Positions 1 through 64,000 of a stretch of DNA of 64,000 nucleotides are shown one piece after another (position 1 is the stretch's first letter; every line of letters begins with the position of its first letter). Below the pieces are notes generated by a model. That model did no database searches and was not told the DNA's origin. It saw only the letters and a list, made by a program, of their open reading frames with translations. Source of the DNA: Couchioplanes caeruleus (GTDB lineage Bacteria > Actinomycetota > Actinomycetes > Mycobacteriales > Micromonosporaceae); assembly GCF_003751945.1 (NCBI RefSeq), contig NZ_RJKL01000001.1, positions 7,396,501 through 7,460,500 of the forward strand, in the 5' to 3' direction. Both the position numbers and the translations under genes were made by a program.

Positions 1-2268
1 CCGAACCATTGGCCGAACAGCAGCGGCCAGCAAGCCCGCTGGGTCTTGTCGAAAGGTGAGGGCGTCCGCGACAGCGCCGGAGTGGCCGGCGGCGCCCAGC
101 GTTTCCGGGTGGAGAACCGGCCCGAAGGCGCCGACGTCCACCTGGTGAATCCCCACTCGTTCGTGCGGGGTCAGGCGTACCGGGTCCAGTTCATGGCGCG
201 AGCGGAACGGACCACCAAGGTCGATCTGTTCCTGCGCCGGGACGTCCGGCCCTTCACGCCGGACGCCAGCAAGACGATCGAGGTGACCCGGGAGTGGAAG
301 TCGTTCACCTTCCAGGGCACCTACACCGCGGCTGTCGCAGGATCGTTCCGCATCGGGCTCCAGGAGACCGGCGTCGACGTGTTCATCGACCGGTACGCCG
401 TCTTCCGCGTCACCGGCTCCGACCGGATCGCGCCCATCGACATTCCCGCCGGCATGGACGCGACGGAGCAGACCACGCTCGTTCACGACGTCGACTTCGA
501 GGGGGAGTACACCCACGGCCGGTACGCGCGCGGCTGGCAGCCGAACGACCCCTCCAACAGGGCGGACGCGTTCGAGGCCGGCCCCGAGACCCGCGCCGGC
601 TACTTCGTCGACGGCACGACCTCGCAGCGGTTCAAGCGCGAGACCTACGTCGCCGACAACAAGGTGCTGGAGAGCAGGGCCGAGCTCTACTACTCGTTCA
701 CCTGCCAGCCGAAGAAGAAGTACCGCGTCACCGCACATCTGCGGGCCGATCAAGGGCAGACCGAGGTGCCGGCGCAGTTCGGGGTGCGCCGGGCCCCGGA
801 GCCTTACACCTTCCTCACCGTACGTAACCTCAAGCTCGGCGGATCTTGGCAGCCGGTGGAGATGGACGTCGTCTGCGTGCAGCGCGCCGGAACGGGCATC
901 CAACTGCGGCTGACCGTCGGGCAGGTCGACAAGAACATCTACATCGACGACCTGACCGTCTCCGAGGTGCACGACAATCCCGCCCACCCGGTGGGCACCG
1001 GCGTGGTCTCGGACAATCTGTTCGGCATTCACAGCCCGTTGATGCACAACCCGAACTGGCGGTGGCCCGCGCTGGGACAACACGTGGTCCGGCTCTGGGA
1101 CACCAATACCGCGTGGCGCTTCCTGGAGAAGGACCAGGACGTCTGGCCCTGGGACGACGGCCAGTACGGCAAGCGGCTCGACCAGACGTTCATGAAGAAA
1201 CTGATCCAGACCAGGAACACGCTCGATCCCAAGCTGAAGATCGTCTACACCATGGGGGAGACCCCGAACTGGGCCAGCTCCAAGCCCGACACTCCGAACT
1301 TCGCCGCGGCGCCTCCGAAGAACGACGAGGACTGGAAGGACTACGTGCGTACCGTCGCCCGCCGGTACAAGGGCGAGATCGACGTGTACGAGCTCTGGAA
1401 CGAGCCCGACGCCGGCCCTCGTGCGGATGGTAGGTCGTTCTACAGCGGCACCCCCGAGCGCATGGCCCAACTCGCCCGGCTGGCGCGCGACGTGCTGGAC
1501 CGGGAGGACGAGGAAGCGATCCTGGTCAGCCCCGGCATCACCACCGGCGGCGTGAGCTGGCTCGACCGGTTCCTTGCCGCCGGCGGCGCGGAGGCCGTCC
1601 ACGGCGTCGGATTCCACTGGTACTTCGGTACAAACCCGGAGAATGTGGGCTACATCGACAACATCCGTGACGTGATGAGGCGGCACGGCATCGAGCACAA
1701 GAAGCTGTGGAACACCGAGGGCAGCTCGTCCAACTGCGTCGGCGGGGTCGGACCCTGCCTCAACGACAAGGTCGCGGTCTGCCTCAAGGACGGCGCCTGC
1801 GACGCCGCATTCTGCGCGGCGGAACCCGGCAACTGCCGGGAAGTCAACGCCGTCGAACGGCGCTCCGCCGTCGCCCGGGCACTGTTGCTCATGGCCGGTC
1901 GCGGCGTGGAGAACTTCAACTTCTACACCTTGGAAGGAAGCCACGACGCCAAGCTGCTCGAGTCGGCGGCGACATCGGACTACACCACGCCCAGCGAGGA
2001 GGGCAGGGGATACAGCGCCGCCGCCGATTGGCTTCGCGGCGGGAAGGTGCTTCAGTCGTACATCATCAGGGACGATATTTACGTGCTGCGCATCCAGCAG
2101 GGCGCACAGCAGCACTCCGTCCTGTGGACCACCGGCGAAGGCGTGCGCGTCCGGCTTCCGCAACAGTGGAACGCCGGGCAAGCCACCACGCTGGCCGGCA
2201 CGCGGGTCGACATCTCGGCCGACCGGGAACTCGACCTCGGACTCGAACCGGTGAAGATCGCCTCCTGA
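1..2268 (+). CDS. Secreted GH39-like glycoside hydrolase with N-terminal carbohydrate-binding-like modules (5' end outside window)
   Basis: The frame is open to the first base, so the true start lies upstream; a TTG at 46 is only the first possible internal start. Two beta-sandwich, CBM4/9-like modules (about nt 100-430 and 480-990) precede a TIM-barrel domain (about nt 1010-2050). That domain carries YELWNEPDAG, with the likely acid/base Glu codon at 1402, and WNTEGSS, with the likely nucleophile Glu at 1717, the arrangement seen in clan GH-A families such as GH39. A short C-terminal beta domain follows (VLWTTG...LGLEPVKIAS). A Cys-rich insert (nt 1735-1850) suggests extracellular disulfides. 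It probably cleaves a xylan- or arabinoside-type polysaccharide, but the substrate is not readable. A frameshifted relic of the same C-terminal domain lies at 44869-45085. The gene converges on the response regulator across a hairpin. Confidence 0.8.
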   Translation, partial: PNHWPNSSGQQARWVLSKGEGVRDSAGVAGGAQRFRVENRPEGADVHLVNPHSFVRGQAYRVQFMARAERTTKVDLFLRRDVRPFTPDASKTIEVTREWKSFTFQGTYTAAVAGSFRIGLQETGVDVFIDRYAVFRVTGSDRIAPIDIPAGMDATEQTTLVHDVDFEGEYTHGRYARGWQPNDPSNRADAFEAGPETRAGYFVDGTTSQRFKRETYVADNKVLESRAELYYSFTCQPKKKYRVTAHLRADQGQTEVPAQFGVRRAPEPYTFLTVRNLKLGGSWQPVEMDVVCVQRAGTGIQLRLTVGQVDKNIYIDDLTVSEVHDNPAHPVGTGVVSDNLFGIHSPLMHNPNWRWPALGQHVVRLWDTNTAWRFLEKDQDVWPWDDGQYGKRLDQTFMKKLIQTRNTLDPKLKIVYTMGETPNWASSKPDTPNFAAAPPKNDEDWKDYVRTVARRYKGEIDVYELWNEPDAGPRADGRSFYSGTPERMAQLARLARDVLDREDEEAILVSPGITTGGVSWLDRFLAAGGAEAVHGVGFHWYFGTNPENVGYIDNIRDVMRRHGIEHKKLWNTEGSSSNCVGGVGPCLNDKVAVCLKDGACDAAFCAAEPGNCREVNAVERRSAVARALLLMAGRGVENFNFYTLEGSHDAKLLESAATSDYTTPSEEGRGYSAAADWLRGGKVLQSYIIRDDIYVLRIQQGAQQHSVLWTTGEGVRVRLPQQWNAGQATTLAGTRVDISADRELDLGLEPVKIAS

Positions 2269-2294
2269 CCGAGAGCGAGGCCGACCTGAGGCGA

Positions 2295-2324
2295 CCGCGC
2301 CGCCGGCGAAGGCCGGCGGCGCGG
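2295..2324. terminator. Hairpin between convergent genes
   Basis: A perfect 13-bp GC stem (CCGCGCCGCCGGC pairing with GCCGGCGGCGCGG) with a GAAG loop lies 27 nt after the glycosidase stop and 45 nt before the end of the opposing response regulator. There is no T-tract, as is common for actinomycete terminators. It could serve both strands. Confidence 0.6.
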
Positions 2325-2369
2325 CGCCGCGGTCCCCGAACTGGCAGCGTGGGTCCCCACGAGTCCGCC

Positions 2370-3029
2370 TCAGCGGCCCAGGCCTCCCTCGCGGGCTCGC
2401 AGAATGGCCTCGGCCCGGTCGACGACATGCAGCTTGGCGAAGATGTTGGACACGGTGTTGCGAACCGTCTTGGGTGACAGTTGTAGTCGGTCGGCGATCT
2501 GATTGTTGTTCAGGCCGTCCGCGATGAGCCGCAGCACCTCGTTCTCCCGGGGCGTCAGGTGTGGGAAGGCCAGACTGGTGATCGCGGCGGGTGCTGCGGC
2601 GAAGAACTCGGTGACACGGCGAGCGATCGTCGGTCCGAAGATCGCCTCTCCATGGGCGGCGGCGACGATTGCCCGGATGATCTGATCCTGCCTGGCGCCC
2701 TTGAGCAGATATCCGATCGCCCCGGCGCGCATCGCGGCAAACAGGGTGGCGTCGCCGTCGGCCATCGTCAGTGCGATGACGGCGATGTGGGGGCTCTGGG
2801 CCGTGATCTGGCGCGTTGCTTCCACTCCATCGAGGATGGGCATGAGAATGTCCATGACGATGACGTCCGGTTGCAGGTCGGCGGCGAGAGCGACCGCGGC
2901 CGCGCCATCCTCGGCGGTGCCGATGACGTCGATGGCCGGTACCGAGTCGAGCAGCATGGCGAGGCCATCACGGTAGACGGGATGATCGTCGACAAGGAGA
3001 ACCCGCACGGGTTCGTCAGGTGGCGGCAT
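2370..3029 (-). CDS. NarL/FixJ-family response regulator
   Basis: The 219-residue protein has an N-terminal receiver domain (VRVLLVDDHPVYRDGL, phospho-acceptor Asp in DVIVMDILMP, conserved Lys in LLKGA) and a C-terminal LuxR-type helix-turn-helix (LTPRENEVLRLIADGLNNNQIA...SPKTVRNTVSNIFAKL). It is the DNA-binding partner of the histidine kinase encoded immediately upstream. The kinase stop overlaps this gene's ATG region by 14 nt, so the two are translationally coupled. Targets cannot be read from the sequence. Confidence 0.93.
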   Translation of the reverse strand: MPPPDEPVRVLLVDDHPVYRDGLAMLLDSVPAIDVIGTAEDGAAAVALAADLQPDVIVMDILMPILDGVEATRQITAQSPHIAVIALTMADGDATLFAAMRAGAIGYLLKGARQDQIIRAIVAAAHGEAIFGPTIARRVTEFFAAAPAAITSLAFPHLTPRENEVLRLIADGLNNNQIADRLQLSPKTVRNTVSNIFAKLHVVDRAEAILRAREGGLGR

Positions 3030-5094
3030 GGGCGGTCCTGAGCTCGTCGGTCGACGGCACTATCGCGGTGAGCTCCGTCAGGGGGAGATGGCACCGTACT
3101 ACCGTTCCTCCATCCGGAGGACCCTCGACACTGCAGTGACCGCCGAGCTCGGCGGCGCGTTCGCGCAGCGAGATGAGGCCGACCCCGGCCGCGATCTCAG
3201 GAGCGATGCCGCGCCCGTCATCGCGGATCTCGACTGTGAGCGCGGCGTCATCGGTGCTCTGCACAAGCGTCACCGTGCAGGAGGTCGCGGCGGCGTGCCG
3301 AACCACATTGATCAACGCTTCCGAAACGATGCGATAGGCGGCCACCTCGACCGCGGCGGGCAGGGCGGTGAGCGATGTGGCTTCCACCTCCACGTCGAGA
3401 CCCGGCCCGCGCATCCGGTCGGCCTGTTGGCGTATGGCGCGGACCAGCCCCAGCTCGTCCAGCGCAGGCGGACGCAGGTCGTACACGACACGGCGGATCT
3501 CGTCGAGGACCGCTCCGATGTCGCCGGCGGCGTCGCGCAACATGACGTCGACTGCCTGCGGTGAACGCTCCGCCAGATTGCGGGCCGTCTCGATGCGAAG
3601 CGCGATGGCGCCCAGCGACGGGCCCAGCCCATCGTGCAGGTCGCGGCGCAGCCTACGGCGTTCCTCCTCGCGGCCGAGCACGAGGCTCGTGCGGGCTCGG
3701 CGAAGGGAGGCGTTGATGTCCGTGGCCCGGGCCGCGGCGGCGGCCTGCCGGACGAGGTCGCCGAGCAGTCGCTGGTCACCCTCGCCGATCCGCACCTGGT
3801 CGCGTCGCCGCACGATGAGCTGTCCGATCGGCTCGCCACGGTAGGCGATCGGCAGCGTGAGCAGTCCGCCATCGCCCTCGCCACTCGTGACGGTCAATCG
3901 GGTGCCGTCAAGCCGATTCACCTGCACCGACACGAAGCCGAGGCGGAACGCCGCAGCCAGGGTGCGGGTCAGCTCCTCGAGCTGTTCCTGCACATCCGCG
4001 GCGGTCTCCAGGCGGCGGGCCAGGGTGGCGACGGTGCCGGCATCGGCGCGGCGGCCGAACAGCAGTCGCCGCGCCCACCGCCACAGCAGATCGCGGACGA
4101 GTGCGTACGCCGCCGCGATGAACGCCATCGCGGCGAGGGCGGCGTCGCGTTCACCGATCCAGCTTCCGGCGATCGTGACGACGACCGCGTCGAGCAGGAG
4201 GAACGATCCACCCAGGGCGCTGTAGACGAGAGTTGCCGGCAGGAGCCGGTCGATGTCGTACAACCGGTGCCGGGTGATGGCCACCGCGATCGCGATCGCC
4301 ACCAGTCCGAACGGGGCGGTCAGCGTGATCTCTCCGATGGTGCCGGCAACGGAGAGCGTCGCGAGCGGCAGTGCCAGGGCGACGAGCACCGCCCACAGCA
4401 GCCAGCGGATCTGGGCCCGGCGCACCGGATCGGCATGGCGGTACCGATGGAGTGTGACGGCGAACGGGACCAGCATGCACGCGTACATGGCGGGGCGACC
4501 GATCGCCCCCAGCACCTGCCACACGACGAACGGCAGCGGTAGAGCCGGCACGTCCGGCGAGATCATCTCCCCTGGGGGCAGGGGAGTGCCGGTCAACCGG
4601 CTGAGCACCGCAAAGGGCGCCGTCAAGGCGATGAGCGGCCACAAGAGGCTCAGGGCGAGCCCGGTGACGGCCAGCCACCGCCAGGGCCGGCTTCCGGGCA
4701 GCCGCCCGTCGGGAAACACGATCACCATGGCCGCCGTCAGGGGGAGGAGCAGCGAGCCGAACCGGTCCACGATCCACGCCGATACCGCGGCACCGGGCAG
4801 CACCGGGTGAACCTGCGTGGCGTACCGCAGCCATGTCGCACAGACGGCATCGAGCAGCCACGCTACGCCGGAGGCCACGAGCAGCCAGGCGACGGCATGC
4901 CGCGGATGGGTGCGCAAGAGCAGAACGCCGATGACAGCCTGGGGAAGACCCGCCAGCAATGACGGCCAGCGGGGCCCCAGATCACCGGTCGGAGTTCCGG
5001 CGCGAGCATTCGCGACGTCCATTCCGATCGTGAACAGCGCCATGGCCCCGAACACGAGGAGCGCCGCGGCCGTGCCGTGCCACCTTCGCGTCAT
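3016..5094 (-). CDS. Membrane sensor histidine kinase (HisKA_3/NarX type)
   Basis: About 692 residues from the ATG at 5094; a GTG six codons upstream is an alternative. The N-terminal half has about eight hydrophobic segments. A GAF-like region follows, then the HisKA_3 dimerisation motif with the phospho-acceptor His in RRDLHDGLGPSLGAI, and a HATPase_c domain with the N-box (ALINVVRHA) and DDGRGI...GVGLISLRERA. The long multi-helix sensor suggests detection of a membrane or envelope signal. It forms an operon with the response regulator. Far upstream in-frame extension of this open frame runs antisense over two other genes and is not considered coding. Confidence 0.9.
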   Translation of the reverse strand: MTRRWHGTAAALLVFGAMALFTIGMDVANARAGTPTGDLGPRWPSLLAGLPQAVIGVLLLRTHPRHAVAWLLVASGVAWLLDAVCATWLRYATQVHPVLPGAAVSAWIVDRFGSLLLPLTAAMVIVFPDGRLPGSRPWRWLAVTGLALSLLWPLIALTAPFAVLSRLTGTPLPPGEMISPDVPALPLPFVVWQVLGAIGRPAMYACMLVPFAVTLHRYRHADPVRRAQIRWLLWAVLVALALPLATLSVAGTIGEITLTAPFGLVAIAIAVAITRHRLYDIDRLLPATLVYSALGGSFLLLDAVVVTIAGSWIGERDAALAAMAFIAAAYALVRDLLWRWARRLLFGRRADAGTVATLARRLETAADVQEQLEELTRTLAAAFRLGFVSVQVNRLDGTRLTVTSGEGDGGLLTLPIAYRGEPIGQLIVRRRDQVRIGEGDQRLLGDLVRQAAAAARATDINASLRRARTSLVLGREEERRRLRRDLHDGLGPSLGAIALRIETARNLAERSPQAVDVMLRDAAGDIGAVLDEIRRVVYDLRPPALDELGLVRAIRQQADRMRGPGLDVEVEATSLTALPAAVEVAAYRIVSEALINVVRHAAATSCTVTLVQSTDDAALTVEIRDDGRGIAPEIAAGVGLISLRERAAELGGHCSVEGPPDGGTVVRCHLPLTELTAIVPSTDELRTAHAAT

Positions 5095-5292
5095 CTCGGA
5101 TGGAGGGGTCACCCCACCACTGTGGCCGATCCGCCGCACGATGTCCCGGGACCGGAAGTCCCGATTCCTCCGGGACACCCGCGGAAGCGCTGTCGGGACC
5201 GGCGGTCCCTGGCGGCCCGGGACGGAGCACCGACACCATGGGCACGACCGGCGGTACGTCCGCGCAGCACTATCGCACCCAGGGAGCTCAAG

Positions 5293-5529
5293 ATGAAGAT
5301 TCAGATCGGCCGCCGTCGGGCGGCCTCGGTGGTGGCCGCCAGCGTGGTCACCCTCTGTCTGACAGCGTGTGGACCCGACGACTCCGAATACACGCCGCCG
5401 AGCGGTGGCTGGCATGCCCCATGGCACGATGCCCCGCCTGCTCCACCGGACACCGCCGACATCCCACTGCCGAACCGTGACCGGTTCACCCCACGTCCAC
5501 CATGTGGGCCGTACACGCCAGGCTGCTAG
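5293..5529 (+). CDS. Small Pro-rich lipoprotein
   Basis: The 78-residue protein starts at ATG 5293 behind an AGGGAG Shine-Dalgarno. An RRR-containing n-region and hydrophobic core end in the lipobox LTAC (Cys26), so the mature part is only about 52 residues. It is rich in Pro, His and Trp, with two Cys close to the C-terminus. It is transcribed divergently from the histidine kinase operon, so a link to that sensor is possible but unproven. I do not recognise the family. Confidence 0.7.
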   Translation: MKIQIGRRRAASVVAASVVTLCLTACGPDDSEYTPPSGGWHAPWHDAPPAPPDTADIPLPNRDRFTPRPPCGPYTPGC

Positions 5530-5601
5530 ACAGGAACAGCCCTCGGCCTCCAGCTCGCCGACCGCGCTCAGCGGTTCGGGGGTAACCGGCACACCGGGGG
5601 A

Positions 5602-5631
5602 TTGACGTCGATCTCCTGCCGTCACTACCCT
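5602..5631 (+). promoter_or_regulatory. Candidate SigA-type promoter for the 5659 gene
   Basis: TTGACG at 5602-5607 and TACCCT at 5626-5631, spaced 18 nt, would start transcription about 20 nt upstream of the GAAAGGA ribosome site and the ATG at 5659. Judged by eye only. Confidence 0.5.
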
Positions 5632-5658
5632 CGGCCGACTGTAGCGAAAGGACCGGCC

Positions 5659-6450
5659 ATGTCGGGACAACGGCGGCAGGTCGTCGGCGCGGGTGCTGCG
5701 GTCCTCGTGGGCGTCGGCGTGGGTATCGCCACGGAGGTTGTCACCGACGCGCCTCGCATCGGAGCCATCGCGGCGCTGGTCGCACTCACCGCGGCGTTGA
5801 TCGCCATCAAGATCGGATTGAGGATGAGCGAGAGCGAAGGCGGCGCCAAGCCGGACCAGCCGTCTGGCCCGGCCGCGGGCCACGTCAGCTCCCGGACGGT
5901 CAACGGCGGCACCTCCTATGCCGCCGGTCGAGACATCGGGCTCACGCCGGGACACACCGTGGCCGTCGGCGCCACCATCGTCCTCGTGGTGATCGCCATG
6001 GTCGTGGCAGGGGTGCTGATCCTCGGAAACGAGGCAGACGGCGGCAAGGGCCTGCCCCTGCCGCCGAGCCCTGGCCTCACCGTCCCGAGTGATGACAGCT
6101 CGCCCACCCCCACTGCCTCTGCATCCTCGCCCTCTCCACCGCCGCTGCCACGGAGTGAGGTTCCGGATCGCCTGGTCGGCACGTGGTCCGGTGGCACCGA
6201 CGGTGCCACGGCCAACTGGACCTATACCTTCGCCGACAACGGTGAGGTCGAGCAGAGCAATGGAAGGATCGGCGTCCATCGGGCAGGAACCGTCGTCGTC
6301 GCGACGACGACCTTGACCTTGTACTTCCCCGGCCGGCAGCCCGAGACCTTCCGGTGGAAAGTCAGCTCCATCGACGGCGGATTCGGGTACACCTTCTCCA
6401 ACCTCCAGCTCAACGGCTTGTCGTACGTCAGGCAGGACACCGAGCCGTGA
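5659..6450 (+). CDS. Membrane-anchored protein with lipocalin-like C-terminal domain
   Basis: 263 residues; the ATG at 5659 is chosen for its GAAAGGA Shine-Dalgarno at 5646. Two hydrophobic stretches near the N-terminus (about residues 8-58) are followed by a polar stretch, a third transmembrane helix (about 100-123), a Pro/Ser/Thr linker and a roughly 90-residue beta-rich domain. That domain begins LVGTWSGG, resembling small lipocalin-like or DUF-type ligand-binding domains. The topology puts this last domain outside the cell. No pathway partner is evident; the gene converges on the M23 peptidase. Confidence 0.7.
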   Translation: MSGQRRQVVGAGAAVLVGVGVGIATEVVTDAPRIGAIAALVALTAALIAIKIGLRMSESEGGAKPDQPSGPAAGHVSSRTVNGGTSYAAGRDIGLTPGHTVAVGATIVLVVIAMVVAGVLILGNEADGGKGLPLPPSPGLTVPSDDSSPTPTASASSPSPPPLPRSEVPDRLVGTWSGGTDGATANWTYTFADNGEVEQSNGRIGVHRAGTVVVATTTLTLYFPGRQPETFRWKVSSIDGGFGYTFSNLQLNGLSYVRQDTEP

Positions 6451-6495
6451 GGCAGCCGGTGGGCGGGGGAGCGTCGGTTTGATGCGTGACTGGCA

Positions 6496-7140
6496 TCATT
6501 TCCGCTGATCGGTCTCGCTGGCGCCGGCGCGGCAGTTGTTGCTCCGAAGGGAGACCGAATACTCGCGGTCGTCGCGAGTGATCCCCGACGGCGCGCCGTT
6601 GAAGTAGGTTTCGACCTTTTCGAAGCCTCTGTGCTGTTCGTAGTGCAGATGCGGTGCGCCGGAATCACCCGTGCTGCCGACGCGGCCGAGCTGGTCGCCT
6701 GGCTGCACGCGCTGCCCTTCGTGAACCAGCGGCGGTTCGAGCAGGTGGAGATACAGCGTCGTCCACCGACGGCCGTGATCGATCTTCACCCAGTAGCCGC
6801 CGCCCCGGCCGCGAGGGCCGTCCGGATTGTCCGGAGTGCGCCCGCCCACGGTCCCGTTGATCCCGGCCTCGGTGACAGTGCCCGAGGCGGACGCGAGTAC
6901 CGGCTGACCCCATGCTTCGCCCTTGGTGGGAAACAGGTCCACGTCGTAATCGTCGTGTCCGGGGTAGGTTCCGAGCGTCCAGGCCTCGCCGCACGGCACA
7001 GGAAGCTGGAAGGCGGGGCGAGGCCCGGGTGGCCGCAGCATCGGCACGAGGATCGCGGCGGCAGCGATCAGGCCGAGTCCCAGGACCGCGAAGACGGCGC
7101 TGCGGCGGCGTACCCAGGTGCGCGGACGAGCTGTCACCAT
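6496..7140 (-). CDS. M23 family metallopeptidase (LytM/peptidoglycan hydrolase-like)
   Basis: About 214 residues from ATG 7140 (an in-frame ATG at 7164 adds eight). An N-terminal membrane anchor or signal (about residues 12-38) precedes a LytM domain. The zinc-ligand pair appears as HDDYDVD, and the second motif GDSGAPHLHYE supplies the HxH. GYWVKIDHG...TTLYLHL is the typical core. All key residues seem present, so it is probably an active cell-wall endopeptidase outside the membrane. A short C-terminal tail contains one Cys, which could pair with the Cys after the anchor. Confidence 0.85.
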   Translation of the reverse strand: MVTARPRTWVRRRSAVFAVLGLGLIAAAAILVPMLRPPGPRPAFQLPVPCGEAWTLGTYPGHDDYDVDLFPTKGEAWGQPVLASASGTVTEAGINGTVGGRTPDNPDGPRGRGGGYWVKIDHGRRWTTLYLHLLEPPLVHEGQRVQPGDQLGRVGSTGDSGAPHLHYEQHRGFEKVETYFNGAPSGITRDDREYSVSLRSNNCRAGASETDQRK

Positions 7141-7183
7141 CCCCACGATGGCACATCCCGACAATGCCGAAACGCGTCAGCCG

Positions 7184-7324
7184 CTACCGCGCGGCCAAGC
7201 GGCTGCGGTAATGCGACGGCGACAGGCCGGTGTGGCGGCGCAGCAGCGCCCGCAGGTTGGTGGCGGTGCCGAGCCCGCGGTTGCGGGCGACGACATCGAG
7301 GCGGAGCCCGCCCCGTTCGATCAT
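7184..7324 (-). pseudogene. AraC-family regulator, C-terminal HTH relic
   Basis: A 46-codon frame contains only the second helix-turn-helix of an AraC/GlxA-type regulator (LDVVARNRGLG, then LRALLRRHTGLSPSHYR) and ends with a natural stop. The ligand-binding domain and first HTH are missing, and the sequence upstream shows no matching frame. Most likely it is the tail of a deleted regulator gene. Confidence 0.6.
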
Positions 7325-7522
7325 AGGGCCGAGTCTGCCGGCAGCTCGCGGAGCGACCACAGATACGGCGTAGCCCCCGGACGGCTGAACTCCACGCGCG
7401 GAATCTGCCTGAGCTACGGCGACTTTTCCCTGGTGAGGTTGGTGGTGTAGCCGGCTGCGGGGCCCTGTTTGCCCTGGTGCAAGTGTGGCGACGTGAGCCC
7501 GTTGTCACTAGCGTGGGTGTAC

Positions 7523-8032
7523 GTGACAGGTGGTGCTCGACCGGTCGAGGGCGAGCTGGTCAGTCCGCAGCCGGCGGCCGTCGAGCCGATCGTGCTGTTA
7601 TCCCAACATTTCACCGAGATGCAGGTGAGCTCGCTGCGGTCGAGGGTGAGCACGGCGGTCGCCGAGTCGGGGCTGTTCGGCGAGCTCGCCGAGGGTTTCG
7701 TGCTGGCGGCGCACGAGCTGGTCACCAACGCGGTGCGCCACGGCGGCGGCGTCGGGCACCTTGAGCTGCGGCTCCGCGCCGACGAGCTGACCTGCGAGAT
7801 CGTGGACAACGGCGGCCAGGCCGATGGCCTGCCGGTGCGGTTGGCAGCACCCGAGCAGACCGGCGGCCGGGGGTTGTGGCTAGCACACCAGCTCACGGGC
7901 ACGCTGCTGCTGACCCAGCGTCCCGACGGCGTCACGGCCTCCGTCACCGCCTGCCTCACCCCGGCACCGGTGATCCGGTCAGCGGGCACCCTGCGCGCCA
8001 AGGACACCATGCAAAGGAACGAGGATCGGTGA
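7523..8032 (+). CDS. RsbW-like anti-sigma factor kinase (HATPase_c)
   Basis: The protein has a GHKL/HATPase_c fold: N-box AAHELVTNAVRHGGG, G1-like CEIVDNGGQAD and a G-rich GGRGLWLAHQL. Such proteins bind a sigma factor and phosphorylate a STAS antagonist. No Shine-Dalgarno is evident; in-frame starts at TTG 7469, GTG 7517, GTG 7523 and ATG 7619 are possible, and the domain alignment requires a start upstream of 7619. The next gene, a STAS antagonist, begins at an overlapping GTGA, consistent with a partner-switching module. No sigma factor gene is adjacent. Confidence 0.85.
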   Translation: MTGGARPVEGELVSPQPAAVEPIVLLSQHFTEMQVSSLRSRVSTAVAESGLFGELAEGFVLAAHELVTNAVRHGGGVGHLELRLRADELTCEIVDNGGQADGLPVRLAAPEQTGGRGLWLAHQLTGTLLLTQRPDGVTASVTACLTPAPVIRSAGTLRAKDTMQRNEDR

Positions 8033-8361
8033 ACACGAACCTGACCTGGCAGTACCAGATCCGTACCGACGCCGGTCATCGCATCGTGACCCTGTCCGGG
8101 GAGATCGACATGATCGGCGTCGAGCGCCTGCAGGAACTGTTGCAGGACGCCGTTCGAAGCGCCGAGCTCGTCACGGTCGATATCGCCGGCGTCGGGTTCA
8201 TCGACTCCACCGTGATCAGCGCTCTGGTCGCCGCCCGTAACGCCGCGCACCGCATCGGCCGCCGGTTCACGGTGATCAACCCCGCTACGCACGTACGCCG
8301 GGTCCTGCACATGACCGGCGTCCTGGACAACCTGACCATTCCGCACCCCAGGCGTCCCTGA
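8029..8361 (+). CDS. STAS-domain anti-sigma factor antagonist
   Basis: 110 residues from the GTG at 8029, overlapping the kinase stop by 4 nt, with a GAGG site just upstream. STAS features are clear: HRIVTLSGEIDM near the N-terminus and the phosphorylation loop VGFIDSTVISAL with the conserved Asp-Ser. It is the likely substrate of the preceding kinase and would sequester it when unphosphorylated. The IS relic begins 28 nt after its stop. Confidence 0.88.
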   Translation: MNTNLTWQYQIRTDAGHRIVTLSGEIDMIGVERLQELLQDAVRSAELVTVDIAGVGFIDSTVISALVAARNAAHRIGRRFTVINPATHVRRVLHMTGVLDNLTIPHPRRP

Positions 8362-8389
8362 ACGCGCCCGAGGTGAAAATGGGAAGTCC

Positions 8390-8565
8390 CTAGTACGGCA
8401 GCGCCGTTCGTGATCATCGCTGCGCTGCAATTCGGCAGCGTCTACGCTGCGACAGCGGCCACCGCACGATTCGGAAGTTTGTCCACAACATACAGACGAT
8501 CACGCGGTGGCCGCGCTGTGCTTACCGGCCCGGGCCAAGGTCCCGAACGGCGACTGCCGTACTAG
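8390..8565. repeat. 176-bp mini-element with CTAG-TACGGCAG inverted ends
   Basis: A third copy of the IS terminus, in inverted orientation (8544-8565, CGAACGGCGACTGCCGTACTAG in part), closes a 176-bp segment whose other end is the IS left terminus. Such short, gene-free segments with shared termini resemble MITEs derived from the parent IS. Alternatively the inner copy marks a nested insertion or an old deletion junction. Confidence 0.6.
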
Positions 8566-8759
8566 ATCCGCCCAACCATCCCGCCTGCGGATTCACCTGA
8601 TGTTTCGCGATCAGGAACACATTGTCCCTTCCCGGGCCTGCCACCGCCGGTAACCTCCCCACGGTCGGCCGTTGCGGAAGAGACCGGCCGAGTAAGCCCT
8701 CTCCAACCGGGCTACCCCGGGCACCTGTCGCTGTCCACCCAACCTAACGGAGAGTCCGA

Positions 8760-8975
8760 ATGGTTGCCTATGCACGACAGACGCGTCAGAGCCTCATGGG
8801 GCTCGCAGCCTCACTGATTGTCGCGCTCCCTCTTGGCGCCAGGAAGGTCGCCGGCTGGCCCGGCTGGGTGGGGTGCCATGAGGGCGACTCCATCGGATAC
8901 GTCTTCCGAGTCTGGGACACCAACACCGGCGCGTGGGGCCCCGGCAGCTTCGCCACACCTGTGACCTGTCCCTAG
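8760..8975 (+). CDS. Small secreted Trp/Gly-rich peptide
   Basis: 71 residues; the ATG at 8760 follows GGAGAG with 5-nt spacing. A basic N-terminus and hydrophobic segment (residues 11-26) resemble a signal peptide. The remainder contains WPGWVGCHEGD and a second Cys two residues from the end, so a single disulfide is possible. It lies inside the IS701-like relic and has no recognised relatives. The good ribosome site supports a real gene, but its age and expression are unknown. Confidence 0.45.
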   Translation: MVAYARQTRQSLMGLAASLIVALPLGARKVAGWPGWVGCHEGDSIGYVFRVWDTNTGAWGPGSFATPVTCP

Positions 8976-9147
8976 ATGATCGCTCAGCCCCACCCCCGGA
9001 CAACACGAGGCATCCGGACCCACAACGCTGGGGAGCCCCGCGAAGGCCGGAGATGCTCGCCCGGTTCGCACCCGGCCGAACGCTCCCGTGCCCGCCGACG
9101 CTGAACACGCGCACGGCCGACCAGGTCATCAGCAAGCCCCCCAGGAA

Positions 9148-9190
9148 CGCGTCCGGGGCCGGGAAGCGATGCTTCCCGGCCCCGGACGCG
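9148..9190. other. Perfect 20-bp inverted repeat with GAT loop
   Basis: The arms 9148-9167 and 9171-9190 are exact reverse complements separated by three bases. It lies 20 bp upstream of the transposase relic and inside the IS region. No T-tract follows. It could be a strong terminator shielding the element from read-through, or a hairpin target or recombination scar. Confidence 0.6.
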
Positions 9191-9209
9191 ATGCAGGATC
9201 TGATCGGCC

Positions 9210-9377
9210 GTGCGGGTTGTCGTCGCCCGGGTCGCCGGGATCCGCTGGACGGTCGAAGAATCGTTCCAGGCCGCGAAGGGGCAGGTCGGGCTCGACCAGC
9301 ACCAGGTCCGCCGCTGGCAGTCCTGGCACCGGTTCACCACCCTGGCCCTGGCCGCCCTGGTCATCCTTCAGCCATGA
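9210..9377 (+). pseudogene. Transposase C-terminal relic (IS701-like DDE)
   Basis: An in-frame stretch of 55 codons begins at a GTG right after a stop at 9201. It encodes the conserved end of IS701-type transposases: RWTVEESFQAAKG, holding the catalytic Glu, then GLDQHQVRRWQSWHRFTTLALAAL. The two catalytic Asp residues and the N-terminal two-thirds are absent. The TGA overlaps the right inverted terminus, as expected for the original element. Confidence 0.75.
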
Positions 9378-9398
9378 TCACGAACGGCGGCTGCCGTA

Positions 9399-10289
9399 CT
9401 AGTCCGGGTGCGGCTCGCCGCTGGAGGACCCGCGCGCCAGCGCGGCGATCTCGGCGGCGATGTTCCCCTGCAGGGCGTTCGGCAGATCGTGACCCATGCC
9501 GGGATGCGTGACCAGCTTGGCGCCGGCGATCGCGCGCGCGGTCGCCACCCCGCCGGGAAGACGGATCAGCGGGTCGGCGGCACCGTGGAGGACGAGCGCC
9601 GGTAGCCGGAGCCGGCGCAGGGCGGGGCGCCGGTCCTTCGCGGACACGACCGCCGCTAGCTGACGCCGGACCCCGGCAGGGTCGTGAGCGCGGTCGTAAC
9701 TGCGCCGGGCCGTCTCCCGCAGCCATTTCTCGTCGCGGGGGTAGGCGGGTGACCCGATCACCCTGAAGATCTCGACGATGTGCCGGGCGGCGGCCTCGCG
9801 TCCGGTGGCCGGGCGCCGCAGCAGCGCCGCCATCGCGGACGGCCGGGGGCGCCCGACCCGGGGCGACGGGGTCGAGGAGATCGAGGTCAGTGACCGGACC
9901 CGGCCCGGATGGTTCGTCGCCACAGTCTGCGCGATCATCCCGCCCAGCGACACTCCGGCCACGTGGGCACTTTCCCATCCCAGGGCGTCCATCACCGCCA
10001 GGGCGTCTCCGGCCATGTCCGCCAGCGCGTACCCGCTCTTGCGTCGCAGCAAGAGATCCGCAGGCGACGGCGGCCGCAGCGAATCGAGGTGACTCGACAG
10101 CCCGACGTCTCGGTTGTCGAACCGGGCGACCCGGAAGCCGTGCTTCGTCAGCAGGGCCCGGAAGTCTTCCGGCCAGAACAGCATCTGCAGGCCCAAGCCC
10201 ATGATCAGCAGCAGCGGCTCGCCGCCGGTCGGGCCCTCGACCTCGTACGCGATCCGCACGTCACCGTGCCGGGCGAAACCCTCGCTCAT
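9399..10289 (-). CDS. Alpha/beta hydrolase
   Basis: 296 residues from ATG 10289 (an upstream in-frame ATG adds six). The nucleophile elbow is GVSLGGM, the acid Asp is in [11 protein letters not shown], and the His is in [21 protein letters not shown] is typical of the esterase / aclacinomycin methylesterase RdmC-like subgroup. The substrate is unknown. The stop codon falls within the CTAG of the IS right end, so the element inserted at or just beyond the 3' end and may have altered the last residues. Confidence 0.88.
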
Positions 10290-10312
10290 GCCTCGAGCCT
10301 GCCGCAATCACC

Positions 10313-10470
10313 GCCCCGGCGCACGAGCCGGACGTCGTGGTGACGGTGCCCAGCCTCAACGCGCTGCTCACCTCGGCGGCATGGCGCAACGACCACAACG
10401 GATTCTCGCACCAGGGTCCCGGCTGCATCCGGGTCGTGGTCACCATGGAGACCGTCGCGGCCGCGCACCG
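10313..10470 (+). pseudogene. Phosphoketolase (xfp) relic
   Basis: One frame reads [17 protein letters not shown] followed by [16 protein letters not shown]. The latter is the hallmark motif of xylulose-5-P/fructose-6-P phosphoketolases ([24 protein letters not shown] from memory). The flanks also resemble phosphoketolase segments from elsewhere in the protein (EPDVV..., VTMETVAA), suggesting internal deletions. No start, stop or full domain is present. Confidence 0.6.
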
Positions 10471-10548
10471 TGACCCTGGGCTGGACGTACGATCATGGGT
10501 CATGACCCCACCGCTCACCCTTCTCGACCGGATCGGGCAGTCGCGGAC

Positions 10549-11541
10549 ATGGTGATCCGGTCGGTGGCCATCCATCACGTGCGGATGGCTCTGCGCGGAG
10601 CCCGACGGCGAGGCGTGGACACCACAGCGATGCTGCAGGCGGCCGGCATTCCGCCCGGGCTGCTGGAGCTCGACCGCGCCCGGGTCTCGACCGAGCAGTT
10701 CGCCCGGCTGATCCGACTGTTGTGGGACACCCTCGACGACGAACTTCTGGGCCTGGCCGCCGCGCCCCACAAGGTCGGCACGTTCGCGATGATGTGCCAC
10801 GCGGTCGTGCACTGCCCGGACCTGCGGTCGGCGCTGCGCCGCACCGGGGATTTCTACCGCCTCTTCCCGGACGGCCCCCAGCCGGACCTGGCCGAGTCCG
10901 GCGACGAAGCGTCGATGAGCTTCGTCGCCGGGGTCGACGATCCGGACCACTTCCTGGCCGAGACGGCGTTGGTGGTGTGGCACCGCTTCGCCGGCTGGTT
11001 GATCCGGCGCCGGATCAGCCTGCGTCGCGTCGAGTTCGCCTATCCGTCCCCGCCGCATGCTCTGGAGTACGAGCTGCTCTTCGGCGCTCCCTGCGTCTTC
11101 GAGGCCGGGCGCACCGCGGCGGTCTTCGACGTCGCTCTGCTCGACGAGCCGGTGCTGCAGGACGAGGCGGGGTTGCGCGCCTTCCTGCGCCGTGCCCCGG
11201 CCGACGTGCTCGCCCGGATCGACTACGGCAGCACGGTGGCCGCCCGGGTACGACGGGTGCTGAGTCAGTCGCTTCCGGACCGGCTGCCCGGACAAGACGA
11301 GGTGGCCGCCCGGCTGTCGGTCAGCGCGCAAACCCTGCGTCGGCAACTCGCCGCCGAGGAAACCTCCTTCCAGCAGGTACGCGACCAGCTCCGCCGCGAC
11401 GTGGCCGTTGCCGCTCTGACGGGAGGGCGGTTCCCCATCGAACAGCTCTCCGCGCAGCTCGGCTTCTCCGAGCCGAGCGCCTTCCATCGGGCGTTCAAGC
11501 GGTGGACGGGATCGACGCCGCGCTCGTACCAACCGGGCTGA
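10549..11541 (+). CDS. AraC-family transcriptional regulator (OruR-like)
   Basis: 330 residues from ATG 10549; an in-frame ATG at 10495 is possible, but a TACGAT box at 10488 would place the transcript start near or beyond it. The N-terminal about 200 residues match the arabinose-binding-like domain of OruR/ArgR-type AraC proteins. The C-terminus has two helix-turn-helix motifs ([21 protein letters not shown] and [32 protein letters not shown]). It lies 76 nt upstream of and parallel to the acyl-CoA operon, which it probably controls. Confidence 0.9.
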
Positions 11542-11605
11542 GGACCGGCCGCTGCGGTCAATCACTATGAGCGGTGAGGTCATGGGGGCCGGCCGCGTCC
11601 CGCCG

Positions 11606-11620
11606 TAGCGTGCGGGCATG
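11606..11620 (+). promoter_or_regulatory. Leaderless promoter -10 of the acyl-CoA operon
   Basis: TAGCGT (11606-11611), then exactly six bases, then the ATG at 11618. This -10-to-start spacing is characteristic of leaderless actinobacterial mRNAs, and no Shine-Dalgarno precedes the ATG. No strong -35 is seen, which would fit activation by the upstream AraC protein. Confidence 0.55.
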
Positions 11621-12769
11621 ACCGACGCGGCAGCCACACCCACCGGTCCACTTGACGGCGTGCGGGTGGTGGAGCTCGCGGGTATCGGTCCCGGCCCGTT
11701 CGCGGCCATGCTCCTTGCCGACCTGGGCGCCGACGTCGTGCGCGTCGACCGGCCCGGTGGCGTCGGATTGGCCGTCGACCCGGCGTGCGACCTGACCAAC
11801 CGCAACAAGCGTTCCGTACTGATCGACCTCAAGACCGAGGACGGCCGACGGAGGATTCTCGACATGGTCGACCGGGCCGATGTGCTGCTCGAGGGCTACC
11901 GGCCGGGCGTCGCCGAGCGCCTCGGCGTCGGGCCCGAGGACTGCCTCGCCCGTAATCCCCGGCTGATCTACGGCCGGATCACCGGCTGGGGCCAGACCGG
12001 GCCGCTCGCCCGCGCCGCCGGTCACGACATCGGTTACCTCGCCATCACCGGCACGCTCGGCATGCTCGGCCCAGATCCGGACGGGCCACCCACGATCCCC
12101 GCCAATCTGGTCGGGGACTACGCGGGCGGCTCCCTCTACCTCGTCATCGGAATCCTGGCCGCTCTGCGGCATGCGCGCGAGCACGGCGAGGGCCAGGTCG
12201 TCGACGCCGCCATCGTCGACGGCGCCGCCCACCTCACCACCATGATCCACGGCATGCTCGCCGCCGGTGGCTGGCAGGACCGCCGCGGTGTCAACCTGCT
12301 CGACGGCGGCTGCCCTTTCTATGGGACATACCGGACCTCCGATGGTGAGTACCTGGCCGTGGGCGCCCTGGAACAGCGGTTCTACGACGAATTCGCCCGA
12401 CTGCTCGGCCTCGGGGACATCGCCTCGGCGCGGCATGACGTCGACCGCTGGCCCGAGCTCCGGTCCGCGGTCGCCGAGCGGTTCCGTGCCCGCACGCGAG
12501 CGGAGTGGACGGCGGTCTTCGAGGGCACCGATGCCTGCGTGGCCCCCGTCCTGTCGCTGCGCGAGGCTTTCACCCATCCGCACCTCGCTGCCCGCGGCAC
12601 GTTCGTCGAGCATGCCGGAATGGTCCAGCCCGCCCCGGCGCCCCGCTTCTCCGCCACCCCCGGCGCGGTCCGCACCGGTCCGGCCCGGCCCGGCGCCGAC
12701 GCCGACGAGGTCGCCCGCGACTGGGTCGTACCGTCCCTGAACTCCGAGAACCGGGAGCCTTGTGCATGA
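11618..12769 (+). CDS. Family III CoA-transferase / alpha-methylacyl-CoA racemase-like (CaiB/BaiF)
   Basis: 383 residues. Recognisable family features include LDGVRVVELAGIGPGPFAAMLLADLGADVVRVDRP, here given in part, NRNKRSVLIDLK, VLLEGYRPGVAERLG, ITGWGQTGP and NLVGDYAGGS, which carries the Asp expected at the CoA-binding active site. The sequence is closer to alpha-methylacyl-CoA racemases, which epimerise 2-methyl branched acyl-CoAs for beta-oxidation, than to formyl-CoA transferases. It is the first gene of a four-gene operon; its stop overlaps the next ATG (ATGA). Confidence 0.88.
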   Translation: MTDAAATPTGPLDGVRVVELAGIGPGPFAAMLLADLGADVVRVDRPGGVGLAVDPACDLTNRNKRSVLIDLKTEDGRRRILDMVDRADVLLEGYRPGVAERLGVGPEDCLARNPRLIYGRITGWGQTGPLARAAGHDIGYLAITGTLGMLGPDPDGPPTIPANLVGDYAGGSLYLVIGILAALRHAREHGEGQVVDAAIVDGAAHLTTMIHGMLAAGGWQDRRGVNLLDGGCPFYGTYRTSDGEYLAVGALEQRFYDEFARLLGLGDIASARHDVDRWPELRSAVAERFRARTRAEWTAVFEGTDACVAPVLSLREAFTHPHLAARGTFVEHAGMVQPAPAPRFSATPGAVRTGPARPGADADEVARDWVVPSLNSENREPCA

Positions 12770-13908
12770 AGCGCCAGCTCTACACCGCCGACCACGACGC
12801 CTTCCGGGAAACCGTCCGTACCTTCCTCGCCAAGGAGGTCCTGCCGCACTACGCGCGGTGGGAGGAGGACGGCATCGTCTCCCGTGAGGTGTGGCGGGCC
12901 GCCGGACGGCAGGGACTGCTCGGCCTCGCCGTCGAGGAGCAGTACGGTGGCGGCGGCAATCCCGACTTTCGCTACAGCGCCGTACTCGCCGAGGAGTTCG
13001 CTCGCGCCGGCACGCCCGGCCTCGCCCTGGTGCTGCACAACGACATGGTCGGTCCGTACCTCACCTCCCTTGCCACCGAGGAGCAGAAGCAGCGCTGGCT
13101 GCCCGGCTTCTGCAGCGGCGAGATCGTCACCGCCATCGCCATGACCGAGCCCGGCGCCGGCTCGGACCTGCAGGGGATCCGCACCGGCGCCGAGGACCAC
13201 GGCGACCATTGGTTGCTCAACGGCTCCAAGACCTTCATTTCCAACGGCGTTCTCGCCGACCTCGTGATCGTCGTGGCGAGGACCACCCCCGAGGGCGGTG
13301 CCCGCGGCTTGTCTCTGCTCGTGGTCGAGCGCGCCATGGCGGGCTTCGAGCGGGGCCGCAACCTCGACAAGATCGGTCAGAGGGCCCAGGACACCGCCGA
13401 GCTCTTCTTCCGCGACGTGCGCGTGCCCAAGGAGAATCTGCTGGGCACGCTCAACGGCGCTTTCCTCCACTTGATGACCCACCTCGCCCAGGAGCGGCTC
13501 GTCATCGCCGTCGCTGCCATCGCCGGCGCCGAACACCTCCTGGAACTCACCATGGCGTATGTCAAGGAGCGCGAGGCGTTCGGACGCGAGCTCGCTCGTC
13601 TCCAACACGTGCGCTTCCAGATCGCCGAGATGGCCACCGAGTGCGCCGTTACCCGCACCTTCCTCGACCGTTGCGTCGCCGACCACGTCAACGGCGACCT
13701 CGACGCCGTCCACGCCTCGATGGCCAAGTGGTGGGCGACCGAACTCCACAAGCGCGTCGCCGACCGTTGTCTCCAGTTGCACGGCGGATATGGGTACATG
13801 ACCGAGTACCCGGTCGCGAAGGCATTCACCGACAGCCGCGTACAAACCATCTATGGCGGTACGACCGAGATCATGAAGGAACTCATCGGCCGGTCCCTGC
13901 TCGCCTGA
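12766..13908 (+). CDS. Acyl-CoA dehydrogenase
   Basis: 380 residues, translationally coupled to the racemase through ATGA. The FAD-binding motif [29 protein letters not shown], and the C-terminal [18 protein letters not shown] and [15 protein letters not shown] are all present; the Glu in TTEIM matches the usual catalytic base. The enzyme introduces the 2,3-double bond into an acyl-CoA, passing electrons to ETF. Chain-length preference cannot be read. Confidence 0.93.
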
Positions 13909-13946
13909 CGCCGCCCGCTCGCCCAGAATCTCGAAAGGCTGCCGAC

Positions 13947-15161
13947 ATGAGTACCGAAGCATATGTGTACGACGCGATCCGCACTCCCCGCGGACGCGGC
14001 AAGGCCAACGGCGCCCTGCACGGCACCAAGCCGATCGACCTCGTCGTGGGTCTCATCCACGAACTTCGCCGCCGTTTCCCAGGACTGGACCCCGCTGCCG
14101 TCGATGACATCGTGCTCGGCGTCGTCAGCCCCATCGGCGACCAGGGCTCCGACATCGCCCGCATCGCCGCCATCACCGCCGGACTGCCCCACACCGTCGC
14201 CGGAGTCCAGGAGAACCGCTTCTGCGCCTCAGGCCTCGAAGCCGTCAACCTGGCCGCCGCCAAGATCCGCTCCGGCTGGGAGGACCTGGTGCTCGCCGGC
14301 GGCGTCGAATCGATGTCGCGTGTCCCCCTGGGGTCCGACGGCGGCGCCTGGTTCGCCGACCCGATGACCAACTTCGAGACCGGCTTCGTCCCCCAGGGCG
14401 TCGGCGCCGACCTCATCGCCACCATCGACGGCTTCACCCGCCGCGACGTCGACGAGTACGCCGCGCTCTCCCAGGAGCGGGCCGCCGCCGCGTGGAAGGA
14501 CCACCGCTTCGACCGGTCCGTGGTCCCGCTCCTGGACCGCGCCGGACTGACCGTCCTCGACCACGACGAGCACATGCGGCCGGGCAGCACCGCCGACTCG
14601 CTCGCCACGCTCAGGCCGTCCTTCGCCGACATCGGCGAACTCGGCGGGTTCGACGCCGTCGCCCTGCAGCAGTACCACTGGATCGAGAAGATCGACCACG
14701 TCCACCACGCCGGAAACTCCTCCGGCATCGTCGACGGCGCCTCCCTCGTGGCCATCGGCACCAAGGCGGTCGGCGAGCGGTACGGGATGACGCCCCGCGC
14801 TCGGATCGTCTCCGCCGCCGTCTCCGGCTCCGAGCCGACCATCATGCTCACCGGTCCCGCCCCCGCCACCCGCAAGGCGCTCGCCAAGGCCGAACTGTCC
14901 ATCGACGACATCGACCTCATCGAGATCAACGAGGCGTTCGCGGCCGTCGTCCTGCACTTCGCGCGCGACCTGGACCTGCCCCTCGACAAGATCAACGTCA
15001 ACGGCGGGGCGATCGCCTTCGGCCACCCGCTCGGCGCCACCGGCGCCATGATCCTCGGCACGCTGATCGACGAACTCGAGCGTCAGGACAAGCGGTACGG
15101 CCTCGCCACGCTCTGCGTCGGCGCAGGCATGGGCATCGCCACGATCGTCGAGCGTCTCTGA
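13947..15161 (+). CDS. Thiolase (acetyl-CoA acyltransferase, FadA-like)
   Basis: 404 residues from ATG 13947 behind GAAAGG. The acyl-binding Cys is in [11 protein letters not shown], the His in [15 protein letters not shown] and the second Cys in [15 protein letters not shown] completes the catalytic set. It cleaves 3-ketoacyl-CoA with CoA in the last step of beta-oxidation. It is likely the beta-subunit partner of the FadB/J-like protein encoded next. Confidence 0.93.
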
Positions 15162-15194
15162 CCCATCCGCATCCGGCGTAACGGAGAACCCCTC

Positions 15195-17390
15195 ATGAGC
15201 GAGTCCGGCACCATCCGCTGGGAACAGGACGAGACCGGCGTCGTCACCCTCGTCCTCGACGACCCCGATCAGTCCGCCAACACCATGAACCAGGCCTTCA
15301 AGGACTCGATCTCGGCGGTCGCCGACCGTGCCGCCGCCGACCAGGCCGGCATCCGCGGCATCATCGTCACCTCCGCCAAGAAGACATTCTTCGCAGGCGG
15401 CGACCTCAGAGACATGGTGCGGCTCCGCCCGGAGGACGCCCGGGCCGCCTTCGACACCACCCTGGCGATCAAGCGATCCCTGCGCCGCATCGAGACCCTC
15501 GGGAAGCCCGTCGTCGCCGCCATCAACGGCGCCGCCCTCGGCGGCGGATACGAGATCGCGCTCGCGTGCCACCACCGCATCGCACTCGACGCGCCCGGCG
15601 CCACGGTCGGCCTTCCCGAGGTGACGCTCGGCCTGCTCCCGGCCGCCGGCGGCGTCGCCCGCACCGTACGGCTTCTCGGTGTCACCGACGCTCTGCTGAC
15701 GGTGCTGCTCCGAGGCACGCGGTATACACCCCAGCGCGCGCTCGAGGCCGGCCTGGTCCACGAGGTCGCCGCCACGCGGGAGAAGATGCTCGCCAGAGCC
15801 CGCGCGTTCATCGACGCTCACCCCGAGTCGCACCAGCCGTGGGACGTCTCCGGGTACAAGATTCCCGGCGGCACCCCGTCGAACCCCGGATTCGCCGCCC
15901 ACCTCCCGGCGTTGCCCGCCAACCTCAAGAAGCAGTTGAACGGCGCCCCCTATCCCGCGCCGCGTAACATCCTCGCCGCGGCGGTCGAGGGCTCCCAGGT
16001 CGACTTCGAGACCGCACAGGTCATCGAGTCCCGCTACTTCACCGAGCTGGTCATCGGACAGACCGCCAAGAACATGATCCAGGGGTTCTTCTTCGATCTC
16101 CAGGCGGTCGAATCCGGCGCCAACCGCCCGCCAGGCATCGAGCCGCGCCGAGTGAACAGGGTCGCCGTGCTCGGCGCCGGCATGATGGGCGCCGGCATCG
16201 CCTACGCCTGCGCCCGCGCCGGCATACACGTCGTCCTCAAAGACATCAGCCAGGAGTCGGCCGACAACGGCAAGGCCTACACCGAGGCCCTGCTCACCAA
16301 GGCCCTCGGGCGGGGTCGCATCACGGAAACCGACAGGGACATGCTGCTGGCCCGGATCACCCCCACCGCCGACCCGCAGGCGCTCGCCGGCTGCGACGCG
16401 GTCGTCGAGGCCGTCTTCGAGGACACCGCGCTCAAGCACAAGGTCTTCCAGGAAATCGAGCGCATCGTCGCCCCTGACGCGCTGCTCTGCTCCAACACCT
16501 CCACCCTGCCCATCACCGTTCTCGCCGAAGGCGTCGCACGACCCGAGGACTTCATCGGCCTGCACTTCTTCTCGCCCGTCGACAGGATGCCACTCGTCGA
16601 GATCATCAAAGGCGGACGCACCAGCGACGAAGCACTGGCCCGCGCCTTCGACCTGGTTCGGCAGCTCCGCAAGACCCCGATCGTCGTCAACGACTCCCGC
16701 GGCTTCTACACCTCGAGGGTCATCGGCACCTTCATCAACGAAGGCGTGGCGATGGTCGGCGAGGGTGCCGACCCCGCCTCGGTCGAACAGGCCGCCGCCC
16801 AGGCCGGCTACCCCGCCAAAGTCCTCGCCCTGATGGATGAACTGACCCTCACCCTGCCGCGAAAGATCCGCACCGAGACGAGGCGGGCGGTCGAGGAGGC
16901 CGGCGGCACCTGGGACCCGCACCCGGCCGACACGGTGATCGACCGCATGGTCGGCGAATTCGGCCGCCCCGGCCGCAGCGGCGGCGCCGGCTTCTACGAC
17001 TATGTTGACGGCAAACGCACCGGCCTGTGGCCGGGCCTGCGTGAGCACTTCAAGGCCGCCGAGCCCGACGCGGGTATCCCCTTCGAGGACATGAAGGAAC
17101 GGATGCTCTTCGCCGAGGCACTGGACACGGTCCGCTGCCTGGAAGAGGGCGTTCTCACCTCCGTCGCCGATGCCAACATCGGCTCGCTCATGGGCATCGG
17201 CTTCCCCGCCTGGACCGGCGGCACGGTGCAATACATCAACGGATACGACGGCGGCCTACCCGCCTTCGTGGCCCGGGCGCGGCAACTGGCCGACCGCTAC
17301 GGCAAGCGGTTCCTCCCACCGGCGATGCTGGTGGAGACGGCCGAGCGCGGCGAGTCGCTGACCGACGGCCTCCGTGGCGTGGTCGAGTAG
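15195..17390 (+). CDS. Bifunctional enoyl-CoA hydratase / 3-hydroxyacyl-CoA dehydrogenase (FadB/FadJ-like)
   Basis: 731 residues. The N-terminal crotonase domain shows the oxyanion-hole loop AGGDLRDM, NGAALGGGYEIALAC and the catalytic Glu in GLPEVTLGLLPAAGG. The C-terminal dehydrogenase has a Rossmann fingerprint (VAVLGAGMMGAGIAYACARAG) and the catalytic His in GLHFFSPVDRMPLVEII. The size matches FadB/FadJ alpha subunits. Together with the racemase, dehydrogenase and thiolase it gives a complete beta-oxidation spiral, probably for a branched or aromatic-linked acyl-CoA. A hairpin follows about 75 nt after the stop. Confidence 0.94.
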   Translation: MSESGTIRWEQDETGVVTLVLDDPDQSANTMNQAFKDSISAVADRAAADQAGIRGIIVTSAKKTFFAGGDLRDMVRLRPEDARAAFDTTLAIKRSLRRIETLGKPVVAAINGAALGGGYEIALACHHRIALDAPGATVGLPEVTLGLLPAAGGVARTVRLLGVTDALLTVLLRGTRYTPQRALEAGLVHEVAATREKMLARARAFIDAHPESHQPWDVSGYKIPGGTPSNPGFAAHLPALPANLKKQLNGAPYPAPRNILAAAVEGSQVDFETAQVIESRYFTELVIGQTAKNMIQGFFFDLQAVESGANRPPGIEPRRVNRVAVLGAGMMGAGIAYACARAGIHVVLKDISQESADNGKAYTEALLTKALGRGRITETDRDMLLARITPTADPQALAGCDAVVEAVFEDTALKHKVFQEIERIVAPDALLCSNTSTLPITVLAEGVARPEDFIGLHFFSPVDRMPLVEIIKGGRTSDEALARAFDLVRQLRKTPIVVNDSRGFYTSRVIGTFINEGVAMVGEGADPASVEQAAAQAGYPAKVLALMDELTLTLPRKIRTETRRAVEEAGGTWDPHPADTVIDRMVGEFGRPGRSGGAGFYDYVDGKRTGLWPGLREHFKAAEPDAGIPFEDMKERMLFAEALDTVRCLEEGVLTSVADANIGSLMGIGFPAWTGGTVQYINGYDGGLPAFVARARQLADRYGKRFLPPAMLVETAERGESLTDGLRGVVE

Positions 17391-17466
17391 CGGTAGTTCT
17401 TGCCGCCGGCGGCGAGGACCACTTCGCCTCCCCGACTGCTCGCCACGCGTCGGGCGGCCGACGACG

Positions 17467-17495
17467 AGGGCACGTCCCGGTGCGGGACGTGCCCT
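17467..17495. terminator. Bidirectional hairpin terminator
   Basis: A perfect 12-bp stem (GGGCACGTCCCG with CGGGACGTGCCC, plus a flanking A-T pair) and a GTG loop sit between the convergent fadB-like and peptidoglycan-binding genes. Confidence 0.75.
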
Positions 17496-17515
17496 GATCA
17501 CGTCGGCTCGGGTCG

Positions 17516-17956
17516 TCAGCAGATGTAGGCCGAATGGGCCGCCCACCACTCCAGGTGGGGAGCGGTCCTCGGGCCGACGCGGCCGTCCACGCTCAGTCCT
17601 GCACCGAGGGCGTTGGCGCAGGTCTGGAACTTCTTGACCTTGGCCTCCGTCTGCGGGCCGAAACTACCGTCCACGGCGATCAGCGCGAACGTCGAAGGAT
17701 TGATGGCCCAGTTCAGCAGGCACTGCACCTCGCGGACGTAGTTGCCGGTGTCTCCCCGGCCGACGTCGCGGTTGGCGACGTCGATGCAGTCGCGGATGGC
17801 GGCCACGCCGGACGACGCGCGGGGCTTCGCGGTGGTCTCCTGACCCGGCGGCGGCGTTGGCTCGGCGGCCTGCGCCGAGCTCTGCACGCCCACCCCGGCG
17901 ACCACGAGCGCGGCGGCGACGAGGCCGATCCGTGCGGTTGTCACTTTGGCGGTCAT
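17516..17956 (-). CDS. Secreted peptidoglycan-binding (PG_binding_1) protein
   Basis: 146 residues from ATG 17956 with GGAGGAAA just upstream. A signal peptide (about residues 1-31, ending AQAAE) is followed by a single peptidoglycan-binding repeat: VREVQCLLNWAIN...LIAVDGSFGPQTEAKVKKFQ...LSVDGRVGPRTAP. Four Cys in the mature part (IRDC, VQC, FQTC, YIC) suggest two disulfides. No catalytic domain is attached, so it probably acts as a wall-binding protein or an inhibitor or targeting partner. Confidence 0.88.
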   Translation of the reverse strand: MTAKVTTARIGLVAAALVVAGVGVQSSAQAAEPTPPPGQETTAKPRASSGVAAIRDCIDVANRDVGRGDTGNYVREVQCLLNWAINPSTFALIAVDGSFGPQTEAKVKKFQTCANALGAGLSVDGRVGPRTAPHLEWWAAHSAYIC

Positions 17957-18477
17957 AGCTTTCCTCCGATTCTTTCCGGCCGGCACGTCGACGTCGACCT
18001 TGACCGGCGTTCCTGGCCTTGCCATTGCGTTGTTGGCGTCGATTCCCGGCGAAGGTCGAGCTCGGAGGACTTCGGACGCTCGGTTCGGAGCCGGCCTGCC
18101 TGGCCACGAAGTCCACCTCCTCGCCTTGCAACTCGGCGCGAAAACCGGCCGACGCGGATCGAGCGATCCAAAAAGCAACGCAACCCGCGCCTCGTCGGTC
18201 CGTGCTTTCAGCGTCCGGGAGGGGCCTTGCGAAGGTAAGTGACTTTTGACGGTGGTCGAAACACTGGACACCATGCATGCCAATACGTACGCGTTCAGAC
18301 GCATTCATGGCGTCGAATTTGCCGGCTTATGCCGGAGCCGCATCCTTGACGCGAAGCGGTCCGGGCCCGCCGTCGAGGTCGAGGACGGCATGGCGTCTGT
18401 CGATCAGCTCGGCGAGTGCGAGGGTGATGGCTGCCGGCGCGATCGGCATCAAGGCCGCCGAGTGCCGTGTCGTGGTG
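17957..18477. other. Intergenic, no supported gene
   Basis: 520 bp upstream of the peptidoglycan-binding gene. Several frames are open on both strands because of high GC, but none shows a ribosome site with a recognisable domain. A short minus-strand frame ending near 18330 (HAVLDLDGGPGPLRVKD) has gene-like composition and may be another relic. Confidence 0.4.
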
Positions 18478-19108
18478 TCAGATCGCCCGCGTGTCAGCCC
18501 GGAGACCGATGTAGAGGCCGGGGCGCCCATCGGGAAGTTGCACGAACGTGGCTGGTCGCCAGCGGTGCTGGCCGGGTTCGCGATAGAGCAGCAGGTCTTT
18601 GCCGGCCGCTATCGTCTCGTATTCGCCCTCGGCGGTCGGCATGACTTCGGCGGGGGAGCCGGTGACGGCCCACCGCAGACCTGGCACGCCGTCGTGATCC
18701 AGGACCTCGTGCTCGTGTTCATGTCCCAGGTACGTGCCTGCGTGTCGCCCGGTGTCGAAGTTCGGCGGCTCCTGGGGCGGCTGCAGGGGCGGGGGCATGG
18801 TGACCCCGGCGAGCTCGGCGAAGATCTCGCTGTACAACGCGCGGGACCAGACGCAGCGCGGCCGCGGCCGTGGCCGTGTAAACCTTGGTGATCGAGCCGA
18901 TCTGGAACACCGTGTCGGTGTGGACAGGATCGCCCGTTCGTAGGTTCGTCACGCCCGATGCGGCCTGCACCATGTCGTCGCCATGCAGTATGCCCAGCAC
19001 TGCACCGGCCACGCCGTGCTTCTCGGCAAGAACATCCAACCGCTGCTGCCAATGTGAAGCATCGAGCAATGGCGATGAAGATTGGACGAGGTGGTTCGCG
19101 TCGGACAT
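18478..19108 (-). pseudogene. Beta-lactamase-like serine hydrolase, internally deleted and frameshifted
   Basis: The N-terminal part (19108 to about 18860) reads WQQRLDVLAEKHGVAGAVLG...TVFQIGSITKVYTATAAAA, with the SxxK nucleophile motif of class C beta-lactamase/penicillin-binding folds. After a frame change near 18845, the sequence continues as the C-terminal region of the same family (ALYSEIFAELAGVTMPPP, DTGRHAGTY, LRWAVTG). The roughly 200 residues between, including the YxN and KTG motifs, are absent. It cannot be a functional hydrolase. Confidence 0.75.
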
Positions 19109-19284
19109 GCGCGCATCCTAACAGTCCCCCTTCCTGTCGATCAGAAAGCGTGAATATGTGGGGTCCTCGCGGCCGGCGGCAATCGCCGGCAGATATCTGC
19201 TCGTATGTTCGGCGTGGGCGGTATCGCGTCCTTCTACTAGGATATCCGCGTCCTCGAAGGAGGTCGATTCCGAACGGAGGGCTC

Positions 19285-20112
19285 GTGGGAATTCCGTGGT
19301 TCTTGACCGTCACGGGAACGGATGTCGATCGGCGTCGATTCTCGCCCGGGCAGCACACCAGGTTCGTGCTGTGTGTCGCGAAGGCGGAGGAGATCCTCTG
19401 CGCCGGTCATGACGGTCACTCCTGGTTGGCGAAGGCGCCCCAGCGGTCGTCGTTCAAGGACGGTCGCTCACTCGACACCGTCGTCAGCATCGGGGAATAC
19501 GAGGAAGTGGGCATCCTGTACAAGCCACGGGGCGAACTCGTCTACGAGGTCACCATCCCGGTGGAAGTGGCAGTGCAGCGCTTCGCGGATGCGGATGCGG
19601 AGGCCGAGGCGGTGGAGTTCCTGCTGGGACTGTTCCGCGCGTGCGTCCAGGATGCCGGACGGCGGTGGAAGATCGGGATGCCGGCCGCCACCGGTGCGGA
19701 ACTCGCCACCTCGGGGTCGGGTGATGCGGGGGACCGGGTCGCGGTCCGGTCCGCACCGCAGGACGCGCACCGGGCCCGGCCGGTCGTCGAGATTCATGTG
19801 CCGCTCGAACCGGCTCCCGGAGTCGGTCCGGACGAGTACCCGTACCCGTGGATCGATGACGTCCAGGACATCGTGACGGAGCTCGACGAGGCGGCCGACG
19901 GCGCCGAGGAATTCGACGACGGCGAGGAGTGGGGCGAGCACTACGTCTTCTTCATCACCGGCCCCGACGTGCAGACCCTGTTGGCGGTGGCGTCCCGGCT
20001 GGCCACCCTCCCTCGGGTGCCACCCGGCGCCTTCGCCACGATCACCGATGACCAGGCCGGTGAGGTCTGGGGAGCCGGACCTCGAGTGCCCCTGCCCGTC
20101 GCGATTCCTTGA
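19285..20112 (+). CDS. Hypothetical acidic protein
   Basis: 275 residues from GTG 19285 with GGAGGG four bases upstream; longer in-frame starts exist but run through low-quality sequence. No signal peptide or membrane segment. The protein opens GIPWFLTVTGTD and closes with an acidic stretch (DELDEAADGAEEFDDGEEW) followed by HYVFFITGPDVQTLL. The composition suggests a soluble cytoplasmic protein; I do not recognise a family. It stands between two degenerate regions. Confidence 0.65.
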   Translation: MGIPWFLTVTGTDVDRRRFSPGQHTRFVLCVAKAEEILCAGHDGHSWLAKAPQRSSFKDGRSLDTVVSIGEYEEVGILYKPRGELVYEVTIPVEVAVQRFADADAEAEAVEFLLGLFRACVQDAGRRWKIGMPAATGAELATSGSGDAGDRVAVRSAPQDAHRARPVVEIHVPLEPAPGVGPDEYPYPWIDDVQDIVTELDEAADGAEEFDDGEEWGEHYVFFITGPDVQTLLAVASRLATLPRVPPGAFATITDDQAGEVWGAGPRVPLPVAIP

Positions 20113-20552
20113 GGTGTCGAAAGACCACGTTTCCGCACGTCACGGCGTGACGCGGCCGTCGGGCTGCCTCGCCATGTCCCCTCGGGCCGAAGCCGAACGG
20201 CGAAGGGCGGCTCTTCCGATCGGTAGAGAAGGTCGGGTCGCTCGGTAGAAGAGCGGCGCGGGGTCTCCTGCGATTCTTGATGTCGATCCCGGATGTCGAT
20301 GGCTCGCCGGTTCGGGCCAACCTCATCCCCGGGGATCGGACGGTAGCTGGCAATCTGCGTTCATTTCCTCTGCCGTGCGCGACAATTAAGTAACGAGGTA
20401 TGCCCCCGTCTGAAAATGGCGCGGGGCATACCTCCCTTTGCCTTTTGATGGCACTCAGGAAATTCTTTATCCGCATTGAACCGAATGCGTTATCGGCCAC
20501 GTAGAGACGGTCAACTGTCATCCGAAGTGCAGCCGATTTCGAGGAGGTAGCC
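20113..20552. other. Intergenic leader upstream of the Gln-rich repeat protein
   Basis: 440 bp with lower GC near its 3' half. It contains the hairpin described at 20395-20446 and, just before the start codon, GAGGAGG. No ORF with coding character was seen. Confidence 0.5.
20395..20446 (+). terminator. Hairpin with T-rich tail, possible terminator or attenuator
   Basis: A 12-bp stem (GAGGTATGCCCC with GGGGCATACCTC) with a 16-nt loop is followed by CCTTTGCCTTTTG. It lies about 107 nt upstream of the repeat-protein ATG on the same strand. It could end the preceding unit or act as a 5'-UTR attenuator. Confidence 0.55.
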
Positions 20553-21674
20553 ATGCAAGGCGGGAAAGGAAGGAAGGGAGTCAAGATCGCCGTTGTGGTG
20601 GCCGCGGTGGCGGCGGCCGGCACGATGGCGACGATTCCGGGCATCAGTTCGGCGCTGGAGGGCAACCGCACCGTCCGGACCAACTGCAACGTGCGGGCCC
20701 TTTCCGGAGGTGACGCGAACGCCGCCGGAGCCGGCCAGAACCAGAACAACCAGAACCGGGGTCAGGGCCAGAATCAGGGCCAGAATCAGAATCAGGGTCA
20801 GGGCCAGGGCCAGGGCCAGAACCAGGGCCAAGGCCAAGGCCAAGGCCAGCGAAACCAGAACGAGAACCAGGGCCAAGGTCAGGGCCAGAACCAGCAGGGT
20901 GGCGTGCAGCAGGCTCGAAACCAGTTCGATGCCGCGCGGCGGACCTTCTTCACGCAGTTGCAGCAGTTCCGGGTGGCGCGAGCGAAGGCCCAGCGAGCGG
21001 TCCAGGCGGCGCAAGCGGCGCAGCGGAACGCCGCAGCCAATAGGGGCAACAACGCGGCGCAGCAGGACGCACAGAACAAGGCTGCCAATGCGCGCGCCGC
21101 GGTCCAGCAGGTGCGCGCCGCGAGGGGTAGCGCTATCCAGGCGCTCAACAATGCGCGCCAGGCGCTCGCGCAGCTACGCGCGGCGCAACAGCGCGCCGGT
21201 CAGAACCAGCAGGGTCAGAACCAGCAGGGTCAGAACCAGCAGGGTCAGAACCAGCAGGGTCAGAACCAGCAGGGTCAGAACCAGCAGGGTCAGAACCAGC
21301 AGGGTCAGAACCAGCAGGGTCAGAACCAGCAGGGTCAGAACCAGCAAGGCCAGAACCAGCAAGGCCAGAACCAGCAAGGCCAGAACCAGCAAGGCCAGAA
21401 CCGGTGCAGGGGGCAGAACAACAACCAGGGCCAGGACAACAACCAGGGTGGTCAGAACGGCCAGGGTCAGAACGGCCAGGGTCAGAACGGCCAGGGTCAG
21501 AACGGCCAGCAGAACCGGTACGGCAACCGGAACCAGAACAACGACAACCAGCAGGGCGAGCAGAACGGACGCCAAGGCGCCGATCAAGGCGGTAACGGGT
21601 CGGGTACCGGTGCGGCGGTCCGCCAGATGAGCGAGATGGAGAACGCAGCGGACAACGCTGAAATGCGCAACTGA
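20553..21674 (+). CDS. Secreted or anchored Gln/Asn/Gly repeat protein
   Basis: 373 residues with a strong GAGGAGGT Shine-Dalgarno. A basic N-terminus and hydrophobic helix (about residues 10-35) form a signal or anchor. There follow a GQ/NQ-rich segment, an Ala/Gln/Arg helical segment of about 100 residues likely to be coiled coil (QQARNQFDAARRTFF...ARQALAQLRAAQQRA), thirteen GQNQQ pentapeptides, and an NQG/GQNGQ tail. Only two Cys are present (about residue 45 and in NRCRG after the repeats). Composition is prion-like or adhesive; no enzymatic motif. It is followed by a strong terminator and then a two-component operon. Function unknown; a surface or matrix protein is my inference. Confidence 0.85.
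   Translation: MQGGKGRKGVKIAVVVAAVAAAGTMATIPGISSALEGNRTVRTNCNVRALSGGDANAAGAGQNQNNQNRGQGQNQGQNQNQGQGQGQGQNQGQGQGQGQRNQNENQGQGQGQNQQGGVQQARNQFDAARRTFFTQLQQFRVARAKAQRAVQAAQAAQRNAAANRGNNAAQQDAQNKAANARAAVQQVRAARGSAIQALNNARQALAQLRAAQQRAGQNQQGQNQQGQNQQGQNQQGQNQQGQNQQGQNQQGQNQQGQNQQGQNQQGQNQQGQNQQGQNQQGQNRCRGQNNNQGQDNNQGGQNGQGQNGQGQNGQGQNGQQNRYGNRNQNNDNQQGEQNGRQGADQGGNGSGTGAAVRQMSEMENAADNAEMRN
21198..21407 (+). repeat. 15-bp minisatellite, 13 full units plus one degenerate
   Basis: Units 1-9 are GGTCAGAACCAGCAG, unit 10 ends CAA, units 11-13 are GGCCAGAACCAGCAA, and unit 14 diverges to GQNRC. The near-identity at the DNA level, with a directional variant series, indicates recent tandem expansion inside the coding frame. 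Copy number should be variable between strains because the unit is a multiple of three. Confidence 0.95.
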
Positions 21675-21723
21675 TCCGCGTTCGCCGCCGGACCCGCGGC
21701 CATACCATGCAGCGTTCCGACAG

Positions 21724-21769
21724 GGCGCCCGATCCCGCCGGCCAGCAAGGACCGGCGGGATCGGGCGCC
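21724..21769 (+). terminator. Strong hairpin terminator
   Basis: A perfect 18-bp stem (GGCGCCCGATCCCGCCGG with its exact complement) and a 10-nt loop lie 50 nt after the repeat-protein stop, followed by TTCC. Confidence 0.85.
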
Positions 21770-21857
21770 TTCCGTCGCCCACGGCAGGGTGCGCCGTGCC
21801 GGCCCGGATCGTCGCTGATCGGCTCGCTCGCGGTGAACCGTGGTTCCGCCCGCCTCG

Positions 21858-21871
21858 TACTCTCGGGCGTG
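21858..21871 (+). promoter_or_regulatory. Leaderless promoter -10 of the histidine kinase operon
   Basis: TACTCT (21858-21863) lies five bases before the GTG at 21869, supporting that start; no Shine-Dalgarno is visible. Confidence 0.45.
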
Positions 21872-23602
21872 ACACAAGCTCGGGTGACCACAGCGCGACG
21901 CGGCAGGCGGGTGATGCGGCAGCTCGGCCTGGCCGTGCTCGTCGCCGTGGTCAGTTGGGGTGTCGACCGGTTGTCGTTCGACCCGACGTGGGCCTACTTC
22001 GACTGTGAGTCCGGCTCGACCTGGGTCCTGGCGCTGATCGGCGGCACGGTTGTCCTCGCGCTTGTCCGGCTGAGGTTTCCGGCCACGGCCCTTGTCGGCG
22101 CTGCCGCCTTCTTCGCTCTCTGGCCCGCGGCCGGCGCGCTGCTGGCGTTGACGGCCTTCCGCGCCGCCGGGCATGTCCGACCGGAACGCCGGCTGCGGAT
22201 CTCGGTCGCACTGGCCGTCCTGGTCGACCTCGCCGTCGCCGTTGCCTGCGCCCAATACGGCTGGACCATCGTGCTCGCCGGTCATGCCGTGGCGCTACTC
22301 ATCTGCGTCGGTCTGCCGTTCGGGGTGCAGGTGCTGCTCGGCAAGGCGGACCGGCTCGTCGCGGCACTCCGCGAGCGGGCGCATTATCTGGAGGACAACT
22401 ACCGGCTCGCGCATTCGGCCGCCCGGCTGCAGGAACGGTCCCGCATCGCCCAGGAGATGCACGATCAGCTCGGCCACCGGCTCAGCCTCATCTCGCTGTA
22501 CGCCGGCGCGCTGGAACTCGCCACGACAGGCACCGAGACCGCCGGGAGCGAGACCTACGGGGGCCACGAAGGCAAGCCCGAGAAGGCGGGGCGCGAGCAT
22601 ACGGCGAGGACGCCGGCGGGGCTCGACGAGGCCCGGTTGATTCGTGGCACCGTACACGCCGCGATGCAGGAGCTCCGCTCGACGCTCGGCATGCTGCGCT
22701 CGGCCGACCCTGGCGAGCCGCTGATGCAGCCGTTGGCGCAGACCGGCACGAAGACGGACCTGGCCCTGCTGGTGGCGGAGTCCCGCTCGGCGGGCGTACC
22801 CGTGGCGTTGGCCTGGCACGGGGATGACCTCGCCGATGCTCCGTTGCCGGCCCGCAGCGCCGCGCACCGGCTCGTGCGGGAGTGCCTCACCAACATGCAC
22901 CGCCACGCTCCCGGCGCGGAGGCGGCGGTGGTCGTCGAGCGGCGCCCGGGCCGGGTCCGGATCGAGGTCTCCAGCGGCCCGCCCGTGCTACGGGGGACAG
23001 CGCCGTGCTCCGCGGGTACCGGGCTGGGCCTGGTCGGTGTGCAGGAACGAGTGCGGCTCCTCGGCGGGGTCTTCTCCGCCGGCGCCACCGCGGGCGGCGG
23101 CTTCCGGGTGTCGGCCGAGCTACCGCTGGCCGACCCGACCACCCCGGAAGGCTTGCCGGAGCGGCCCGTGGCGGCCGGCCCGACGCCCGTGGCGACCAGG
23201 CGGGGAAGCGGCGCGCACCGGCGTGGGGTGGACGACCGTCGCGGAATCGCCGTCGTTCTCACCGTGAGCCTGGTCGGCATCCCGGCCCTGGTGTCCGCCG
23301 TGCTCAACGGCGCGTCGTTCATCGTGCCGGGGACCGATCCCTACGAAGATCCGCCGGCCGGGTCCATCCGGATCGGCATGACCCAGGCGGACGTCACGAC
23401 CATCGTGGGTGAAGATGATCCGCTCACCCGCCTGGCCGCCAAGGCGGTGGAGACACGCTTACCAGCCGATTCCACCTGCCTCTACTCCCTGGATTGGGAC
23501 GGTGGGGAGAACGAGGTGATCGTCCGGTACTGCTTCCGCGTCGACCGGCTCGTTGCCATGGACGAGTTCCCGGTCCGCACCGGGAATCAGGAACCGAAGT
23601 GA
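21869..23602 (+). CDS. Sensor histidine kinase with extra C-terminal TM and BamE/SmpA-like domain
   Basis: 577 residues from GTG 21869 (GTG 21884 and ATG 21914 are alternatives). An N-terminal membrane domain of about six helices precedes the HisKA_3 motif, phospho-acceptor His in IAQEMHDQLGHRLSLISLYAG. The ATPase domain has an N-box (VRECLTNMHRHA), but the usual DxGxG reads SSGPP, so nucleotide binding may be altered; GTGLGLVGVQERV is intact. After a Pro-rich linker comes an unusual tail: a transmembrane helix (AVVLTVSLVGIPALVSAVL) and about 75 residues beginning IRIGMTQADVTTIVGEDD, which resembles BamE/SmpA folds, with two Cys. The response regulator starts at an overlapping GTGA. Confidence 0.88.
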   Translation: MTQARVTTARRGRRVMRQLGLAVLVAVVSWGVDRLSFDPTWAYFDCESGSTWVLALIGGTVVLALVRLRFPATALVGAAAFFALWPAAGALLALTAFRAAGHVRPERRLRISVALAVLVDLAVAVACAQYGWTIVLAGHAVALLICVGLPFGVQVLLGKADRLVAALRERAHYLEDNYRLAHSAARLQERSRIAQEMHDQLGHRLSLISLYAGALELATTGTETAGSETYGGHEGKPEKAGREHTARTPAGLDEARLIRGTVHAAMQELRSTLGMLRSADPGEPLMQPLAQTGTKTDLALLVAESRSAGVPVALAWHGDDLADAPLPARSAAHRLVRECLTNMHRHAPGAEAAVVVERRPGRVRIEVSSGPPVLRGTAPCSAGTGLGLVGVQERVRLLGGVFSAGATAGGGFRVSAELPLADPTTPEGLPERPVAAGPTPVATRRGSGAHRRGVDDRRGIAVVLTVSLVGIPALVSAVLNGASFIVPGTDPYEDPPAGSIRIGMTQADVTTIVGEDDPLTRLAAKAVETRLPADSTCLYSLDWDGGENEVIVRYCFRVDRLVAMDEFPVRTGNQEPK

Positions 23603-24273
23603 CCGATGCCACCGGCCCGGTACGGGTATTGGTCGCCGACGACGAGGCGCTGGTGCGGGCCGGCCTGCGCATGGTGTTGTCGCATGCCGGCGACGTCGAA
23701 GTCGTCGGGGAGGCCGGGGACGGCGCCGAGGCGCTCGAGCTCGCGGTCGGGTTGGCGGCCGACGTGGTCCTGATGGATGTGCGCATGCCGGGAATGGATG
23801 GCCTGACCGCGGCGGAGCAGTTGGCGGTCCGTGCGCCGGCGATCCGGGTCGTGATGCTGACGACCTTCGGAGAGGACGAGTACGTGGCGCGGGCGCTGGC
23901 CACGGGCGCCGCCGGTTTCGTGCTCAAGGACACCGGGCCGCAGGATCTCATCCACGCCGTCCGGGCCGCCGCGAACGGGCATGCGATCCTCTCGCCCCGG
24001 GTCGTCCGGGGGCTGGTCGACCGGTATGTGACGGCCGGTGCGGGCCGGGCGGCGGAGGCCCGGCGGGTGGTGGGACTGCTCACTACCCGTGAGCGGGACG
24101 TGCTGGAGATGATCGGCCTCGGACTGTCCAATGCCGAAGCCGCCGAGCGGCTCTACCTCGGCGAGGGCACGGTCAAGACGCACGTACGGCACATCCTCAT
24201 CAAGCTCGGCTGCGCCAACCGGGTGCAGGCCGCGCTCGTCGCCCGGGACGCGGGGCTGCTGCCGGGGGACTGA
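23599..24273 (+). CDS. NarL/FixJ-family response regulator
   Basis: 224 residues from GTG 23599, overlapping the kinase stop. Receiver domain: VRVLVADDEALVRAGL, Asp in DVVLMDVRMPGMDG, Thr in MLTTFGEDE, Lys in FVLKDTGP. LuxR-type DNA-binding domain: LLTTRERDVLEMIGLGLSNAEAAERL...GTVKTHVRHILIKLG. Cognate partner of the preceding kinase. Confidence 0.94.
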   Translation: MTDATGPVRVLVADDEALVRAGLRMVLSHAGDVEVVGEAGDGAEALELAVGLAADVVLMDVRMPGMDGLTAAEQLAVRAPAIRVVMLTTFGEDEYVARALATGAAGFVLKDTGPQDLIHAVRAAANGHAILSPRVVRGLVDRYVTAGAGRAAEARRVVGLLTTRERDVLEMIGLGLSNAEAAERLYLGEGTVKTHVRHILIKLGCANRVQAALVARDAGLLPGD

Positions 24274-24379
24274 GCCCGGGTCGGACACGTCGTCAGGCAC
24301 CCACCACCGCTGTCAGAGTCCGGCGTGCCCGCTGGCGTCCGATCCTTCAATCGGCGCGTAACCGGCCGATGGGTCAGTT

Positions 24380-27300
24380 GTGGGTTCCTCGACTCCGCGG
24401 CGCGAACCGGTTCGCGTGTTGTCGCGTAGCGCCTCCGGCACGGCCGAGGCGGGTCGCGATCTTGCCGACGTCGAGGTGATCAAGGAGCTCAGCCGCGGGG
24501 CTCAGACGGTGGTCCATCGGGTCCGCCGCGCGGGGATCGAGTACGCGCTGAAGCAGCTCCAACCCGGGGTCGTCGTCGACGATGCCACCCTGGTGGCGTT
24601 CCGGCGGGAGGCGGCGATCCTCGCGTCCATCGACCACCCCGGTCTGACCCGCATCCACGAGGTCGGTCAGACGTATGGCCGGCCGTACCTGCTCATGGAT
24701 CTCGTCGAGGGAACCGAGCTGACCGCACTGACGCGCGAAGGCCCGCTGCCGGACCGACGCGTGGTCGAGCTCGGCATCGACGTCGCGGGTGCGCTCGCCG
24801 CGGCCCACCGGGTCGGGCTCGTGCACCGTGACGTGAAGCCGCAGAACATCATGGTGCTGCCGGACGGCGAGGCGAAGGTCATCGACTTCGGGCTGGCGGC
24901 CTGGGTCGCGAGCGACCATGACGGGGTCACAGCGGGCACGCTCGCCTACAGCTCGCCGGAACAAACGGGCATGCTCAAGCGGCCTGTCGACGGGCGTTCG
25001 GACCTGTACTCGCTGGGCGTCGTGGTGTTCCAGTGCCTGGCCGGCGTGTTGCCGTTCGCCTCGCCGGACGTCGGCGACCTGCTACGCATGCACGCGGTGA
25101 GCCCGCCACCTGATCTGCGGCGGCTGTGCCCGGGTGTGTCGAGGGCGTTGGTGGCGGTCGTGGAGAAGCTGCTGGCGAAGGATCCGGACGATCGGTATCA
25201 GACGGCGCAGGGACTACTCGCGGATCTGCACCGGTTGCGGAGCGACCCCGACCCGGCGGTGTTCACGCCGGGCGCGGAGGACTCATCCGACGACCGAGGC
25301 GACACCAGTCTCAGCGGCCGTGCGCGTGAGCTGGCCGAGCTGACGGCGCGATGGCGCCGCGCGGTCGAAGGCCGCGGTGGCGTCGCGGTGGTCCAGGGCG
25401 CACCCGGTGTCGGAAAGAGCCGCCTCGTACGGGAGCTGGCCGCCTCGGTCCGCGCCGGCGGTCATCCGGTGCTGTTCGGAAAGGGCTCGACGGACAACCC
25501 GGTGCCGATGGCCGCGCTCCGCGCCGCCGTCGACCAGTACGTTCGTGACCTGCAGCGGCTCCCGGAACCGGCGCGTGGCGCCGCGGTACGCGGGCTGCGG
25601 TCGGCGGCCGGTTCCGCCGCGCCGCTGCTGCGGGCGTTGTCGCCCGCGGTCGCGGCCGTACTCGAGGCTCCCGACCTGGCCGAGGAGGACCGCGGTGACC
25701 AGTTCGCCACCGCCGTCGCCGGCTTCCTCGTCGGCTTGGCCCGGGCCGGCGGCGGACTCCTGCTGCAGCTCGACGACGTGCAATGGCTCGACGGCGCGAC
25801 CCTGCGGGTGCTGCGCCAGCTCACCGCCGACCTCGCCGATACGCCGCTCATGGTGGTGGGTACCGCGCGCGACGACGCCGCAAGCCGGCCCGGTGTGGAG
25901 AGCTGCCGGGCCGCGCTCGGCGCATCCATCGACCTGCACTTGCCGCTGGGCCCACTCGACACCGCCGGCATGGCGGCACTCGTCGCGGCCCACCTGCCCG
26001 GCGGCGAGCTCGACGCGGAGCTGGTCAGCCGGCTCAGCGAGCGCAGCGAAGGCAACCCTTTCACGCTGGTCGAGTACGTCCGGGCCGTGATCGACGCCGG
26101 TCTGCTGCGTCCGTACTGGGGCACCTGGCTCTTGGACACAGCGGGCCTGGACGGCCTGGCGCTGCCCCGCGGAGCGCTGGAGCTGGTTCTCACCCGGATC
26201 GAAGGGCTCGGCGTGCGCAGCCGGGCGCTGCTGACCGCCGCGGCCGTGTCCGGCAGCCGCTTCCGGACGGATCTCGTGGCCGAGGTGTCCGGCGTCGACC
26301 ACCGGGCGGCCGAGGCGATCCTCGTGGACGCGGCCGGCCGGCACTTGGTCGAGCACGACGGTGACGAGTACGTCTTCCTGCACGACCGCATCCGGGAGGC
26401 GCTGCTCAAGGACGTGGACGGGGACCGGCTACGCGGCCTGCACCAGCGCATCGCCGAGACCCTCGACGCATCGGATCCCGGCGGCGAGCGCCACGTGTAC
26501 GCCCTGGCGCACCACTACGCGCACGGGGAGAAGGAGCGGACACCAAAGCGGGTCTTCGAGACCTGCTACGCGGCCGGCCGGCTGGCGTTGGCAGGCCACA
26601 CCCCCGCCGCGGCACTCGCGCTGCTGCACCAGGCGGCCGAGGCGGCCGCCGACCCGGACGCGGAGTTCCTCCACACACTCGGCATCGCGCAGCACCAGAC
26701 CGGTCGCTTCGCCGACGCCTGCGACTCGCTGGAGCAGGCGTTGCGGGCCGCCCGGGTGCCACTGGTACGAGCGACGATCCTCTGGCAGCTCGCGCTAGTC
26801 CACCGCAGTACCTGGAACACGAATGCGTCGATCGCCGCGGTCGAGCAGGCGACGGCCGAACTCGGCCGGCCGCTCCCGCGCAACCGGGTGCTGCTGTTCC
26901 TCTCCACGCTTGCGCTGTACGCCGGCGCAGTGCTGATCGGCGTCACCAGGATCGGTTTCGGCACCGCATCCGCCGAGCGTCGCGACTGGTACCGCCTCCG
27001 CACGGAACTGCATCGTGTGGCGGCGCACTCGGCGGTCATCGGCCAGCGACCCTACGAGGCCGTGGTGCACAACATGCGGGCGCTGTACCACGCCAACCGC
27101 GTCGGCTTCTCCGCGGAGTACGCGAGGCAGCACGCGTCGCTGGCCTTCATCGACCGCATGCTCGGGCTCCGCAGGCGTGCCGCGAGGGGTTACGCCCGCG
27201 CCGCCCGTACCGCCGATCGGCTGGCGGATCCGGGGCTGGTGGCGCAGATCGCCTGGGAGATCAGCGCCGCCGAATACTTCAGCGGCAGTGGCGCCGGCGC

Positions 27301-29728
27301 CGTCTGGATCCCCGTCATCGAGGAGCACGGGCGCTGGCTGGAGATCGGTACCTACTGCGACGCCGTCGCCGCCATCTGCTGGGGCGCGGTCATCGAAGGC
27401 GACACCCGCGAGGCCCTGCACTGGCAACAGCGTGCCCGGGCGCACCTGGAGGCCAGAGGGCAGGCCGGCAATACGTCGCTGGCCATGGCCGAAACCGCGA
27501 TCCCGGCCATGCTGGGCCGCGCCGGTGCGGCCGCGACCGGCCTCCGTGCCGTGAACGAGGCGTCGGCCGCGCACGCGAGCGTCGGGATGCGGGTCGGTTT
27601 CCTCACCGCTGCCGCCCATGCCGCCCTGGAACTGGACGACCTCGGGGCTCCGTTCGACACCGTTCTGGCCGAGTTCGCCACCCTCGGCGTGAAGTCGGCG
27701 GCACTTCTGCCGCCGCAACGTGCGTTCTACATCTACCAGGCGTACGGTCGGCTGTCCCAGTGCCGGCGGGCGGGCGCGTCCGAGCGCCCGGAGCGGCTGA
27801 CCGCGGCACGCGACGCCGTCATCCGCCTGCGGTCGGTGGCCAACCGGCCGCTGCTGAAGGCGCATCTCGCGATCGCGGAAGCCGATCTCCGGCAGCTCGA
27901 GGGTGACAGTGCCGGAGCCCTGGACCATCTGGCCGGGCTGGACCCGTTGCTGCGCAAGGTGGACGCGCCTCTCGTGACATACGAGGCAGCCCGGGTGCGC
28001 ACCCGGGCGTTGCGCGACCTCGGATACGCCGAGCAGGCCCGGTTGCAGGCCGCGAACGCGTTGACGCTGACGGAGGAGCAGCAGTGGCCGCACCGGGCGC
28101 GCTGGATCGAGGCGGAGTTCGCGATGCCGGCTCACCGGGCGGCCGGCACCCGGGGCTACCGGTCCAGCGTCGACGTCACGGCCTCGGACGGCCACCGTCA
28201 GCGCCTGCACGCCATCGAACAGGTGAGCATGGCGGCCTCCCGGGTCCTGGACCCGGGCCGCCTGGCGCGGATCGCGCTGGACGAGACCATCCGGATCCTC
28301 GCCGCGGATCGCGCGATCCTGTTCCTCCCCGAGGGTGCCGACTTCCTGCACGGCGCCGCAGGCCCGGACTCCGACGACCACGGCGGCACCGGCGACGGGC
28401 TCGTCGCGCATCTCGGCCGCGACGCGGCAGGCCACGACATCGACGAGCTGACCGGCTACAGCTCCACCCTGGTCGAGCGGGTTCGGCACACCGGTGAGGC
28501 AATGGTGATGACCGGGACCGAGGAGGGCGTCGCCCTGGGGTCCGAGAGCGTCGTCGTGCACGGACTGCGCAGCATCATGGCCGCTCCGCTGCGGCTGGAG
28601 GGCCGCCTGCTCGGCGTGGTCTACCTGGACAGCCGGGTCGCCAAGGGCGTCTTCACGATGGACGATGTCGGTGTCCTCGTGGCCATCACCAACCACATCG
28701 CGGTCTCCCTGGAGACGACCCGCATGGTCCAGTTGGAGGTCGCCGCGCAGACCGCCCGGCAGCAACGCGATGTCGCCGAAGCGCTGCACGGAGCCCTGAC
28801 GCTGATGGGCGGCACCCTCGACCCGCGGGAGGTCCTGGAACGCCTGCTCGAAGCCGCCGTCCGGGTCCTGCCGGGGGAGCGGGCGTGGCTGGTGACCGGC
28901 GATGGCCCGGACCGTACCGTCCTGGCCGCGCCGGGTTCGGCGCCGATCACGCCTCAGGCTGCTCTGCCGACCGCTCTGCTCGCCGCCGATCGGCCGATGG
29001 CCGGAACCGCCGCGACGCGACCGGCCGCCCTGGAGGGTCTGCTCGACGGCGCCGCGTCGTGGGCCGTGCTCCCCGTCGTCGCGGGCACCGAGCGCCTCGG
29101 GACCCTGGTGCTCGCGGCGACCGGAACCGCCGTCTACCAGGAGGCCGACCTGGAGATGGCCGTCGCCCTGGTCGGTCAGGGCGTCATCGCCTACGAGAAG
29201 GCCCGCCTCTTCACCCAGGTCAGGGAGCTGGCGATCCACGACGAGCTCACCGCGGTCCCGAACCGCCGTCACTTCTTCGACCTCGCCAAGCGCGATCTCG
29301 CCGCCGCCCGCCGGCACGGTCGGCCGCTCACCGCCGTGATGATCGATATTGATCACTTCAAGAGGGTCAACGACACCCACGGCCACCTAGTCGGCGACGA
29401 CGTCATCCGAGGCGTCGCGCACCGCCTGGGCCGCACCATCCGAGACACTGACATTCTCGGCCGTTACGGCGGCGAGGAGTTCGCCCTCATCATGCCCGAC
29501 GCGCACCCGGCTTCCACCGCACTCGCCGAACGGCTGCGCGCGGCGATCGCCGACGCGCCCGTCGACACGCGCATCGGACCGCTGTCCGTGACCATCAGCG
29601 TCGGCACCGCCCGTCTGCACGCCGACGACCCCGACATCAACGCCGTCCTGTCCCGCGCCGACGCTGCGCTCTACCGGGCGAAGAGCGCCGGCCGCAACCG
29701 CGTCGAGGTCGAATCCACGGGCGATTAG
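24380..29728 (+). CDS. Ser/Thr protein kinase - AAA ATPase - GAF - diguanylate cyclase fusion
   Basis: 1782 residues from GTG 24380. (1) Protein kinase, residues about 30-285: Lys58, Glu77, HRDVKPQN at 149-156, DFG at 169-171; the Gly-rich loop is weak (LSRGAQTVV). (2) AAA_16-type ATPase with P-loop GAPGVGKS at 340-347 and a Walker B-like LLLQLDDVQWLDG. (3) A long helical TPR-like region, about 650-1250. (4) One clear GAF domain from about 1273 and a second GAF-like region. (5) GGDEF domain with GGEEF at 1697-1701 and an upstream RDTD inhibitory site. The architecture implies that ATP-dependent sensing and phosphorylation control c-di-GMP synthesis. No transmembrane segment is apparent. It stands alone after the two-component pair. 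Confidence 0.92.
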   Translation: MGSSTPRREPVRVLSRSASGTAEAGRDLADVEVIKELSRGAQTVVHRVRRAGIEYALKQLQPGVVVDDATLVAFRREAAILASIDHPGLTRIHEVGQTYGRPYLLMDLVEGTELTALTREGPLPDRRVVELGIDVAGALAAAHRVGLVHRDVKPQNIMVLPDGEAKVIDFGLAAWVASDHDGVTAGTLAYSSPEQTGMLKRPVDGRSDLYSLGVVVFQCLAGVLPFASPDVGDLLRMHAVSPPPDLRRLCPGVSRALVAVVEKLLAKDPDDRYQTAQGLLADLHRLRSDPDPAVFTPGAEDSSDDRGDTSLSGRARELAELTARWRRAVEGRGGVAVVQGAPGVGKSRLVRELAASVRAGGHPVLFGKGSTDNPVPMAALRAAVDQYVRDLQRLPEPARGAAVRGLRSAAGSAAPLLRALSPAVAAVLEAPDLAEEDRGDQFATAVAGFLVGLARAGGGLLLQLDDVQWLDGATLRVLRQLTADLADTPLMVVGTARDDAASRPGVESCRAALGASIDLHLPLGPLDTAGMAALVAAHLPGGELDAELVSRLSERSEGNPFTLVEYVRAVIDAGLLRPYWGTWLLDTAGLDGLALPRGALELVLTRIEGLGVRSRALLTAAAVSGSRFRTDLVAEVSGVDHRAAEAILVDAAGRHLVEHDGDEYVFLHDRIREALLKDVDGDRLRGLHQRIAETLDASDPGGERHVYALAHHYAHGEKERTPKRVFETCYAAGRLALAGHTPAAALALLHQAAEAAADPDAEFLHTLGIAQHQTGRFADACDSLEQALRAARVPLVRATILWQLALVHRSTWNTNASIAAVEQATAELGRPLPRNRVLLFLSTLALYAGAVLIGVTRIGFGTASAERRDWYRLRTELHRVAAHSAVIGQRPYEAVVHNMRALYHANRVGFSAEYARQHASLAFIDRMLGLRRRAARGYARAARTADRLADPGLVAQIAWEISAAEYFSGSGAGAVWIPVIEEHGRWLEIGTYCDAVAAICWGAVIEGDTREALHWQQRARAHLEARGQAGNTSLAMAETAIPAMLGRAGAAATGLRAVNEASAAHASVGMRVGFLTAAAHAALELDDLGAPFDTVLAEFATLGVKSAALLPPQRAFYIYQAYGRLSQCRRAGASERPERLTAARDAVIRLRSVANRPLLKAHLAIAEADLRQLEGDSAGALDHLAGLDPLLRKVDAPLVTYEAARVRTRALRDLGYAEQARLQAANALTLTEEQQWPHRARWIEAEFAMPAHRAAGTRGYRSSVDVTASDGHRQRLHAIEQVSMAASRVLDPGRLARIALDETIRILAADRAILFLPEGADFLHGAAGPDSDDHGGTGDGLVAHLGRDAAGHDIDELTGYSSTLVERVRHTGEAMVMTGTEEGVALGSESVVVHGLRSIMAAPLRLEGRLLGVVYLDSRVAKGVFTMDDVGVLVAITNHIAVSLETTRMVQLEVAAQTARQQRDVAEALHGALTLMGGTLDPREVLERLLEAAVRVLPGERAWLVTGDGPDRTVLAAPGSAPITPQAALPTALLAADRPMAGTAATRPAALEGLLDGAASWAVLPVVAGTERLGTLVLAATGTAVYQEADLEMAVALVGQGVIAYEKARLFTQVRELAIHDELTAVPNRRHFFDLAKRDLAAARRHGRPLTAVMIDIDHFKRVNDTHGHLVGDDVIRGVAHRLGRTIRDTDILGRYGGEEFALIMPDAHPASTALAERLRAAIADAPVDTRIGPLSVTISVGTARLHADDPDINAVLSRADAALYRAKSAGRNRVEVESTGD

Positions 29729-30089
29729 AGCGGTACGGGCGGGGCCGAGACGCCTCTCTTCGAGGGCGCGGGGACGAATTCACCGTGCGTATCGCCTGCA
29801 TCGGCGGCGGAGAACTCAGGCGGTTCGGCTATGACGGACGGCTCAACAGTTCGCCGAAGCGTGGCGTCAGCCTCTCGAAGTCGCCGGGTTCCAGGTGGTC
29901 TTTCCCAGGCGCCCGCGTGGCTGCCGGGAGTGACAGACTTGTCAACGCGGACCGCAGGAAGCTGCCGTAGCTGGCTTCCCGCGGTTTCGGCTTCATGGGC
30001 AAGATGGCAGTCCGGCCTGCCCGCTGAGTGAGGCCGAGAGACGGGCTGGCGTCCTTGACGGGTTGCCTCGCTGGTCGAGGATGGGACTT
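29729..30089. other. Intergenic with one doubtful short frame
   Basis: 360 bp between the diguanylate cyclase fusion and the cupin gene. The only candidate is the minus-strand frame at 29829-29996; no hairpin stronger than a short CTC/GAG stem was noticed. Confidence 0.4.
29829..29996 (-). CDS. Possible small or relic protein
   Basis: A 55-codon frame from ATG 29994-29996 (reading down to 29829) has gene-like composition (YGSFLRSALTSLSLPAATRA, then HLEPGDFERLTPRFGEL). No clear Shine-Dalgarno and no recognised family. It may be the C-terminal remnant of a longer gene, because the frame stays open upstream. Confidence 0.25.
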   Translation of the reverse strand: MKPKPREASYGSFLRSALTSLSLPAATRAPGKDHLEPGDFERLTPRFGELLSRPS

Positions 30090-30506
30090 ATGTCGACTCG
30101 TCCGCCGCTTGCCGAGGCCATGGACCTCCATGCTCATCCCGAGGGTGGGTGGTACCGCGAAACCTTCCGCTCCTCGGTGGAGTTCCAGCCCGCCGGGTAT
30201 CCCGGTCCCCGTGCCGCCGCTACCGCGATCTACTTCCTGCTCCAGCCGGGCGAGTCGTCGGCCTGGCACGTCGTACGCTCCGACGAGCTGTGGCTTCTCC
30301 ACTCCGGCGCGCTCGAGTTGCGTCTCGGTGGCTCCGGAGCGGTTCCGACCGAGCCCGGCGAGGTCGTCCGGGTGGACGCGGCGAGCCCGCAAGCCCTCGT
30401 TCCCGCGGGGGTGTGGCAGAGCGCCCATCCTGCCGGAGACGAGCCGGTGCTGGTGAGCTGCGTGGTGTCGCCGGGCTTCGACTTCGCCGACTTCCGGTTG
30501 GCGTGA
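30090..30506 (+). CDS. Cupin DUF985 family protein
   Basis: 138 residues from ATG 30090 (ATG 30081 possible). The protein shows the DUF985 cupin pattern: MDLHAHPEGGWYRETFRS, AIYFLLQPGESSAWHVVRSDELWLLHSGALELRLGG in part, and VPAGVWQSAHPAGDEPVLVSCVVSPGFDFADF. The fold is a single double-stranded beta-helix; metal ligands are plausible His/Glu in the first cupin motif. The biochemical role of this family is not settled to my knowledge. Confidence 0.88.
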   Translation: MSTRPPLAEAMDLHAHPEGGWYRETFRSSVEFQPAGYPGPRAAATAIYFLLQPGESSAWHVVRSDELWLLHSGALELRLGGSGAVPTEPGEVVRVDAASPQALVPAGVWQSAHPAGDEPVLVSCVVSPGFDFADFRLA

Positions 30507-30560
30507 TCCGCATCGGGCCGACCGGCCGATCACTGATGTATCGGGGGACTAGCTGGCGGT

Positions 30561-30575
30561 TACCCTAGCGCGATG
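30561..30575 (+). promoter_or_regulatory. Leaderless promoter -10
   Basis: TACCCT at 30561-30566, six bases, then ATG at 30573; no ribosome site. Confidence 0.5.
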
Positions 30576-31133
30576 ATCACGGCGGTTCTCGTGCCCGGTG
30601 GGGGCTACACCACCCAAGGTCCGCTGTTCGACCTTGCAGACGCTGTCCTGACGGCACGTCGGGACGCGGTCGAGCCGGTCGAGTGGAGCGTGCCCGACGG
30701 ACTGTTGGAGGTGGGTCCGGAGCCGTTCGTGCGGGTCCACGTCGCTGCTGCGTTGCACCGCGCTCGGACGGCGGCACCCCACGGTCGTCCGGTACTGATC
30801 GCCAAATCGCTGGGGAGCCATGCCGCCGCCTTAGCCGCGGACGAGGAGCTGCCAGCAATCTGGCTGACGCCGATACTCACCGACGACAGCGTGGTGGAGG
30901 CGATCACCGCGAACCGGGCACCGCAACTGCTCATCGGGGGTACAGACGACCGGTTCTGGATGCCGCAGGCCGCCGAGGCGACCGGCAAGCAGGTGCTGCA
31001 GATAGCCGATGCCGATCACAGTCTGCGGGTGCCGGGGCCGGTGCGCCGATACGCTGAGGTCCTGGCGACGGTCGGCACCGCCATGGAGGACTTCTTCGCC
31101 GCCGTCACGGCGAATACGGACCCCACTGGATAA
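30573..31133 (+). CDS. Small alpha/beta hydrolase-fold protein
   Basis: 186 residues. The order of elements fits a minimal alpha/beta hydrolase: GGGYTTQGPLFDLADAVL at the oxyanion side, nucleophile elbow AKSLGSHAA, acid region LLIGGTDDRFWMP and a terminal His in IADADHSLRV. It lacks a lid domain. The preceding leaderless promoter suggests independent expression. Substrate unknown. Confidence 0.78.
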   Translation: MITAVLVPGGGYTTQGPLFDLADAVLTARRDAVEPVEWSVPDGLLEVGPEPFVRVHVAAALHRARTAAPHGRPVLIAKSLGSHAAALAADEELPAIWLTPILTDDSVVEAITANRAPQLLIGGTDDRFWMPQAAEATGKQVLQIADADHSLRVPGPVRRYAEVLATVGTAMEDFFAAVTANTDPTG

Positions 31134-31314
31134 TGTGTGCCGCCACCGTGCGGCCGGCTCGAGGCATGATGTCGTGGTGAGCGTCCTCTTTGACGACGAG
31201 TGCCGGTCCACTACGGATTCGTCTGGTTGTCGTCTGTCGAGGATCTGCCGGAGCTGAGCGGTCGATTCCGGGGACGGCGGCTCGGCGCCGCCTCAAGGCC
31301 GAACATCGGTCGTG

Positions 31315-31851
31315 TCAGAGCCGTCTCGTGAGGAGCAGGGTGGTCCCATGTGTCGGATCCACTTCCTTCCGCTCGGTCTCGGTGAACCGGACCTTGGTCA
31401 GCACACGACGAGAAGCGGTGTTCCAATCCCAGACCGTGGCCCACAAACGTTCATACCCGGACAATCTCGCCCAGTCCAGAACCGCCCACGAGGCCTCGGT
31501 CGCGTATCCCTGACGCCAGGATCGGCGTAGCAGCTCGAACGCCAGCTCCGGTTCCCGTGGCGATTCTCGTCCGCCGTCGATCAGCCCGCAGTAGCCGATG
31601 ACGTCACGAGCGGCCTTCCGCTCGACCGCGAGCAGCCCGATCGACGATGGGTGGTCGGTGCGGATCGAATCCTCGAGCTCCGCGACCGTGGGGTGTCCAT
31701 CTGCGTCGATTCGGCGGTGCGGCGGCACTCGGGGATCACGTTCGGTCCACAGCTCGCGCTGGATCACAGCCTCGGCTACCCGCCAAGGTCTGAGCAGCAG
31801 GCGATCCGTCTCGAGCACAACCTCGCGGCCCGGCGTCACTGCTGCTGTCAT
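31315..31851 (-). CDS. GNAT acetyltransferase (RimJ/RimL-like)
   Basis: 178 residues. Typical opening ETDRLLLRPWR, a beta4/acetyl-CoA region LAFELLRRSWRQGYATEASWAVLDWA and C-terminal NTASRRVLTKVRFTETE match the GNAT_3 (RimJ/L) group, which acetylates N-termini or small amines. The P-loop (RQGYAT in place of the usual RGxGxAT) is slightly atypical but within the variation of this subgroup. It converges on the preceding hydrolase gene. Confidence 0.85.
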   Translation of the reverse strand: MTAAVTPGREVVLETDRLLLRPWRVAEAVIQRELWTERDPRVPPHRRIDADGHPTVAELEDSIRTDHPSSIGLLAVERKAARDVIGYCGLIDGGRESPREPELAFELLRRSWRQGYATEASWAVLDWARLSGYERLWATVWDWNTASRRVLTKVRFTETERKEVDPTHGTTLLLTRRL

Positions 31852-32022
31852 GACAGCAACTCTCTCACGGGCGCACGCACTGTCATGCCGGGAGGCGCGC
31901 GGCGGCCCTGCGCTCGACGGTCGAGGAACCCGGAAGGTCTAGCGGCTTCCAGCACCCCGCATCGACGCCCAGCGATTGCCGGAGCACCATGCCTGATTAA
32001 CCTCGCGGCAGCCTGAGGCTCG

Positions 32023-32037
32023 TAGCTTGCGCGAATG
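32023..32037 (+). promoter_or_regulatory. Leaderless promoter -10 of the glycosyltransferase operon
   Basis: TAGCTT at 32023-32028, six bases, then ATG at 32035; no Shine-Dalgarno. Confidence 0.5.
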
Positions 32038-32994
32038 CCAGCCGTGCCGGACGTAACCGTCGTCATTCCCACGCGTTTTCGTCCCGATCTCGTCATCCGG
32101 GCCGTACGGAGTGCGCTCGCGCAGACCCATCCGGCCCTGGAAGTCATCGTCGTCGTGGACGGCCCCGACGACGACACCCGCGACGCGCTCGCGGCCGTCT
32201 CGGACGCCCGGTTGCGGGTCATGGTGCTGGCCGAGAAGGGCGGCGCCCCGAACGCCCGGAACGTCGGTGCGCGTGCGGCCACCGGAAGCTGGACGGCGTA
32301 CCTGGACGATGACGACGAGTGGCTGCCGGAGAAGGTGGCGACCCAGTTGGCTCTGGCGGCTACCGCCTCGGTGCGCACACCGATTGTGGCCAGCCGGCTG
32401 ATCAACCGGACACCGCGCGCGGATTCCGTCATGCCACGCCGGCTGCCCGTGCCGGGTGAGCCGCTGAGCGAGTACCTCACCGTGCGGCGCGGGCTCTTCT
32501 ACGGCGACGGCTTCATCCAGACCTCCACGATCATGGCGCCGACCGAGCTGTTCCGGCGGGTGCCGTTCACCGTCGGCCTGCGCCGGCAGCAGGAGTTGGA
32601 CTGGACCCTGCGGGCGCTGCAGCAGCCGGGAACCGAGCTGTACTTCGCCGCCGAGCCGCTGGTGCTCTGGCACCAGGACGAGAATCGTGACCGGATCAGC
32701 CTGCACATGCCGTGGGAGGAGCAACTGGAGTGGCTGCGCCGCAGCCGGGCACTGTTCACGCCGCGTGCGTACGCTGCCTTCACGATGAGCGTGCTCGGCT
32801 CGATGGCGGCGACCACCCGCAGCCGCACGGTGTTCCGCGAGATTCTCGCGGAGGCTCGCGGCCACGGCCGCCCCAGGGCCATCGACTACCTGACCTTCCT
32901 GCAGATCTGGCTGCTCCCGCCGGGGTTGCGCCACAGGGTCCGCGACGTCGTGCTCGGCCGCCGACGGTCGGCGGACCCCGTCGATGTCCGCTGA
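32035..32994 (+). CDS. Family 2 glycosyltransferase
   Basis: 319 residues. GT-A signature: VTVVIPTRFRPDLVIRAV, ALEVIVVVDGPDDDTRDAL, then GGAPNARNVGARAATGSWTAYLDDDDEW with the metal-binding DxD, and an acceptor-region EXDW-like QQELDWTLRAL. It would transfer a nucleotide-activated sugar to a glycan or lipid acceptor on the cytoplasmic face. It is the first gene of a pair; the next start overlaps by 11 nt. Confidence 0.9.
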   Translation: MPAVPDVTVVIPTRFRPDLVIRAVRSALAQTHPALEVIVVVDGPDDDTRDALAAVSDARLRVMVLAEKGGAPNARNVGARAATGSWTAYLDDDDEWLPEKVATQLALAATASVRTPIVASRLINRTPRADSVMPRRLPVPGEPLSEYLTVRRGLFYGDGFIQTSTIMAPTELFRRVPFTVGLRRQQELDWTLRALQQPGTELYFAAEPLVLWHQDENRDRISLHMPWEEQLEWLRRSRALFTPRAYAAFTMSVLGSMAATTRSRTVFREILAEARGHGRPRAIDYLTFLQIWLLPPGLRHRVRDVVLGRRRSADPVDVR

Positions 32995-34090
32995 CCCGCG
33001 GGTGGTGATCTGGCGCAGCGCGATGTTGCCCGGGTCGGAGACCTTCGTCCGGGACCACGGCGCCGCGCTGCACCGGTGGAGCCCCGCCTACCTCGGTGCC
33101 GTGCGGGTCGACTCGCCGCTCGCCGCGGACACCGACCGGATCGCCTTCCCGGACGCCCGCTCGTTTCTGCGGCTGCGGCTGACCGGGCGGTCACCGCGCC
33201 TCGACCATGCCCTGCGCGAGCTGCGCCCCGACCTGGTGCACGCGCACTTCGGTGGGGACGCCTGGCTGGTCAGCGGCGCGGCCGCGGGGCTCGGCGTGCC
33301 TTTGGTGATCACGGTGCACGGCCACGACGTCACCCGCCAGCCGGCCGCGGCCGGCCTGCGCGGCCTGCGCTACCGGCGCAACCTGCGCACCGCCTTCCGG
33401 CGAGCGGCGCTGATTCTGGCCGTCTCCGAGCACATCCGGACGCGGGCGCACGCCTGCGGCGCCGACCCGGCGAAGGTACGCGTGCACCACACCGGCATCC
33501 CGCTCCCGAGCGACGAACCGGCCGTGCCGAAGCGGTGGGACGTCGCCTTCGTCGGCCGCCTGGTCGCCAAGAAGGGCGTGGCGGACCTGCTCACCGCCCT
33601 CTCCGCGACCCCGGCCCGAGCGGTGATCATCGGCACCGGGCCGCTCGAGGGGCCGTTGCGGCGGCAGGCGGCGGAGCTGGGCGTGGACGCCACCTTCCTC
33701 GGCGCGCTGCCCCACGCGGAGGCGCTCTCGCACGTACGCGCCAGCAGGATTTTCGCGGCGCCGTCCCGGACCGCGCCGGACGGCGACTCGGAGGGCCTGC
33801 CGACGACGATCCTGGAGGCGTCCGCGCTCGGGGTTCCGGTGGTCGCGACCCGGCACAGTGGCATCCCGGAGGCGGTCCGGCACCTCGAGACCGGGCTGCT
33901 CTGCGCGGAAGGCGACTCGGCCGCGCTGGCCGCGCACATCGGGCGGCTGCTCACCGACGACGCGTTGCGGGCCCGGCTCGGCGCGAACGGCCGGGCCCAC
34001 GTGACCGAGGGCTTCGACCTCAGCCGGCAGTCGCGACGGCTGGAGGCGCACTACGACGACGTAGCCGGGCGAGTATCCGCCGGGCGGTGA
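32984..34090 (+). CDS. Family 4 glycosyltransferase
   Basis: 368 residues. GT-B features: DLVHAHFGGDAWL, ITVHGHDVT, ILAVSEHIRTRA, HHTGIPL, WDVAFVGRLVAKKGVADLL and the E-x7-E region SEGLPTTILEASALGVPVVATRHSGIPE. Its 3' end overlaps the opposing GT2 gene by 71 bp. Retaining transferase, donor unknown. Confidence 0.92.
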   Translation: MSADPRVVIWRSAMLPGSETFVRDHGAALHRWSPAYLGAVRVDSPLAADTDRIAFPDARSFLRLRLTGRSPRLDHALRELRPDLVHAHFGGDAWLVSGAAAGLGVPLVITVHGHDVTRQPAAAGLRGLRYRRNLRTAFRRAALILAVSEHIRTRAHACGADPAKVRVHHTGIPLPSDEPAVPKRWDVAFVGRLVAKKGVADLLTALSATPARAVIIGTGPLEGPLRRQAAELGVDATFLGALPHAEALSHVRASRIFAAPSRTAPDGDSEGLPTTILEASALGVPVVATRHSGIPEAVRHLETGLLCAEGDSAALAAHIGRLLTDDALRARLGANGRAHVTEGFDLSRQSRRLEAHYDDVAGRVSAGR

Positions 34091-35570
34091 GCGGCACGAC
34101 CGAGAGCATCAGGCGGCCCGACTCGTCCACGACCGGCGTGATCGCGAACAGACGGCCGCCGCGGCGGCGGACGATCGGCTTCGGCATCCCGGCCCGTGCG
34201 GCGCGCACCGCGGCGGCGCCCGCGGCCCCTGTCGCCATCCGGGCGCCGAGCGCCCGGGCCGGGTCGAAGGGCCCGGGCTGTGCCGAGACGATCCGGCGGT
34301 GACCGCAGGTCCCGCTGCGGGCCAGCAGCTCGGCCGTGTCGATGGTGATCCGGAGCAGGTCGCCGGCCCGGGTTACCTCGGCGGGGATCTCCTCGGCGCT
34401 CACGCTCACCGGCCCGTGACCGCCGGTCGCGGTGATCACGAGATGGTCGCCGGACCAGGCGAACGCCGTGGCGTTCAGCTTGGCGTCCCAGTCGGCCGAG
34501 CCCGTGACGTCGAAACACTCGTCCGGCAGCCGGCCGAATCCCGGATAGGCCGCACAGCGCCGCCCGTTGCGGGTCACCGTCGGCGGGACGCCCTCCGAGG
34601 CGTCCTGCCGGATGACGGCGAGCAGGTCGTCGAGGCCGCCGTGCCGGGCCACCGCCAGCCGGATCCGGGTCTCGGCGTTGAGGCGTTCGGCGATCCGGTC
34701 GGTGAGATGTGCGGCGACCATGGCGGCGACGCCTTCGCGTACCCGATGCTGGGTCTCCCGGTCCTGGCGCAGGAGATCGTCCTCGAGCAGGCGGGCCACC
34801 TCGTGATCGAAGCGGTGCACCAGGATCGCATCGCGCCGCTCGCCCGGCTCGATCAGGTCCGCCACGAAGGCCAGTACCTTCTCGACGGTCTGCACACGCA
34901 GCACGTGCCGGCTGAGATAGGTGATGTTGGTGGCGCTGAACCGGCGCACCGCGAAGTAGTAGTCGTAATCGGCCAGCACCGAGATCCGCCGGGCGTGGAA
35001 GCAGGCCGCCAGGGTGAACGGCAGGTCGCTGCCGATCCGCATGTCCTGCGGGTAGCGGATGGCGTGCCGCTCCAGCAGCTCCCGCCGGAACAGCTTGGTG
35101 TTGGCCAGCGAGCGCGGCAGGGGCGAGTCGAACAGGTCCAGGTCCGGTTCGGTACGCGCGTAGATGTCCTGATAGATGTGCCGGCTGTTGACGCCCACCA
35201 CCCGGCCCAGCACGACGTCCGCGTGGTAGCGGTCGGCCGCGTCGACCAGCCGTTCCAACGCCTGGCGGCCGAGCCGGTCATCCGCGCCGACGAAGAAGAC
35301 GTAACGGCCGGTCGCGGCCTCGATACCGCGGTTGAAGGGGGCCGCCGGGCCACCCGAGTTGGCCTGGTGGATGACCGTGCAGAGGCCGGGGTGGCGGCGC
35401 GCGAACCGGTCCAGCTCCGCGCCGCTGCCGTCGGTCGAGCCGTCGTCGACGGCGACGATCCGCATCCGGTCCGGGCCGATGCTCTGCTCGGCCAGCGAGG
35501 TCAGGCACTCGGTCAGGTACGGCATGGTGTTGTAGACCGCCACCACGACGGTGACATCGGGACTGCTCAT
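34020..35570 (-). CDS. Family 2 glycosyltransferase with long C-terminal extension
   Basis: 516 residues. The GT-A domain covers residues 1 to about 240 (VTVVVAVYNTMPYLTECLTSL, VAVDDGSTDGSG, GGPAAPFNRGIEAATGRYVFFVGADD). The remaining residues form an alpha-helical region and a beta-rich tail resembling the extensions of TagF/SpsA-like or WbbL-like enzymes that build wall polymers. Its ATG overlaps the stop of the upstream GT4 gene (ATGA). Confidence 0.88.
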   Translation of the reverse strand: MSSPDVTVVVAVYNTMPYLTECLTSLAEQSIGPDRMRIVAVDDGSTDGSGAELDRFARRHPGLCTVIHQANSGGPAAPFNRGIEAATGRYVFFVGADDRLGRQALERLVDAADRYHADVVLGRVVGVNSRHIYQDIYARTEPDLDLFDSPLPRSLANTKLFRRELLERHAIRYPQDMRIGSDLPFTLAACFHARRISVLADYDYYFAVRRFSATNITYLSRHVLRVQTVEKVLAFVADLIEPGERRDAILVHRFDHEVARLLEDDLLRQDRETQHRVREGVAAMVAAHLTDRIAERLNAETRIRLAVARHGGLDDLLAVIRQDASEGVPPTVTRNGRRCAAYPGFGRLPDECFDVTGSADWDAKLNATAFAWSGDHLVITATGGHGPVSVSAEEIPAEVTRAGDLLRITIDTAELLARSGTCGHRRIVSAQPGPFDPARALGARMATGAAGAAAVRAARAGMPKPIVRRRGGRLFAITPVVDESGRLMLSVVPLTARRILARLRRRSAPPAVATAG

Positions 35571-36805
35571 CCGGCCAGCTCCCGGTAGACGGCGTCGAGG
35601 CGGTCGGCCTGCGCTTCCCAGGTCCAGCCGGGCAGGGGGCTGTCCGGCCCCGCATAGACGGCTCGGTAGCGCCGCGGGTCGGCGAGGACGGCCCGGACCG
35701 CACGGGCCAGGTCGGCGGCGTCGCGGGCCCGGAACACCTCACCCTGGCCGGTGGCGCGGACCGTCTCGGCCATCGTGCGCACGTCGCTGACCACGATCGG
35801 CAGGCGGGCGTGCGAGTACTCGAAGAACTTGGTGATCAGTGCGATCTCGTGGTTCGGCCAGTGGTGGATCGGGATCACCCCGACGTCCGCGGCGGCGAGG
35901 AACCGGGAGACCTGATCGTGTGCGACGTACGGCACCGCGTGCACCCGCTCGCCGGTCCGGATTTCGGACGGATTCTGCACCACCAGCGCGAGGTGCACGC
36001 CGGGCAGCTCGTCGAGCGCGCGGACGACGGTGTCCAGGCCGCGCTGAGCGCTGATCGAGCCACTGTAGACCAGCAGCGGCGTCTCCACGCTGATGCCGCA
36101 GAGGCGCCGCAGATCGGGGACGGGATCGTCGGACGGGCGGCCGGGCGCGTTGAGCAGCACCGTGGGGCGCCGGTCCAGTCCGTGTGTCCGCTGCAGCATC
36201 TCGGCGAGCAGGTCGGAGACGGTGAGGACCGCGTCGGCGTACGGCACGAACTCGCGCTCGTAGCCGACGTGGGCCGGCAGCCAGCGGATGTTGTCGCGGC
36301 GCGGCCGGGCGCCGGGAAGGAACTCGTGGGCGTCCCAGACCAGACGGACGACGCGGTCCGCGCGCAGCTTCGCCCGGGCACCCACGCCGAGCATCCGGAA
36401 GTCGTGCGCGTGGATCAGATCGGGCTGCAACTCGTCGATCACCGGGCCGAAGACGCGCTCGTACGTCCACAAGCCGGGCTCCAGCCGGCGCCACGCCCGG
36501 TCGCCGAGCACCGCCCGCCAGAACCGGACCTGCGCGTACTCCACCGGCCGGCGCGCCAGTCGGGCCAGGGCGAGCGGCAGGCCGCCGCGCTCGACCAGTC
36601 GCCGGCGCAGCCCGCCACCGGCCGCTGCGCCGATCGGCAGCAGGCGCACCTGCGCCGCGCCGATCTTCCAGGTGTGCTCTTCGTCGTCCGGGGAACACCC
36701 CAGCAGGACGACCTCCCGGCCGGCGACCTCGGCCACCGACTGTGCGGTCTTCTGGACCCGCGAATCTCCGTGCACGCCGTTGTCGACGAGCATGACCACC
36801 TTCAT
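35567..36805 (-). CDS. Family 4 glycosyltransferase
   Basis: 412 residues from ATG 36805. N-terminal domain MKVVMLVDNGVHGDSRVQKTA in part, donor-side landmarks DLIHAHDFRMLG, VWDAHEFLPG, AVLTVSDLLAEML, PLLVYSGSISAQRGLDTVV, and GVIPIHHWPNHEIALITKFFEYSHARLPIVVSD. First gene of the minus-strand pair; transcribed divergently from the next glycosyltransferase across 117 bp. Confidence 0.92.
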   Translation of the reverse strand: MKVVMLVDNGVHGDSRVQKTAQSVAEVAGREVVLLGCSPDDEEHTWKIGAAQVRLLPIGAAAGGGLRRRLVERGGLPLALARLARRPVEYAQVRFWRAVLGDRAWRRLEPGLWTYERVFGPVIDELQPDLIHAHDFRMLGVGARAKLRADRVVRLVWDAHEFLPGARPRRDNIRWLPAHVGYEREFVPYADAVLTVSDLLAEMLQRTHGLDRRPTVLLNAPGRPSDDPVPDLRRLCGISVETPLLVYSGSISAQRGLDTVVRALDELPGVHLALVVQNPSEIRTGERVHAVPYVAHDQVSRFLAAADVGVIPIHHWPNHEIALITKFFEYSHARLPIVVSDVRTMAETVRATGQGEVFRARDAADLARAVRAVLADPRRYRAVYAGPDSPLPGWTWEAQADRLDAVYRELAG

Positions 36806-36922
36806 GATGGCGCGAGTGTAGAGCCGAATTCCGTCGCCGCACGCCGTCCGACGAGACGTGCAATTACTCGCCATGACGCATTCATCTGGCCGCCATCCCG
36901 AGTGAATATCGTCCCGTCGGAC

Positions 36923-38533
36923 ATGGACATCACCTATCTCGCGCTCGGCCCGCGCCGCGTCCGGGCCGCAGCCTGGCACACCGCCCGCCTCGCGGCCGAC
37001 GGCCACCGGGTCACCCTCGCCGTGCCGGCCGGCCCGGGCTGGGACGGCGTCCGGCTTGCGCCGGGCGTCCGGTTGCATCCCGTACGCTCCCGCGCGCAGG
37101 CCCGCCGGTTGATCGCCGCCGCGGACCTCGCCTACACCGGTGACCCGGAGGCGTTGGCGGCCGCGTACGGAACGGACACCCGGACAGAGCCGGCGGCGGA
37201 CCCGCGCCGGCGCCCGGCCCCGGCCGATCTGGCCGTCGTCACGCCCTGGTATCCGTCGCCCGACGACCCGTTCGCCGGCGCGTTCGTGCGCGCGGCGGCC
37301 GCGGCGGTGCGCTGCGGCCGGATTTCGGTGTTGCACACGCAGAGCTGGTACTACCCGCCCGGCCGCCTGCGCGGGCAGCTTCTCGGCGTCGCCGCGGAAC
37401 GGCAGGCGGTCCGGTGCGGCAACGTGGTGGTCGGCGACGCCTCGCCCGGCTTCCCCGGCGAGGTGGCCCGGGTGGCGGCGCCGACCCCGGCCGGCGGCGA
37501 CTATCTCGCGTACGGCGACGCGCAGACCGTGGCGCTGCGGGCCGCGCTGCCCACCGGCCGGATCGAGGCGCCCGTGGTGCACGCGCACACCGGCATCATG
37601 GGCGGGGTGGTGGCCGCCCGGCTGGCCCGCCCGGACGCCCGCCTCGTGGTGACCGAACACGCCACCTTCCTCACGAGGATCTTCGCGCAGCCGGGCGCAC
37701 ACGAGCGGTACGCCCGGATGCTCGACCGCGCCGACGCCCTGCTCTGCGTCAGCCGGTCGTTGCGTGACCAACTCGCCGGCTACTTCCCGTCGTACGCCGG
37801 CAAGCTGCACGTGGTGCCCAACGTCGTCGACTTCGACCTTTTCGCGCCGCGCAGACCTCCGAACGCGCCCCGCCGCTGGCTCTACCTCGGCCGGCTGATG
37901 GAGCACAAGGGCGTCCTCACCCTGATCGACGCGTTCGCCGCGGTCGCCGCGGAGGACCCGACGCTCACCCTCACCCTGGTCGGCTCCGGCCCGCTCACCG
38001 CAGCCGTGGACGCGCGGATCGCCGCGACCGGGCTGACCGGCCGGATCGTGCGCCGGCCGCCGGTCGACCCGGGCGCGGTGACCGCCCTGTTGCACGAGCA
38101 CGACCTGCTCGCGCACGCCAGCCTGCGGGAGACCTTCGGGGTGACGGTGGTGGAGGCGGTCGCCGCCGGGCTACCCCTTCTGGTGGCCCGCAGCGAAGGG
38201 CCGGCCGAGACGCTGGCCGGGCTGGAGGAGATCGTCGGCGTGGTGTTCGCGCCGACCACCGACCCGGCCGTGATCGTCGCGGCGTACCGGCGACTCCGGG
38301 ACCGCTTCGCCGACCTGGACCTGCCCGCCGCCCGCGCCGCGCTGCACGCCCGGTACGGCCGTGAGGCGGTGGCGGGACAGTTGCTCGCCGCCTACGCAGG
38401 TACGTCGGATGGTGGCCCGTCCCTGACCCTGCCCCGTCACCGGGTGCGGTCCGGGTCGCCGTTGCCGGAGGCCGCGATCCGGACCACCCGCCGAGCCGCT
38501 CGCAAGGTTCTCCGCCGGATCCGGTCGCGTTGA
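36923..38533 (+). CDS. Family 4 glycosyltransferase, long form
   Basis: 536 residues from ATG 36923 (GTG 36902 is in frame). An extra N-terminal mini-domain (about 90 residues) precedes a classic GT-B enzyme: VVTPWYPSPDDPFAGAFVRAAA, VVHAHTGIMGG, VTEHATFLTRIF, LLCVSRSLRDQLAGYF, VVPNVVDFDLFAP, WLYLGRLMEHKGVLTLI and SLRETFGVTVVEAVAAGLPLLVARSEGP. It is the fifth glycosyltransferase in 6.5 kb. The C-terminal basic tail could bind the membrane. Confidence 0.92.
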   Translation: MDITYLALGPRRVRAAAWHTARLAADGHRVTLAVPAGPGWDGVRLAPGVRLHPVRSRAQARRLIAAADLAYTGDPEALAAAYGTDTRTEPAADPRRRPAPADLAVVTPWYPSPDDPFAGAFVRAAAAAVRCGRISVLHTQSWYYPPGRLRGQLLGVAAERQAVRCGNVVVGDASPGFPGEVARVAAPTPAGGDYLAYGDAQTVALRAALPTGRIEAPVVHAHTGIMGGVVAARLARPDARLVVTEHATFLTRIFAQPGAHERYARMLDRADALLCVSRSLRDQLAGYFPSYAGKLHVVPNVVDFDLFAPRRPPNAPRRWLYLGRLMEHKGVLTLIDAFAAVAAEDPTLTLTLVGSGPLTAAVDARIAATGLTGRIVRRPPVDPGAVTALLHEHDLLAHASLRETFGVTVVEAVAAGLPLLVARSEGPAETLAGLEEIVGVVFAPTTDPAVIVAAYRRLRDRFADLDLPAARAALHARYGREAVAGQLLAAYAGTSDGGPSLTLPRHRVRSGSPLPEAAIRTTRRAARKVLRRIRSR

Positions 38534-38652
38534 TCTCCCGCAAGTCTGGAAAGGACGGTGACCGATGCCGTTCATGTGCCGGACAGGAAGGGTTGAGATG
38601 TGACACGCCTGCACCGGCAAAGGTGAAGAACGTCGATCCGTAGCGTGGAGCG

Positions 38653-38841
38653 GTGGTCGTGATGGGTCTCGTCGGAGCGGTCCTGGCCGTGTGTGCCGGA
38701 ATGTATCTTGCTGCCCTCGAGCATCCCCGAGTGTGCGACAAGGTCCGCGTCGAACGCATCGGCGTCGCGCTGCTCGTCGCCGCCGCTGCCTGTCTGTCGG
38801 TCGTGGTGGTGCAGGTGGTCCGAAGCTGGATGAGCCAGTGA
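38653..38841 (+). CDS. Small two-helix membrane protein
   Basis: 62 residues from GTG 38653, supported by TAGCGT six bases upstream (leaderless pattern). Two hydrophobic segments (about residues 3-20 and 37-57) are separated by a charged loop with one Cys. No family recognised. It precedes another small membrane frame. Confidence 0.5.
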   Translation: MVVMGLVGAVLAVCAGMYLAALEHPRVCDKVRVERIGVALLVAAAACLSVVVVQVVRSWMSQ

Positions 38842-38859
38842 ATTGACCGTTGCGCCCGG

Positions 38860-39102
38860 GTGGGATTCAACCCCGCGCTGCGGACCGCGGCCGTCGTGGT
38901 CGCGTCGATCGTCCTCGTGCCGCCGCTGGCGGTGAATGTCTACCTGCTCGCCTGGTTCCTGCCGGAGCTCACCGCCGGGCGGCCCTAGTGGCTGGTGGCG
39001 TGCGCGCTGACCGTCACCGGCGCGGGGTGCCTGTCCGTCGGATGGCTGCGGCGGCATCGCGCAGCCGGTGGTGGTCGTGGCCGCTCGTGGCGGCCGCGCT
39101 GA
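38860..39102 (+). pseudogene. Small membrane protein interrupted by an in-frame TAG
   Basis: A GTG at 38860 opens a frame with one hydrophobic helix (TAAVVVASIVLVPPLAVNVY) that ends at TAG 38986-38988. The same frame continues as a second helix (WLVACALTVTGAGCLSVGWL) and basic tail to TGA at 39100. The continuity suggests a two-helix protein of about 80 residues broken by a nonsense change. Alternatively only the 42-residue form is made. Confidence 0.4.
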
Positions 39103-39213
39103 CCGGGGCGCGCACCCGACAACTACCTGTCCCTGATGTGAGCCGCCGCCCGGCGCAGGCCCGGCGCCGGGCCTGCGCCGGAAGCGCTGCCGGCGCGTCG
39201 CGGCAATGGAGAG

Positions 39214-39702
39214 CTAGGCGCGTGGGTGAGCCGTACGCTCGCATTCGCGTTTGATCCGGGCGAGGGTCGTCTTCATGCCCTCGCGGAGGTCTGACTCGAA
39301 GCGGGGGACGGATCGCCAGAACAGTCGCACCAGGCGGAGGGATACCCGGCTGACGCCGTCGGGGGCCTCGCGCCGGATCCTCAGGCGTGAGGTGCCCGAG
39401 GAGACCGGCTCGACGCGGTACGCCCAGACGGCCTTGTTCTCCCGGATCTTGATGGCGAACTCGACACCGGGGTCGAAGCGCACCACCTGAGCGTGCGTGG
39501 GCCACAGAAGAAGGCCGTCGCGGTTGAGGTTGCGCATGCGGGTTCCGACACCGACCGGCCCCTTGGTCGTCACCCGTGTCCGCAAGACCTGTGGACTCCA
39601 TCGGCTCATGGCCTGCGGGTCGGCGACAAGCCTCCAGACCTGGCCGGCGTCGGCGTCGATCAGCGCATCTTCCTCGATCACCGGGGTGGCGTTCAACGTC
39701 AT
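39214..39702 (-). CDS. SRPBCC (START-like/polyketide cyclase-type) protein
   Basis: 162 residues from ATG 39702 with GAGGAA upstream. The pattern ALIDADAGQVWRLVADPQAMSRWSPQVLRTRV, here partly cited, and later FWRSVPRFESDLREGMKTTLARIKREC is typical of the SRPBCC ligand-binding fold used for small lipophilic molecules. A palindrome of TetR-operator type lies 55 bp upstream, so it may be derepressed by an effector. Confidence 0.85.
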   Translation of the reverse strand: MTLNATPVIEEDALIDADAGQVWRLVADPQAMSRWSPQVLRTRVTTKGPVGVGTRMRNLNRDGLLLWPTHAQVVRFDPGVEFAIKIRENKAVWAYRVEPVSSGTSRLRIRREAPDGVSRVSLRLVRLFWRSVPRFESDLREGMKTTLARIKRECERTAHPRA

Positions 39703-40015
39703 CGGGTTCCTCGCGGGGAGATGTCGGTTCGGGTCGGCACCCAAACTTGCATCTGCTTGACCGATTGGTCAATAGACAGGTTCTCTTCTATGTCTCGCTG
39801 TCCGTCATCGCCCGTCGGCTTCGCCCGGTACGGCAGGGGAGAGTCGGTCGCCTGCTCATTTATCACGTTCTATACACGGATGCCACATTGACGGACTACG
39901 TTTTTCGTAACGGCGCACGCACGTTCGGTGAAGACCGCATGAAGGGTCGATGACGGCGTGTCCGTCGCCGCCTGGTCGGTGCGGCGTACGTGATGGCTCA
40001 AGGAGGCGGTAGGCG
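39703..40015. other. Divergent regulatory region
   Basis: 313 bp between the SRPBCC gene (minus) and the ATPase operon (plus). It holds the palindrome at 39757-39772, a TTGACG at 39889 that could be a -35 element for the plus-strand operon, and a short symmetric TACGtttttCGTA at about 39897. AGGAGG precedes the 40016 start. Confidence 0.45.
39757..39772. promoter_or_regulatory. TetR-type palindromic operator
   Basis: TTGACCGATTGGTCAA is a 16-bp inverted repeat with a central GATT. Its core ACCGATTGGT matches, with one change, the ACCGATCGGT core of the two operators in front of the TetR gene at 46904. It is placed to control the SRPBCC gene. Confidence 0.55.
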
Positions 40016-40525
40016 ATGGCCACCGTTGGTGCGGAAGGCCGATCGCGGCGTGGTAAGTCGCGGTCGAAGGACGAGGACGTGACGAAGCCGGGTCCGGACG
40101 ACGAGCAGCAGGGTGAGCAGGCGACAGACGTCGGTGAAGATTCGCCGCGGCCCGCGGATTCGGTGACTCCGCCGGTGTCCGCAGGCGGCGAGGGCGGCCG
40201 GGTAGTGCCATTGCGGTTGCCGGTGGTGCACGTGCGTTTCTCGACTCGTCGGGTCGCTGTGCCGGTGGACCGGCTGCCTCGGGCGGTGATGGCGTCGGCG
40301 CGATGGACCGCGGCGGGAGCTCGCCGCGCGGCCGTCGCGGCCGCGGAGGCCGGTGTATGGGTTGCCCGGTGGACCCGATCGCGCTTCGGCAGGCAGAGCG
40401 GATCGGAGCCTGAGGAGCAGCGGCCCGACAACCGGCCGCGGCAGGCCGACGACGGCAAGTCGCCGAAAGCCGCCGCTGACCGGGCGAAGGCCGGCAAGGC
40501 GGCCGACGAGTCACCGTCATCGTGA
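40016..40525 (+). CDS. Charged protein encoded upstream of and coupled to the P-type ATPase
   Basis: 169 residues with a good AAGGAGG site. Highly charged, low-complexity N- and C-termini flank a central segment (about residues 60-125: VVPLRLPVVHVRFSTRRVAVP, then Ala-rich helices with VWVARWTRSRF). That segment could lie amphipathically on the membrane. The stop overlaps the ATPase GTG start. It probably assists or regulates that pump, but I do not recognise a named family. Confidence 0.7.
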   Translation: MATVGAEGRSRRGKSRSKDEDVTKPGPDDEQQGEQATDVGEDSPRPADSVTPPVSAGGEGGRVVPLRLPVVHVRFSTRRVAVPVDRLPRAVMASARWTAAGARRAAVAAAEAGVWVARWTRSRFGRQSGSEPEEQRPDNRPRQADDGKSPKAAADRAKAGKAADESPSS

Positions 40526-43500
40526 GGCCGGCCCGGATGGTGCAGGCCGCGTCGCTGCTTTCGAGATTCGCTTCCGATGCTCGTTTCCTGTGGGCGCGTG
40601 ACGGTCGCGTCCACGTAGGGATCGCCGGGTGGGGGGCCGGCGTCCCGGCGGACTGTTCGGCGGCCCTCATCGCGGCTGCGCGGGCGGTGGACGGGGTCCG
40701 GTGGGCGGCGGTCAACGTGGTCCTGGGCCGGGTGATCGTCGACTTCGACCCGTCGCGCACGAGCGTGTCGCAGGTGGTCGCGGCGGTGTCCGCGGTGGAG
40801 CGGGCCAAGCGGGTCGTCGACGGCCCCGGTGAGGCGCCGCCGCCGTATCCGGGTGAGACGGGGACCGCGGTGGATGCGCAGGCGTCCATGATCGGGTTGT
40901 TGATCGGCGGGGTGGCGGGCGCGGTGGGTCGCGCCTTGCGGGTGCCGGCGATGCCGGCCGAGGCAATGGCGGTGCTCGCCGCGGTCGACGTGCTGCCGGG
41001 CGTGCGGCGTCGGGCGCAGGATCTCCTGGGTACGCGTCCGGTCGGCTTAGGCCTCACGGCGGCTACCGCGGTGTTGTCGGCGGCGACGCAAGCCCCGGTC
41101 GCGCCGCTGGCCGAGGCGGCGTTACGGGCGGTACAACTGCCGGAGGCGTGGGCACGGCAGCGTGCGTGGCAGCGCCGGGAGCCGCAGTTGTGCGCCGACG
41201 CGGACGCCGCGGCGGCCAGGCCTGTCGACGTGCCCCCGCGCCCGGTGCCGCTGCCGGATGGCCCGGTCGAGCGGCACGTGAGCCGGATGACGTGGCTGGT
41301 CCCGCCGGTCGCCGCCGCGGCGGCGACCGGCGGATGGCGCCGGGCGGCGCAGATGGTCGCCGTGGGGGCACCGCGGGCCGCGACCATGGGGCAGGAGGCC
41401 TTCGCCGCGCGGCTGGGCCGGTTGCTGGCCGAGCGTGACGTCGTCGTACGGGATCCGGCGGCGCTGCGCCGCCTGGATCGCATCGACACGATCGTCGTCG
41501 ACGCCGCCGTGTTGGTCACCGGACGGTGGACGGTCACCGACCTCGTGGTGAGTGAGGGTGCCGATGAGCACGGCGCGCGAGAGCGGGTGGCCGGCATGCT
41601 CGACGCCGTTCGGCCCGACGACGTCGTGCACCGTGACGGATGGCGGCTGGGACCGCTGTCCGCCCTCGACGTCGCGGTGCCCGAGCCCGCGATGACCGAT
41701 CGTGGCGGCGCCCGGCTGCTGGGCCTGGCAACCGGGGGCCAGATGGTCGCGGTGGCCACTGTGGAACCGGAGCTGCATCCGCTCGCCGCCGCGGTGGCCG
41801 AGGCCGCCCGCGCCGTGGGACGCCTGGTGGTGGCGGGCAAGGCCTCCGGGGTGGCGGCCCGGTTGGGCGCCGACGCCGTTGCGGGCGGCTCCCGGACGGC
41901 CGCGTCGGTGCGCGCATTGCAGGTCGCCGGCGGAGCCGTCATCCTGATCGCCGGTCGTCACGACACTGCCCTGACGGCGGCGGATTGCGGAATCGGCGTC
42001 ACCGTGCCCGGACGGCGGCCACCATGGGGCGCGCATCTGCTGTGCGGCGGCGAGCTTACGGACGTGTGGCTGACATTGCAGGCCGCGGTGCTGGCGCGTC
42101 AGGCCGGTGACCGCGGTGCGCGCCTGGCGATGCTCGGCAGCGCGGCGGGCGCCCTGCTCGCCTTCACGGGCCCCCCGGCCGGCGCGGCCCGGCGGGCAGG
42201 CCTGCCGGTGAACGTGACCGCGCTGGCCGCGATCGCCGCCTCGACGTGGTCGGTGTCCGGCTTGGCGCGCCGGGCGACACCGGCGGCGGCGGACACCACC
42301 GCGTGGCATGCCCTGGCGGTGGGGCAATTGTGGGAACACCTCCACACGTCGCCGGCCGGGCTGAATGCCGAGCAGGCTGCCGCGCGCTGCCTGGACGAGC
42401 CGACCGCAACGGCCGGCGATGAAGCGGGCCTGCTCCGCGCCTCGATCGACGAGCTCGACACCCCGTTGACCGCGCCGCTGGCGGCCGGCGCCGGAATGTC
42501 CGCGGTCACCGGAGCGGCCGGCGACGCGGTCCTCGTCGGTGGGGTGCTCGTCGCCAACGCGCTGCTGGGCGGAGCCCAACGGGTGACCGCGAACCGGGCG
42601 CTCCGCAAGCTGTTGCACCGTACCGCCCCGCGGGTGCGGCTGCGTCGCGCCGGCACCGAGACCGTCACCACCGCCGATGGGCTCGTGGTGGGCGACGTCA
42701 TCGTGGTGCAGGCCGGCGACGCGGTGCCCGCCGACTGCCGGCTGGTGGAGGCGGACGCGCTGGAGATGGACGAGTCGGCGTTGACGGGGGAGTCCCTGCC
42801 GGTGGCCAAGGACAGCGCTCCGAGCACCGCGAGCGCGGTCGCCGAACGCACCAGCATGCTCTACGCCGGCACCACCGTGGCCGCCGGCACCGCCACAGCG
42901 GTGGTGGTGGCGACCGGGCACGCCACCGAGGCCGGACGCGGCGTGCACGCCGCCGCCGACCGGACGCCGTCGGGCGGCGTCGAGGCCCGTCTGCAGCAGC
43001 TCACCGCCGCGTCCCTGCCGGTCGCGGCCGGCGCCGCCGGGGCGCTGCTCGGGTCGGGACTGCTGCGCGGCCGGCTCGCCGCCAGTGTGGGCGAGGCCGT
43101 CGCCCTCGCCGTGGCGGCCGTGCCGGAGGGGCTGCCGTTCGTGGCGACCGTCGCGCAGCTCGCCGCCGCCCGCCGGTTGTCCCACCGCAACGTGCTGGTC
43201 CGCAACCCGCGGACCATGGAGGCCCTCGGCCGTGTCGACGTGGTCTGCTTCGACAAGACCGGGACCCTCACCGAGGGGCGCATCCGGCTGGGCTGCGTCA
43301 GCGACGGGCACCGCGACGAAACCTGCGATGCGCTCACCGGGCACCGTCGTACCGTGCTGGCCGCCGGGTTGCGCGCCACCCCCGTCGCCGAGGACGGCGA
43401 GGTGCTGCCGCACCCCACCGACCGGGCGGTCGAGGGTGCCGGGCGGCGCTGTGGGGTCGCGGTCACCGAGGAGGCGCCCGGCTGGCAGGCGGTACGGGAG

Positions 43501-44844
43501 CTGCCGTTCGAACCCGGCCGTGGCTTCCATGCGGTGCTGGGGCAGGATGCCGCCGGCCGGCGGATCAGCGTCAAGGGCGCGCCCGAGACCGTTCTGCCGC
43601 GCTGCATCACCCGCCGCGACGAACACGGAGAACGCAAGCTCAGCGACGCCGACCGCAACGACCTCGGTGCCGACGTCGAGCGCCTGGCCCGGCAGGGCTA
43701 CCGGGTCCTCGCCGTCGCCGAACGCGCCGCCTCGGACAGCGGCCGCCTCGACGACGACCGTGTCGAACGGCTGACCTTCCTGGGCCTGCTCGGCCTCGCC
43801 GACCCGGTCCGGCCGACCGCCGCGGCCGCCGTGCGGCGGCTGCGCGCCGCCGGGGTCGACATCGCCATGCTCACCGGCGACCATCCCAGCACGGCCGCCG
43901 CCATCGCCGCCGAGCTCGGCATCCTCAACGGCCACCCACCGGTCATCGGCCCCGACATCGACGCCTGCACCGACGACGAACTCGCCAAACTCGCCGCCGA
44001 TGCGACGGTCTTCGCCCGCGTGAGCCCGGCGCACAAAGTCACCATCGTCCGTGCGATGCGCCGCGCCGGTCGCATCGTCGCGGTCACCGGCGACGGCGCC
44101 AACGACGCCCCGGCCATCCGCCTGGCCGACGTCGGCATCGCCCTCGGCGACCGGGGGACCACCGCCGCGCGCGAAGCCGCCGACATCGTCATCACCGACG
44201 ACCGAATCGAGACCATCGTCGACACCGTCATCGAGGGTCGTGCCCTCTGGGCCGCCGTCCGCGACAGCGTCGCGCTGCTCCTCGGCGGCAACCTCGGCGA
44301 GATCGCCTTCACCGTCGCCAGCTCACTGCTGGCCGCGCGGCCGCCCCTCAACGCCCGGCAACTGCTGCTGGTCAACCTCGTCACCGACCTGCTGCCCGCC
44401 CTGGCCCTGGCCGCCCGCCCACCCCGCAACATCAGCACCGAGGAGCTCCTGCGGGCCGGACCCGACGACTCACTGGGCGCATCACTGCACCGCGACATCG
44501 CCGTGCGCGCCGCCGCCACCGCTCTCGCCGCCACCGGCGGCTGGCTCGCCGCCCGGGTCACCGGCACCGCCGGACGGGCCGGCACCGTGGCGCTGGCCAG
44601 CCTCGTCGGCGCCCAGCTCGCCCAGACCGCCATGGCGTCCCGCGGCGACCCCCTCGTGCTCGCGGCCGCCGGCGGCTCCGCCCTCGCCCTCGCCGCTCTC
44701 GTCCAGACGCCTCTGACCAGTGTGTTCTTCGGTTGCCGGCCGCTAGGTCCGGTGGCGTGGGGGATCGTCGCGGCCGCCTCCGGCGCCGGTGCCGTCGTCG
44801 GCCGGACGGGAGGACGGCTGGCCTTCCACGCCCGCTCCACCTGA
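40522..44844 (+). CDS. Very large cation-transporting P-type ATPase (mycobacterial CtpI-like)
   Basis: 1440 residues from GTG 40522. An N-terminal HMA-like fold (about residues 25-95) is followed by a long region of Ala-rich hydrophobic segments. The P-type core then comes: actuator loop DESALTGESLPVAKD, membrane motif AVPEGLPFVATVAQLAAARRL in part, phosphorylation site VVCFDKTGTLTEG, KGAPETVLPRC, and the hinge MLTGDHPSTAAAIAAELGI and VTGDGANDAPAIRLADVGIALG, with C-terminal helices. PEGLP, not CPx, argues against a heavy-metal P1B pump and for a P2-like ion specificity. The size (about 1.5 times normal) and the fused N-terminal half match the CtpI class. Confidence 0.9.
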   Translation: MRPARMVQAASLLSRFASDARFLWARDGRVHVGIAGWGAGVPADCSAALIAAARAVDGVRWAAVNVVLGRVIVDFDPSRTSVSQVVAAVSAVERAKRVVDGPGEAPPPYPGETGTAVDAQASMIGLLIGGVAGAVGRALRVPAMPAEAMAVLAAVDVLPGVRRRAQDLLGTRPVGLGLTAATAVLSAATQAPVAPLAEAALRAVQLPEAWARQRAWQRREPQLCADADAAAARPVDVPPRPVPLPDGPVERHVSRMTWLVPPVAAAAATGGWRRAAQMVAVGAPRAATMGQEAFAARLGRLLAERDVVVRDPAALRRLDRIDTIVVDAAVLVTGRWTVTDLVVSEGADEHGARERVAGMLDAVRPDDVVHRDGWRLGPLSALDVAVPEPAMTDRGGARLLGLATGGQMVAVATVEPELHPLAAAVAEAARAVGRLVVAGKASGVAARLGADAVAGGSRTAASVRALQVAGGAVILIAGRHDTALTAADCGIGVTVPGRRPPWGAHLLCGGELTDVWLTLQAAVLARQAGDRGARLAMLGSAAGALLAFTGPPAGAARRAGLPVNVTALAAIAASTWSVSGLARRATPAAADTTAWHALAVGQLWEHLHTSPAGLNAEQAAARCLDEPTATAGDEAGLLRASIDELDTPLTAPLAAGAGMSAVTGAAGDAVLVGGVLVANALLGGAQRVTANRALRKLLHRTAPRVRLRRAGTETVTTADGLVVGDVIVVQAGDAVPADCRLVEADALEMDESALTGESLPVAKDSAPSTASAVAERTSMLYAGTTVAAGTATAVVVATGHATEAGRGVHAAADRTPSGGVEARLQQLTAASLPVAAGAAGALLGSGLLRGRLAASVGEAVALAVAAVPEGLPFVATVAQLAAARRLSHRNVLVRNPRTMEALGRVDVVCFDKTGTLTEGRIRLGCVSDGHRDETCDALTGHRRTVLAAGLRATPVAEDGEVLPHPTDRAVEGAGRRCGVAVTEEAPGWQAVRELPFEPGRGFHAVLGQDAAGRRISVKGAPETVLPRCITRRDEHGERKLSDADRNDLGADVERLARQGYRVLAVAERAASDSGRLDDDRVERLTFLGLLGLADPVRPTAAAAVRRLRAAGVDIAMLTGDHPSTAAAIAAELGILNGHPPVIGPDIDACTDDELAKLAADATVFARVSPAHKVTIVRAMRRAGRIVAVTGDGANDAPAIRLADVGIALGDRGTTAAREAADIVITDDRIETIVDTVIEGRALWAAVRDSVALLLGGNLGEIAFTVASSLLAARPPLNARQLLLVNLVTDLLPALALAARPPRNISTEELLRAGPDDSLGASLHRDIAVRAAATALAATGGWLAARVTGTAGRAGTVALASLVGAQLAQTAMASRGDPLVLAAAGGSALALAALVQTPLTSVFFGCRPLGPVAWGIVAAASGAGAVVGRTGGRLAFHARST

Positions 44845-44868
44845 GTTTGTCGTTCAACCTCGGCGTCC

Positions 44869-45085
44869 GACGCGTACGCGGTCACCGGTGACGTGCACGT
44901 CTACCGGCTGGAGCGGGCCGGGCAGCGGTACCCGGTGCTCTGGACGACCGGGGTGCCCACCACCGTACGGCTGCCGCAGGAGTGGAGCCCGCGGCAGGCG
45001 ACCACGCTGGGCGGTGTCACGTCTCCCGATGACGACGGACCGGACGCCGCGGCTCGGCCTGGAGCCGGTCCTGATCGCCTCCTGA
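44869..45085 (+). pseudogene. Relic of the C-terminal domain of a GH39-like glycosidase
   Basis: Immediately after the ATPase stop, one frame reads DVHVYRLERAGQRYPVLWTTG...VRLPQEWSPRQATTLGG, matching DIYVLRIQQGAQQHSVLWTTG...VRLPQQWNAGQATTLAG at the end of the first gene in this window. After a frameshift around 45020-45045 the match continues in another frame as DRTPRLGLEPVLIAS before TGA at 45083, against DRELDLGLEPVKIAS. Only about 70 codons survive. A terminator-like hairpin follows, as it does for the intact copy. Confidence 0.85.
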
Positions 45086-45100
45086 TCACGTGCCGACCAC

Positions 45101-45132
45101 GACCGGCCGCCCGGCATTCCGGGCGGCCGGTC
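45101..45132 (+). terminator. Hairpin terminator after the glycosidase relic
   Basis: A perfect 14-bp stem (GACCGGCCGCCCGG with CCGGGCGGCCGGTC) with a CATT loop, 16 nt after the relic's stop; also in position to end the ATPase transcript. The following 268 bp to the SOD-like gene show no supported feature. Confidence 0.7.
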
Positions 45133-45400
45133 CCGCGGTGGCGGAACGAGCGGGCAACCTCGACGAGGGATACCTGGCCGGTCGGACGTCGCCCCCTGCG
45201 AAACGCTCATCGGGACCACGACGGCACGGACCTCAGCAGGGCTGAGCGGGAAGAGCTGAGGCCGGCGCCGCTGGGCAGCGCCGACGAGTGCAGTCCGCCG
45301 AATAGACGGGGGTGGTGCGCTGTCCCCGCTGGACCATGCGCCGGAGCGACCGGCTCATGAGGCACCGTTCTCCGCGTGTCCGGACGAGCCCGGCGACAGC

Positions 45401-45964
45401 TCAGCTTAGATTGAGACAGGCAAGGCGGGCGCCGGCGGTGCCGGCCTTGCCCGGCTCGGTGTGGGTGTGCTCGGCGTGCAGGACCAGCGAGCGCGGTGGC
45501 GTGCGGAACACCCACTTGTTGAACGAGGCCGACGCACCGCTGCCTGCAGCGTTGGTGTGCACGTCCAACCAGACCTCGTTCTCCGGGTTGGCGAATGCGG
45601 GATCAGTCGACGGCTGAACCGGGTCCGGCACCTGCTGATAGTGCGGGCCCGCCGCCGCCGGAGCGGCTCCGCAGGCATTGGCGTGCAGGTGAGCGCCGTA
45701 CGCCTGCCCTGGCTTGAGACCGTGGACGAGCAGGAACGTACGGGTCCGCTTGGGTCCGGAGACGGACCACACGGCTACGCGGGCGCCGGCCGGCACGCGT
45801 TCGGCGTCGTAGCTGTAAGCGCCGCCGGCCCCGTCAGCATTGGGAGCGCCGACTGCATGCAGTACGACCAGCCGGGGCGCCGCCGTGGCTGGGGCGGGCG
45901 ACAGGGCCAGGACCGCCACGGTAGCCGCCGAGCCGGCCAGCACGGACCGCAACATGAAGCTCAT
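45401..45964 (-). CDS. Secreted Cu/Zn superoxide dismutase-like protein
   Basis: 187 residues from ATG 45964 with GGGAGA upstream. Signal peptide about residues 1-28 (LALSPAPATAAP). Copper/zinc-site motifs are recognisable: AHLHANACG, AGPHYQQ, NEVWLDVHTNAAGSG and VLHAEHTHTEPGKAGTAGARLACL, with two Cys placed for the usual disulfide. The order matches SodC-family proteins, although spacing is divergent and catalytic activity is not certain. The protein would act outside the membrane against superoxide. Confidence 0.8.
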   Translation of the reverse strand: MSFMLRSVLAGSAATVAVLALSPAPATAAPRLVVLHAVGAPNADGAGGAYSYDAERVPAGARVAVWSVSGPKRTRTFLLVHGLKPGQAYGAHLHANACGAAPAAAGPHYQQVPDPVQPSTDPAFANPENEVWLDVHTNAAGSGASASFNKWVFRTPPRSLVLHAEHTHTEPGKAGTAGARLACLNLS

Positions 45965-46436
45965 GAATGTTGTCTCCCTGCACCGGGCGCCATCTGGACG
46001 GCCAGATCGGGGCGGGACCACGGGTGAGGACTCGCCGGTGAGCAGATCTGTCGGGCGCCTACACCACACTCAACGAATGAGAGCGGCTCTCGGTTCACCG
46101 CTCCGGCCGCTAGATCAGCGTCGCGCCGACCGATTCTCAGGGCCCACCGCTGCCTCGACGTTCGTCAAGCCTGGCACTGCGACTCAGCACACGTCGACGC
46201 CCGGCAGACGATCGCCGCCAGTCGGATGCAGGGGATGCCCGTCGGTTGGGCGACGGTGAGATGGAGGAGGCTCACGAGCAGTCGACGTCGTTGCGGGTCT
46301 GGCGGGAAGAACAGGACCGGGCGCATGTCGTGGCGACCCGCCGCAACGACGACGTGGTCACCACCAGCACGGGATTCGCTCGCGTAGTACGACATGTGGC
46401 GCCGTACCCGGTGCGGCCCGGTTGCCTTGCTCCTGG

Positions 46437-46823
46437 TCAAAGAGTTGCGGCGGCAAGGGCGACGAGTGCCACCAGCGGTGGCGCGGCCTGGACCGCGGCG
46501 GCCCGGGCGAAGCGGCGGTCGGTGGCCAGCAGCACGGCGCCCGCGCCGGCCATGCAGGCGCCGGCGAAGCCGATCAGGGAAGCGCCCGCGACGGTGCGGC
46601 CCGACGCGGTCGCGGCGACGCCGGCGAGCACGCCCAGGGCCAGGAACAGGTTGTACCAGCCCTGGTTGAACGCCATCGGCCGGATGGCGTCGGCGTCGTG
46701 CTGTGACGTGACGAGAAAGCGCCGCCAAACCGCCGGGCGGGTGAAGCGCAGGCTCTCCAGCACGAAGAACTGGACGTGGACGAGGGCGGCCAGGGTGGCG
46801 GCCACGAGGGCGACGAGGAGCAC
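46437..46823 (-). CDS. DUF1304-family membrane protein
   Basis: 128 residues from GTG 46823 behind GGAAGGA. Four hydrophobic helices; signature HVQFFVLESLRFTRPAVWRRF and NQGWYNLFLALG are characteristic of DUF1304 proteins, often found beside TetR regulators. It is transcribed divergently from a TetR gene, across two palindromic operators, so it is the probable target. Function unknown. Confidence 0.88.
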   Translation of the reverse strand: MLLVALVAATLAALVHVQFFVLESLRFTRPAVWRRFLVTSQHDADAIRPMAFNQGWYNLFLALGVLAGVAATASGRTVAGASLIGFAGACMAGAGAVLLATDRRFARAAAVQAAPPLVALVALAAATL

Positions 46824-46842
46824 GGAGATTCCTTCCCAGTTT

Positions 46843-46858
46843 TGAACCGATCGGTTCA
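46843..46858. promoter_or_regulatory. Palindromic operator O1
   Basis: TGAACCGATCGGTTCA is a perfect 16-bp palindrome. It overlaps a TTGAAC (46842) that can serve as -35 for the TetR gene, whose -10 would be TATGCT at 46864. Confidence 0.75.
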
Positions 46859-46867
46859 GAAAGTATG

Positions 46868-46885
46868 CTGTACCGATCGGTACAG
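46868..46885. promoter_or_regulatory. Palindromic operator O2
   Basis: CTGTACCGATCGGTACAG is a perfect 18-bp palindrome centred 26 bp from O1 and sharing ACCGATCGGT with it. It overlaps the expected transcript start of the TetR gene. Confidence 0.75.
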
Positions 46886-46903
46886 ATTCGTCAAGGGGAA
46901 GCC

Positions 46904-47467
46904 ATGGCGCGCACCAGGTCGTTCACGACGGCGAACGCGGTGCGCGCTGCCCGCGACCAGTTCTGGGAGCACGGGTACGAGGCCACCTCCCTGGCCGACC
47001 TCGAACGGGTCACCGGACTCAACCGATCCAGCATCTACCAGGCGTTCGGCAGCAAGCATCAGCTCTTCTCCCTGGCCGTGGAGAGCTACCTCGCCGAGGT
47101 GGCGGCGCCGCGCCTGGCAGCCCTGGAGGCGCCCGGCGCCGGTATCGCGCAGGTGGTCGAGTACCTCGAATCGCTGGCCGCCGTCATGGCGGACGCCCCC
47201 GGCTCCCTCGCCGGGCGCGGTTGCCTCGTCGTGAACACCATCACCGAGCGCGCGGGGCACGATCCGGAGGCACACGCGGTGGGCGTCGCCTACCGCGACA
47301 GGCTGCTGCGCGCTTTCGCGGGCGCCCTTCCGCCGGAAACCGCCGCGCACCGGGCCGAGTTGTTGACCGGCGCGGTGATCGCGGTCCTGGTCACCGCCCG
47401 CCTTGCTCCCGCGGCGGCCGCCACCCTGGCCCGTGCCGCCGCGATGGAGGCACGCAGCTGGCGGTGA
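46904..47467 (+). CDS. TetR-family regulator
   Basis: 187 residues from ATG 46904 after AAGGGGAA. The DNA-binding helix-turn-helix reads ARDQFWEHGYEATSLADLERVTGLNRSSIYQAFGSKHQLF, here with its core YEATSLADLERVTGLNRSSIY. A C-terminal TetR_C domain follows with RGCLVVNTITE, seen in the AcrR/YxaF-like subgroup that responds to hydrophobic compounds. It likely represses itself and the DUF1304 gene through O1 and O2. Confidence 0.93.
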   Translation: MARTRSFTTANAVRAARDQFWEHGYEATSLADLERVTGLNRSSIYQAFGSKHQLFSLAVESYLAEVAAPRLAALEAPGAGIAQVVEYLESLAAVMADAPGSLAGRGCLVVNTITERAGHDPEAHAVGVAYRDRLLRAFAGALPPETAAHRAELLTGAVIAVLVTARLAPAAAATLARAAAMEARSWR

Positions 47468-47507
47468 ACCCTGTCGGCTTCGAAGGCGAGGGCGGGACCG
47501 CCGCCTC

Positions 47508-47978
47508 TCACCAGCAATGCGCCGCGAGCCTGAACGTGGCGTAGAGCCGGGCATTGGCGCCGGGCAACTGCTCGGGCGCGACCACGGACGGCAGCAACGC
47601 CCCCATCGCGGTGTCTGCGAGGGTTTCGCCGGTCCCCAGAAGGAACAGCACCGCATAGATGGCGGCGACCGTGACGGTCTCCGTCGCGATGGTCACCGCC
47701 AGCGCGGCCAGGGCGACGGCGCGGACCAGGTTGACCGCGACGACGAGCAGGCGTCGGTCGAGCCGGTCGACGTAGGCGCCACTGATCAGGGCGAACAGCA
47801 ACCACGGCAGCTGCTGGACGAAGACGGCACCGGCGATCGCAGCCGGATCGTCGGTGACCGACGCGACCAGCAGCGGGCCGGCGGCCATGGTGACACCATC
47901 ACCGAGGTTCGACACCGCCGAAGCGGTCCACAGTCGGGTGAAATCCGCGCCGAGACGCGCGGATACAAGGGCACGCAA
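47508..47978 (-). pseudogene. Truncated MFS drug exporter (N-terminal third)
   Basis: From TTG 47978, preceded by GAGGAG at 47984-47989 with 5-nt spacing (an in-frame TTG at 47996 is less likely), 156 codons encode the first four to five helices of an MFS pump. Motifs: FTRLWTASAVSNLGDGV, ISGAYVDRLDRRLLVVAVNLVRA and PSVVAPEQLPGANARLYATF. The frame then ends at LAAHCW, where intact relatives (about 400 residues) continue. The leader upstream retains an elaborate attenuator. The gene was probably an antibiotic-inducible efflux pump and is now inactive unless the fragment has a residual role. Confidence 0.8.
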
Positions 47979-47982
47979 AAGA

Positions 47983-48087
47983 GCTCCTCGAGCCAAGAAA
48001 GGAAACGGTCGTCTCAGGACCGCTCCGCGGCGAGGAGCACACCGCCGGGACGCCCGGCGGTGAAACCGGTCAGCGCGCGGTGTGCTC
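47983..48087 (-). promoter_or_regulatory. Attenuator leader with mutually exclusive hairpins and anti-Shine-Dalgarno
   Basis: On the minus-strand RNA, five pairing segments are visible. A: GAGCACACCGC (48087-48077), inside the uORF. B: ACCGCCGGG (48061-48053). C: CCCGGCGGT (48049-48041). C': GCGGTGTGCTC (48045-48035), the exact complement of A. D: GCTCCTCG (48038-48031), the exact complement of E: CGAGGAGC (47990-47983), the ribosome site of the MFS gene. A:C' excludes both B:C and D:E, because they share bases. This is the layout of translational attenuators controlled by a leader peptide. Confidence 0.7.
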
Positions 48088-48126
48088 TCGCAGCGAAACG
48101 GGGACCGTCACCAGGCCGAGGCGCAT
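48070..48126 (-). CDS. Leader peptide (uORF) of the MFS gene
   Basis: 18 codons, MRLGLVTVPVSLREHTAR, from ATG 48126 with AGGAG at 48132-48136. Its last codons form segment A of the attenuator, so ribosome position on the uORF will decide which hairpin forms. This resembles drug-responsive leader peptides that precede erm, ABC-F and MFS resistance genes. Confidence 0.7.
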   Translation of the reverse strand: MRLGLVTVPVSLREHTAR

Positions 48127-48569
48127 ACCAGCTCCTAACTGTGGATCAATGCTTCAGGGATGATAGCCCCGCACATGGCCGAGGCTCGAACGGTTACCCC
48201 GGCGACCCCGCTTCGGGTGGTAGCAGTCGGTCAGCTCGGCACGGCACCCCTGCGAGAGCCGTTCGCTATGCCGTCACCGTGACGCCAAACCGAACGCCGG
48301 CCGGGCGGCACCACCTCGCCTCATGGCACTGACCAGCAGCGTCAGCTTCAAAACAGGCACTGACCTCCCTCGGCCGAGTGGTCCTGGCCGGTGCCGGTGG
48401 TCATGCCGCTGTCGGAAGTCGCGGTGCGATCCCGGCGAGGGCGGCCCCCGCGCTTAACATCCAATTAACATCTTCGATTTACTTCGGCGTCATCGTCCGC
48501 ACGCCTGCGAGTCGCCTGCCCGGCATAGCGTCGGACCACCAGTAACGGCGGTCCGAGCCGGAGGCCATC
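48127..48569. other. Intergenic, promoter side of the MFS leader and upstream of the 32-residue peptide
   Basis: About 440 bp. The minus-strand side should hold the promoter of the MFS leader, but no convincing -35/-10 pair was found. An AT-richer patch at 48457-48480 (TTAACATCCAATTAACATC) may be the promoter region for the small plus-strand peptide gene. Confidence 0.35.
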
Positions 48570-48668
48570 ATGGAATACGTCCTCGTGCAGGTGCTCATCC
48601 AGGTCCTCAGCGCCGTCCTGATCGCCTTGGCCACCGCCGCCATCCGCCGCGTCTTCGCCTGGCTCTGA
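48570..48668 (+). CDS. 32-residue hydrophobic peptide
   Basis: ATG 48570 follows GGAGG (48560-48564) at ideal spacing. The peptide begins MEYVLVQVLIQVLSAVLIAL and continues with Ala and a C-terminal RR...W segment: one membrane-spanning helix with a positive tail. A small hairpin follows 20 nt after the stop. Size and composition recall small membrane peptides such as type I toxins or transporter modulators, but no antitoxin RNA can be demonstrated. Confidence 0.45.
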   Translation: MEYVLVQVLIQVLSAVLIALATAAIRRVFAWL

Positions 48669-48687
48669 CCCGCCGACGCGCGAACCC

Positions 48688-48706
48688 GAGCGGCCTCCGG
48701 CCGCTC
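48688..48706 (+). terminator. Short hairpin after the small peptide gene
   Basis: 8-bp stem GAGCGGCC/GGCCGCTC with a TCC loop; no T-tract. Confidence 0.4.
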
Positions 48707-49023
48707 CCGCCGTCGCCGGCACGCCGACCCGCCGTCGTCGGTGCTCGCGGCTTCAGGCAGTGGCGTCGTGTCCGGCCCTTTGCGCAGCCGGGTTGAGCAG
48801 TGCCTGGGCGAACCGAGCCGTCTGCTGTGGTCCCAGCGTCGTCGCCGGGTGATCCGGGCGGCGAAGGCGCCGGCGGCTCGCGCGCGGCCCCGGTAGGCGA
48901 GGGCCGCGGCGGTGACGGCTACCGGGTGGTCTGCGGAGCGCACCAGTTGGTGCAGCCGTCGCTCGATGCGGCGCTCGACATGTACCTCGCACTGTTCTTC
49001 GTGCTCGAGGCCGGCCCGGCTGC
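48707..49023. other. Intergenic, nothing supported
   Basis: Open frames exist on both strands, but none has a ribosome site plus a recognisable domain. A minus-strand segment (QLVRSADHPVAVTAAALAY) has coding-like composition and might be a relic. Confidence 0.35.
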
Positions 49024-49110
49024 GGTTACCGAAAGGTGCCCGGGTAACTGAAAAGTGCCTTCTTCTCATCCCGGGATCGCTCTCCTACGGTGACTAGGTA
49101 ACCGAAAGAG
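49024..49110. promoter_or_regulatory. Direct-repeat operators around the RidA promoter
   Basis: GGTTACCGAAAGGTGCC (49024-49040) and GGTAACTGAAAAGTGCC (49043-49059) repeat with a 19-nt period. A third copy of the left part, GGTAACCGAAAGAG, lies at 49097-49110. A TACGGT at 49086 could be the -10, so the copies flank the promoter. They are plausible sites for the HxlR regulator encoded next door. Confidence 0.55.
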
Positions 49111-49122
49111 AGGGGCTGCGAC

Positions 49123-49530
49123 ATGGCTGTGACCTTGGTGAACCCGGTAGGACTGCCGGATGCGGGTGTCTATAAGCACGTCTCGGTGGCGACGGGCTCG
49201 AAGCTGGTCCACGTCGCGGGGCAAGTCGCCTGGGATGCCGGGGGCAAGCTGGTCGGCGAAGGGGATCTCGCCGCGCAGGTCGAGCAGTGCTACGTCAACG
49301 TCCACACAGCCCTGTCGGGCATCGGCGCGACATTCGACGACGTGGTGAAGCTGGTCGTGCACGCGGTCGACTGGCAGCCCGCGAAGATGCCGCAGTTGGT
49401 CGAGGGCATCGAGCGGGCGAAGGCGCGGCTGGGCATCACTGCGGCCCCGCCGGCGTCACTGTTCGGCATCGTGGCGCTGGACGTGCCAGAGCACCTGGTG
49501 GAGATCGAGGCGACCGCCGTGCTCGACTAA
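49123..49530 (+). CDS. RidA/YjgF-family protein
   Basis: 135 residues, ATG 49123 after AGAGAGGGG. Core motifs VYKHVSVATGSKLVHVAGQVAWDA in part, LAAQVEQCYVNVHTALSGIGATFDDVVKL and a C-terminal PPASLFGIVALDVPEHLVEIEATAV match the family, although the canonical catalytic Arg of the RidA archetype is not obvious here, suggesting a non-archetypal subgroup. It may deaminate reactive imines or act on another small substrate. Its stop overlaps the end of the opposing HxlR gene by 4 bp. Confidence 0.9.
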   Translation: MAVTLVNPVGLPDAGVYKHVSVATGSKLVHVAGQVAWDAGGKLVGEGDLAAQVEQCYVNVHTALSGIGATFDDVVKLVVHAVDWQPAKMPQLVEGIERAKARLGITAAPPASLFGIVALDVPEHLVEIEATAVLD

Positions 49531-49904
49531 CCGCGTCGGCGGGCGGCCTCGATGTGGCCCAGATACTTCTGGGTCCAGCCGCACATTCCGTCGACGACAG
49601 CACGCAGGGCGACGCCCGCTTCGGTGAGGGCGTACTCGACGCGCGGCGGGATCGTGGGGTGCACGGTCCGCTCGATCAGACCGTTGTGCTCGAGCATGCG
49701 GAGGTTCTGGGTGAGCATCTTGTGGCTGATTCCACCGATGTGGTCGCGCAGCTCACCGAAGCGCATCGTGCGCTGACCGAGAAACTCCACGATGAGGAAC
49801 GCCCACTTGTTCGCGATGTCGGAGAAGATCTCCCTCGCCAAGGAGTCGGCCCGGGCCAGGTCGGCTTCGGGCGGCAGCGCCGCGATCTCGTTCCTCGTAC
49901 CCAT
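49527..49904 (-). CDS. HxlR-family transcriptional regulator
   Basis: 125 residues from ATG 49904 with GGAAAGAG upstream. The winged helix is clear: IANKWAFLIVEFLGQRTMRFGELRDHIGGISHKMLTQNLRMLE, partially quoted as RFGELRDHIGGISHKMLTQ, followed by the wing VHPTIPPRVEYALTEAG. No N-terminal redox Cys is seen in the usual place; the only Cys is near the C-terminus (DGMCGW). It probably controls the convergent RidA gene via the direct repeats at its promoter. Confidence 0.92.
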   Translation of the reverse strand: MGTRNEIAALPPEADLARADSLAREIFSDIANKWAFLIVEFLGQRTMRFGELRDHIGGISHKMLTQNLRMLEHNGLIERTVHPTIPPRVEYALTEAGVALRAVVDGMCGWTQKYLGHIEAARRRG

Positions 49905-50166
49905 CGGGTCACTCTTTCCCAGTTCCTCGGTCACATCGGGTGCGGCCCAGGGTGTCACGTCGCGCGTCCGCGTACCCAGTGCGGCCCAGCACTGCTGCGC
50001 GGCCGCCGTGTCCGGGAGGCGGATCCCTGGTGAACCGGTCGGCCTGGACGCCGTTGGTGGTCTTCGATACCGGATGCCCGTGGAATCGCCCATCGGCGTT
50101 CATCTTCCGCACCGGCGCCGTCAAGCCGCGCGAGGTCAGATCCGAGGAACCCATCAAGGAGGTTCC
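49905..50166. other. Divergent intergenic region, no gene supported
   Basis: About 260 bp between the HxlR start and the first PhoX gene. AAGGAGG precedes the latter. An open plus frame here (VNRSAWTPLVVFDTGCPWN) has no start with a ribosome site. Confidence 0.4.
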
Positions 50167-51327
50167 ATGGATCGGCGAACGATGTTGCGGGCCGCTGTCG
50201 TCGGCGCGGGAACGGTGGCCTTGCCGTTCACGGCCTGGTCTGCGGCGTACGGGGCGCCGGCGCAGAACGCGCCAGGACCGTACGGTCCGCTGCAGCCGGC
50301 GGACGCCCACGGCATTCAGTTGCCCGCCGGTTTCACCAGTTCGATCGTCGCCCGTTCCCGGCAGGTGGTGCCCGGTACGTCGTACGTGTGGCATGACGCC
50401 CCCGACGGCGGTGCGGTGATCCCGAACGGCGCCGGTTGGATCTACGTGTCGAACTCCGAGGTGAGCGCGGCCGCCGGCGGAGGCGCCTCCCGGATTCTCT
50501 TCTCCTCCACCGGAGCTGTCGTCGGGGCGTCCCGGATCCTGTCCGGTACCAACAGCAACTGCGCCGGCGGTAAGACGCCGTGGAATACCTGGCTGTCGTG
50601 TGAGGAGGTCTCGTTGGGCCGGGTCTTCGAGACGTACCCCCTGGGCGGGACGGCGGTGGCGCGTCCGGCGATGGGCCGGTTCAAGCACGAGGCCGCCGCC
50701 GCTGATCCGGTACGACAGGTGATCTACCTGACCGAGGACGAGACGGACGGCAAGTTCTACCGGTTCCTGCCCACGACCTGGGGCGACCTCTCCTCGGGCA
50801 CGCTGCAGGTGCTCCGCGCGGGCAGCGCGACCTCCGGGTCGTTCACCTGGGCTACCGTTCCCGACCCGGACGGTTCGCCGACCGTGACCCGGCGGCAGGT
50901 GTCCGGGGCGAAGACGTTCAACGGGGGAGAGGGCTGCCACTACGCCGACGACACCGTCTGGTTCACCACCAAGGGCGACAACCGGGTCTGGCAGATCAAC
51001 CTCGTCAGCAACACGTACGAGCTCGCGTACGACGACAACCTGGTCAACCCTGGTGCCGCCCCGCTGACCGGCGTCGACAACATCACCGGCTCCACCGCAG
51101 GGGACCTGTACATCGCCGAGGACGGCGGCAGCATGGAGATCTGCATCATCACCCCTGATGACAAGGTGTCGTCGTTCCTGCGGATCACCGGCCATAGCGG
51201 CTCCGAGATCACCGGACCGGCCTTCACGCCCGCCGGCGACCGGCTGTACTTCTCCTCGCAACGCGGCACGTCAGGCTCCTCCTCCGGCGGCATCACCTAT
51301 TGCGTCACCGGTCCTTTCCGCCGGTAG
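50167..51327 (+). CDS. Tat-exported PhoX/DUF839 family protein (short form)
   Basis: 386 residues with a strong AAGGAGG site. N-terminal twin-arginine signal (MDRRTMLRAAVVGAGTVALP). PhoX-like landmarks: GWIYVSNSEVS, NCAGGKTPWNTWLSCEE with the conserved Cys and Glu, RFKHEAAAADP, YLTEDETDGKFYRFLP, GGEGCHYADDTVWFTTKGDNRVWQ and a final ITGPAFTPAGDRLYFSSQ. These form a beta-propeller with Ca/Fe-binding acidic residues; phosphatase activity is known for PhoX but not certain for this short form. A homologue lies 0.55 kb downstream. Confidence 0.88.
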   Translation: MDRRTMLRAAVVGAGTVALPFTAWSAAYGAPAQNAPGPYGPLQPADAHGIQLPAGFTSSIVARSRQVVPGTSYVWHDAPDGGAVIPNGAGWIYVSNSEVSAAAGGGASRILFSSTGAVVGASRILSGTNSNCAGGKTPWNTWLSCEEVSLGRVFETYPLGGTAVARPAMGRFKHEAAAADPVRQVIYLTEDETDGKFYRFLPTTWGDLSSGTLQVLRAGSATSGSFTWATVPDPDGSPTVTRRQVSGAKTFNGGEGCHYADDTVWFTTKGDNRVWQINLVSNTYELAYDDNLVNPGAAPLTGVDNITGSTAGDLYIAEDGGSMEICIITPDDKVSSFLRITGHSGSEITGPAFTPAGDRLYFSSQRGTSGSSSGGITYCVTGPFRR

Positions 51328-51649
51328 GCACGGCTGCCCGCCTTGCGCCCTTCGGCAGCAAGGCGGGCGTCATGGCAGCGAGGTTCGAAACTGGTCGTCG
51401 TCGACGGCGCAGGGCGGCCGGTTCCACGGCGGGCGGGACACCGTGGCCGACCAGCAGGTTGGGCAGTGGCGTCGCGGCGCCAGGACGCGGCACCGCTCGG
51501 GCGACGCCCGCAGTGTCAACGAGGGCGGGACCGGCGATCAGGCCGGCGACGGCGCCCCCGGCAGCGGCCATGAACCGGCGGCGACCCACGGTCGGTGGCT
51601 GATCCGGCGGCCTTGGCGGCGGGGGCGATGCATCGAAATAGAGGGGCAT
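51305..51649 (-). pseudogene. Probable remnant of a Tat-exported protein
   Basis: A 114-codon minus-strand frame contains a convincing twin-arginine signal (VGRRRFMAAAGGAVAGLIAG then VARAVP) followed by only about 65 residues of Arg/Pro-rich sequence with no domain. No ribosome site precedes the ATG, and the 3' end overlaps the terminator and the last codons of the PhoX gene. Probably the start of a lost gene. Confidence 0.4.
51336..51368. terminator. Hairpin after the first PhoX gene
   Basis: 10-bp stem GCCCGCCTTG/CAAGGCGGGC with a 13-nt loop, 8 nt after the stop. Confidence 0.65.
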
Positions 51650-51881
51650 ACGTCGATGCTCGGAGCTGCCGAGTGGCCACCGACACCGTACTCATGCGAA
51701 CGCCGTGTCAACAGCCCATGTCCGGCAGACAAAGAAACCCATCGATGTCATCGGTATGTTGTGTGAGTGGCTCTCACTCTTCACCGTGATGTCGCGAAAC
51801 CCTCACCTGAACGGCGCGCAGGTGTTGGTCGGTAGGGGTTGGCTGGCGCGCGTCCCACTCACTGAGAAGGAGCTCACGCAC
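51650..51881. other. Upstream region of the second PhoX gene
   Basis: About 230 bp, less GC-rich around 51705-51800. It should hold the promoter; no consensus pair was convincing. GAAGGAG lies at 51866. Confidence 0.35.
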
Positions 51882-53330
51882 GTGCCTACCTCTCGTCGTA
51901 CCTTCCTGGCCGGCGGTACCGCCGCAGGCGTCGGTCTCGCCGTCGCCGGCGCCGTCCCGTCTCTGGCCCAGGCCACCCCGGGCCGGCCGCGCCGGGACGG
52001 CGGCCATGTGCCGTTCCCGCCGCTCGTCGACGACCCCGACGGCATCCTGGCGCTCCCTGAAGGGTTCAGCTACGCCATCGTCACCCGGACCGGCGTGACC
52101 CGGCTCGACCGCGGCCAGGGCCTGACCCCGTCCAGCCCCGACGGCATGGCCGTCTACCACGCCGGCCGCGGCCGCTACACGCTGATCCAGAACCATGAGA
52201 TCGACCCGGGCGAGGAGTTCGGCGTACCGCACGTCAAGGGCACAGTCTACGATCCGGGCGCGGTCGACGCGGGCGGCTGCACGGTGATCACGACCGACCG
52301 GGCCGGCCGCAATCTCGGCGAGTTCGTCGCCATCTCCGGCACTGTCGCCAACTGTGCCGGCGGCCCCACCCCGTGGGGAACGTGGCTGACCTGCGAGGAG
52401 ACCGAGGACCGGGCCGGAGACAAGTGGACGGAGGGCGGCCGGGCCGGCGTCTTCCAGAAGGACCACGGCTACGTCTTCGAGGTCTGGGCGGACGGCACCG
52501 CGAACCCGCGGCCGATCAGGTGCCTGGGGCGCTACGCCCACGAGGCCCTGGCCATCGACAAGGATCGCACCCACATCTATCTGTCCGAGGACGCCGACGG
52601 ACCCAACGGCCTCTTCTACCGCTGGACCGCCCCGCGTGGCGTCCGGGTCGGTCCGGGCGTGCTCACCCGCCTCGCCCCGGACGCCGGCGTCCTCGCCGCG
52701 ATGCAGATCATCATGGACGACGGCTCGGTGCTGCCGGACGTCGCCTACCTGACCTCCGCCCAACTCGGCCGTCCTTTCCCCGTACGGTGGATCGAGGTGC
52801 CCGAGCGCGACGCGAAGACCACACCGGTGCGGGAGCAGTTCGCCGACGGCCAGGTCACACGCGGACGCAAGTTCGAGGGCGTGTGGGGCACCGACGAGGG
52901 CGTGTACGTCGTCAATTCCTTCGCCTGGGAGGATGGCGATCTCCCTGCGGACGCGGTCCCGCACGACGGCATGGTCTGGTTCTACAACTACCGCGCCAAG
53001 ACCATCCAGTTGGTCACCTACTTCCCGCACCAGAGCACGTCGGAGGAAGGCGCGCCGGCCAAGTACACCGACCTGGCCTTCGACGGCCCCGACAACGTGA
53101 CCGTGACACCGTGGGGAAGCCTCGTGCTCGCCGAGGACGGCGCCGGCGCGTCCCACGTGCTCAGTGCCTTCCCGGGCGGCCCGACGTACGCGATCGCCCG
53201 CAACCAGCTCAACGACTCCGAGTTCTGCGGACCGACCTTCACCGACGACGGCGAGGTGCTCTTCGTCAACATGCAGGACCCCGGCCTCACCCTGGCCATC
53301 ACCGGCCCGTGGCAGAAGTACCTCGGCTGA
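51882..53330 (+). CDS. Tat-exported PhoX/DUF839 family protein (alkaline phosphatase PhoX-like)
   Basis: 482 residues from GTG 51882 with AAGGAG nine bases upstream. Twin-arginine signal SRRTFLAGGTAAGVGLAVAG. Family motifs: SSPDGMAVYHAGRGRYTLIQNHEI, NCAGGPTPWGTWLTCEE, KDHGYVFEVWADG, GRYAHEALAIDKDRTHIYLSEDADG, GTDEGVYVVNSFA, DGPDNVTVTPWGSLVLAEDG, and FCGPTFTDDGEVLFVNMQDPG. The closing motif is typical of Ca/Fe-dependent PhoX. Predicted role: phosphate scavenging outside the cell. The two PhoX-like genes are tandem but separately promoted and terminated. Confidence 0.9.
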   Translation: MPTSRRTFLAGGTAAGVGLAVAGAVPSLAQATPGRPRRDGGHVPFPPLVDDPDGILALPEGFSYAIVTRTGVTRLDRGQGLTPSSPDGMAVYHAGRGRYTLIQNHEIDPGEEFGVPHVKGTVYDPGAVDAGGCTVITTDRAGRNLGEFVAISGTVANCAGGPTPWGTWLTCEETEDRAGDKWTEGGRAGVFQKDHGYVFEVWADGTANPRPIRCLGRYAHEALAIDKDRTHIYLSEDADGPNGLFYRWTAPRGVRVGPGVLTRLAPDAGVLAAMQIIMDDGSVLPDVAYLTSAQLGRPFPVRWIEVPERDAKTTPVREQFADGQVTRGRKFEGVWGTDEGVYVVNSFAWEDGDLPADAVPHDGMVWFYNYRAKTIQLVTYFPHQSTSEEGAPAKYTDLAFDGPDNVTVTPWGSLVLAEDGAGASHVLSAFPGGPTYAIARNQLNDSEFCGPTFTDDGEVLFVNMQDPGLTLAITGPWQKYLG

Positions 53331-53346
53331 ACCGATCGAGCCGGGC

Positions 53347-53386
53347 GCCGGCGGCACCCCCGACACATGTCGAGGGCGCCGCCGGC
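53347..53386 (+). terminator. Hairpin after the second PhoX gene
   Basis: GCCGGCGGC and GCCGCCGGC pair around an inner CGACA/TGTCG stem, giving a long hairpin starting 16 nt after the stop. Confidence 0.6.
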
Positions 53387-53463
53387 ATCGGCGGTCTGCA
53401 CATGCCATGGCGGCGACTAACGCCGCGAACAGCGGCGTCCGAGCCGCTGTTCACCGGGGATTC

Positions 53464-54432
53464 ATGTTGAGCCGACCGGGCCGGGGTATCCCGCGGAGCA
53501 TGGCCGACGACGGCACGATCCTGGTCTTCGCACCGGTTCCGCAGCTCACCATCACCATCGAGCAGCAGGGCGAGACGCCGGAGCTGCACGTTCACCCCGG
53601 CGGGCAGGGCATCTGGCAGGCCCGGATGTGCGCCGCACTGGGCGCGCCGGTCACGCTCTGCGCCGCCGTCGGCGGCGAGATCGGCGATGTCATCGCCCGA
53701 CTGTTGGAACGCGAGGATGTCCGGGTACGCATCGTCGCGCGCGACACCGGCAGCGGATGGTACGTCCATGATCGCCGTGACGGTTCGCGGTCCGAGGTCG
53801 CGGAGCATCCCGGTGTGCCGCTGGGCCGCCACGACCTCGACGCGCTCTACACTGCCGCGCTCGCCGAGGGCCTGCGTGCCCGGATCGCGATACTCAGCGG
53901 CGCCGCGGGCCCCCAGGTCGTCCACCCCGACGTGTACCGGCGGCTCGCCGCCGACCTCAACTCCCATGACGTCCGTGTGGTGGCCGACCTCACCGGTGAC
54001 CATCTCAGCGCCGTGCTGCAGGGACGGGTGGCCTTCCTCAAGGTGAGCCACGAGGAACTCATCGACTCGGGCCGCGCTCCCGGCGACGACGACGGCGCCC
54101 TGCTCGACGCCGCGCACCAGTTGCGGGCCGAGGGCGCCGAGGCGGTGCTGATCAGTCGGGCGGACCGGCCCGGCATCGCCCTGCTCGGCGACGACCCGCT
54201 CCTGGTCGGCCTGCCGGCCTTGCAGACCGTGGACCACCGCGGCGCCGGCGACTCGATGACCGCCGGAGTCGCCACTGTGCTCGCCCGCGGCGGCGACCTT
54301 CCCGAAGCCGTCCGCACCGGCGCCGCCGCCGGAGCGCTCAACGTCACCCGCCACGGCCTGGGCACCGGCCACCGCGACGCGATCGCCGCCCTCGCCGACC
54401 GGGTCGCCCTCACCCCGCTGAACGCCGGCTGA
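53464..54432 (+). CDS. PfkB-family sugar kinase (1-phosphofructokinase-like)
   Basis: 322 residues from ATG 53464 (GGGGA upstream); ATG 53500 would give 310. Opening ILVFAPVPQLTITIEQQGE resembles FruK/LacC proteins; HPGGQGIWQARMCAALGAPVTLCAAVGGEIG is the substrate-binding region and VDHRGAGDSMTAGVATVLARGG the PfkB anion hole with catalytic Asp. It phosphorylates a sugar phosphate or sugar derivative. Neighbours do not identify the substrate. Confidence 0.88.
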   Translation: MLSRPGRGIPRSMADDGTILVFAPVPQLTITIEQQGETPELHVHPGGQGIWQARMCAALGAPVTLCAAVGGEIGDVIARLLEREDVRVRIVARDTGSGWYVHDRRDGSRSEVAEHPGVPLGRHDLDALYTAALAEGLRARIAILSGAAGPQVVHPDVYRRLAADLNSHDVRVVADLTGDHLSAVLQGRVAFLKVSHEELIDSGRAPGDDDGALLDAAHQLRAEGAEAVLISRADRPGIALLGDDPLLVGLPALQTVDHRGAGDSMTAGVATVLARGGDLPEAVRTGAAAGALNVTRHGLGTGHRDAIAALADRVALTPLNAG

Positions 54433-54505
54433 TCGCCGCACAGCGGTACGGCCACCAGCAGCGGCTCGATGTGGCGCCTGATGCCGCTGAGTTGGAGGAG
54501 GCCCG

Positions 54506-56158
54506 GTGGGAAGGGGGGTGATATCCCTCTGCGGATCCCGGCTCAGCTTTCGGTGGCGTCTACCGATTAAGCGCACTGTGTGGGCTCAGAGCAATGGCGG
54601 CGCTGCCGTTCAGACGGCAACTTGCCCGGCCGCCACGGGTGGTGCGCTGAGTGCTACCTCGCTGGCTTACCTCAGTGTCGACCGGATGGGTCTGATCACG
54701 GACTGGAACCCGGCCGCGGAGCGGATGTTCGGCTGGACCCGCGCGGAGATCGTCGGACAGCCGGTGGCCGACACGATCGTGCCGCCGCAGATGCGTGCCG
54801 CGTTTCTGGTCACGTTCACCCGTCACCTGGTGACCGGTGACACCAGCTCGTTGGGTCGGCGGCTGGAGTTGCCGGCCCGCCACCGCGACGGCCACGAGCT
54901 GCTCATCGAGATCACCATCGACCTGGTCAACAACGGCGCGGACGGGTTCTGCGCGTTCGCCCACGACAGCACCGGCCGACGCGAGGCCGAACAAGCGCTG
55001 TGGGAGAGCAACTCCCTGGTGCAGGCCATCCTCGACCACACCACCGCGGTGATCTCCGCCAAGGACCCCGATGGAAAGTACCTGTTCGTCAACCGCGAGT
55101 TCGAACGACGCTTCCAGGTCGCGGCCGGGGAGTTGGTCGGTCGGACCCAGGCCGACGTGCTTCCCGCCGCGCTGGCGGCGGTCTCCCAGGAGCGCGACGA
55201 GCAGGTGCTGCGCAGCGCCACCGCCTCGACCAACCTGGAGGAGCTTCCCGCCGGCGACGAGTTGCAGCAGTACATCGTCACTCGGTTTCCCCTGCTCGAC
55301 CCGAGCGGGGTACCGCGCGGGGTGTGCTCGATCTCGATCGACGACACCGCGCGCCGGCGCAGCGCGGAGGCGCTGCGCCGCAGCGAGGAACGCTTCGAGC
55401 GGATCGTGAGCAACATGCCCGGCATGGTCAGCCGGTTCGAGTTCGCCCCGAACGGGGCCATGGCGTTCAGCTACGTCTCCGACGGCTGCCGCGAGGTCTT
55501 CGGTGTCGAACCCGAGGCGGTCCTCGCCGACGCCACCGTCATCACCAGCCTGTTCGGCCCCGAGGAGACCAAGTCGATCGTCGACAGCATGCGGGCGTCG
55601 GCGATCAGCCTCGAACACTGGCGCTGGGAGGGGCATGCGACCCTGCCCACCGGGGAGCGCCGCTACCTGCAGGGCACCTGCCGCCCGGAACGCCTCCCGG
55701 ACGGCACCCTGGTCTGGGACGGCCTCCTGCTCGACCGTACCCGGGAGAAGAGGGCCGAGCGCGACTCCGCCCGCGCTCGCCGCGATCTCCATCAGTTGAT
55801 CTCGTCGCTACGCGGCTATGCCTTCACGGTCAAGGCGCAGCCCGATGGCAGCGTTCGCGGCGTCTACAGTAGTGCCGACGGCTCGGAGATCTTCGGCGGG
55901 CCGATGACCAGCCACGGCGACTCCCTCGCCGCGGCCATCGCGGCGCTGGTGCACCCCGAGGACCAGCCGAAGTACGCGGCCTTCTGGGCCAGCACACGGG
56001 CCGGGCAGCCGGGCGACCTGACCTGCCGGATCATCGGTTACGACGGTGTCCAGCGGTGGGTCTTCATCCGGCTACGCCCGCGGCCGGAGGACCCCACGAC
56101 GCTCGACGGCGTCTGCTGCGATCTGACCCCGCTGCCCGGCAGCCCGGCGACGTCATGA
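54506..56158 (+). CDS. Multi-PAS sensor protein
   Basis: 550 residues from GTG 54506, chosen for GGAGGAG five bases upstream. It contains at least three and probably four PAS domains: residues about 50-165 (VDRMGLITDWNPAAERMFGWTRAEIVGQP), 170-290 (AVISAKDPDGKYLFVNREFERRFQVAAGELVGR), 300-410 (FSYVSDGCREVFGVEPEAVLAD) and a degenerate one to the end. No output domain is present. The stop overlaps the start of the GGDEF-EAL gene (ATGA), so the two products likely form one sensory complex with separate input and output chains. Confidence 0.88.
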   Translation: MGRGVISLCGSRLSFRWRLPIKRTVWAQSNGGAAVQTATCPAATGGALSATSLAYLSVDRMGLITDWNPAAERMFGWTRAEIVGQPVADTIVPPQMRAAFLVTFTRHLVTGDTSSLGRRLELPARHRDGHELLIEITIDLVNNGADGFCAFAHDSTGRREAEQALWESNSLVQAILDHTTAVISAKDPDGKYLFVNREFERRFQVAAGELVGRTQADVLPAALAAVSQERDEQVLRSATASTNLEELPAGDELQQYIVTRFPLLDPSGVPRGVCSISIDDTARRRSAEALRRSEERFERIVSNMPGMVSRFEFAPNGAMAFSYVSDGCREVFGVEPEAVLADATVITSLFGPEETKSIVDSMRASAISLEHWRWEGHATLPTGERRYLQGTCRPERLPDGTLVWDGLLLDRTREKRAERDSARARRDLHQLISSLRGYAFTVKAQPDGSVRGVYSSADGSEIFGGPMTSHGDSLAAAIAALVHPEDQPKYAAFWASTRAGQPGDLTCRIIGYDGVQRWVFIRLRPRPEDPTTLDGVCCDLTPLPGSPATS

Positions 56159-57882
56159 CCGGCACCGTGGCGCCCACCGGCTACCAGGACCGCATGCCTC
56201 GCCAGGTCGGGGAGCTCGCCGTACCGGTGAAGCCCGTCGCCGCGAGCACCCCGCTCGCCGACGTTCAGGCGATCCTGCGCGAGGATCCGCTGCTGCCGGG
56301 CGTCGTCGTCCGCGCCGTCGATGGTCAGCTCCGGTTGCTGAGCCGCGTCCACGTCGAGCACGCCGCCGTACCGGGGCTCGACCGCGTGCCCACCATGGGC
56401 GACCTGCCGCCGGCCGAGACCCTGAAACTGCGGGCCAGCACGGCGGTCGACGTCGCCGCGGAAGCGGCGCTGGCCCGACCGTCCGCGACCCGTGACGACG
56501 CCATCCTCATCACCTGGCCGCACAACCGGTACGGCATCGCGCCGATGCTGGACCTCATCGCCGCCATGGCCCGCCGCTACGTGCGACTCACCCGCACCGA
56601 CGCCCTCACCGGACTCGCCAACCGCCACGCCCTCACCACCCGCGGCGAGGAATGGCTGCGCGAACACACGGATGGTGCGCTGCTCGTCATCGACCTCGAC
56701 CGGTTCGCAGAGATCAACGAAGCCCTCGGCTACCAGGGCGCCGACCAGATCCTGCGCCAGGTCTCCGCCGCCCTCACCGAGGCGGCCGGAGACGACGACA
56801 TCGTGGCCCGCCTCGACGGCGACCAGTTCGCGGTCCTGCTCACCGACCGCCCGGAGGCCGGCACCGAAGCCGGCCCCGACGGATGGACGGAGCGGATCGC
56901 CCACCAGCTCGCCCAGCGGGCCCGCGGCCCGTTCACCGTCACCGGCATCCCGGTCAGCGTCGAGATGAGCATCGGCGTCGCCCACACTGCCCAGGCAGGC
57001 AACGACGTCGACACCCTGCTGCGCCGGGCCACCATGGCCATGCAGGTCGCCAAGCGGGCCCGCACCGGCGTCGAGGCGTGGGATCCGCACGCCGCCGCGG
57101 CCCGCGGCACCGACCTGCGACTGATGGCAGAACTACGCGCCGCCACCACCCGCGGGCAACTGCGCCTGCACTATCAACCCCTCATCGCCGCCGCTGACGG
57201 CCGCCCGCACGGCGTCGAGGCTCTCGTCCGCTGGCAGCACCCCGATCGTGGCCTGCTGCCGCCCGGAGTGTTCCTGCCCGACGCCGAACGCTCCGACATC
57301 ATCATCGACCTCACCGACTGGGTCCTCGCCGAAGCCATCGGCCAGGCCGCCACCTGGCGGAGCGCCGGGACGCCGATGCCGGTGTCGGTCAACATCTCCG
57401 CCGCCTACCTCGCCCAGGAGCGGGCCGTGGCGACCATCGCCGCGTTGCTCGCCGTGCAGCAAGTGCCGGCCGACCTGCTCACCGTCGAGATCACCGAGAG
57501 CACCATGATGACCCACCCCGAGCGGGCCGCGACCCGCCTGGGTGCCCTGCGCAAGCTCGGCGCACGGGTGTCGGTCGACGACTTCGGCACCGGCTACACC
57601 TCGCTCGCGCTCCTGCCCGAGCTGCCCATCGACGAACTGAAGATCGACCGCAGCTTCGTCTCCCGGATGGTCGACTCCGCCCCGCACGCCGCCATCGTGC
57701 GTACCGTGACCGACCTGGCGAAATCCCTCGGAGTGACCGTCGTCGCCGAAGGCATCGAAGACGAACCGACCGCGGACGCCCTCCGCGCGCTCGGCGTCGA
57801 CCTGCTGCAGGGTTACCACTTCGCCCGCCCGCAGAGCCCCGAACTGCTGCAGCTTCCAGGACTGTCCCGCCAACGGTGTTGA
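56155..57882 (+). CDS. GGDEF-EAL protein, degenerate cyclase and probably active c-di-GMP phosphodiesterase
   Basis: 575 residues from ATG 56155. The N-terminal about 130 residues may be a CBS-like or other sensory region (LADVQAILREDPLLPGVVVRAVDGQLRLL in part). The GGDEF domain has DALTGLANRHAL but LDGDQF in place of GGDEF, so cyclase activity is doubtful. The EAL domain keeps the metal and catalytic residues: GVEALVRWQHP, VNISAAYL, VEITEST, VDDFGTGYTSL and LKIDRSFV. Coupled to the PAS protein upstream, it probably degrades c-di-GMP in response to that sensor. Confidence 0.92.
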   Translation: MTGTVAPTGYQDRMPRQVGELAVPVKPVAASTPLADVQAILREDPLLPGVVVRAVDGQLRLLSRVHVEHAAVPGLDRVPTMGDLPPAETLKLRASTAVDVAAEAALARPSATRDDAILITWPHNRYGIAPMLDLIAAMARRYVRLTRTDALTGLANRHALTTRGEEWLREHTDGALLVIDLDRFAEINEALGYQGADQILRQVSAALTEAAGDDDIVARLDGDQFAVLLTDRPEAGTEAGPDGWTERIAHQLAQRARGPFTVTGIPVSVEMSIGVAHTAQAGNDVDTLLRRATMAMQVAKRARTGVEAWDPHAAAARGTDLRLMAELRAATTRGQLRLHYQPLIAAADGRPHGVEALVRWQHPDRGLLPPGVFLPDAERSDIIIDLTDWVLAEAIGQAATWRSAGTPMPVSVNISAAYLAQERAVATIAALLAVQQVPADLLTVEITESTMMTHPERAATRLGALRKLGARVSVDDFGTGYTSLALLPELPIDELKIDRSFVSRMVDSAPHAAIVRTVTDLAKSLGVTVVAEGIEDEPTADALRALGVDLLQGYHFARPQSPELLQLPGLSRQRC

Positions 57883-57940
57883 CCGACGACCGGGGCGGCG
57901 ACGTGCCGCCGGCCCCGTGCCGTCGTTCGTCGCTCGCCGG

Positions 57941-58888
57941 TTACGGCTGGTTGGTGAGGTAGCCGCCCATCGTGGTGAAGTACTCCGCCGCGGGCAGTTC
58001 CCGACCGTCGTGGGTGCGTACCCGCTTGATGGCCAGCCCGTGGTTGCGGCCGGTGCGTGCGTCGGCGCCGGCGACGATGACGACCGCGTCGCCCTCCTGG
58101 TAGAAGATGCGCCCCGGGGTTCCGCCGTAGCGTCCCTGCGACACCGCGGCGGCGAGAATGTCGAGTTGCTGGCCGCGGTGGTAGGTGAAGGCGCTCGGGT
58201 ACGGGGCGCACTGGGCGCGCACGAGTCGCTCCAGATCCTCCGCCGGCCAGTTCCAGTCGATGCGAATGTCTTCGGTGGAGCGCTTGTGGAAGAAGCTGGC
58301 CTTGGACCGGTCCTGCTTGACCCAGTCGGTGCGCCCGGAGGCGATCAGTGCCAGGCCGTCCACCGTGATGGGACCGAACAGCTCGAGGGTCTTGTGGAAC
58401 AAGTCCGTCGTGGTGTCGGTCGGGCCGACGGGTACCGCGCGCTGCAGGACGATGTCGCCGGCATCGAGCTCGTCGTTCATCATGTGGGCGGTGACGCCGA
58501 CCTCCTTCTCCCCGTTGATGAGCGCCCAGATCAAGGGCGAGAAGCCGGCGTAGGCGGGGAGCAGGGAGTCGTGGATGTTGAGGGTGCCCCGGGGCGGCAG
58601 GTTGAAGATCTGCGGGGGGATCCAGGTCCGCCAGTTGGTCGCCACGATGACGTCCGGTGCCGCCTCCTTGAGGGCGCTCATCAGGTCCTCGTCGTCGGGG
58701 CGGTTGCGGATCAGCACCGGCACCCCGTGCTGCTCCGCCAGGTCGGCGACGGAGTCGTCCCAGATCTTCTCGTAGGCATGATCGCTCTTCGGGTGGGTGA
58801 CGACGAGCGGGACCTCGTGCTCGGAGTCGAGGAGCGCCTGCAACGTGCGGTGCCCCCAGGTCTGGTAGCCGAACATGACGACCCGCAT
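57941..58888 (-). CDS. Siderophore-associated formyltransferase (Fmt/CchA-like)
   Basis: 315 residues from ATG 58888 with AAGGAGGAAC upstream. Formyltransferase motif LNIHDSLLPAYAGFSPLIWALINGE, in which Asn and His are catalytic, and the Asp in MNDELDAGDIVLQ complete the 10-formyl-THF transfer site. The C-terminal domain resembles that of methionyl-tRNA formyltransferase. Its position beside an ornithine N5-hydroxylase and an NRPS, under iron boxes, suggests it formylates N5-hydroxyornithine as CchA does for coelichelin; that assignment is inference. Confidence 0.88.
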   Translation of the reverse strand: MRVVMFGYQTWGHRTLQALLDSEHEVPLVVTHPKSDHAYEKIWDDSVADLAEQHGVPVLIRNRPDDEDLMSALKEAAPDVIVATNWRTWIPPQIFNLPPRGTLNIHDSLLPAYAGFSPLIWALINGEKEVGVTAHMMNDELDAGDIVLQRAVPVGPTDTTTDLFHKTLELFGPITVDGLALIASGRTDWVKQDRSKASFFHKRSTEDIRIDWNWPAEDLERLVRAQCAPYPSAFTYHRGQQLDILAAAVSQGRYGGTPGRIFYQEGDAVVIVAGADARTGRNHGLAIKRVRTHDGRELPAAEYFTTMGGYLTNQP

Positions 58889-58927
58889 GACGTTCCTCCT
58901 TGTGGCGCGGCACTTATTGCGCTGTAG

Positions 58928-58946
58928 TAAAGCAAGGCTTACCTAA
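58928..58946. promoter_or_regulatory. Iron box (IdeR/DmdR type), distal copy
   Basis: TAAAGCAAGGCTTACCTAA matches TTAGGTTAGGCTAACCTAA at 14 of 19 positions by eye. It lies 40 bp upstream of the formyltransferase start. Confidence 0.65.
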
Positions 58947-59016
58947 GCAACGCAACGCGGCCCCTGTGTCGCAGGTCGACCCGTGTGTCGACCCCCACCT
59001 CACGATGACATCGAAG

Positions 59017-59035
59017 TTAGGTTAGGTTAGCCTAA
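59017..59035. promoter_or_regulatory. Iron box (IdeR/DmdR type), strong copy
   Basis: TTAGGTTAGGTTAGCCTAA matches the consensus at 17 of 19 positions. It lies 127 bp upstream of the hydroxylase start, in the divergent region, and predicts iron repression of both arms. Confidence 0.85.
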
Positions 59036-59161
59036 GGCGGCTCCCAGGGGCCTCCATAGTGGCCTGCCGGCGTCCCCCGGCTACCCGACTGACCTGCGTT
59101 GCCCCGCCGAGACGGCGGGTTCCCCGACCGGCTTCACCAGCGGCCAGCCCCGCGCGATGGG

Positions 59162-60529
59162 ATGGACATGTCACACGATCTTGCAGGCGATGATCTTCCG
59201 GTATTCGACCTCGTCGGCATCGGGTTCGGCCCCTCGAACCTCGCGATGGCGATCGCGCTCACCGAGTACAACGCCACTGCCGGCATCGAGCGGGCAGTGA
59301 CGGCGCACTTCCTGGAGCGGCAGCCGCGATTCGGCTGGCACCGCGGCATGCTCATCGAGGACGCGACGATGCAGGTCTCCTTCCTGAAGGACCTGGTGAC
59401 GCTGCGAAACCCGGCCAGCGAGTTCAGCTTCCTCTGTTACCTGCAGAGCAAGGACCGGCTCGTCGACTTCATCAACCACAAGAGCCTCTTCCCGCTGCGG
59501 GTCGAGTTCCACGACTACTTCGAGTGGGCGGCCGCGAAGGTCGACGACCTGGTCACCTACGGGCACGAGGTCGTCGAGGTGCAGCCCGTCGTCCGCGACG
59601 GGGCCGTCGTCTACCTCGACGTCACCGCTCGCCAGGTCGGCGGCTCGGGCGAGGTCGTGGTGTACCGGGCCCGCAACGTGCTGGTCGCCACGGGCCTGCT
59701 GCCGAACCTGCCCGAGGGGGTCAGCGCGTCCCCGCGGATCTGGCACAACCGCGACCTGCTGTTCCGCGCAGCCGAGCTTCCCGTCGACGCCCCGTCGAGG
59801 TTCGTCGTCGTGGGTGCCGGGCAGAGCGCCGCCGAGACCGTCGCCCACCTGCATGAGCGCTTTCCGCGGGCCGAGGTCTGCGCGGTCTTCTCCCGGTACG
59901 GCTACAGCCCCGCCGACGACAGCCCGTTCGCCAACCGGATCTTCGACCCGGCGGCGGTCGACGACTACTTCGCCGCGCCCAGCGAGGTCAAGCAGCGGCT
60001 GATGGCGTACCACGGCAACACCAACTACGCCGTCGTCGACATGGACCTCATCGAGGACCTCTATGCCCGGCTCTACCGGGAGAAGGTGCTCGGGGTCGAG
60101 CGACTGCGGATCTTCAACGCCGCCCGCCTCGGCCAGCTCTCCGAAACCTCCACCGGCGTGCGAACCATCGTGGAGTCCCTGGTCAGCGGCGAGCAGACGG
60201 AGCTCGACGCGGATGCCGTGGTCTTCGCGACCGGCTACCGCCCCGCCGACCCGCTGCGGTTGCTGCCCGCGGTGGAGCCCTACTGCCACCGCGACACGCA
60301 CGGGCGGACCCGGGTCGGCCGCGACTATCGCGTCACCACCTCACCCGAGCTCCGCTGCGGTATCTACCTGCAGGGCGCCACCGAGCACACGCACGGCATC
60401 ACCTCCTCGCTGCTGTCGAACACCGCCCTTCGGGTCGGCGAGATCCTGCAGTCGGTCATCGAGCGGGGTCGTCCCGCCGTGCCGGTGCATGCCGCGGGCG
60501 CCGTCGAAGAGGTCGGCGCCGCCCGTTAG
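59162..60529 (+). CDS. L-ornithine N5-monooxygenase (PvdA/CchB-like)
   Basis: 455 residues from ATG 59162 (ATG 59168 equally likely). FAD site LVGIGFGPSNLAMAIAL, the substrate region FGWHRGMLIEDATMQVSFLKDLVTLRNP, FSFLCYL, NADPH site VVVGAGQSAAETVAHL and the C-terminal FATGYRP and GITSSLLSN are family hallmarks. It hydroxylates the side-chain nitrogen of ornithine as the first step to a hydroxamate ligand. It opens the plus-strand arm of the siderophore locus. Confidence 0.94.
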   Translation: MDMSHDLAGDDLPVFDLVGIGFGPSNLAMAIALTEYNATAGIERAVTAHFLERQPRFGWHRGMLIEDATMQVSFLKDLVTLRNPASEFSFLCYLQSKDRLVDFINHKSLFPLRVEFHDYFEWAAAKVDDLVTYGHEVVEVQPVVRDGAVVYLDVTARQVGGSGEVVVYRARNVLVATGLLPNLPEGVSASPRIWHNRDLLFRAAELPVDAPSRFVVVGAGQSAAETVAHLHERFPRAEVCAVFSRYGYSPADDSPFANRIFDPAAVDDYFAAPSEVKQRLMAYHGNTNYAVVDMDLIEDLYARLYREKVLGVERLRIFNAARLGQLSETSTGVRTIVESLVSGEQTELDADAVVFATGYRPADPLRLLPAVEPYCHRDTHGRTRVGRDYRVTTSPELRCGIYLQGATEHTHGITSSLLSNTALRVGEILQSVIERGRPAVPVHAAGAVEEVGAAR

Positions 60530-60581
60530 TGACAGGCGTCATTCCAGTCTTTCCCCGTCAAACTCCGTGAAAGGTCCCTCT

Positions 60582-61619
60582 ATGTCCACATTGTTCGGTT
60601 CCTTCCGTCGGGCCAGACGCCTGAGGGCCGCTCTGCCTCTGACGACCGTCGCCCTCGTCTCCGCTCTGGCGCTCACCGCCTGTGGCGGTGCGAACGCCGA
60701 GTCCAAGAGCGGCGGCGCGACCGGCGCGAGCGGTGCGTTCCCGGTGAGCATCGAGCACAAGCACGGCACCGCGGAGATCAAGGCGGAGCCCCAGCGCGTC
60801 GTCACGCTCGGCCTCAGCGATCAGGATGCGGTCCTGGCGCTGGGCGTGAAGCCGGTCGGGGTGGTGGACTGGTTCAAGGAGAAGCCGTACGGGAAGTGGC
60901 CCTGGGCGCAGCCGCTGTGGGGCGACACCAAGCCGGAGATCGTCGGCGAGCGGGACGAGTACAACCTCGAGAAGATCGCCTCGCTGAAGCCGGACCTGAT
61001 CATCGCGCAGTACTCCGGCATGAAGAAGGAGCAGTACGACAAGCTGTCGCAGCTCGCCCCGGTCGTCGGCCAGCCGAAGAAGTTCGAGGACTACCAGGCC
61101 CCCTGGCAGGACATGACCAGGGCGATCGGCAAGGCGCTCGGCAAGGAGGCCAAGGCGAACGAGCTGATCGACGCGGTCGGCAAGCGCTTCGCCGAGGCGC
61201 GCAAGGCGCACCCCGAGTTCGCCGGGAAGACCACCGCCGTGGCCGAGGTCTACCAGGCCGGCACCTACTCGGTCTTCTCCCCGAACGACCCGAAGATGCT
61301 GTTCCTCGCCGAGCTGGGCTTCACCGTCACGCCGAAGTTCCGTGAGGCGGTGGGCACGAAGAACGTGGCCGATTTCAGCTTCGAACGACTGGACATCGTC
61401 GAGGCCGACCGGCTCTTCTGGTTGGTCGCCGACGACGCGGCCGCGAAGCAGATCAAAGAGGACAAGCTGTACAGCAAGCTGAAGGTCGCCCAGGAGGGCC
61501 GGGACGTCTACCTGCCCTACGAGACCCCGCCGGTCGGCGCCGCCATGGCATTCAACACCGTGCTGAGCATCCCGTACGCCATCGACCAGGTGGTGCCGAT
61601 GCTGACCGCCAAGAAGTAG
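60582..61619 (+). CDS. Iron-siderophore ABC transporter substrate-binding lipoprotein (FecB/FepB-like)
   Basis: 345 residues from ATG 60582 with GAAAGG upstream. Lipobox LTAC near residue 36. The class III binding-protein fold is indicated by RVVTLGLSDQDAVLALGVKPVGVVDW, IVGERDEYNLEKIASLKPDLIIAQYSG and VADFSFERLDIVEADRLFWL. It binds the ferri-siderophore outside the membrane. No permease or ATPase gene is in the window; they may lie downstream. Confidence 0.92.
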   Translation: MSTLFGSFRRARRLRAALPLTTVALVSALALTACGGANAESKSGGATGASGAFPVSIEHKHGTAEIKAEPQRVVTLGLSDQDAVLALGVKPVGVVDWFKEKPYGKWPWAQPLWGDTKPEIVGERDEYNLEKIASLKPDLIIAQYSGMKKEQYDKLSQLAPVVGQPKKFEDYQAPWQDMTRAIGKALGKEAKANELIDAVGKRFAEARKAHPEFAGKTTAVAEVYQAGTYSVFSPNDPKMLFLAELGFTVTPKFREAVGTKNVADFSFERLDIVEADRLFWLVADDAAAKQIKEDKLYSKLKVAQEGRDVYLPYETPPVGAAMAFNTVLSIPYAIDQVVPMLTAKK

Positions 61620-61674
61620 CACCAGCATCTACGACCGGGCTCCAGTGACAGTGGCAAGGAAAGGCATCTCGACG

Positions 61675-64000
61675 ATGTTCGGTGGTACCGGGGCCGGCGC
61701 GCCCCTGACCAGGGCGCAGACGGGTATCTGGCTGGCGCAGCAGATCGACCCGGAGAACGCTGTCTACAACATCGCCCGATACCTGGAGTTCCGTGGCGAC
61801 GTCGACGTCGACGTCGACCGCCTGGCCGCCGCCGTGCGCCAGGTGGTCGACAAGGCGCAATGCCTGCATGTGCGGTTCGTCGTCGGGTTGGACGGCGAGC
61901 CCCGCCAGATCGGCGGGGAGCCGGTGGAATGGTCGCTGCCCGTCGTCGACCTCTCCGCCGAGCCGGACCCCGACGCGGCCGCCGCGGCGTGGATGCGGGC
62001 GGACCGCGAGCAGGTCGTCCATCTCGCCCGCGGCCCGCTGTTCGCCCATGCGCTGCTCCGGCTGGCGGCGGACCGGGTGCTCTGGTACGCCCGCTACCAC
62101 CATCTCGTCATGGACGGCTACGGCGGAGCGCTGATCGCCCGACGGGTCGGCGAGCTCTACACCACCGGCGTCGTCGACTCGACGCGCGAGGCGTGGTCGG
62201 TGGACCGCCTGGTGGACAGCGACGCCGCGTACCGGGTCTCGGAGCGGTACCAGACCGACCGGGACTACTGGCACCGCCGCTTCGCGGACCGGCCGGAGCC
62301 GGCCCGGCTGCTCACCCGCGCGACAGAGCCCGTCGGTCGACTCGAGCGTCGCAGCGTGCGGCTCGGTCCGGACCAGGCGGGCCGGCTGCACAAGACGGCG
62401 GCCGACGCCGGCACCCGGGTGTCCCGGGTGGCCATCGCAGCCGTCGCCGTCTACCTGCACCGCGCCACCGGAGCGCAGGACATCGTCCTTGCGCTGCCCG
62501 TCACGGCCCGGGTGGACGCCGCGCTGCGGAACGTGCCCGGCATGGTGTCCAACGTGCTACCGCTGCGGTTGACGGTCCGCCCCGAGACGACCCCGGCCGA
62601 GCTGCTGGCCTCGGTGGCGACCGAGGTGGCGGGGCTCACCGCGCACTCCCGCTACCGGGGTGAGGAGCTGGCCCGCGACCTGGGCCTGCCCGATGGCATC
62701 GCCGAGCTCGCCGGCCCCAGCGTCAACATCTTCGCGTACGAGCACGGCATGCGACTCGGTGACCTCGAGGTCAGTGGGAACACTCTGTGGCAGGGGCCGG
62801 TCACCGACCTGTCCATCCTGGTCGAACCGCAGAGCGACGGGCGGTGCCTGCGGGTCGACCTCGAGGCCGACGCCGCGGTGTGCAGCCCGGCGGAGCTCGC
62901 CGAGCACGAGCGTCGGTTCCTGGCCGTCCTCGACGCGATCGTGACCCACCCCGATCGACCGGTAGGCACGATCGACCTCCTCCGCGGCGAGGAGCGGCTC
63001 GTACTCGAACGGTTCGGCACGGCCGAGCGCGAGGTGCCCGAGGTGACGTGGCCGGCCGCCGTCGAGGCGCAGGCGGCCCGCTCCCCGCATGCCGTCGCGG
63101 TGGTGTGCGAGTCCGAGCAGCTCTCCTACGCCGGACTCAACGCGGCCGCGAACCGCCTGGCCCGGGTGCTGCGCGACCGCGGCGTGCGCCCCGAGGACGT
63201 GGTGGCCATTGCGCTGCCCCGCTCGACCGAGCTGGTGGTGGCGCTGCTCGCCGTGATGAAGGCGGGGGCGGCGTACCTGCCGCTCGACGCCGACCACCCG
63301 GCCGACCGGATCGGCTACATGCTCGCCGACGCCGGCGCCCGGCTCGTCGTCTCGACCGCGGAGCTGGCGGCCCCGTTTGCCGACCTGCCGGGGGACTGCC
63401 TGCTCCTGGACGAGGCCGGCGCCGAGCTGGCCGCGGCCGACGACCGCAACCTGGAACTTGCGATCGGACTGCACCAGGCGGCCTACGTCATCTACACCTC
63501 CGGCTCCACCGGAGCGCCCAAGGGCGTCGTCATCTCCCACGAGGGCATCGGCAGCCTCATCGCGACCGCCGTGGACCGCCTCGGCGTCGACGCCGACAGC
63601 CGGGTGGTGCAGTTCGCCTCCGTCGGCTTCGACGTGGCCGTGTGGGACCTGTGCATGTCGCTGTGCGTCGGCGGCCGGGTCATCGTCGTCCCCACCGAGC
63701 GCCGGGTCGCCGGAGCGCCGCTCACCGATTACGTCACCGAGCACGGCGCCACCCACATGATCCTGCCGCCGTCGCTGGTGGCGGCGCTGCCCCCGGGCTG
63801 TGCCCTCCCCGACGGGGCGGTGCTCGTCGTGGGCACCGAGACCGTGCCCACCGAGCTGATCGCCCGCTGGGCGCAGCGGCTGCGGGTGGTGGCGGCATAC
63901 GGGCTCACCGAGGCGACGGTCAACTCGACACTGTGGGCCGCGAAGCCCGATTGGCGCGGGCCCGTGCCGATCGGCGTGCCCGATCCCAACACCCGTTGCT
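61675..64000 (+). CDS. Nonribosomal peptide synthetase (3' part outside window)
   Basis: The frame opens at ATG 61675 after AAGGAAAGG and runs off the end (775 codons here). Condensation domain: LTRAQTGIWLAQQIDPENA, active-site HHLVMDGYGG, and NVLPLRLTV. Adenylation domain: VIYTSGSTGAPKGVVISHEG in part, FASVGFDVAVWDLCM, MILPPSLVAAL and AAYGLTEATVNST. An initial C domain with no upstream module suggests an N-acylated or trans-loaded first residue. By-eye extraction of the specificity residues gives about D-V-W-I-V-G-A-V-N, reminiscent of codes for basic residues; this is tentative. Product: probably a hydroxamate peptide siderophore. Confidence 0.93.
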   Translation, partial: MFGGTGAGAPLTRAQTGIWLAQQIDPENAVYNIARYLEFRGDVDVDVDRLAAAVRQVVDKAQCLHVRFVVGLDGEPRQIGGEPVEWSLPVVDLSAEPDPDAAAAAWMRADREQVVHLARGPLFAHALLRLAADRVLWYARYHHLVMDGYGGALIARRVGELYTTGVVDSTREAWSVDRLVDSDAAYRVSERYQTDRDYWHRRFADRPEPARLLTRATEPVGRLERRSVRLGPDQAGRLHKTAADAGTRVSRVAIAAVAVYLHRATGAQDIVLALPVTARVDAALRNVPGMVSNVLPLRLTVRPETTPAELLASVATEVAGLTAHSRYRGEELARDLGLPDGIAELAGPSVNIFAYEHGMRLGDLEVSGNTLWQGPVTDLSILVEPQSDGRCLRVDLEADAAVCSPAELAEHERRFLAVLDAIVTHPDRPVGTIDLLRGEERLVLERFGTAEREVPEVTWPAAVEAQAARSPHAVAVVCESEQLSYAGLNAAANRLARVLRDRGVRPEDVVAIALPRSTELVVALLAVMKAGAAYLPLDADHPADRIGYMLADAGARLVVSTAELAAPFADLPGDCLLLDEAGAELAAADDRNLELAIGLHQAAYVIYTSGSTGAPKGVVISHEGIGSLIATAVDRLGVDADSRVVQFASVGFDVAVWDLCMSLCVGGRVIVVPTERRVAGAPLTDYVTEHGATHMILPPSLVAALPPGCALPDGAVLVVGTETVPTELIARWAQRLRVVAAYGLTEATVNSTLWAAKPDWRGPVPIGVPDPNTRC

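Follow-up and report, generated by a model that had tools for sequence, protein, structure and literature searches.

The window, a stretch of 64,000 nucleotides from Couchioplanes caeruleus, carries on its minus strand a truncated MFS gene, the product of which passes the cut-offs of both PF05977 and PF07690, and upstream of it a leader in which a uORF with its own Shine-Dalgarno (SD) sequence precedes several segments able to pair with one another (Table 1). Over 149 codons the MFS ORF lies in DNA homologous to an intact ortholog, with 15 synonymous and 9 non-synonymous differences from the intact copy; thus, as a sequence-only reading of this DNA had claimed, the pump is cut to about a third (about 149 of 401 residues are left) while the switch in front of it is intact. 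The neighbouring pair of DUF1304 and TetR-family genes is also present in genome G024, and there is no MFS homology in the 19 kb of G024 compared. Because the MFS homology ends at 47531 and the DNA homology of the TetR-family gene to G024 ends at 47470, the break is located between 47470 and 47531, where a rearrangement (or an assembly error) may have cut the pump. The genome of the window has a single match to a covariance model of the leader (described below), and its next best protein match to the pump is 44% identical.

Table 1. Features of the leader, the truncated pump gene and its neighbours, in coordinates of the window
Feature	Position	Strand	Remarks
-10-like TATCAT	48160-48165	-	weak; homology to the Couchioplanes copies stops just upstream
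SD of uORF, AGGAG	48136-48132	-
uORF, MRLGLVTVPVSLREHTAR + stop	48126-48070	-	ATG..TGA; 18 codons
Segment 0, CGCCTCGG	48116-48123	-	uORF codons 2-4
ACGGTC	48103-48108	-	codons 7-8; complements GACCGT of inner hairpin
Segment 1, CGCTGCGAGAGCACACCGC	48077-48095	-	codons 11-17; predicted ON pairing with anti-SD region
Spacer hairpin, ACCGCCGGG / CCCGGCGGT	48061-48053 / 48049-48041	-	9 bp, exact pairing; lineage-specific
Segment 2, GCGGTGTGCTC (48045-48035) overlapping anti-SD	48031-48045	-
Anti-SD, GCTCCTCG	48038-48031	-
Inner hairpin, GGAGCGGTC..GACCGTTTC	48002-48026	-	between anti-SD and SD; terminator-like by pattern
Segment 3, SD of MFS gene, CGAGGAGC	47990-47983	-
MFS start, TTG	47978	-
Truncated MFS (PF05977) ORF	47508-47978	-	TTG start; 156 aa, compared with ~401 aa in the closest intact ortholog
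TetR-family gene	46865-47467	+	convergent
DUF1304 protein	46437-46823	-	back to back with TetR-family gene

The uORF and its AGGAG are present as first proposed, and the exact pairings reported around the uORF are real: its 3' word GAGCACACCGC (48087-48077) is the exact complement of GCGGTGTGCTC, which overlaps the anti-SD by 4 nt, and the anti-SD in turn complements the MFS gene's SD exactly. The claim that such pairings are unlikely by chance also holds, in that, of 2000 dinucleotide shuffles, 3 reach an exact 11-nt complement between the uORF and the downstream leader, the mean being 6.4; furthermore, the 186-nt leader folds better than 200 of 200 shuffles (z -4.1). The spacer hairpin pairs exactly as well, but it is no general part of the switch, the spacer being very variable in length and near zero in many of 24 aligned leaders. 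Three elements had been overlooked: the conserved inner hairpin at 48026-48002; the additional complementary word in codons 2-4 (segment 0), which is predicted to pair with the SD of the MFS gene when the RNA carries no ribosome, and for which segment 1 is another possible partner; and the ability of uORF codons 7-12, in predicted folds, to pair with the region of the inner hairpin, the pairing of ACGGTC with GACCGT being present in minimum-energy folds. A consensus scan detects no sigma-70 promoter, and a search of 46800-49100 against Rfam yields two chance-level matches, both below the gathering threshold and outside the leader.

When 60 genomes were searched with the truncated protein, 30 loci were returned, the window's own included, and the leader is present in the window and at 22 of the 29 other loci; at the remaining seven (L019, L025-L030) there is no such leader within the 230-260 nt printed. 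The window, these 22 and L031, a second and broken copy in genome G030, form an alignment of 24 leaders, A1. A further scan took one genome per species, with genomes partly shared with the 30-locus set, and found 78 loci of the MFS family, 58 of which have the uORF by the criteria used, although kinship among the sequences inflates these locus counts. The scan covers Micromonosporaceae and other actinomycetes, including Micromonospora, Salinispora, Actinoplanes and allies, Nonomuraea, Sphaerisporangium, Acrocarpospora, Actinomadura, Actinoallomurus and Nocardia mexicana. A set of 60 leaders, overlapping the set of 24, consists of the 58 loci, the window and L031; upstream of the uORF, the homologs printed have purine-rich stretches. 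The 20 loci at which the same criteria found no uORF were left out of this set, the omissions including L104 (an apparently real leader with a long spacer), L134 (a uORF with a GTG start), and L135 and L112 (at contig edges). When a covariance model built from A1 was applied, with stricter filters, to 150 family genomes, an even sample of a larger group, it matched 28 of them, with 30 matches in total: 20 of the 21 matches with E <= 2.2e-13 adjoin an MFS gene or part of one, the exception being L054, where the pump is gone, and L069 alone among the nine weaker matches has an adjoining MFS gene. The class-wide search with this model matched 11 of 197 genomes, strongly in G000, G062, G104 and G329; the seven weak matches have no MFS gene at their loci. 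Absence of conservation, which the sequence-only reading had named as grounds for abandoning its proposal, was not the outcome, since dozens of species have the leader ahead of their orthologous MFS gene.

Some relatives of the pump gene have other arrangements upstream. At L142 (Sphaerisporangium album) the anti-SD (GCTCCTCGCG), the inner hairpin and the SD are present, and a uORF was not found by the criteria used. The orthologs L099, L105, L113 and L132 (Rhodococcus rhodnii, Kibdelosporangium, Actinosynnema), in which no uORF is recognisable, have an inner hairpin before the SD, which matches GAAGCGGTC..GACCGTTTC by pattern in three of the loci and is similar by eye in L099. The more distant MFS loci L126 and L127 (Micromonospora) lack the uORF and have another complementary pair, GAAGCGAT..ATCGCTTC, before the SD; L128, L131 and L133 are apparently related to these two.

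Codon choice within the uORF indicates what has been conserved. The 60 uORFs, 11-21 codons long among the homologs, share the consensus M-R-L-x-x-V-T-V-x-A-S-P-R-E, and when the pump genes at the same loci serve as background, synonymous codons at most of these residues are strongly fixed: Arg13 is CGA in 46 of 50 uORFs (background 7.8%), Ala10 is GCT in 31 of 52 (3.4%), Ser11 is TCG in 44 of 45 (31%), Thr7 is ACG in 48 of 52 (32%), Val8 is GTC in 48 of 50 (55%) and Leu3 is CTC in 33 of 34 (32%). Arg2, in comparison, is CGA in just 2 of 39. Binomial p-values for these biases overstate the independence of the observations because the sequences are related; nevertheless, with synonymous sites so strongly fixed, much of the conserved peptide is in effect a message at the RNA level. 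In L003, L007 and L020 the uORF stops just before the CGAGAG/CGAGGA word, that is, before segment 1, and the word is kept; in L004-L006 the peptide is altered to SPEEQAA, and the RNA still contains CGAGGAGC, which repeats the SD word of the window. Retention of CGA as a slow codon is disfavoured, both because CGAGGAGC is out of frame with CGA in L004-L006 and because the word lies past the stop codon in L003, L007 and L020. The 18-codon ORF is thus a case of overlapping coding and RNA constraints.

The uORF and the downstream leader match better within a locus than between loci. Segment 1 pairs with its own anti-SD region at -22.3 kcal/mol and with those of swapped species at -19.2 kcal/mol (24 leaders, p 0.0002), and uORF codons 6-18 pair with their own downstream leader at -47.4 compared with -41.5 kcal/mol when swapped, a difference reached in 0 of 10000 permutations with all 60 leaders and also in 0 of 10000 with 20 non-redundant leaders (-44.0 and -37.2). 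The corresponding tests are marginal for segment 0 with segment 1 (p 0.04; 0.085 on 19 leaders), positive for segment 0 with the SD (p 0.004 and 0.04), and without signal for the SD with the anti-SD (p 0.22 and 0.37), because this last pairing hardly varies. For the same reason, column covariation is uninformative and not significant in the aligned leaders, and both-side changes over the whole structure show no excess over shuffles: anti-SD:SD together with the inner hairpin is paired in 92.8% of cells compared with 92.0% after shuffling (41 of 500), and segment 1:anti-SD in 83.2% of cells both before and after (281 of 500). Slid versions of the two structures are less paired, at 39-52% and 46-73%, respectively. 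The inner hairpin is paired in 96.8% of cells and has both-side changes at two of its six pairs, with three cells changed on both sides, CAGTC/GACTG among them.

The sequence-only reading had concluded that the ON state could not be decided from sequence, and had suggested folding with and without a ribosome footprint. When the 60 leaders were folded with a footprint at each codon, in an equilibrium model that ignores co-transcriptional folding, the SD was predicted to be locked by the anti-SD from about codon 8 and mostly freed from it at codons 1-6. The mean probability of SD:anti-SD pairing is 0.07 in the free RNA and 0.20-0.43 with the P-site at codons 1-6, rises to 0.53 at codon 7, 0.81 at codon 8 and 0.85 at codon 9, and drops to 0.60-0.67 from codon 11 onward. 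Random synonymous recoding of the uORF flattens this profile to 0.67-0.84 in every state, so that the difference between codon 9 and codon 5 is 0.60 for the real leaders and 0.13 for the recoded ones; this amplitude exceeds 0.5 in 39 of 60 leaders, the other 21 falling short, compared with 64 of 360 recoded controls. The pattern is kept with other footprints, other flanks and a temperature of 28 C (with an amplitude above 0.5 in 33-40 of 60 leaders), the shortest footprint weakening and shifting the step. In the window's own leader the pairing probability is 0.05 at codon 7 and jumps to 0.89 one codon later.

The SD is paired in some way with a probability of 0.77 in the free RNA, 0.80-0.86 in the predicted ON states and 0.94-0.97 at codons 8-10, and in the set of 24 leaders its unpaired fraction is 0.19 in the free RNA, 0.17-0.26 at codons 4-7 and 0.01 at codon 9. 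The cost of opening the SD, computed for real leaders only, is 8.6 kcal/mol in the free RNA, 6.3-6.9 at codons 1-7 and ~10 from codon 9, and at codon 9 it lies more than 2 kcal/mol above its value at codons 5-6 in 48 of 60 leaders. In the window the cost is 7.4 for free RNA, 6.7-7.7 and thus the same at codons 1-6, 5.6 at codon 7, 4.4 at codon 8 and 9.1 at codon 9; at codon 8, therefore, the two measures disagree, the pairing probability being 0.89 and the opening cost at its lowest. On the strength of the pairing probabilities and opening costs by codon, a ribosome held early as ON and a ribosome that has passed as OFF is the better-supported assignment in these models, and the earlier verdict on the ON state appears too cautious, since footprint folding predicts that an early stall is ON in most homologs. 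For the free RNA, where the uORF side is the partner of the SD with a probability of 0.57, a closed state is weakly hinted at by the folds; it is less clearly OFF, since opening the SD is dearer than in the ON states, yet the SD is slightly less paired overall.

We consider it likely, on the basis of these models, that the leader is a ribosome-position-dependent, erm-like translational attenuator of an MFS_3 efflux-type gene. As in erm-type leaders, a uORF with its own SD lies upstream of the controlled gene, and predicted folds, pairing tests and codon constraint all place the main SD in one of two mutually exclusive hairpins. We infer that the leader is transcribed and its uORF translated. 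In normal growth, ribosomes would read the uORF through to its end, and from codon 8 the ribosome would cover segment 1, so that the anti-SD would pair with the SD and enclose the inner hairpin (OFF). A ribosome stalled within the first codons (about 1-7), for instance by an inhibitor of early elongation, would leave the 3' codons of the uORF free to pair with the anti-SD and the 5' arm of the inner hairpin, so that the SD would no longer be held by the anti-SD (ON). Unoccupied by ribosomes, the leader would fold as one long hairpin with the SD paired to the start of the uORF, a state in which the gene is not certain to be OFF. A bolder version, tentative and in our judgement unlikely to be correct in full, is that the leader would be a three-state sensor of ribosome position, closed when unloaded, ON at the first codons and OFF thereafter, operating through RNA words rather than through a drug-specific arrest peptide; if this were so, any block of early elongation would switch the pump on. 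Ribosome-stalling control of drug resistance, as first suggested, thus stands in one part: a uORF attenuator is well supported by conservation and RNA-level codon constraint, but a resistance role is putative: five proteins missed all cut-offs of the NCBIfam resistance models by far, with sub-cut-off similarities only, for example to MefA. Induction by a drug and efflux by the pump are presumptive.

The alternatives to this attenuator differ in what the uORF and the inner hairpin would do. As a refinement of the attenuator, the uORF might additionally encode a specific arrest peptide, with V-T-V-x-A-S residues that would contact a drug inside the exit tunnel. Val6, which 45 of 60 uORFs retain with unbiased synonymous codons, points to selection on the peptide at that residue, but most other conserved residues are explained by RNA words because their synonymous sites are equally fixed, and a ribosome stalled while Ala10 or Ser11 occupies the P-site would mask segment 1, for which OFF is predicted, so that we regard this refinement as possible and somewhat doubtful. 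Transcription attenuation, perhaps combined with translational control, would make the inner hairpin and a pyrimidine tail a terminator, the 3' codons of the uORF an anti-terminator and the anti-SD an assistant. The terminator-like pattern at 48026-48002, the 4-6 T within the next 8 nt after 44 of 53 inner hairpins (the tail being variable among homologs), the opening of the inner hairpin by the predicted ON pairing in some folds, and the use of terminators by actinomycete ABCF leaders (PMC8546547, PMC12421871) are all in keeping with it. Nevertheless, several of the T fall within the stem, and the hairpin pattern is present in 53 of 60 leaders and missing in 7, of which 5 keep the anti-SD pattern. 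Moreover, at least four of the 20 loci with no uORF by the criteria used retain the inner hairpin, and loci without the uORF have it before a nearly full-length gene, which a terminator would shut off. Its retention there suggests, from sequence comparison, a role of its own for the inner hairpin, and we judge terminator-based control to be improbable.

Two further explanations fare worse. An amino-acid starvation attenuator of the classical trp or leu kind would likewise comprise a uORF and alternative hairpins, but none of the 60 uORFs contains a run of codons for a single amino acid and the controlled gene is an MFS_3 transporter, making this explanation very unlikely. Least credible of all, to the point of being scarcely worth entertaining, is that the pairings are chance inverted repeats in GC-rich DNA and without function: high GC content does make long complements commoner, and the pump here is broken, but the shuffled sequences rarely reach such complements and the leader is conserved in many genera with rare codons fixed.

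The erm-like translational attenuator that we favour belongs to a known kind of control, of which the attenuators of ermC and ermB are examples. In the ermB model, a stalled ribosome exposes a start region that is otherwise hidden in a hairpin, and the present leader resembles such systems in its short uORF, in exclusive hairpins sharing one segment and in a gene start region hidden in one of them (PMC11264731). It differs in the controlled gene (MFS_3), the peptide and the hosts (high-GC actinomycetes), and also in that words of the uORF resemble the SD and an arm of the inner hairpin and that the SD is predicted to pair with the uORF start in the free RNA. The cplR leader of Clostridioides difficile has, as here, a uORF and an anti-SD, together with a terminator, and combines translational with transcriptional attenuation; its uORF has three codons, MR[I/M], and its gene is of the ABCF type (PMC10201436). 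The actinomycete leaders of lmrC, tiaA and are5sc in Streptomyces also contain uORFs and respond to ribosome inhibitors, but precede ABCF genes, and no comparable anti-SD is described in the accessible parts of the sources; induction of lmrC and are5sc is transcriptional, via predicted terminators, and the tiaA transcription reporter is constitutive (PMC8546547, PMC12421871). An attenuation-controlled MFS macrolide pump is known in mef(E)/mel, to be compared with the sub-cut-off similarity of the MFS here to MefA, but that system uses transcription attenuation in streptococci (PMC4335068). Eight leader peptides, all of amino-acid kinds, are listed for Streptomyces lividans in the accessible part of PMC8079986, and the present leader does not appear in the accessible parts of PMC3350403, PMC8079986 and PMC8632094.

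Neither the leader-peptide strings nor a description of this leader was found in the open-licence papers searched. Older papers exist on chloramphenicol leaders of Streptomyces and Rhodococcus. Within the open-licence literature, then, the leader ranks as a new family of uORF switches that use an already known kind of control. The family is widespread, occurring in antibiotic-producing and other actinomycetes before genes that are of efflux type by family. Should it work as predicted, the switch could be made into a reporter for compounds that target the ribosome, and it would indicate what an uncharacterised MFS_3 clade does.

The leader is a real and conserved element that is, judging from the models, probably functional in relatives; in the genome of the window the switch probably controls a remnant only. 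Broken pumps follow 4 of the 60 leaders, namely those of the window, L031, L143 (Verrucosispora sediminis) and L147 (Salinispora cortesiana), and L045 and L052 are further broken-pump loci with an intact leader, giving five loci besides the window in all. At L059 only pump residues 152-270 are left, and at L054 the pump and the start of the uORF are both gone. Conservation of truncated pumps as such is not supported: the break points differ, and the broken pumps therefore look like separate events. Because intact leaders recur before differently broken pumps, recent decay is the simplest view, in which loss of the pump happens again and again and the short leader persists for some time afterwards, and the window locus is probably a young remnant. 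The searches favoured loci with the N-terminal part or the leader, so the frequency of broken pumps is not a rate. Four other loci flagged as broken were rejected, L130 being at a contig edge and L138-L140 having in-frame insertions. These three carry a mid-MFS insertion of ~55-95 residues, in frame by spacing, and an uninterrupted ORF was seen for L015 only (the counterpart of L140).

The two other Couchioplanes copies also bear on the history of the locus. Homology of the window to them ends at 48167 and 48173, and in all three cassettes (the others being L031:4970 and L032:5556) it starts at nearly one point, with different flanks, as if the leader and pump had moved as a unit. The locus that matches the intact copy in G030 bears the name Couchioplanes caeruleus subsp. 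azureus, to which the strain of the window is therefore probably related. This subspecies, alongside its intact pump, has at L031:5166-5510 a second copy that has lost an internal part and differs in its upstream region, although its uORF is unchanged.
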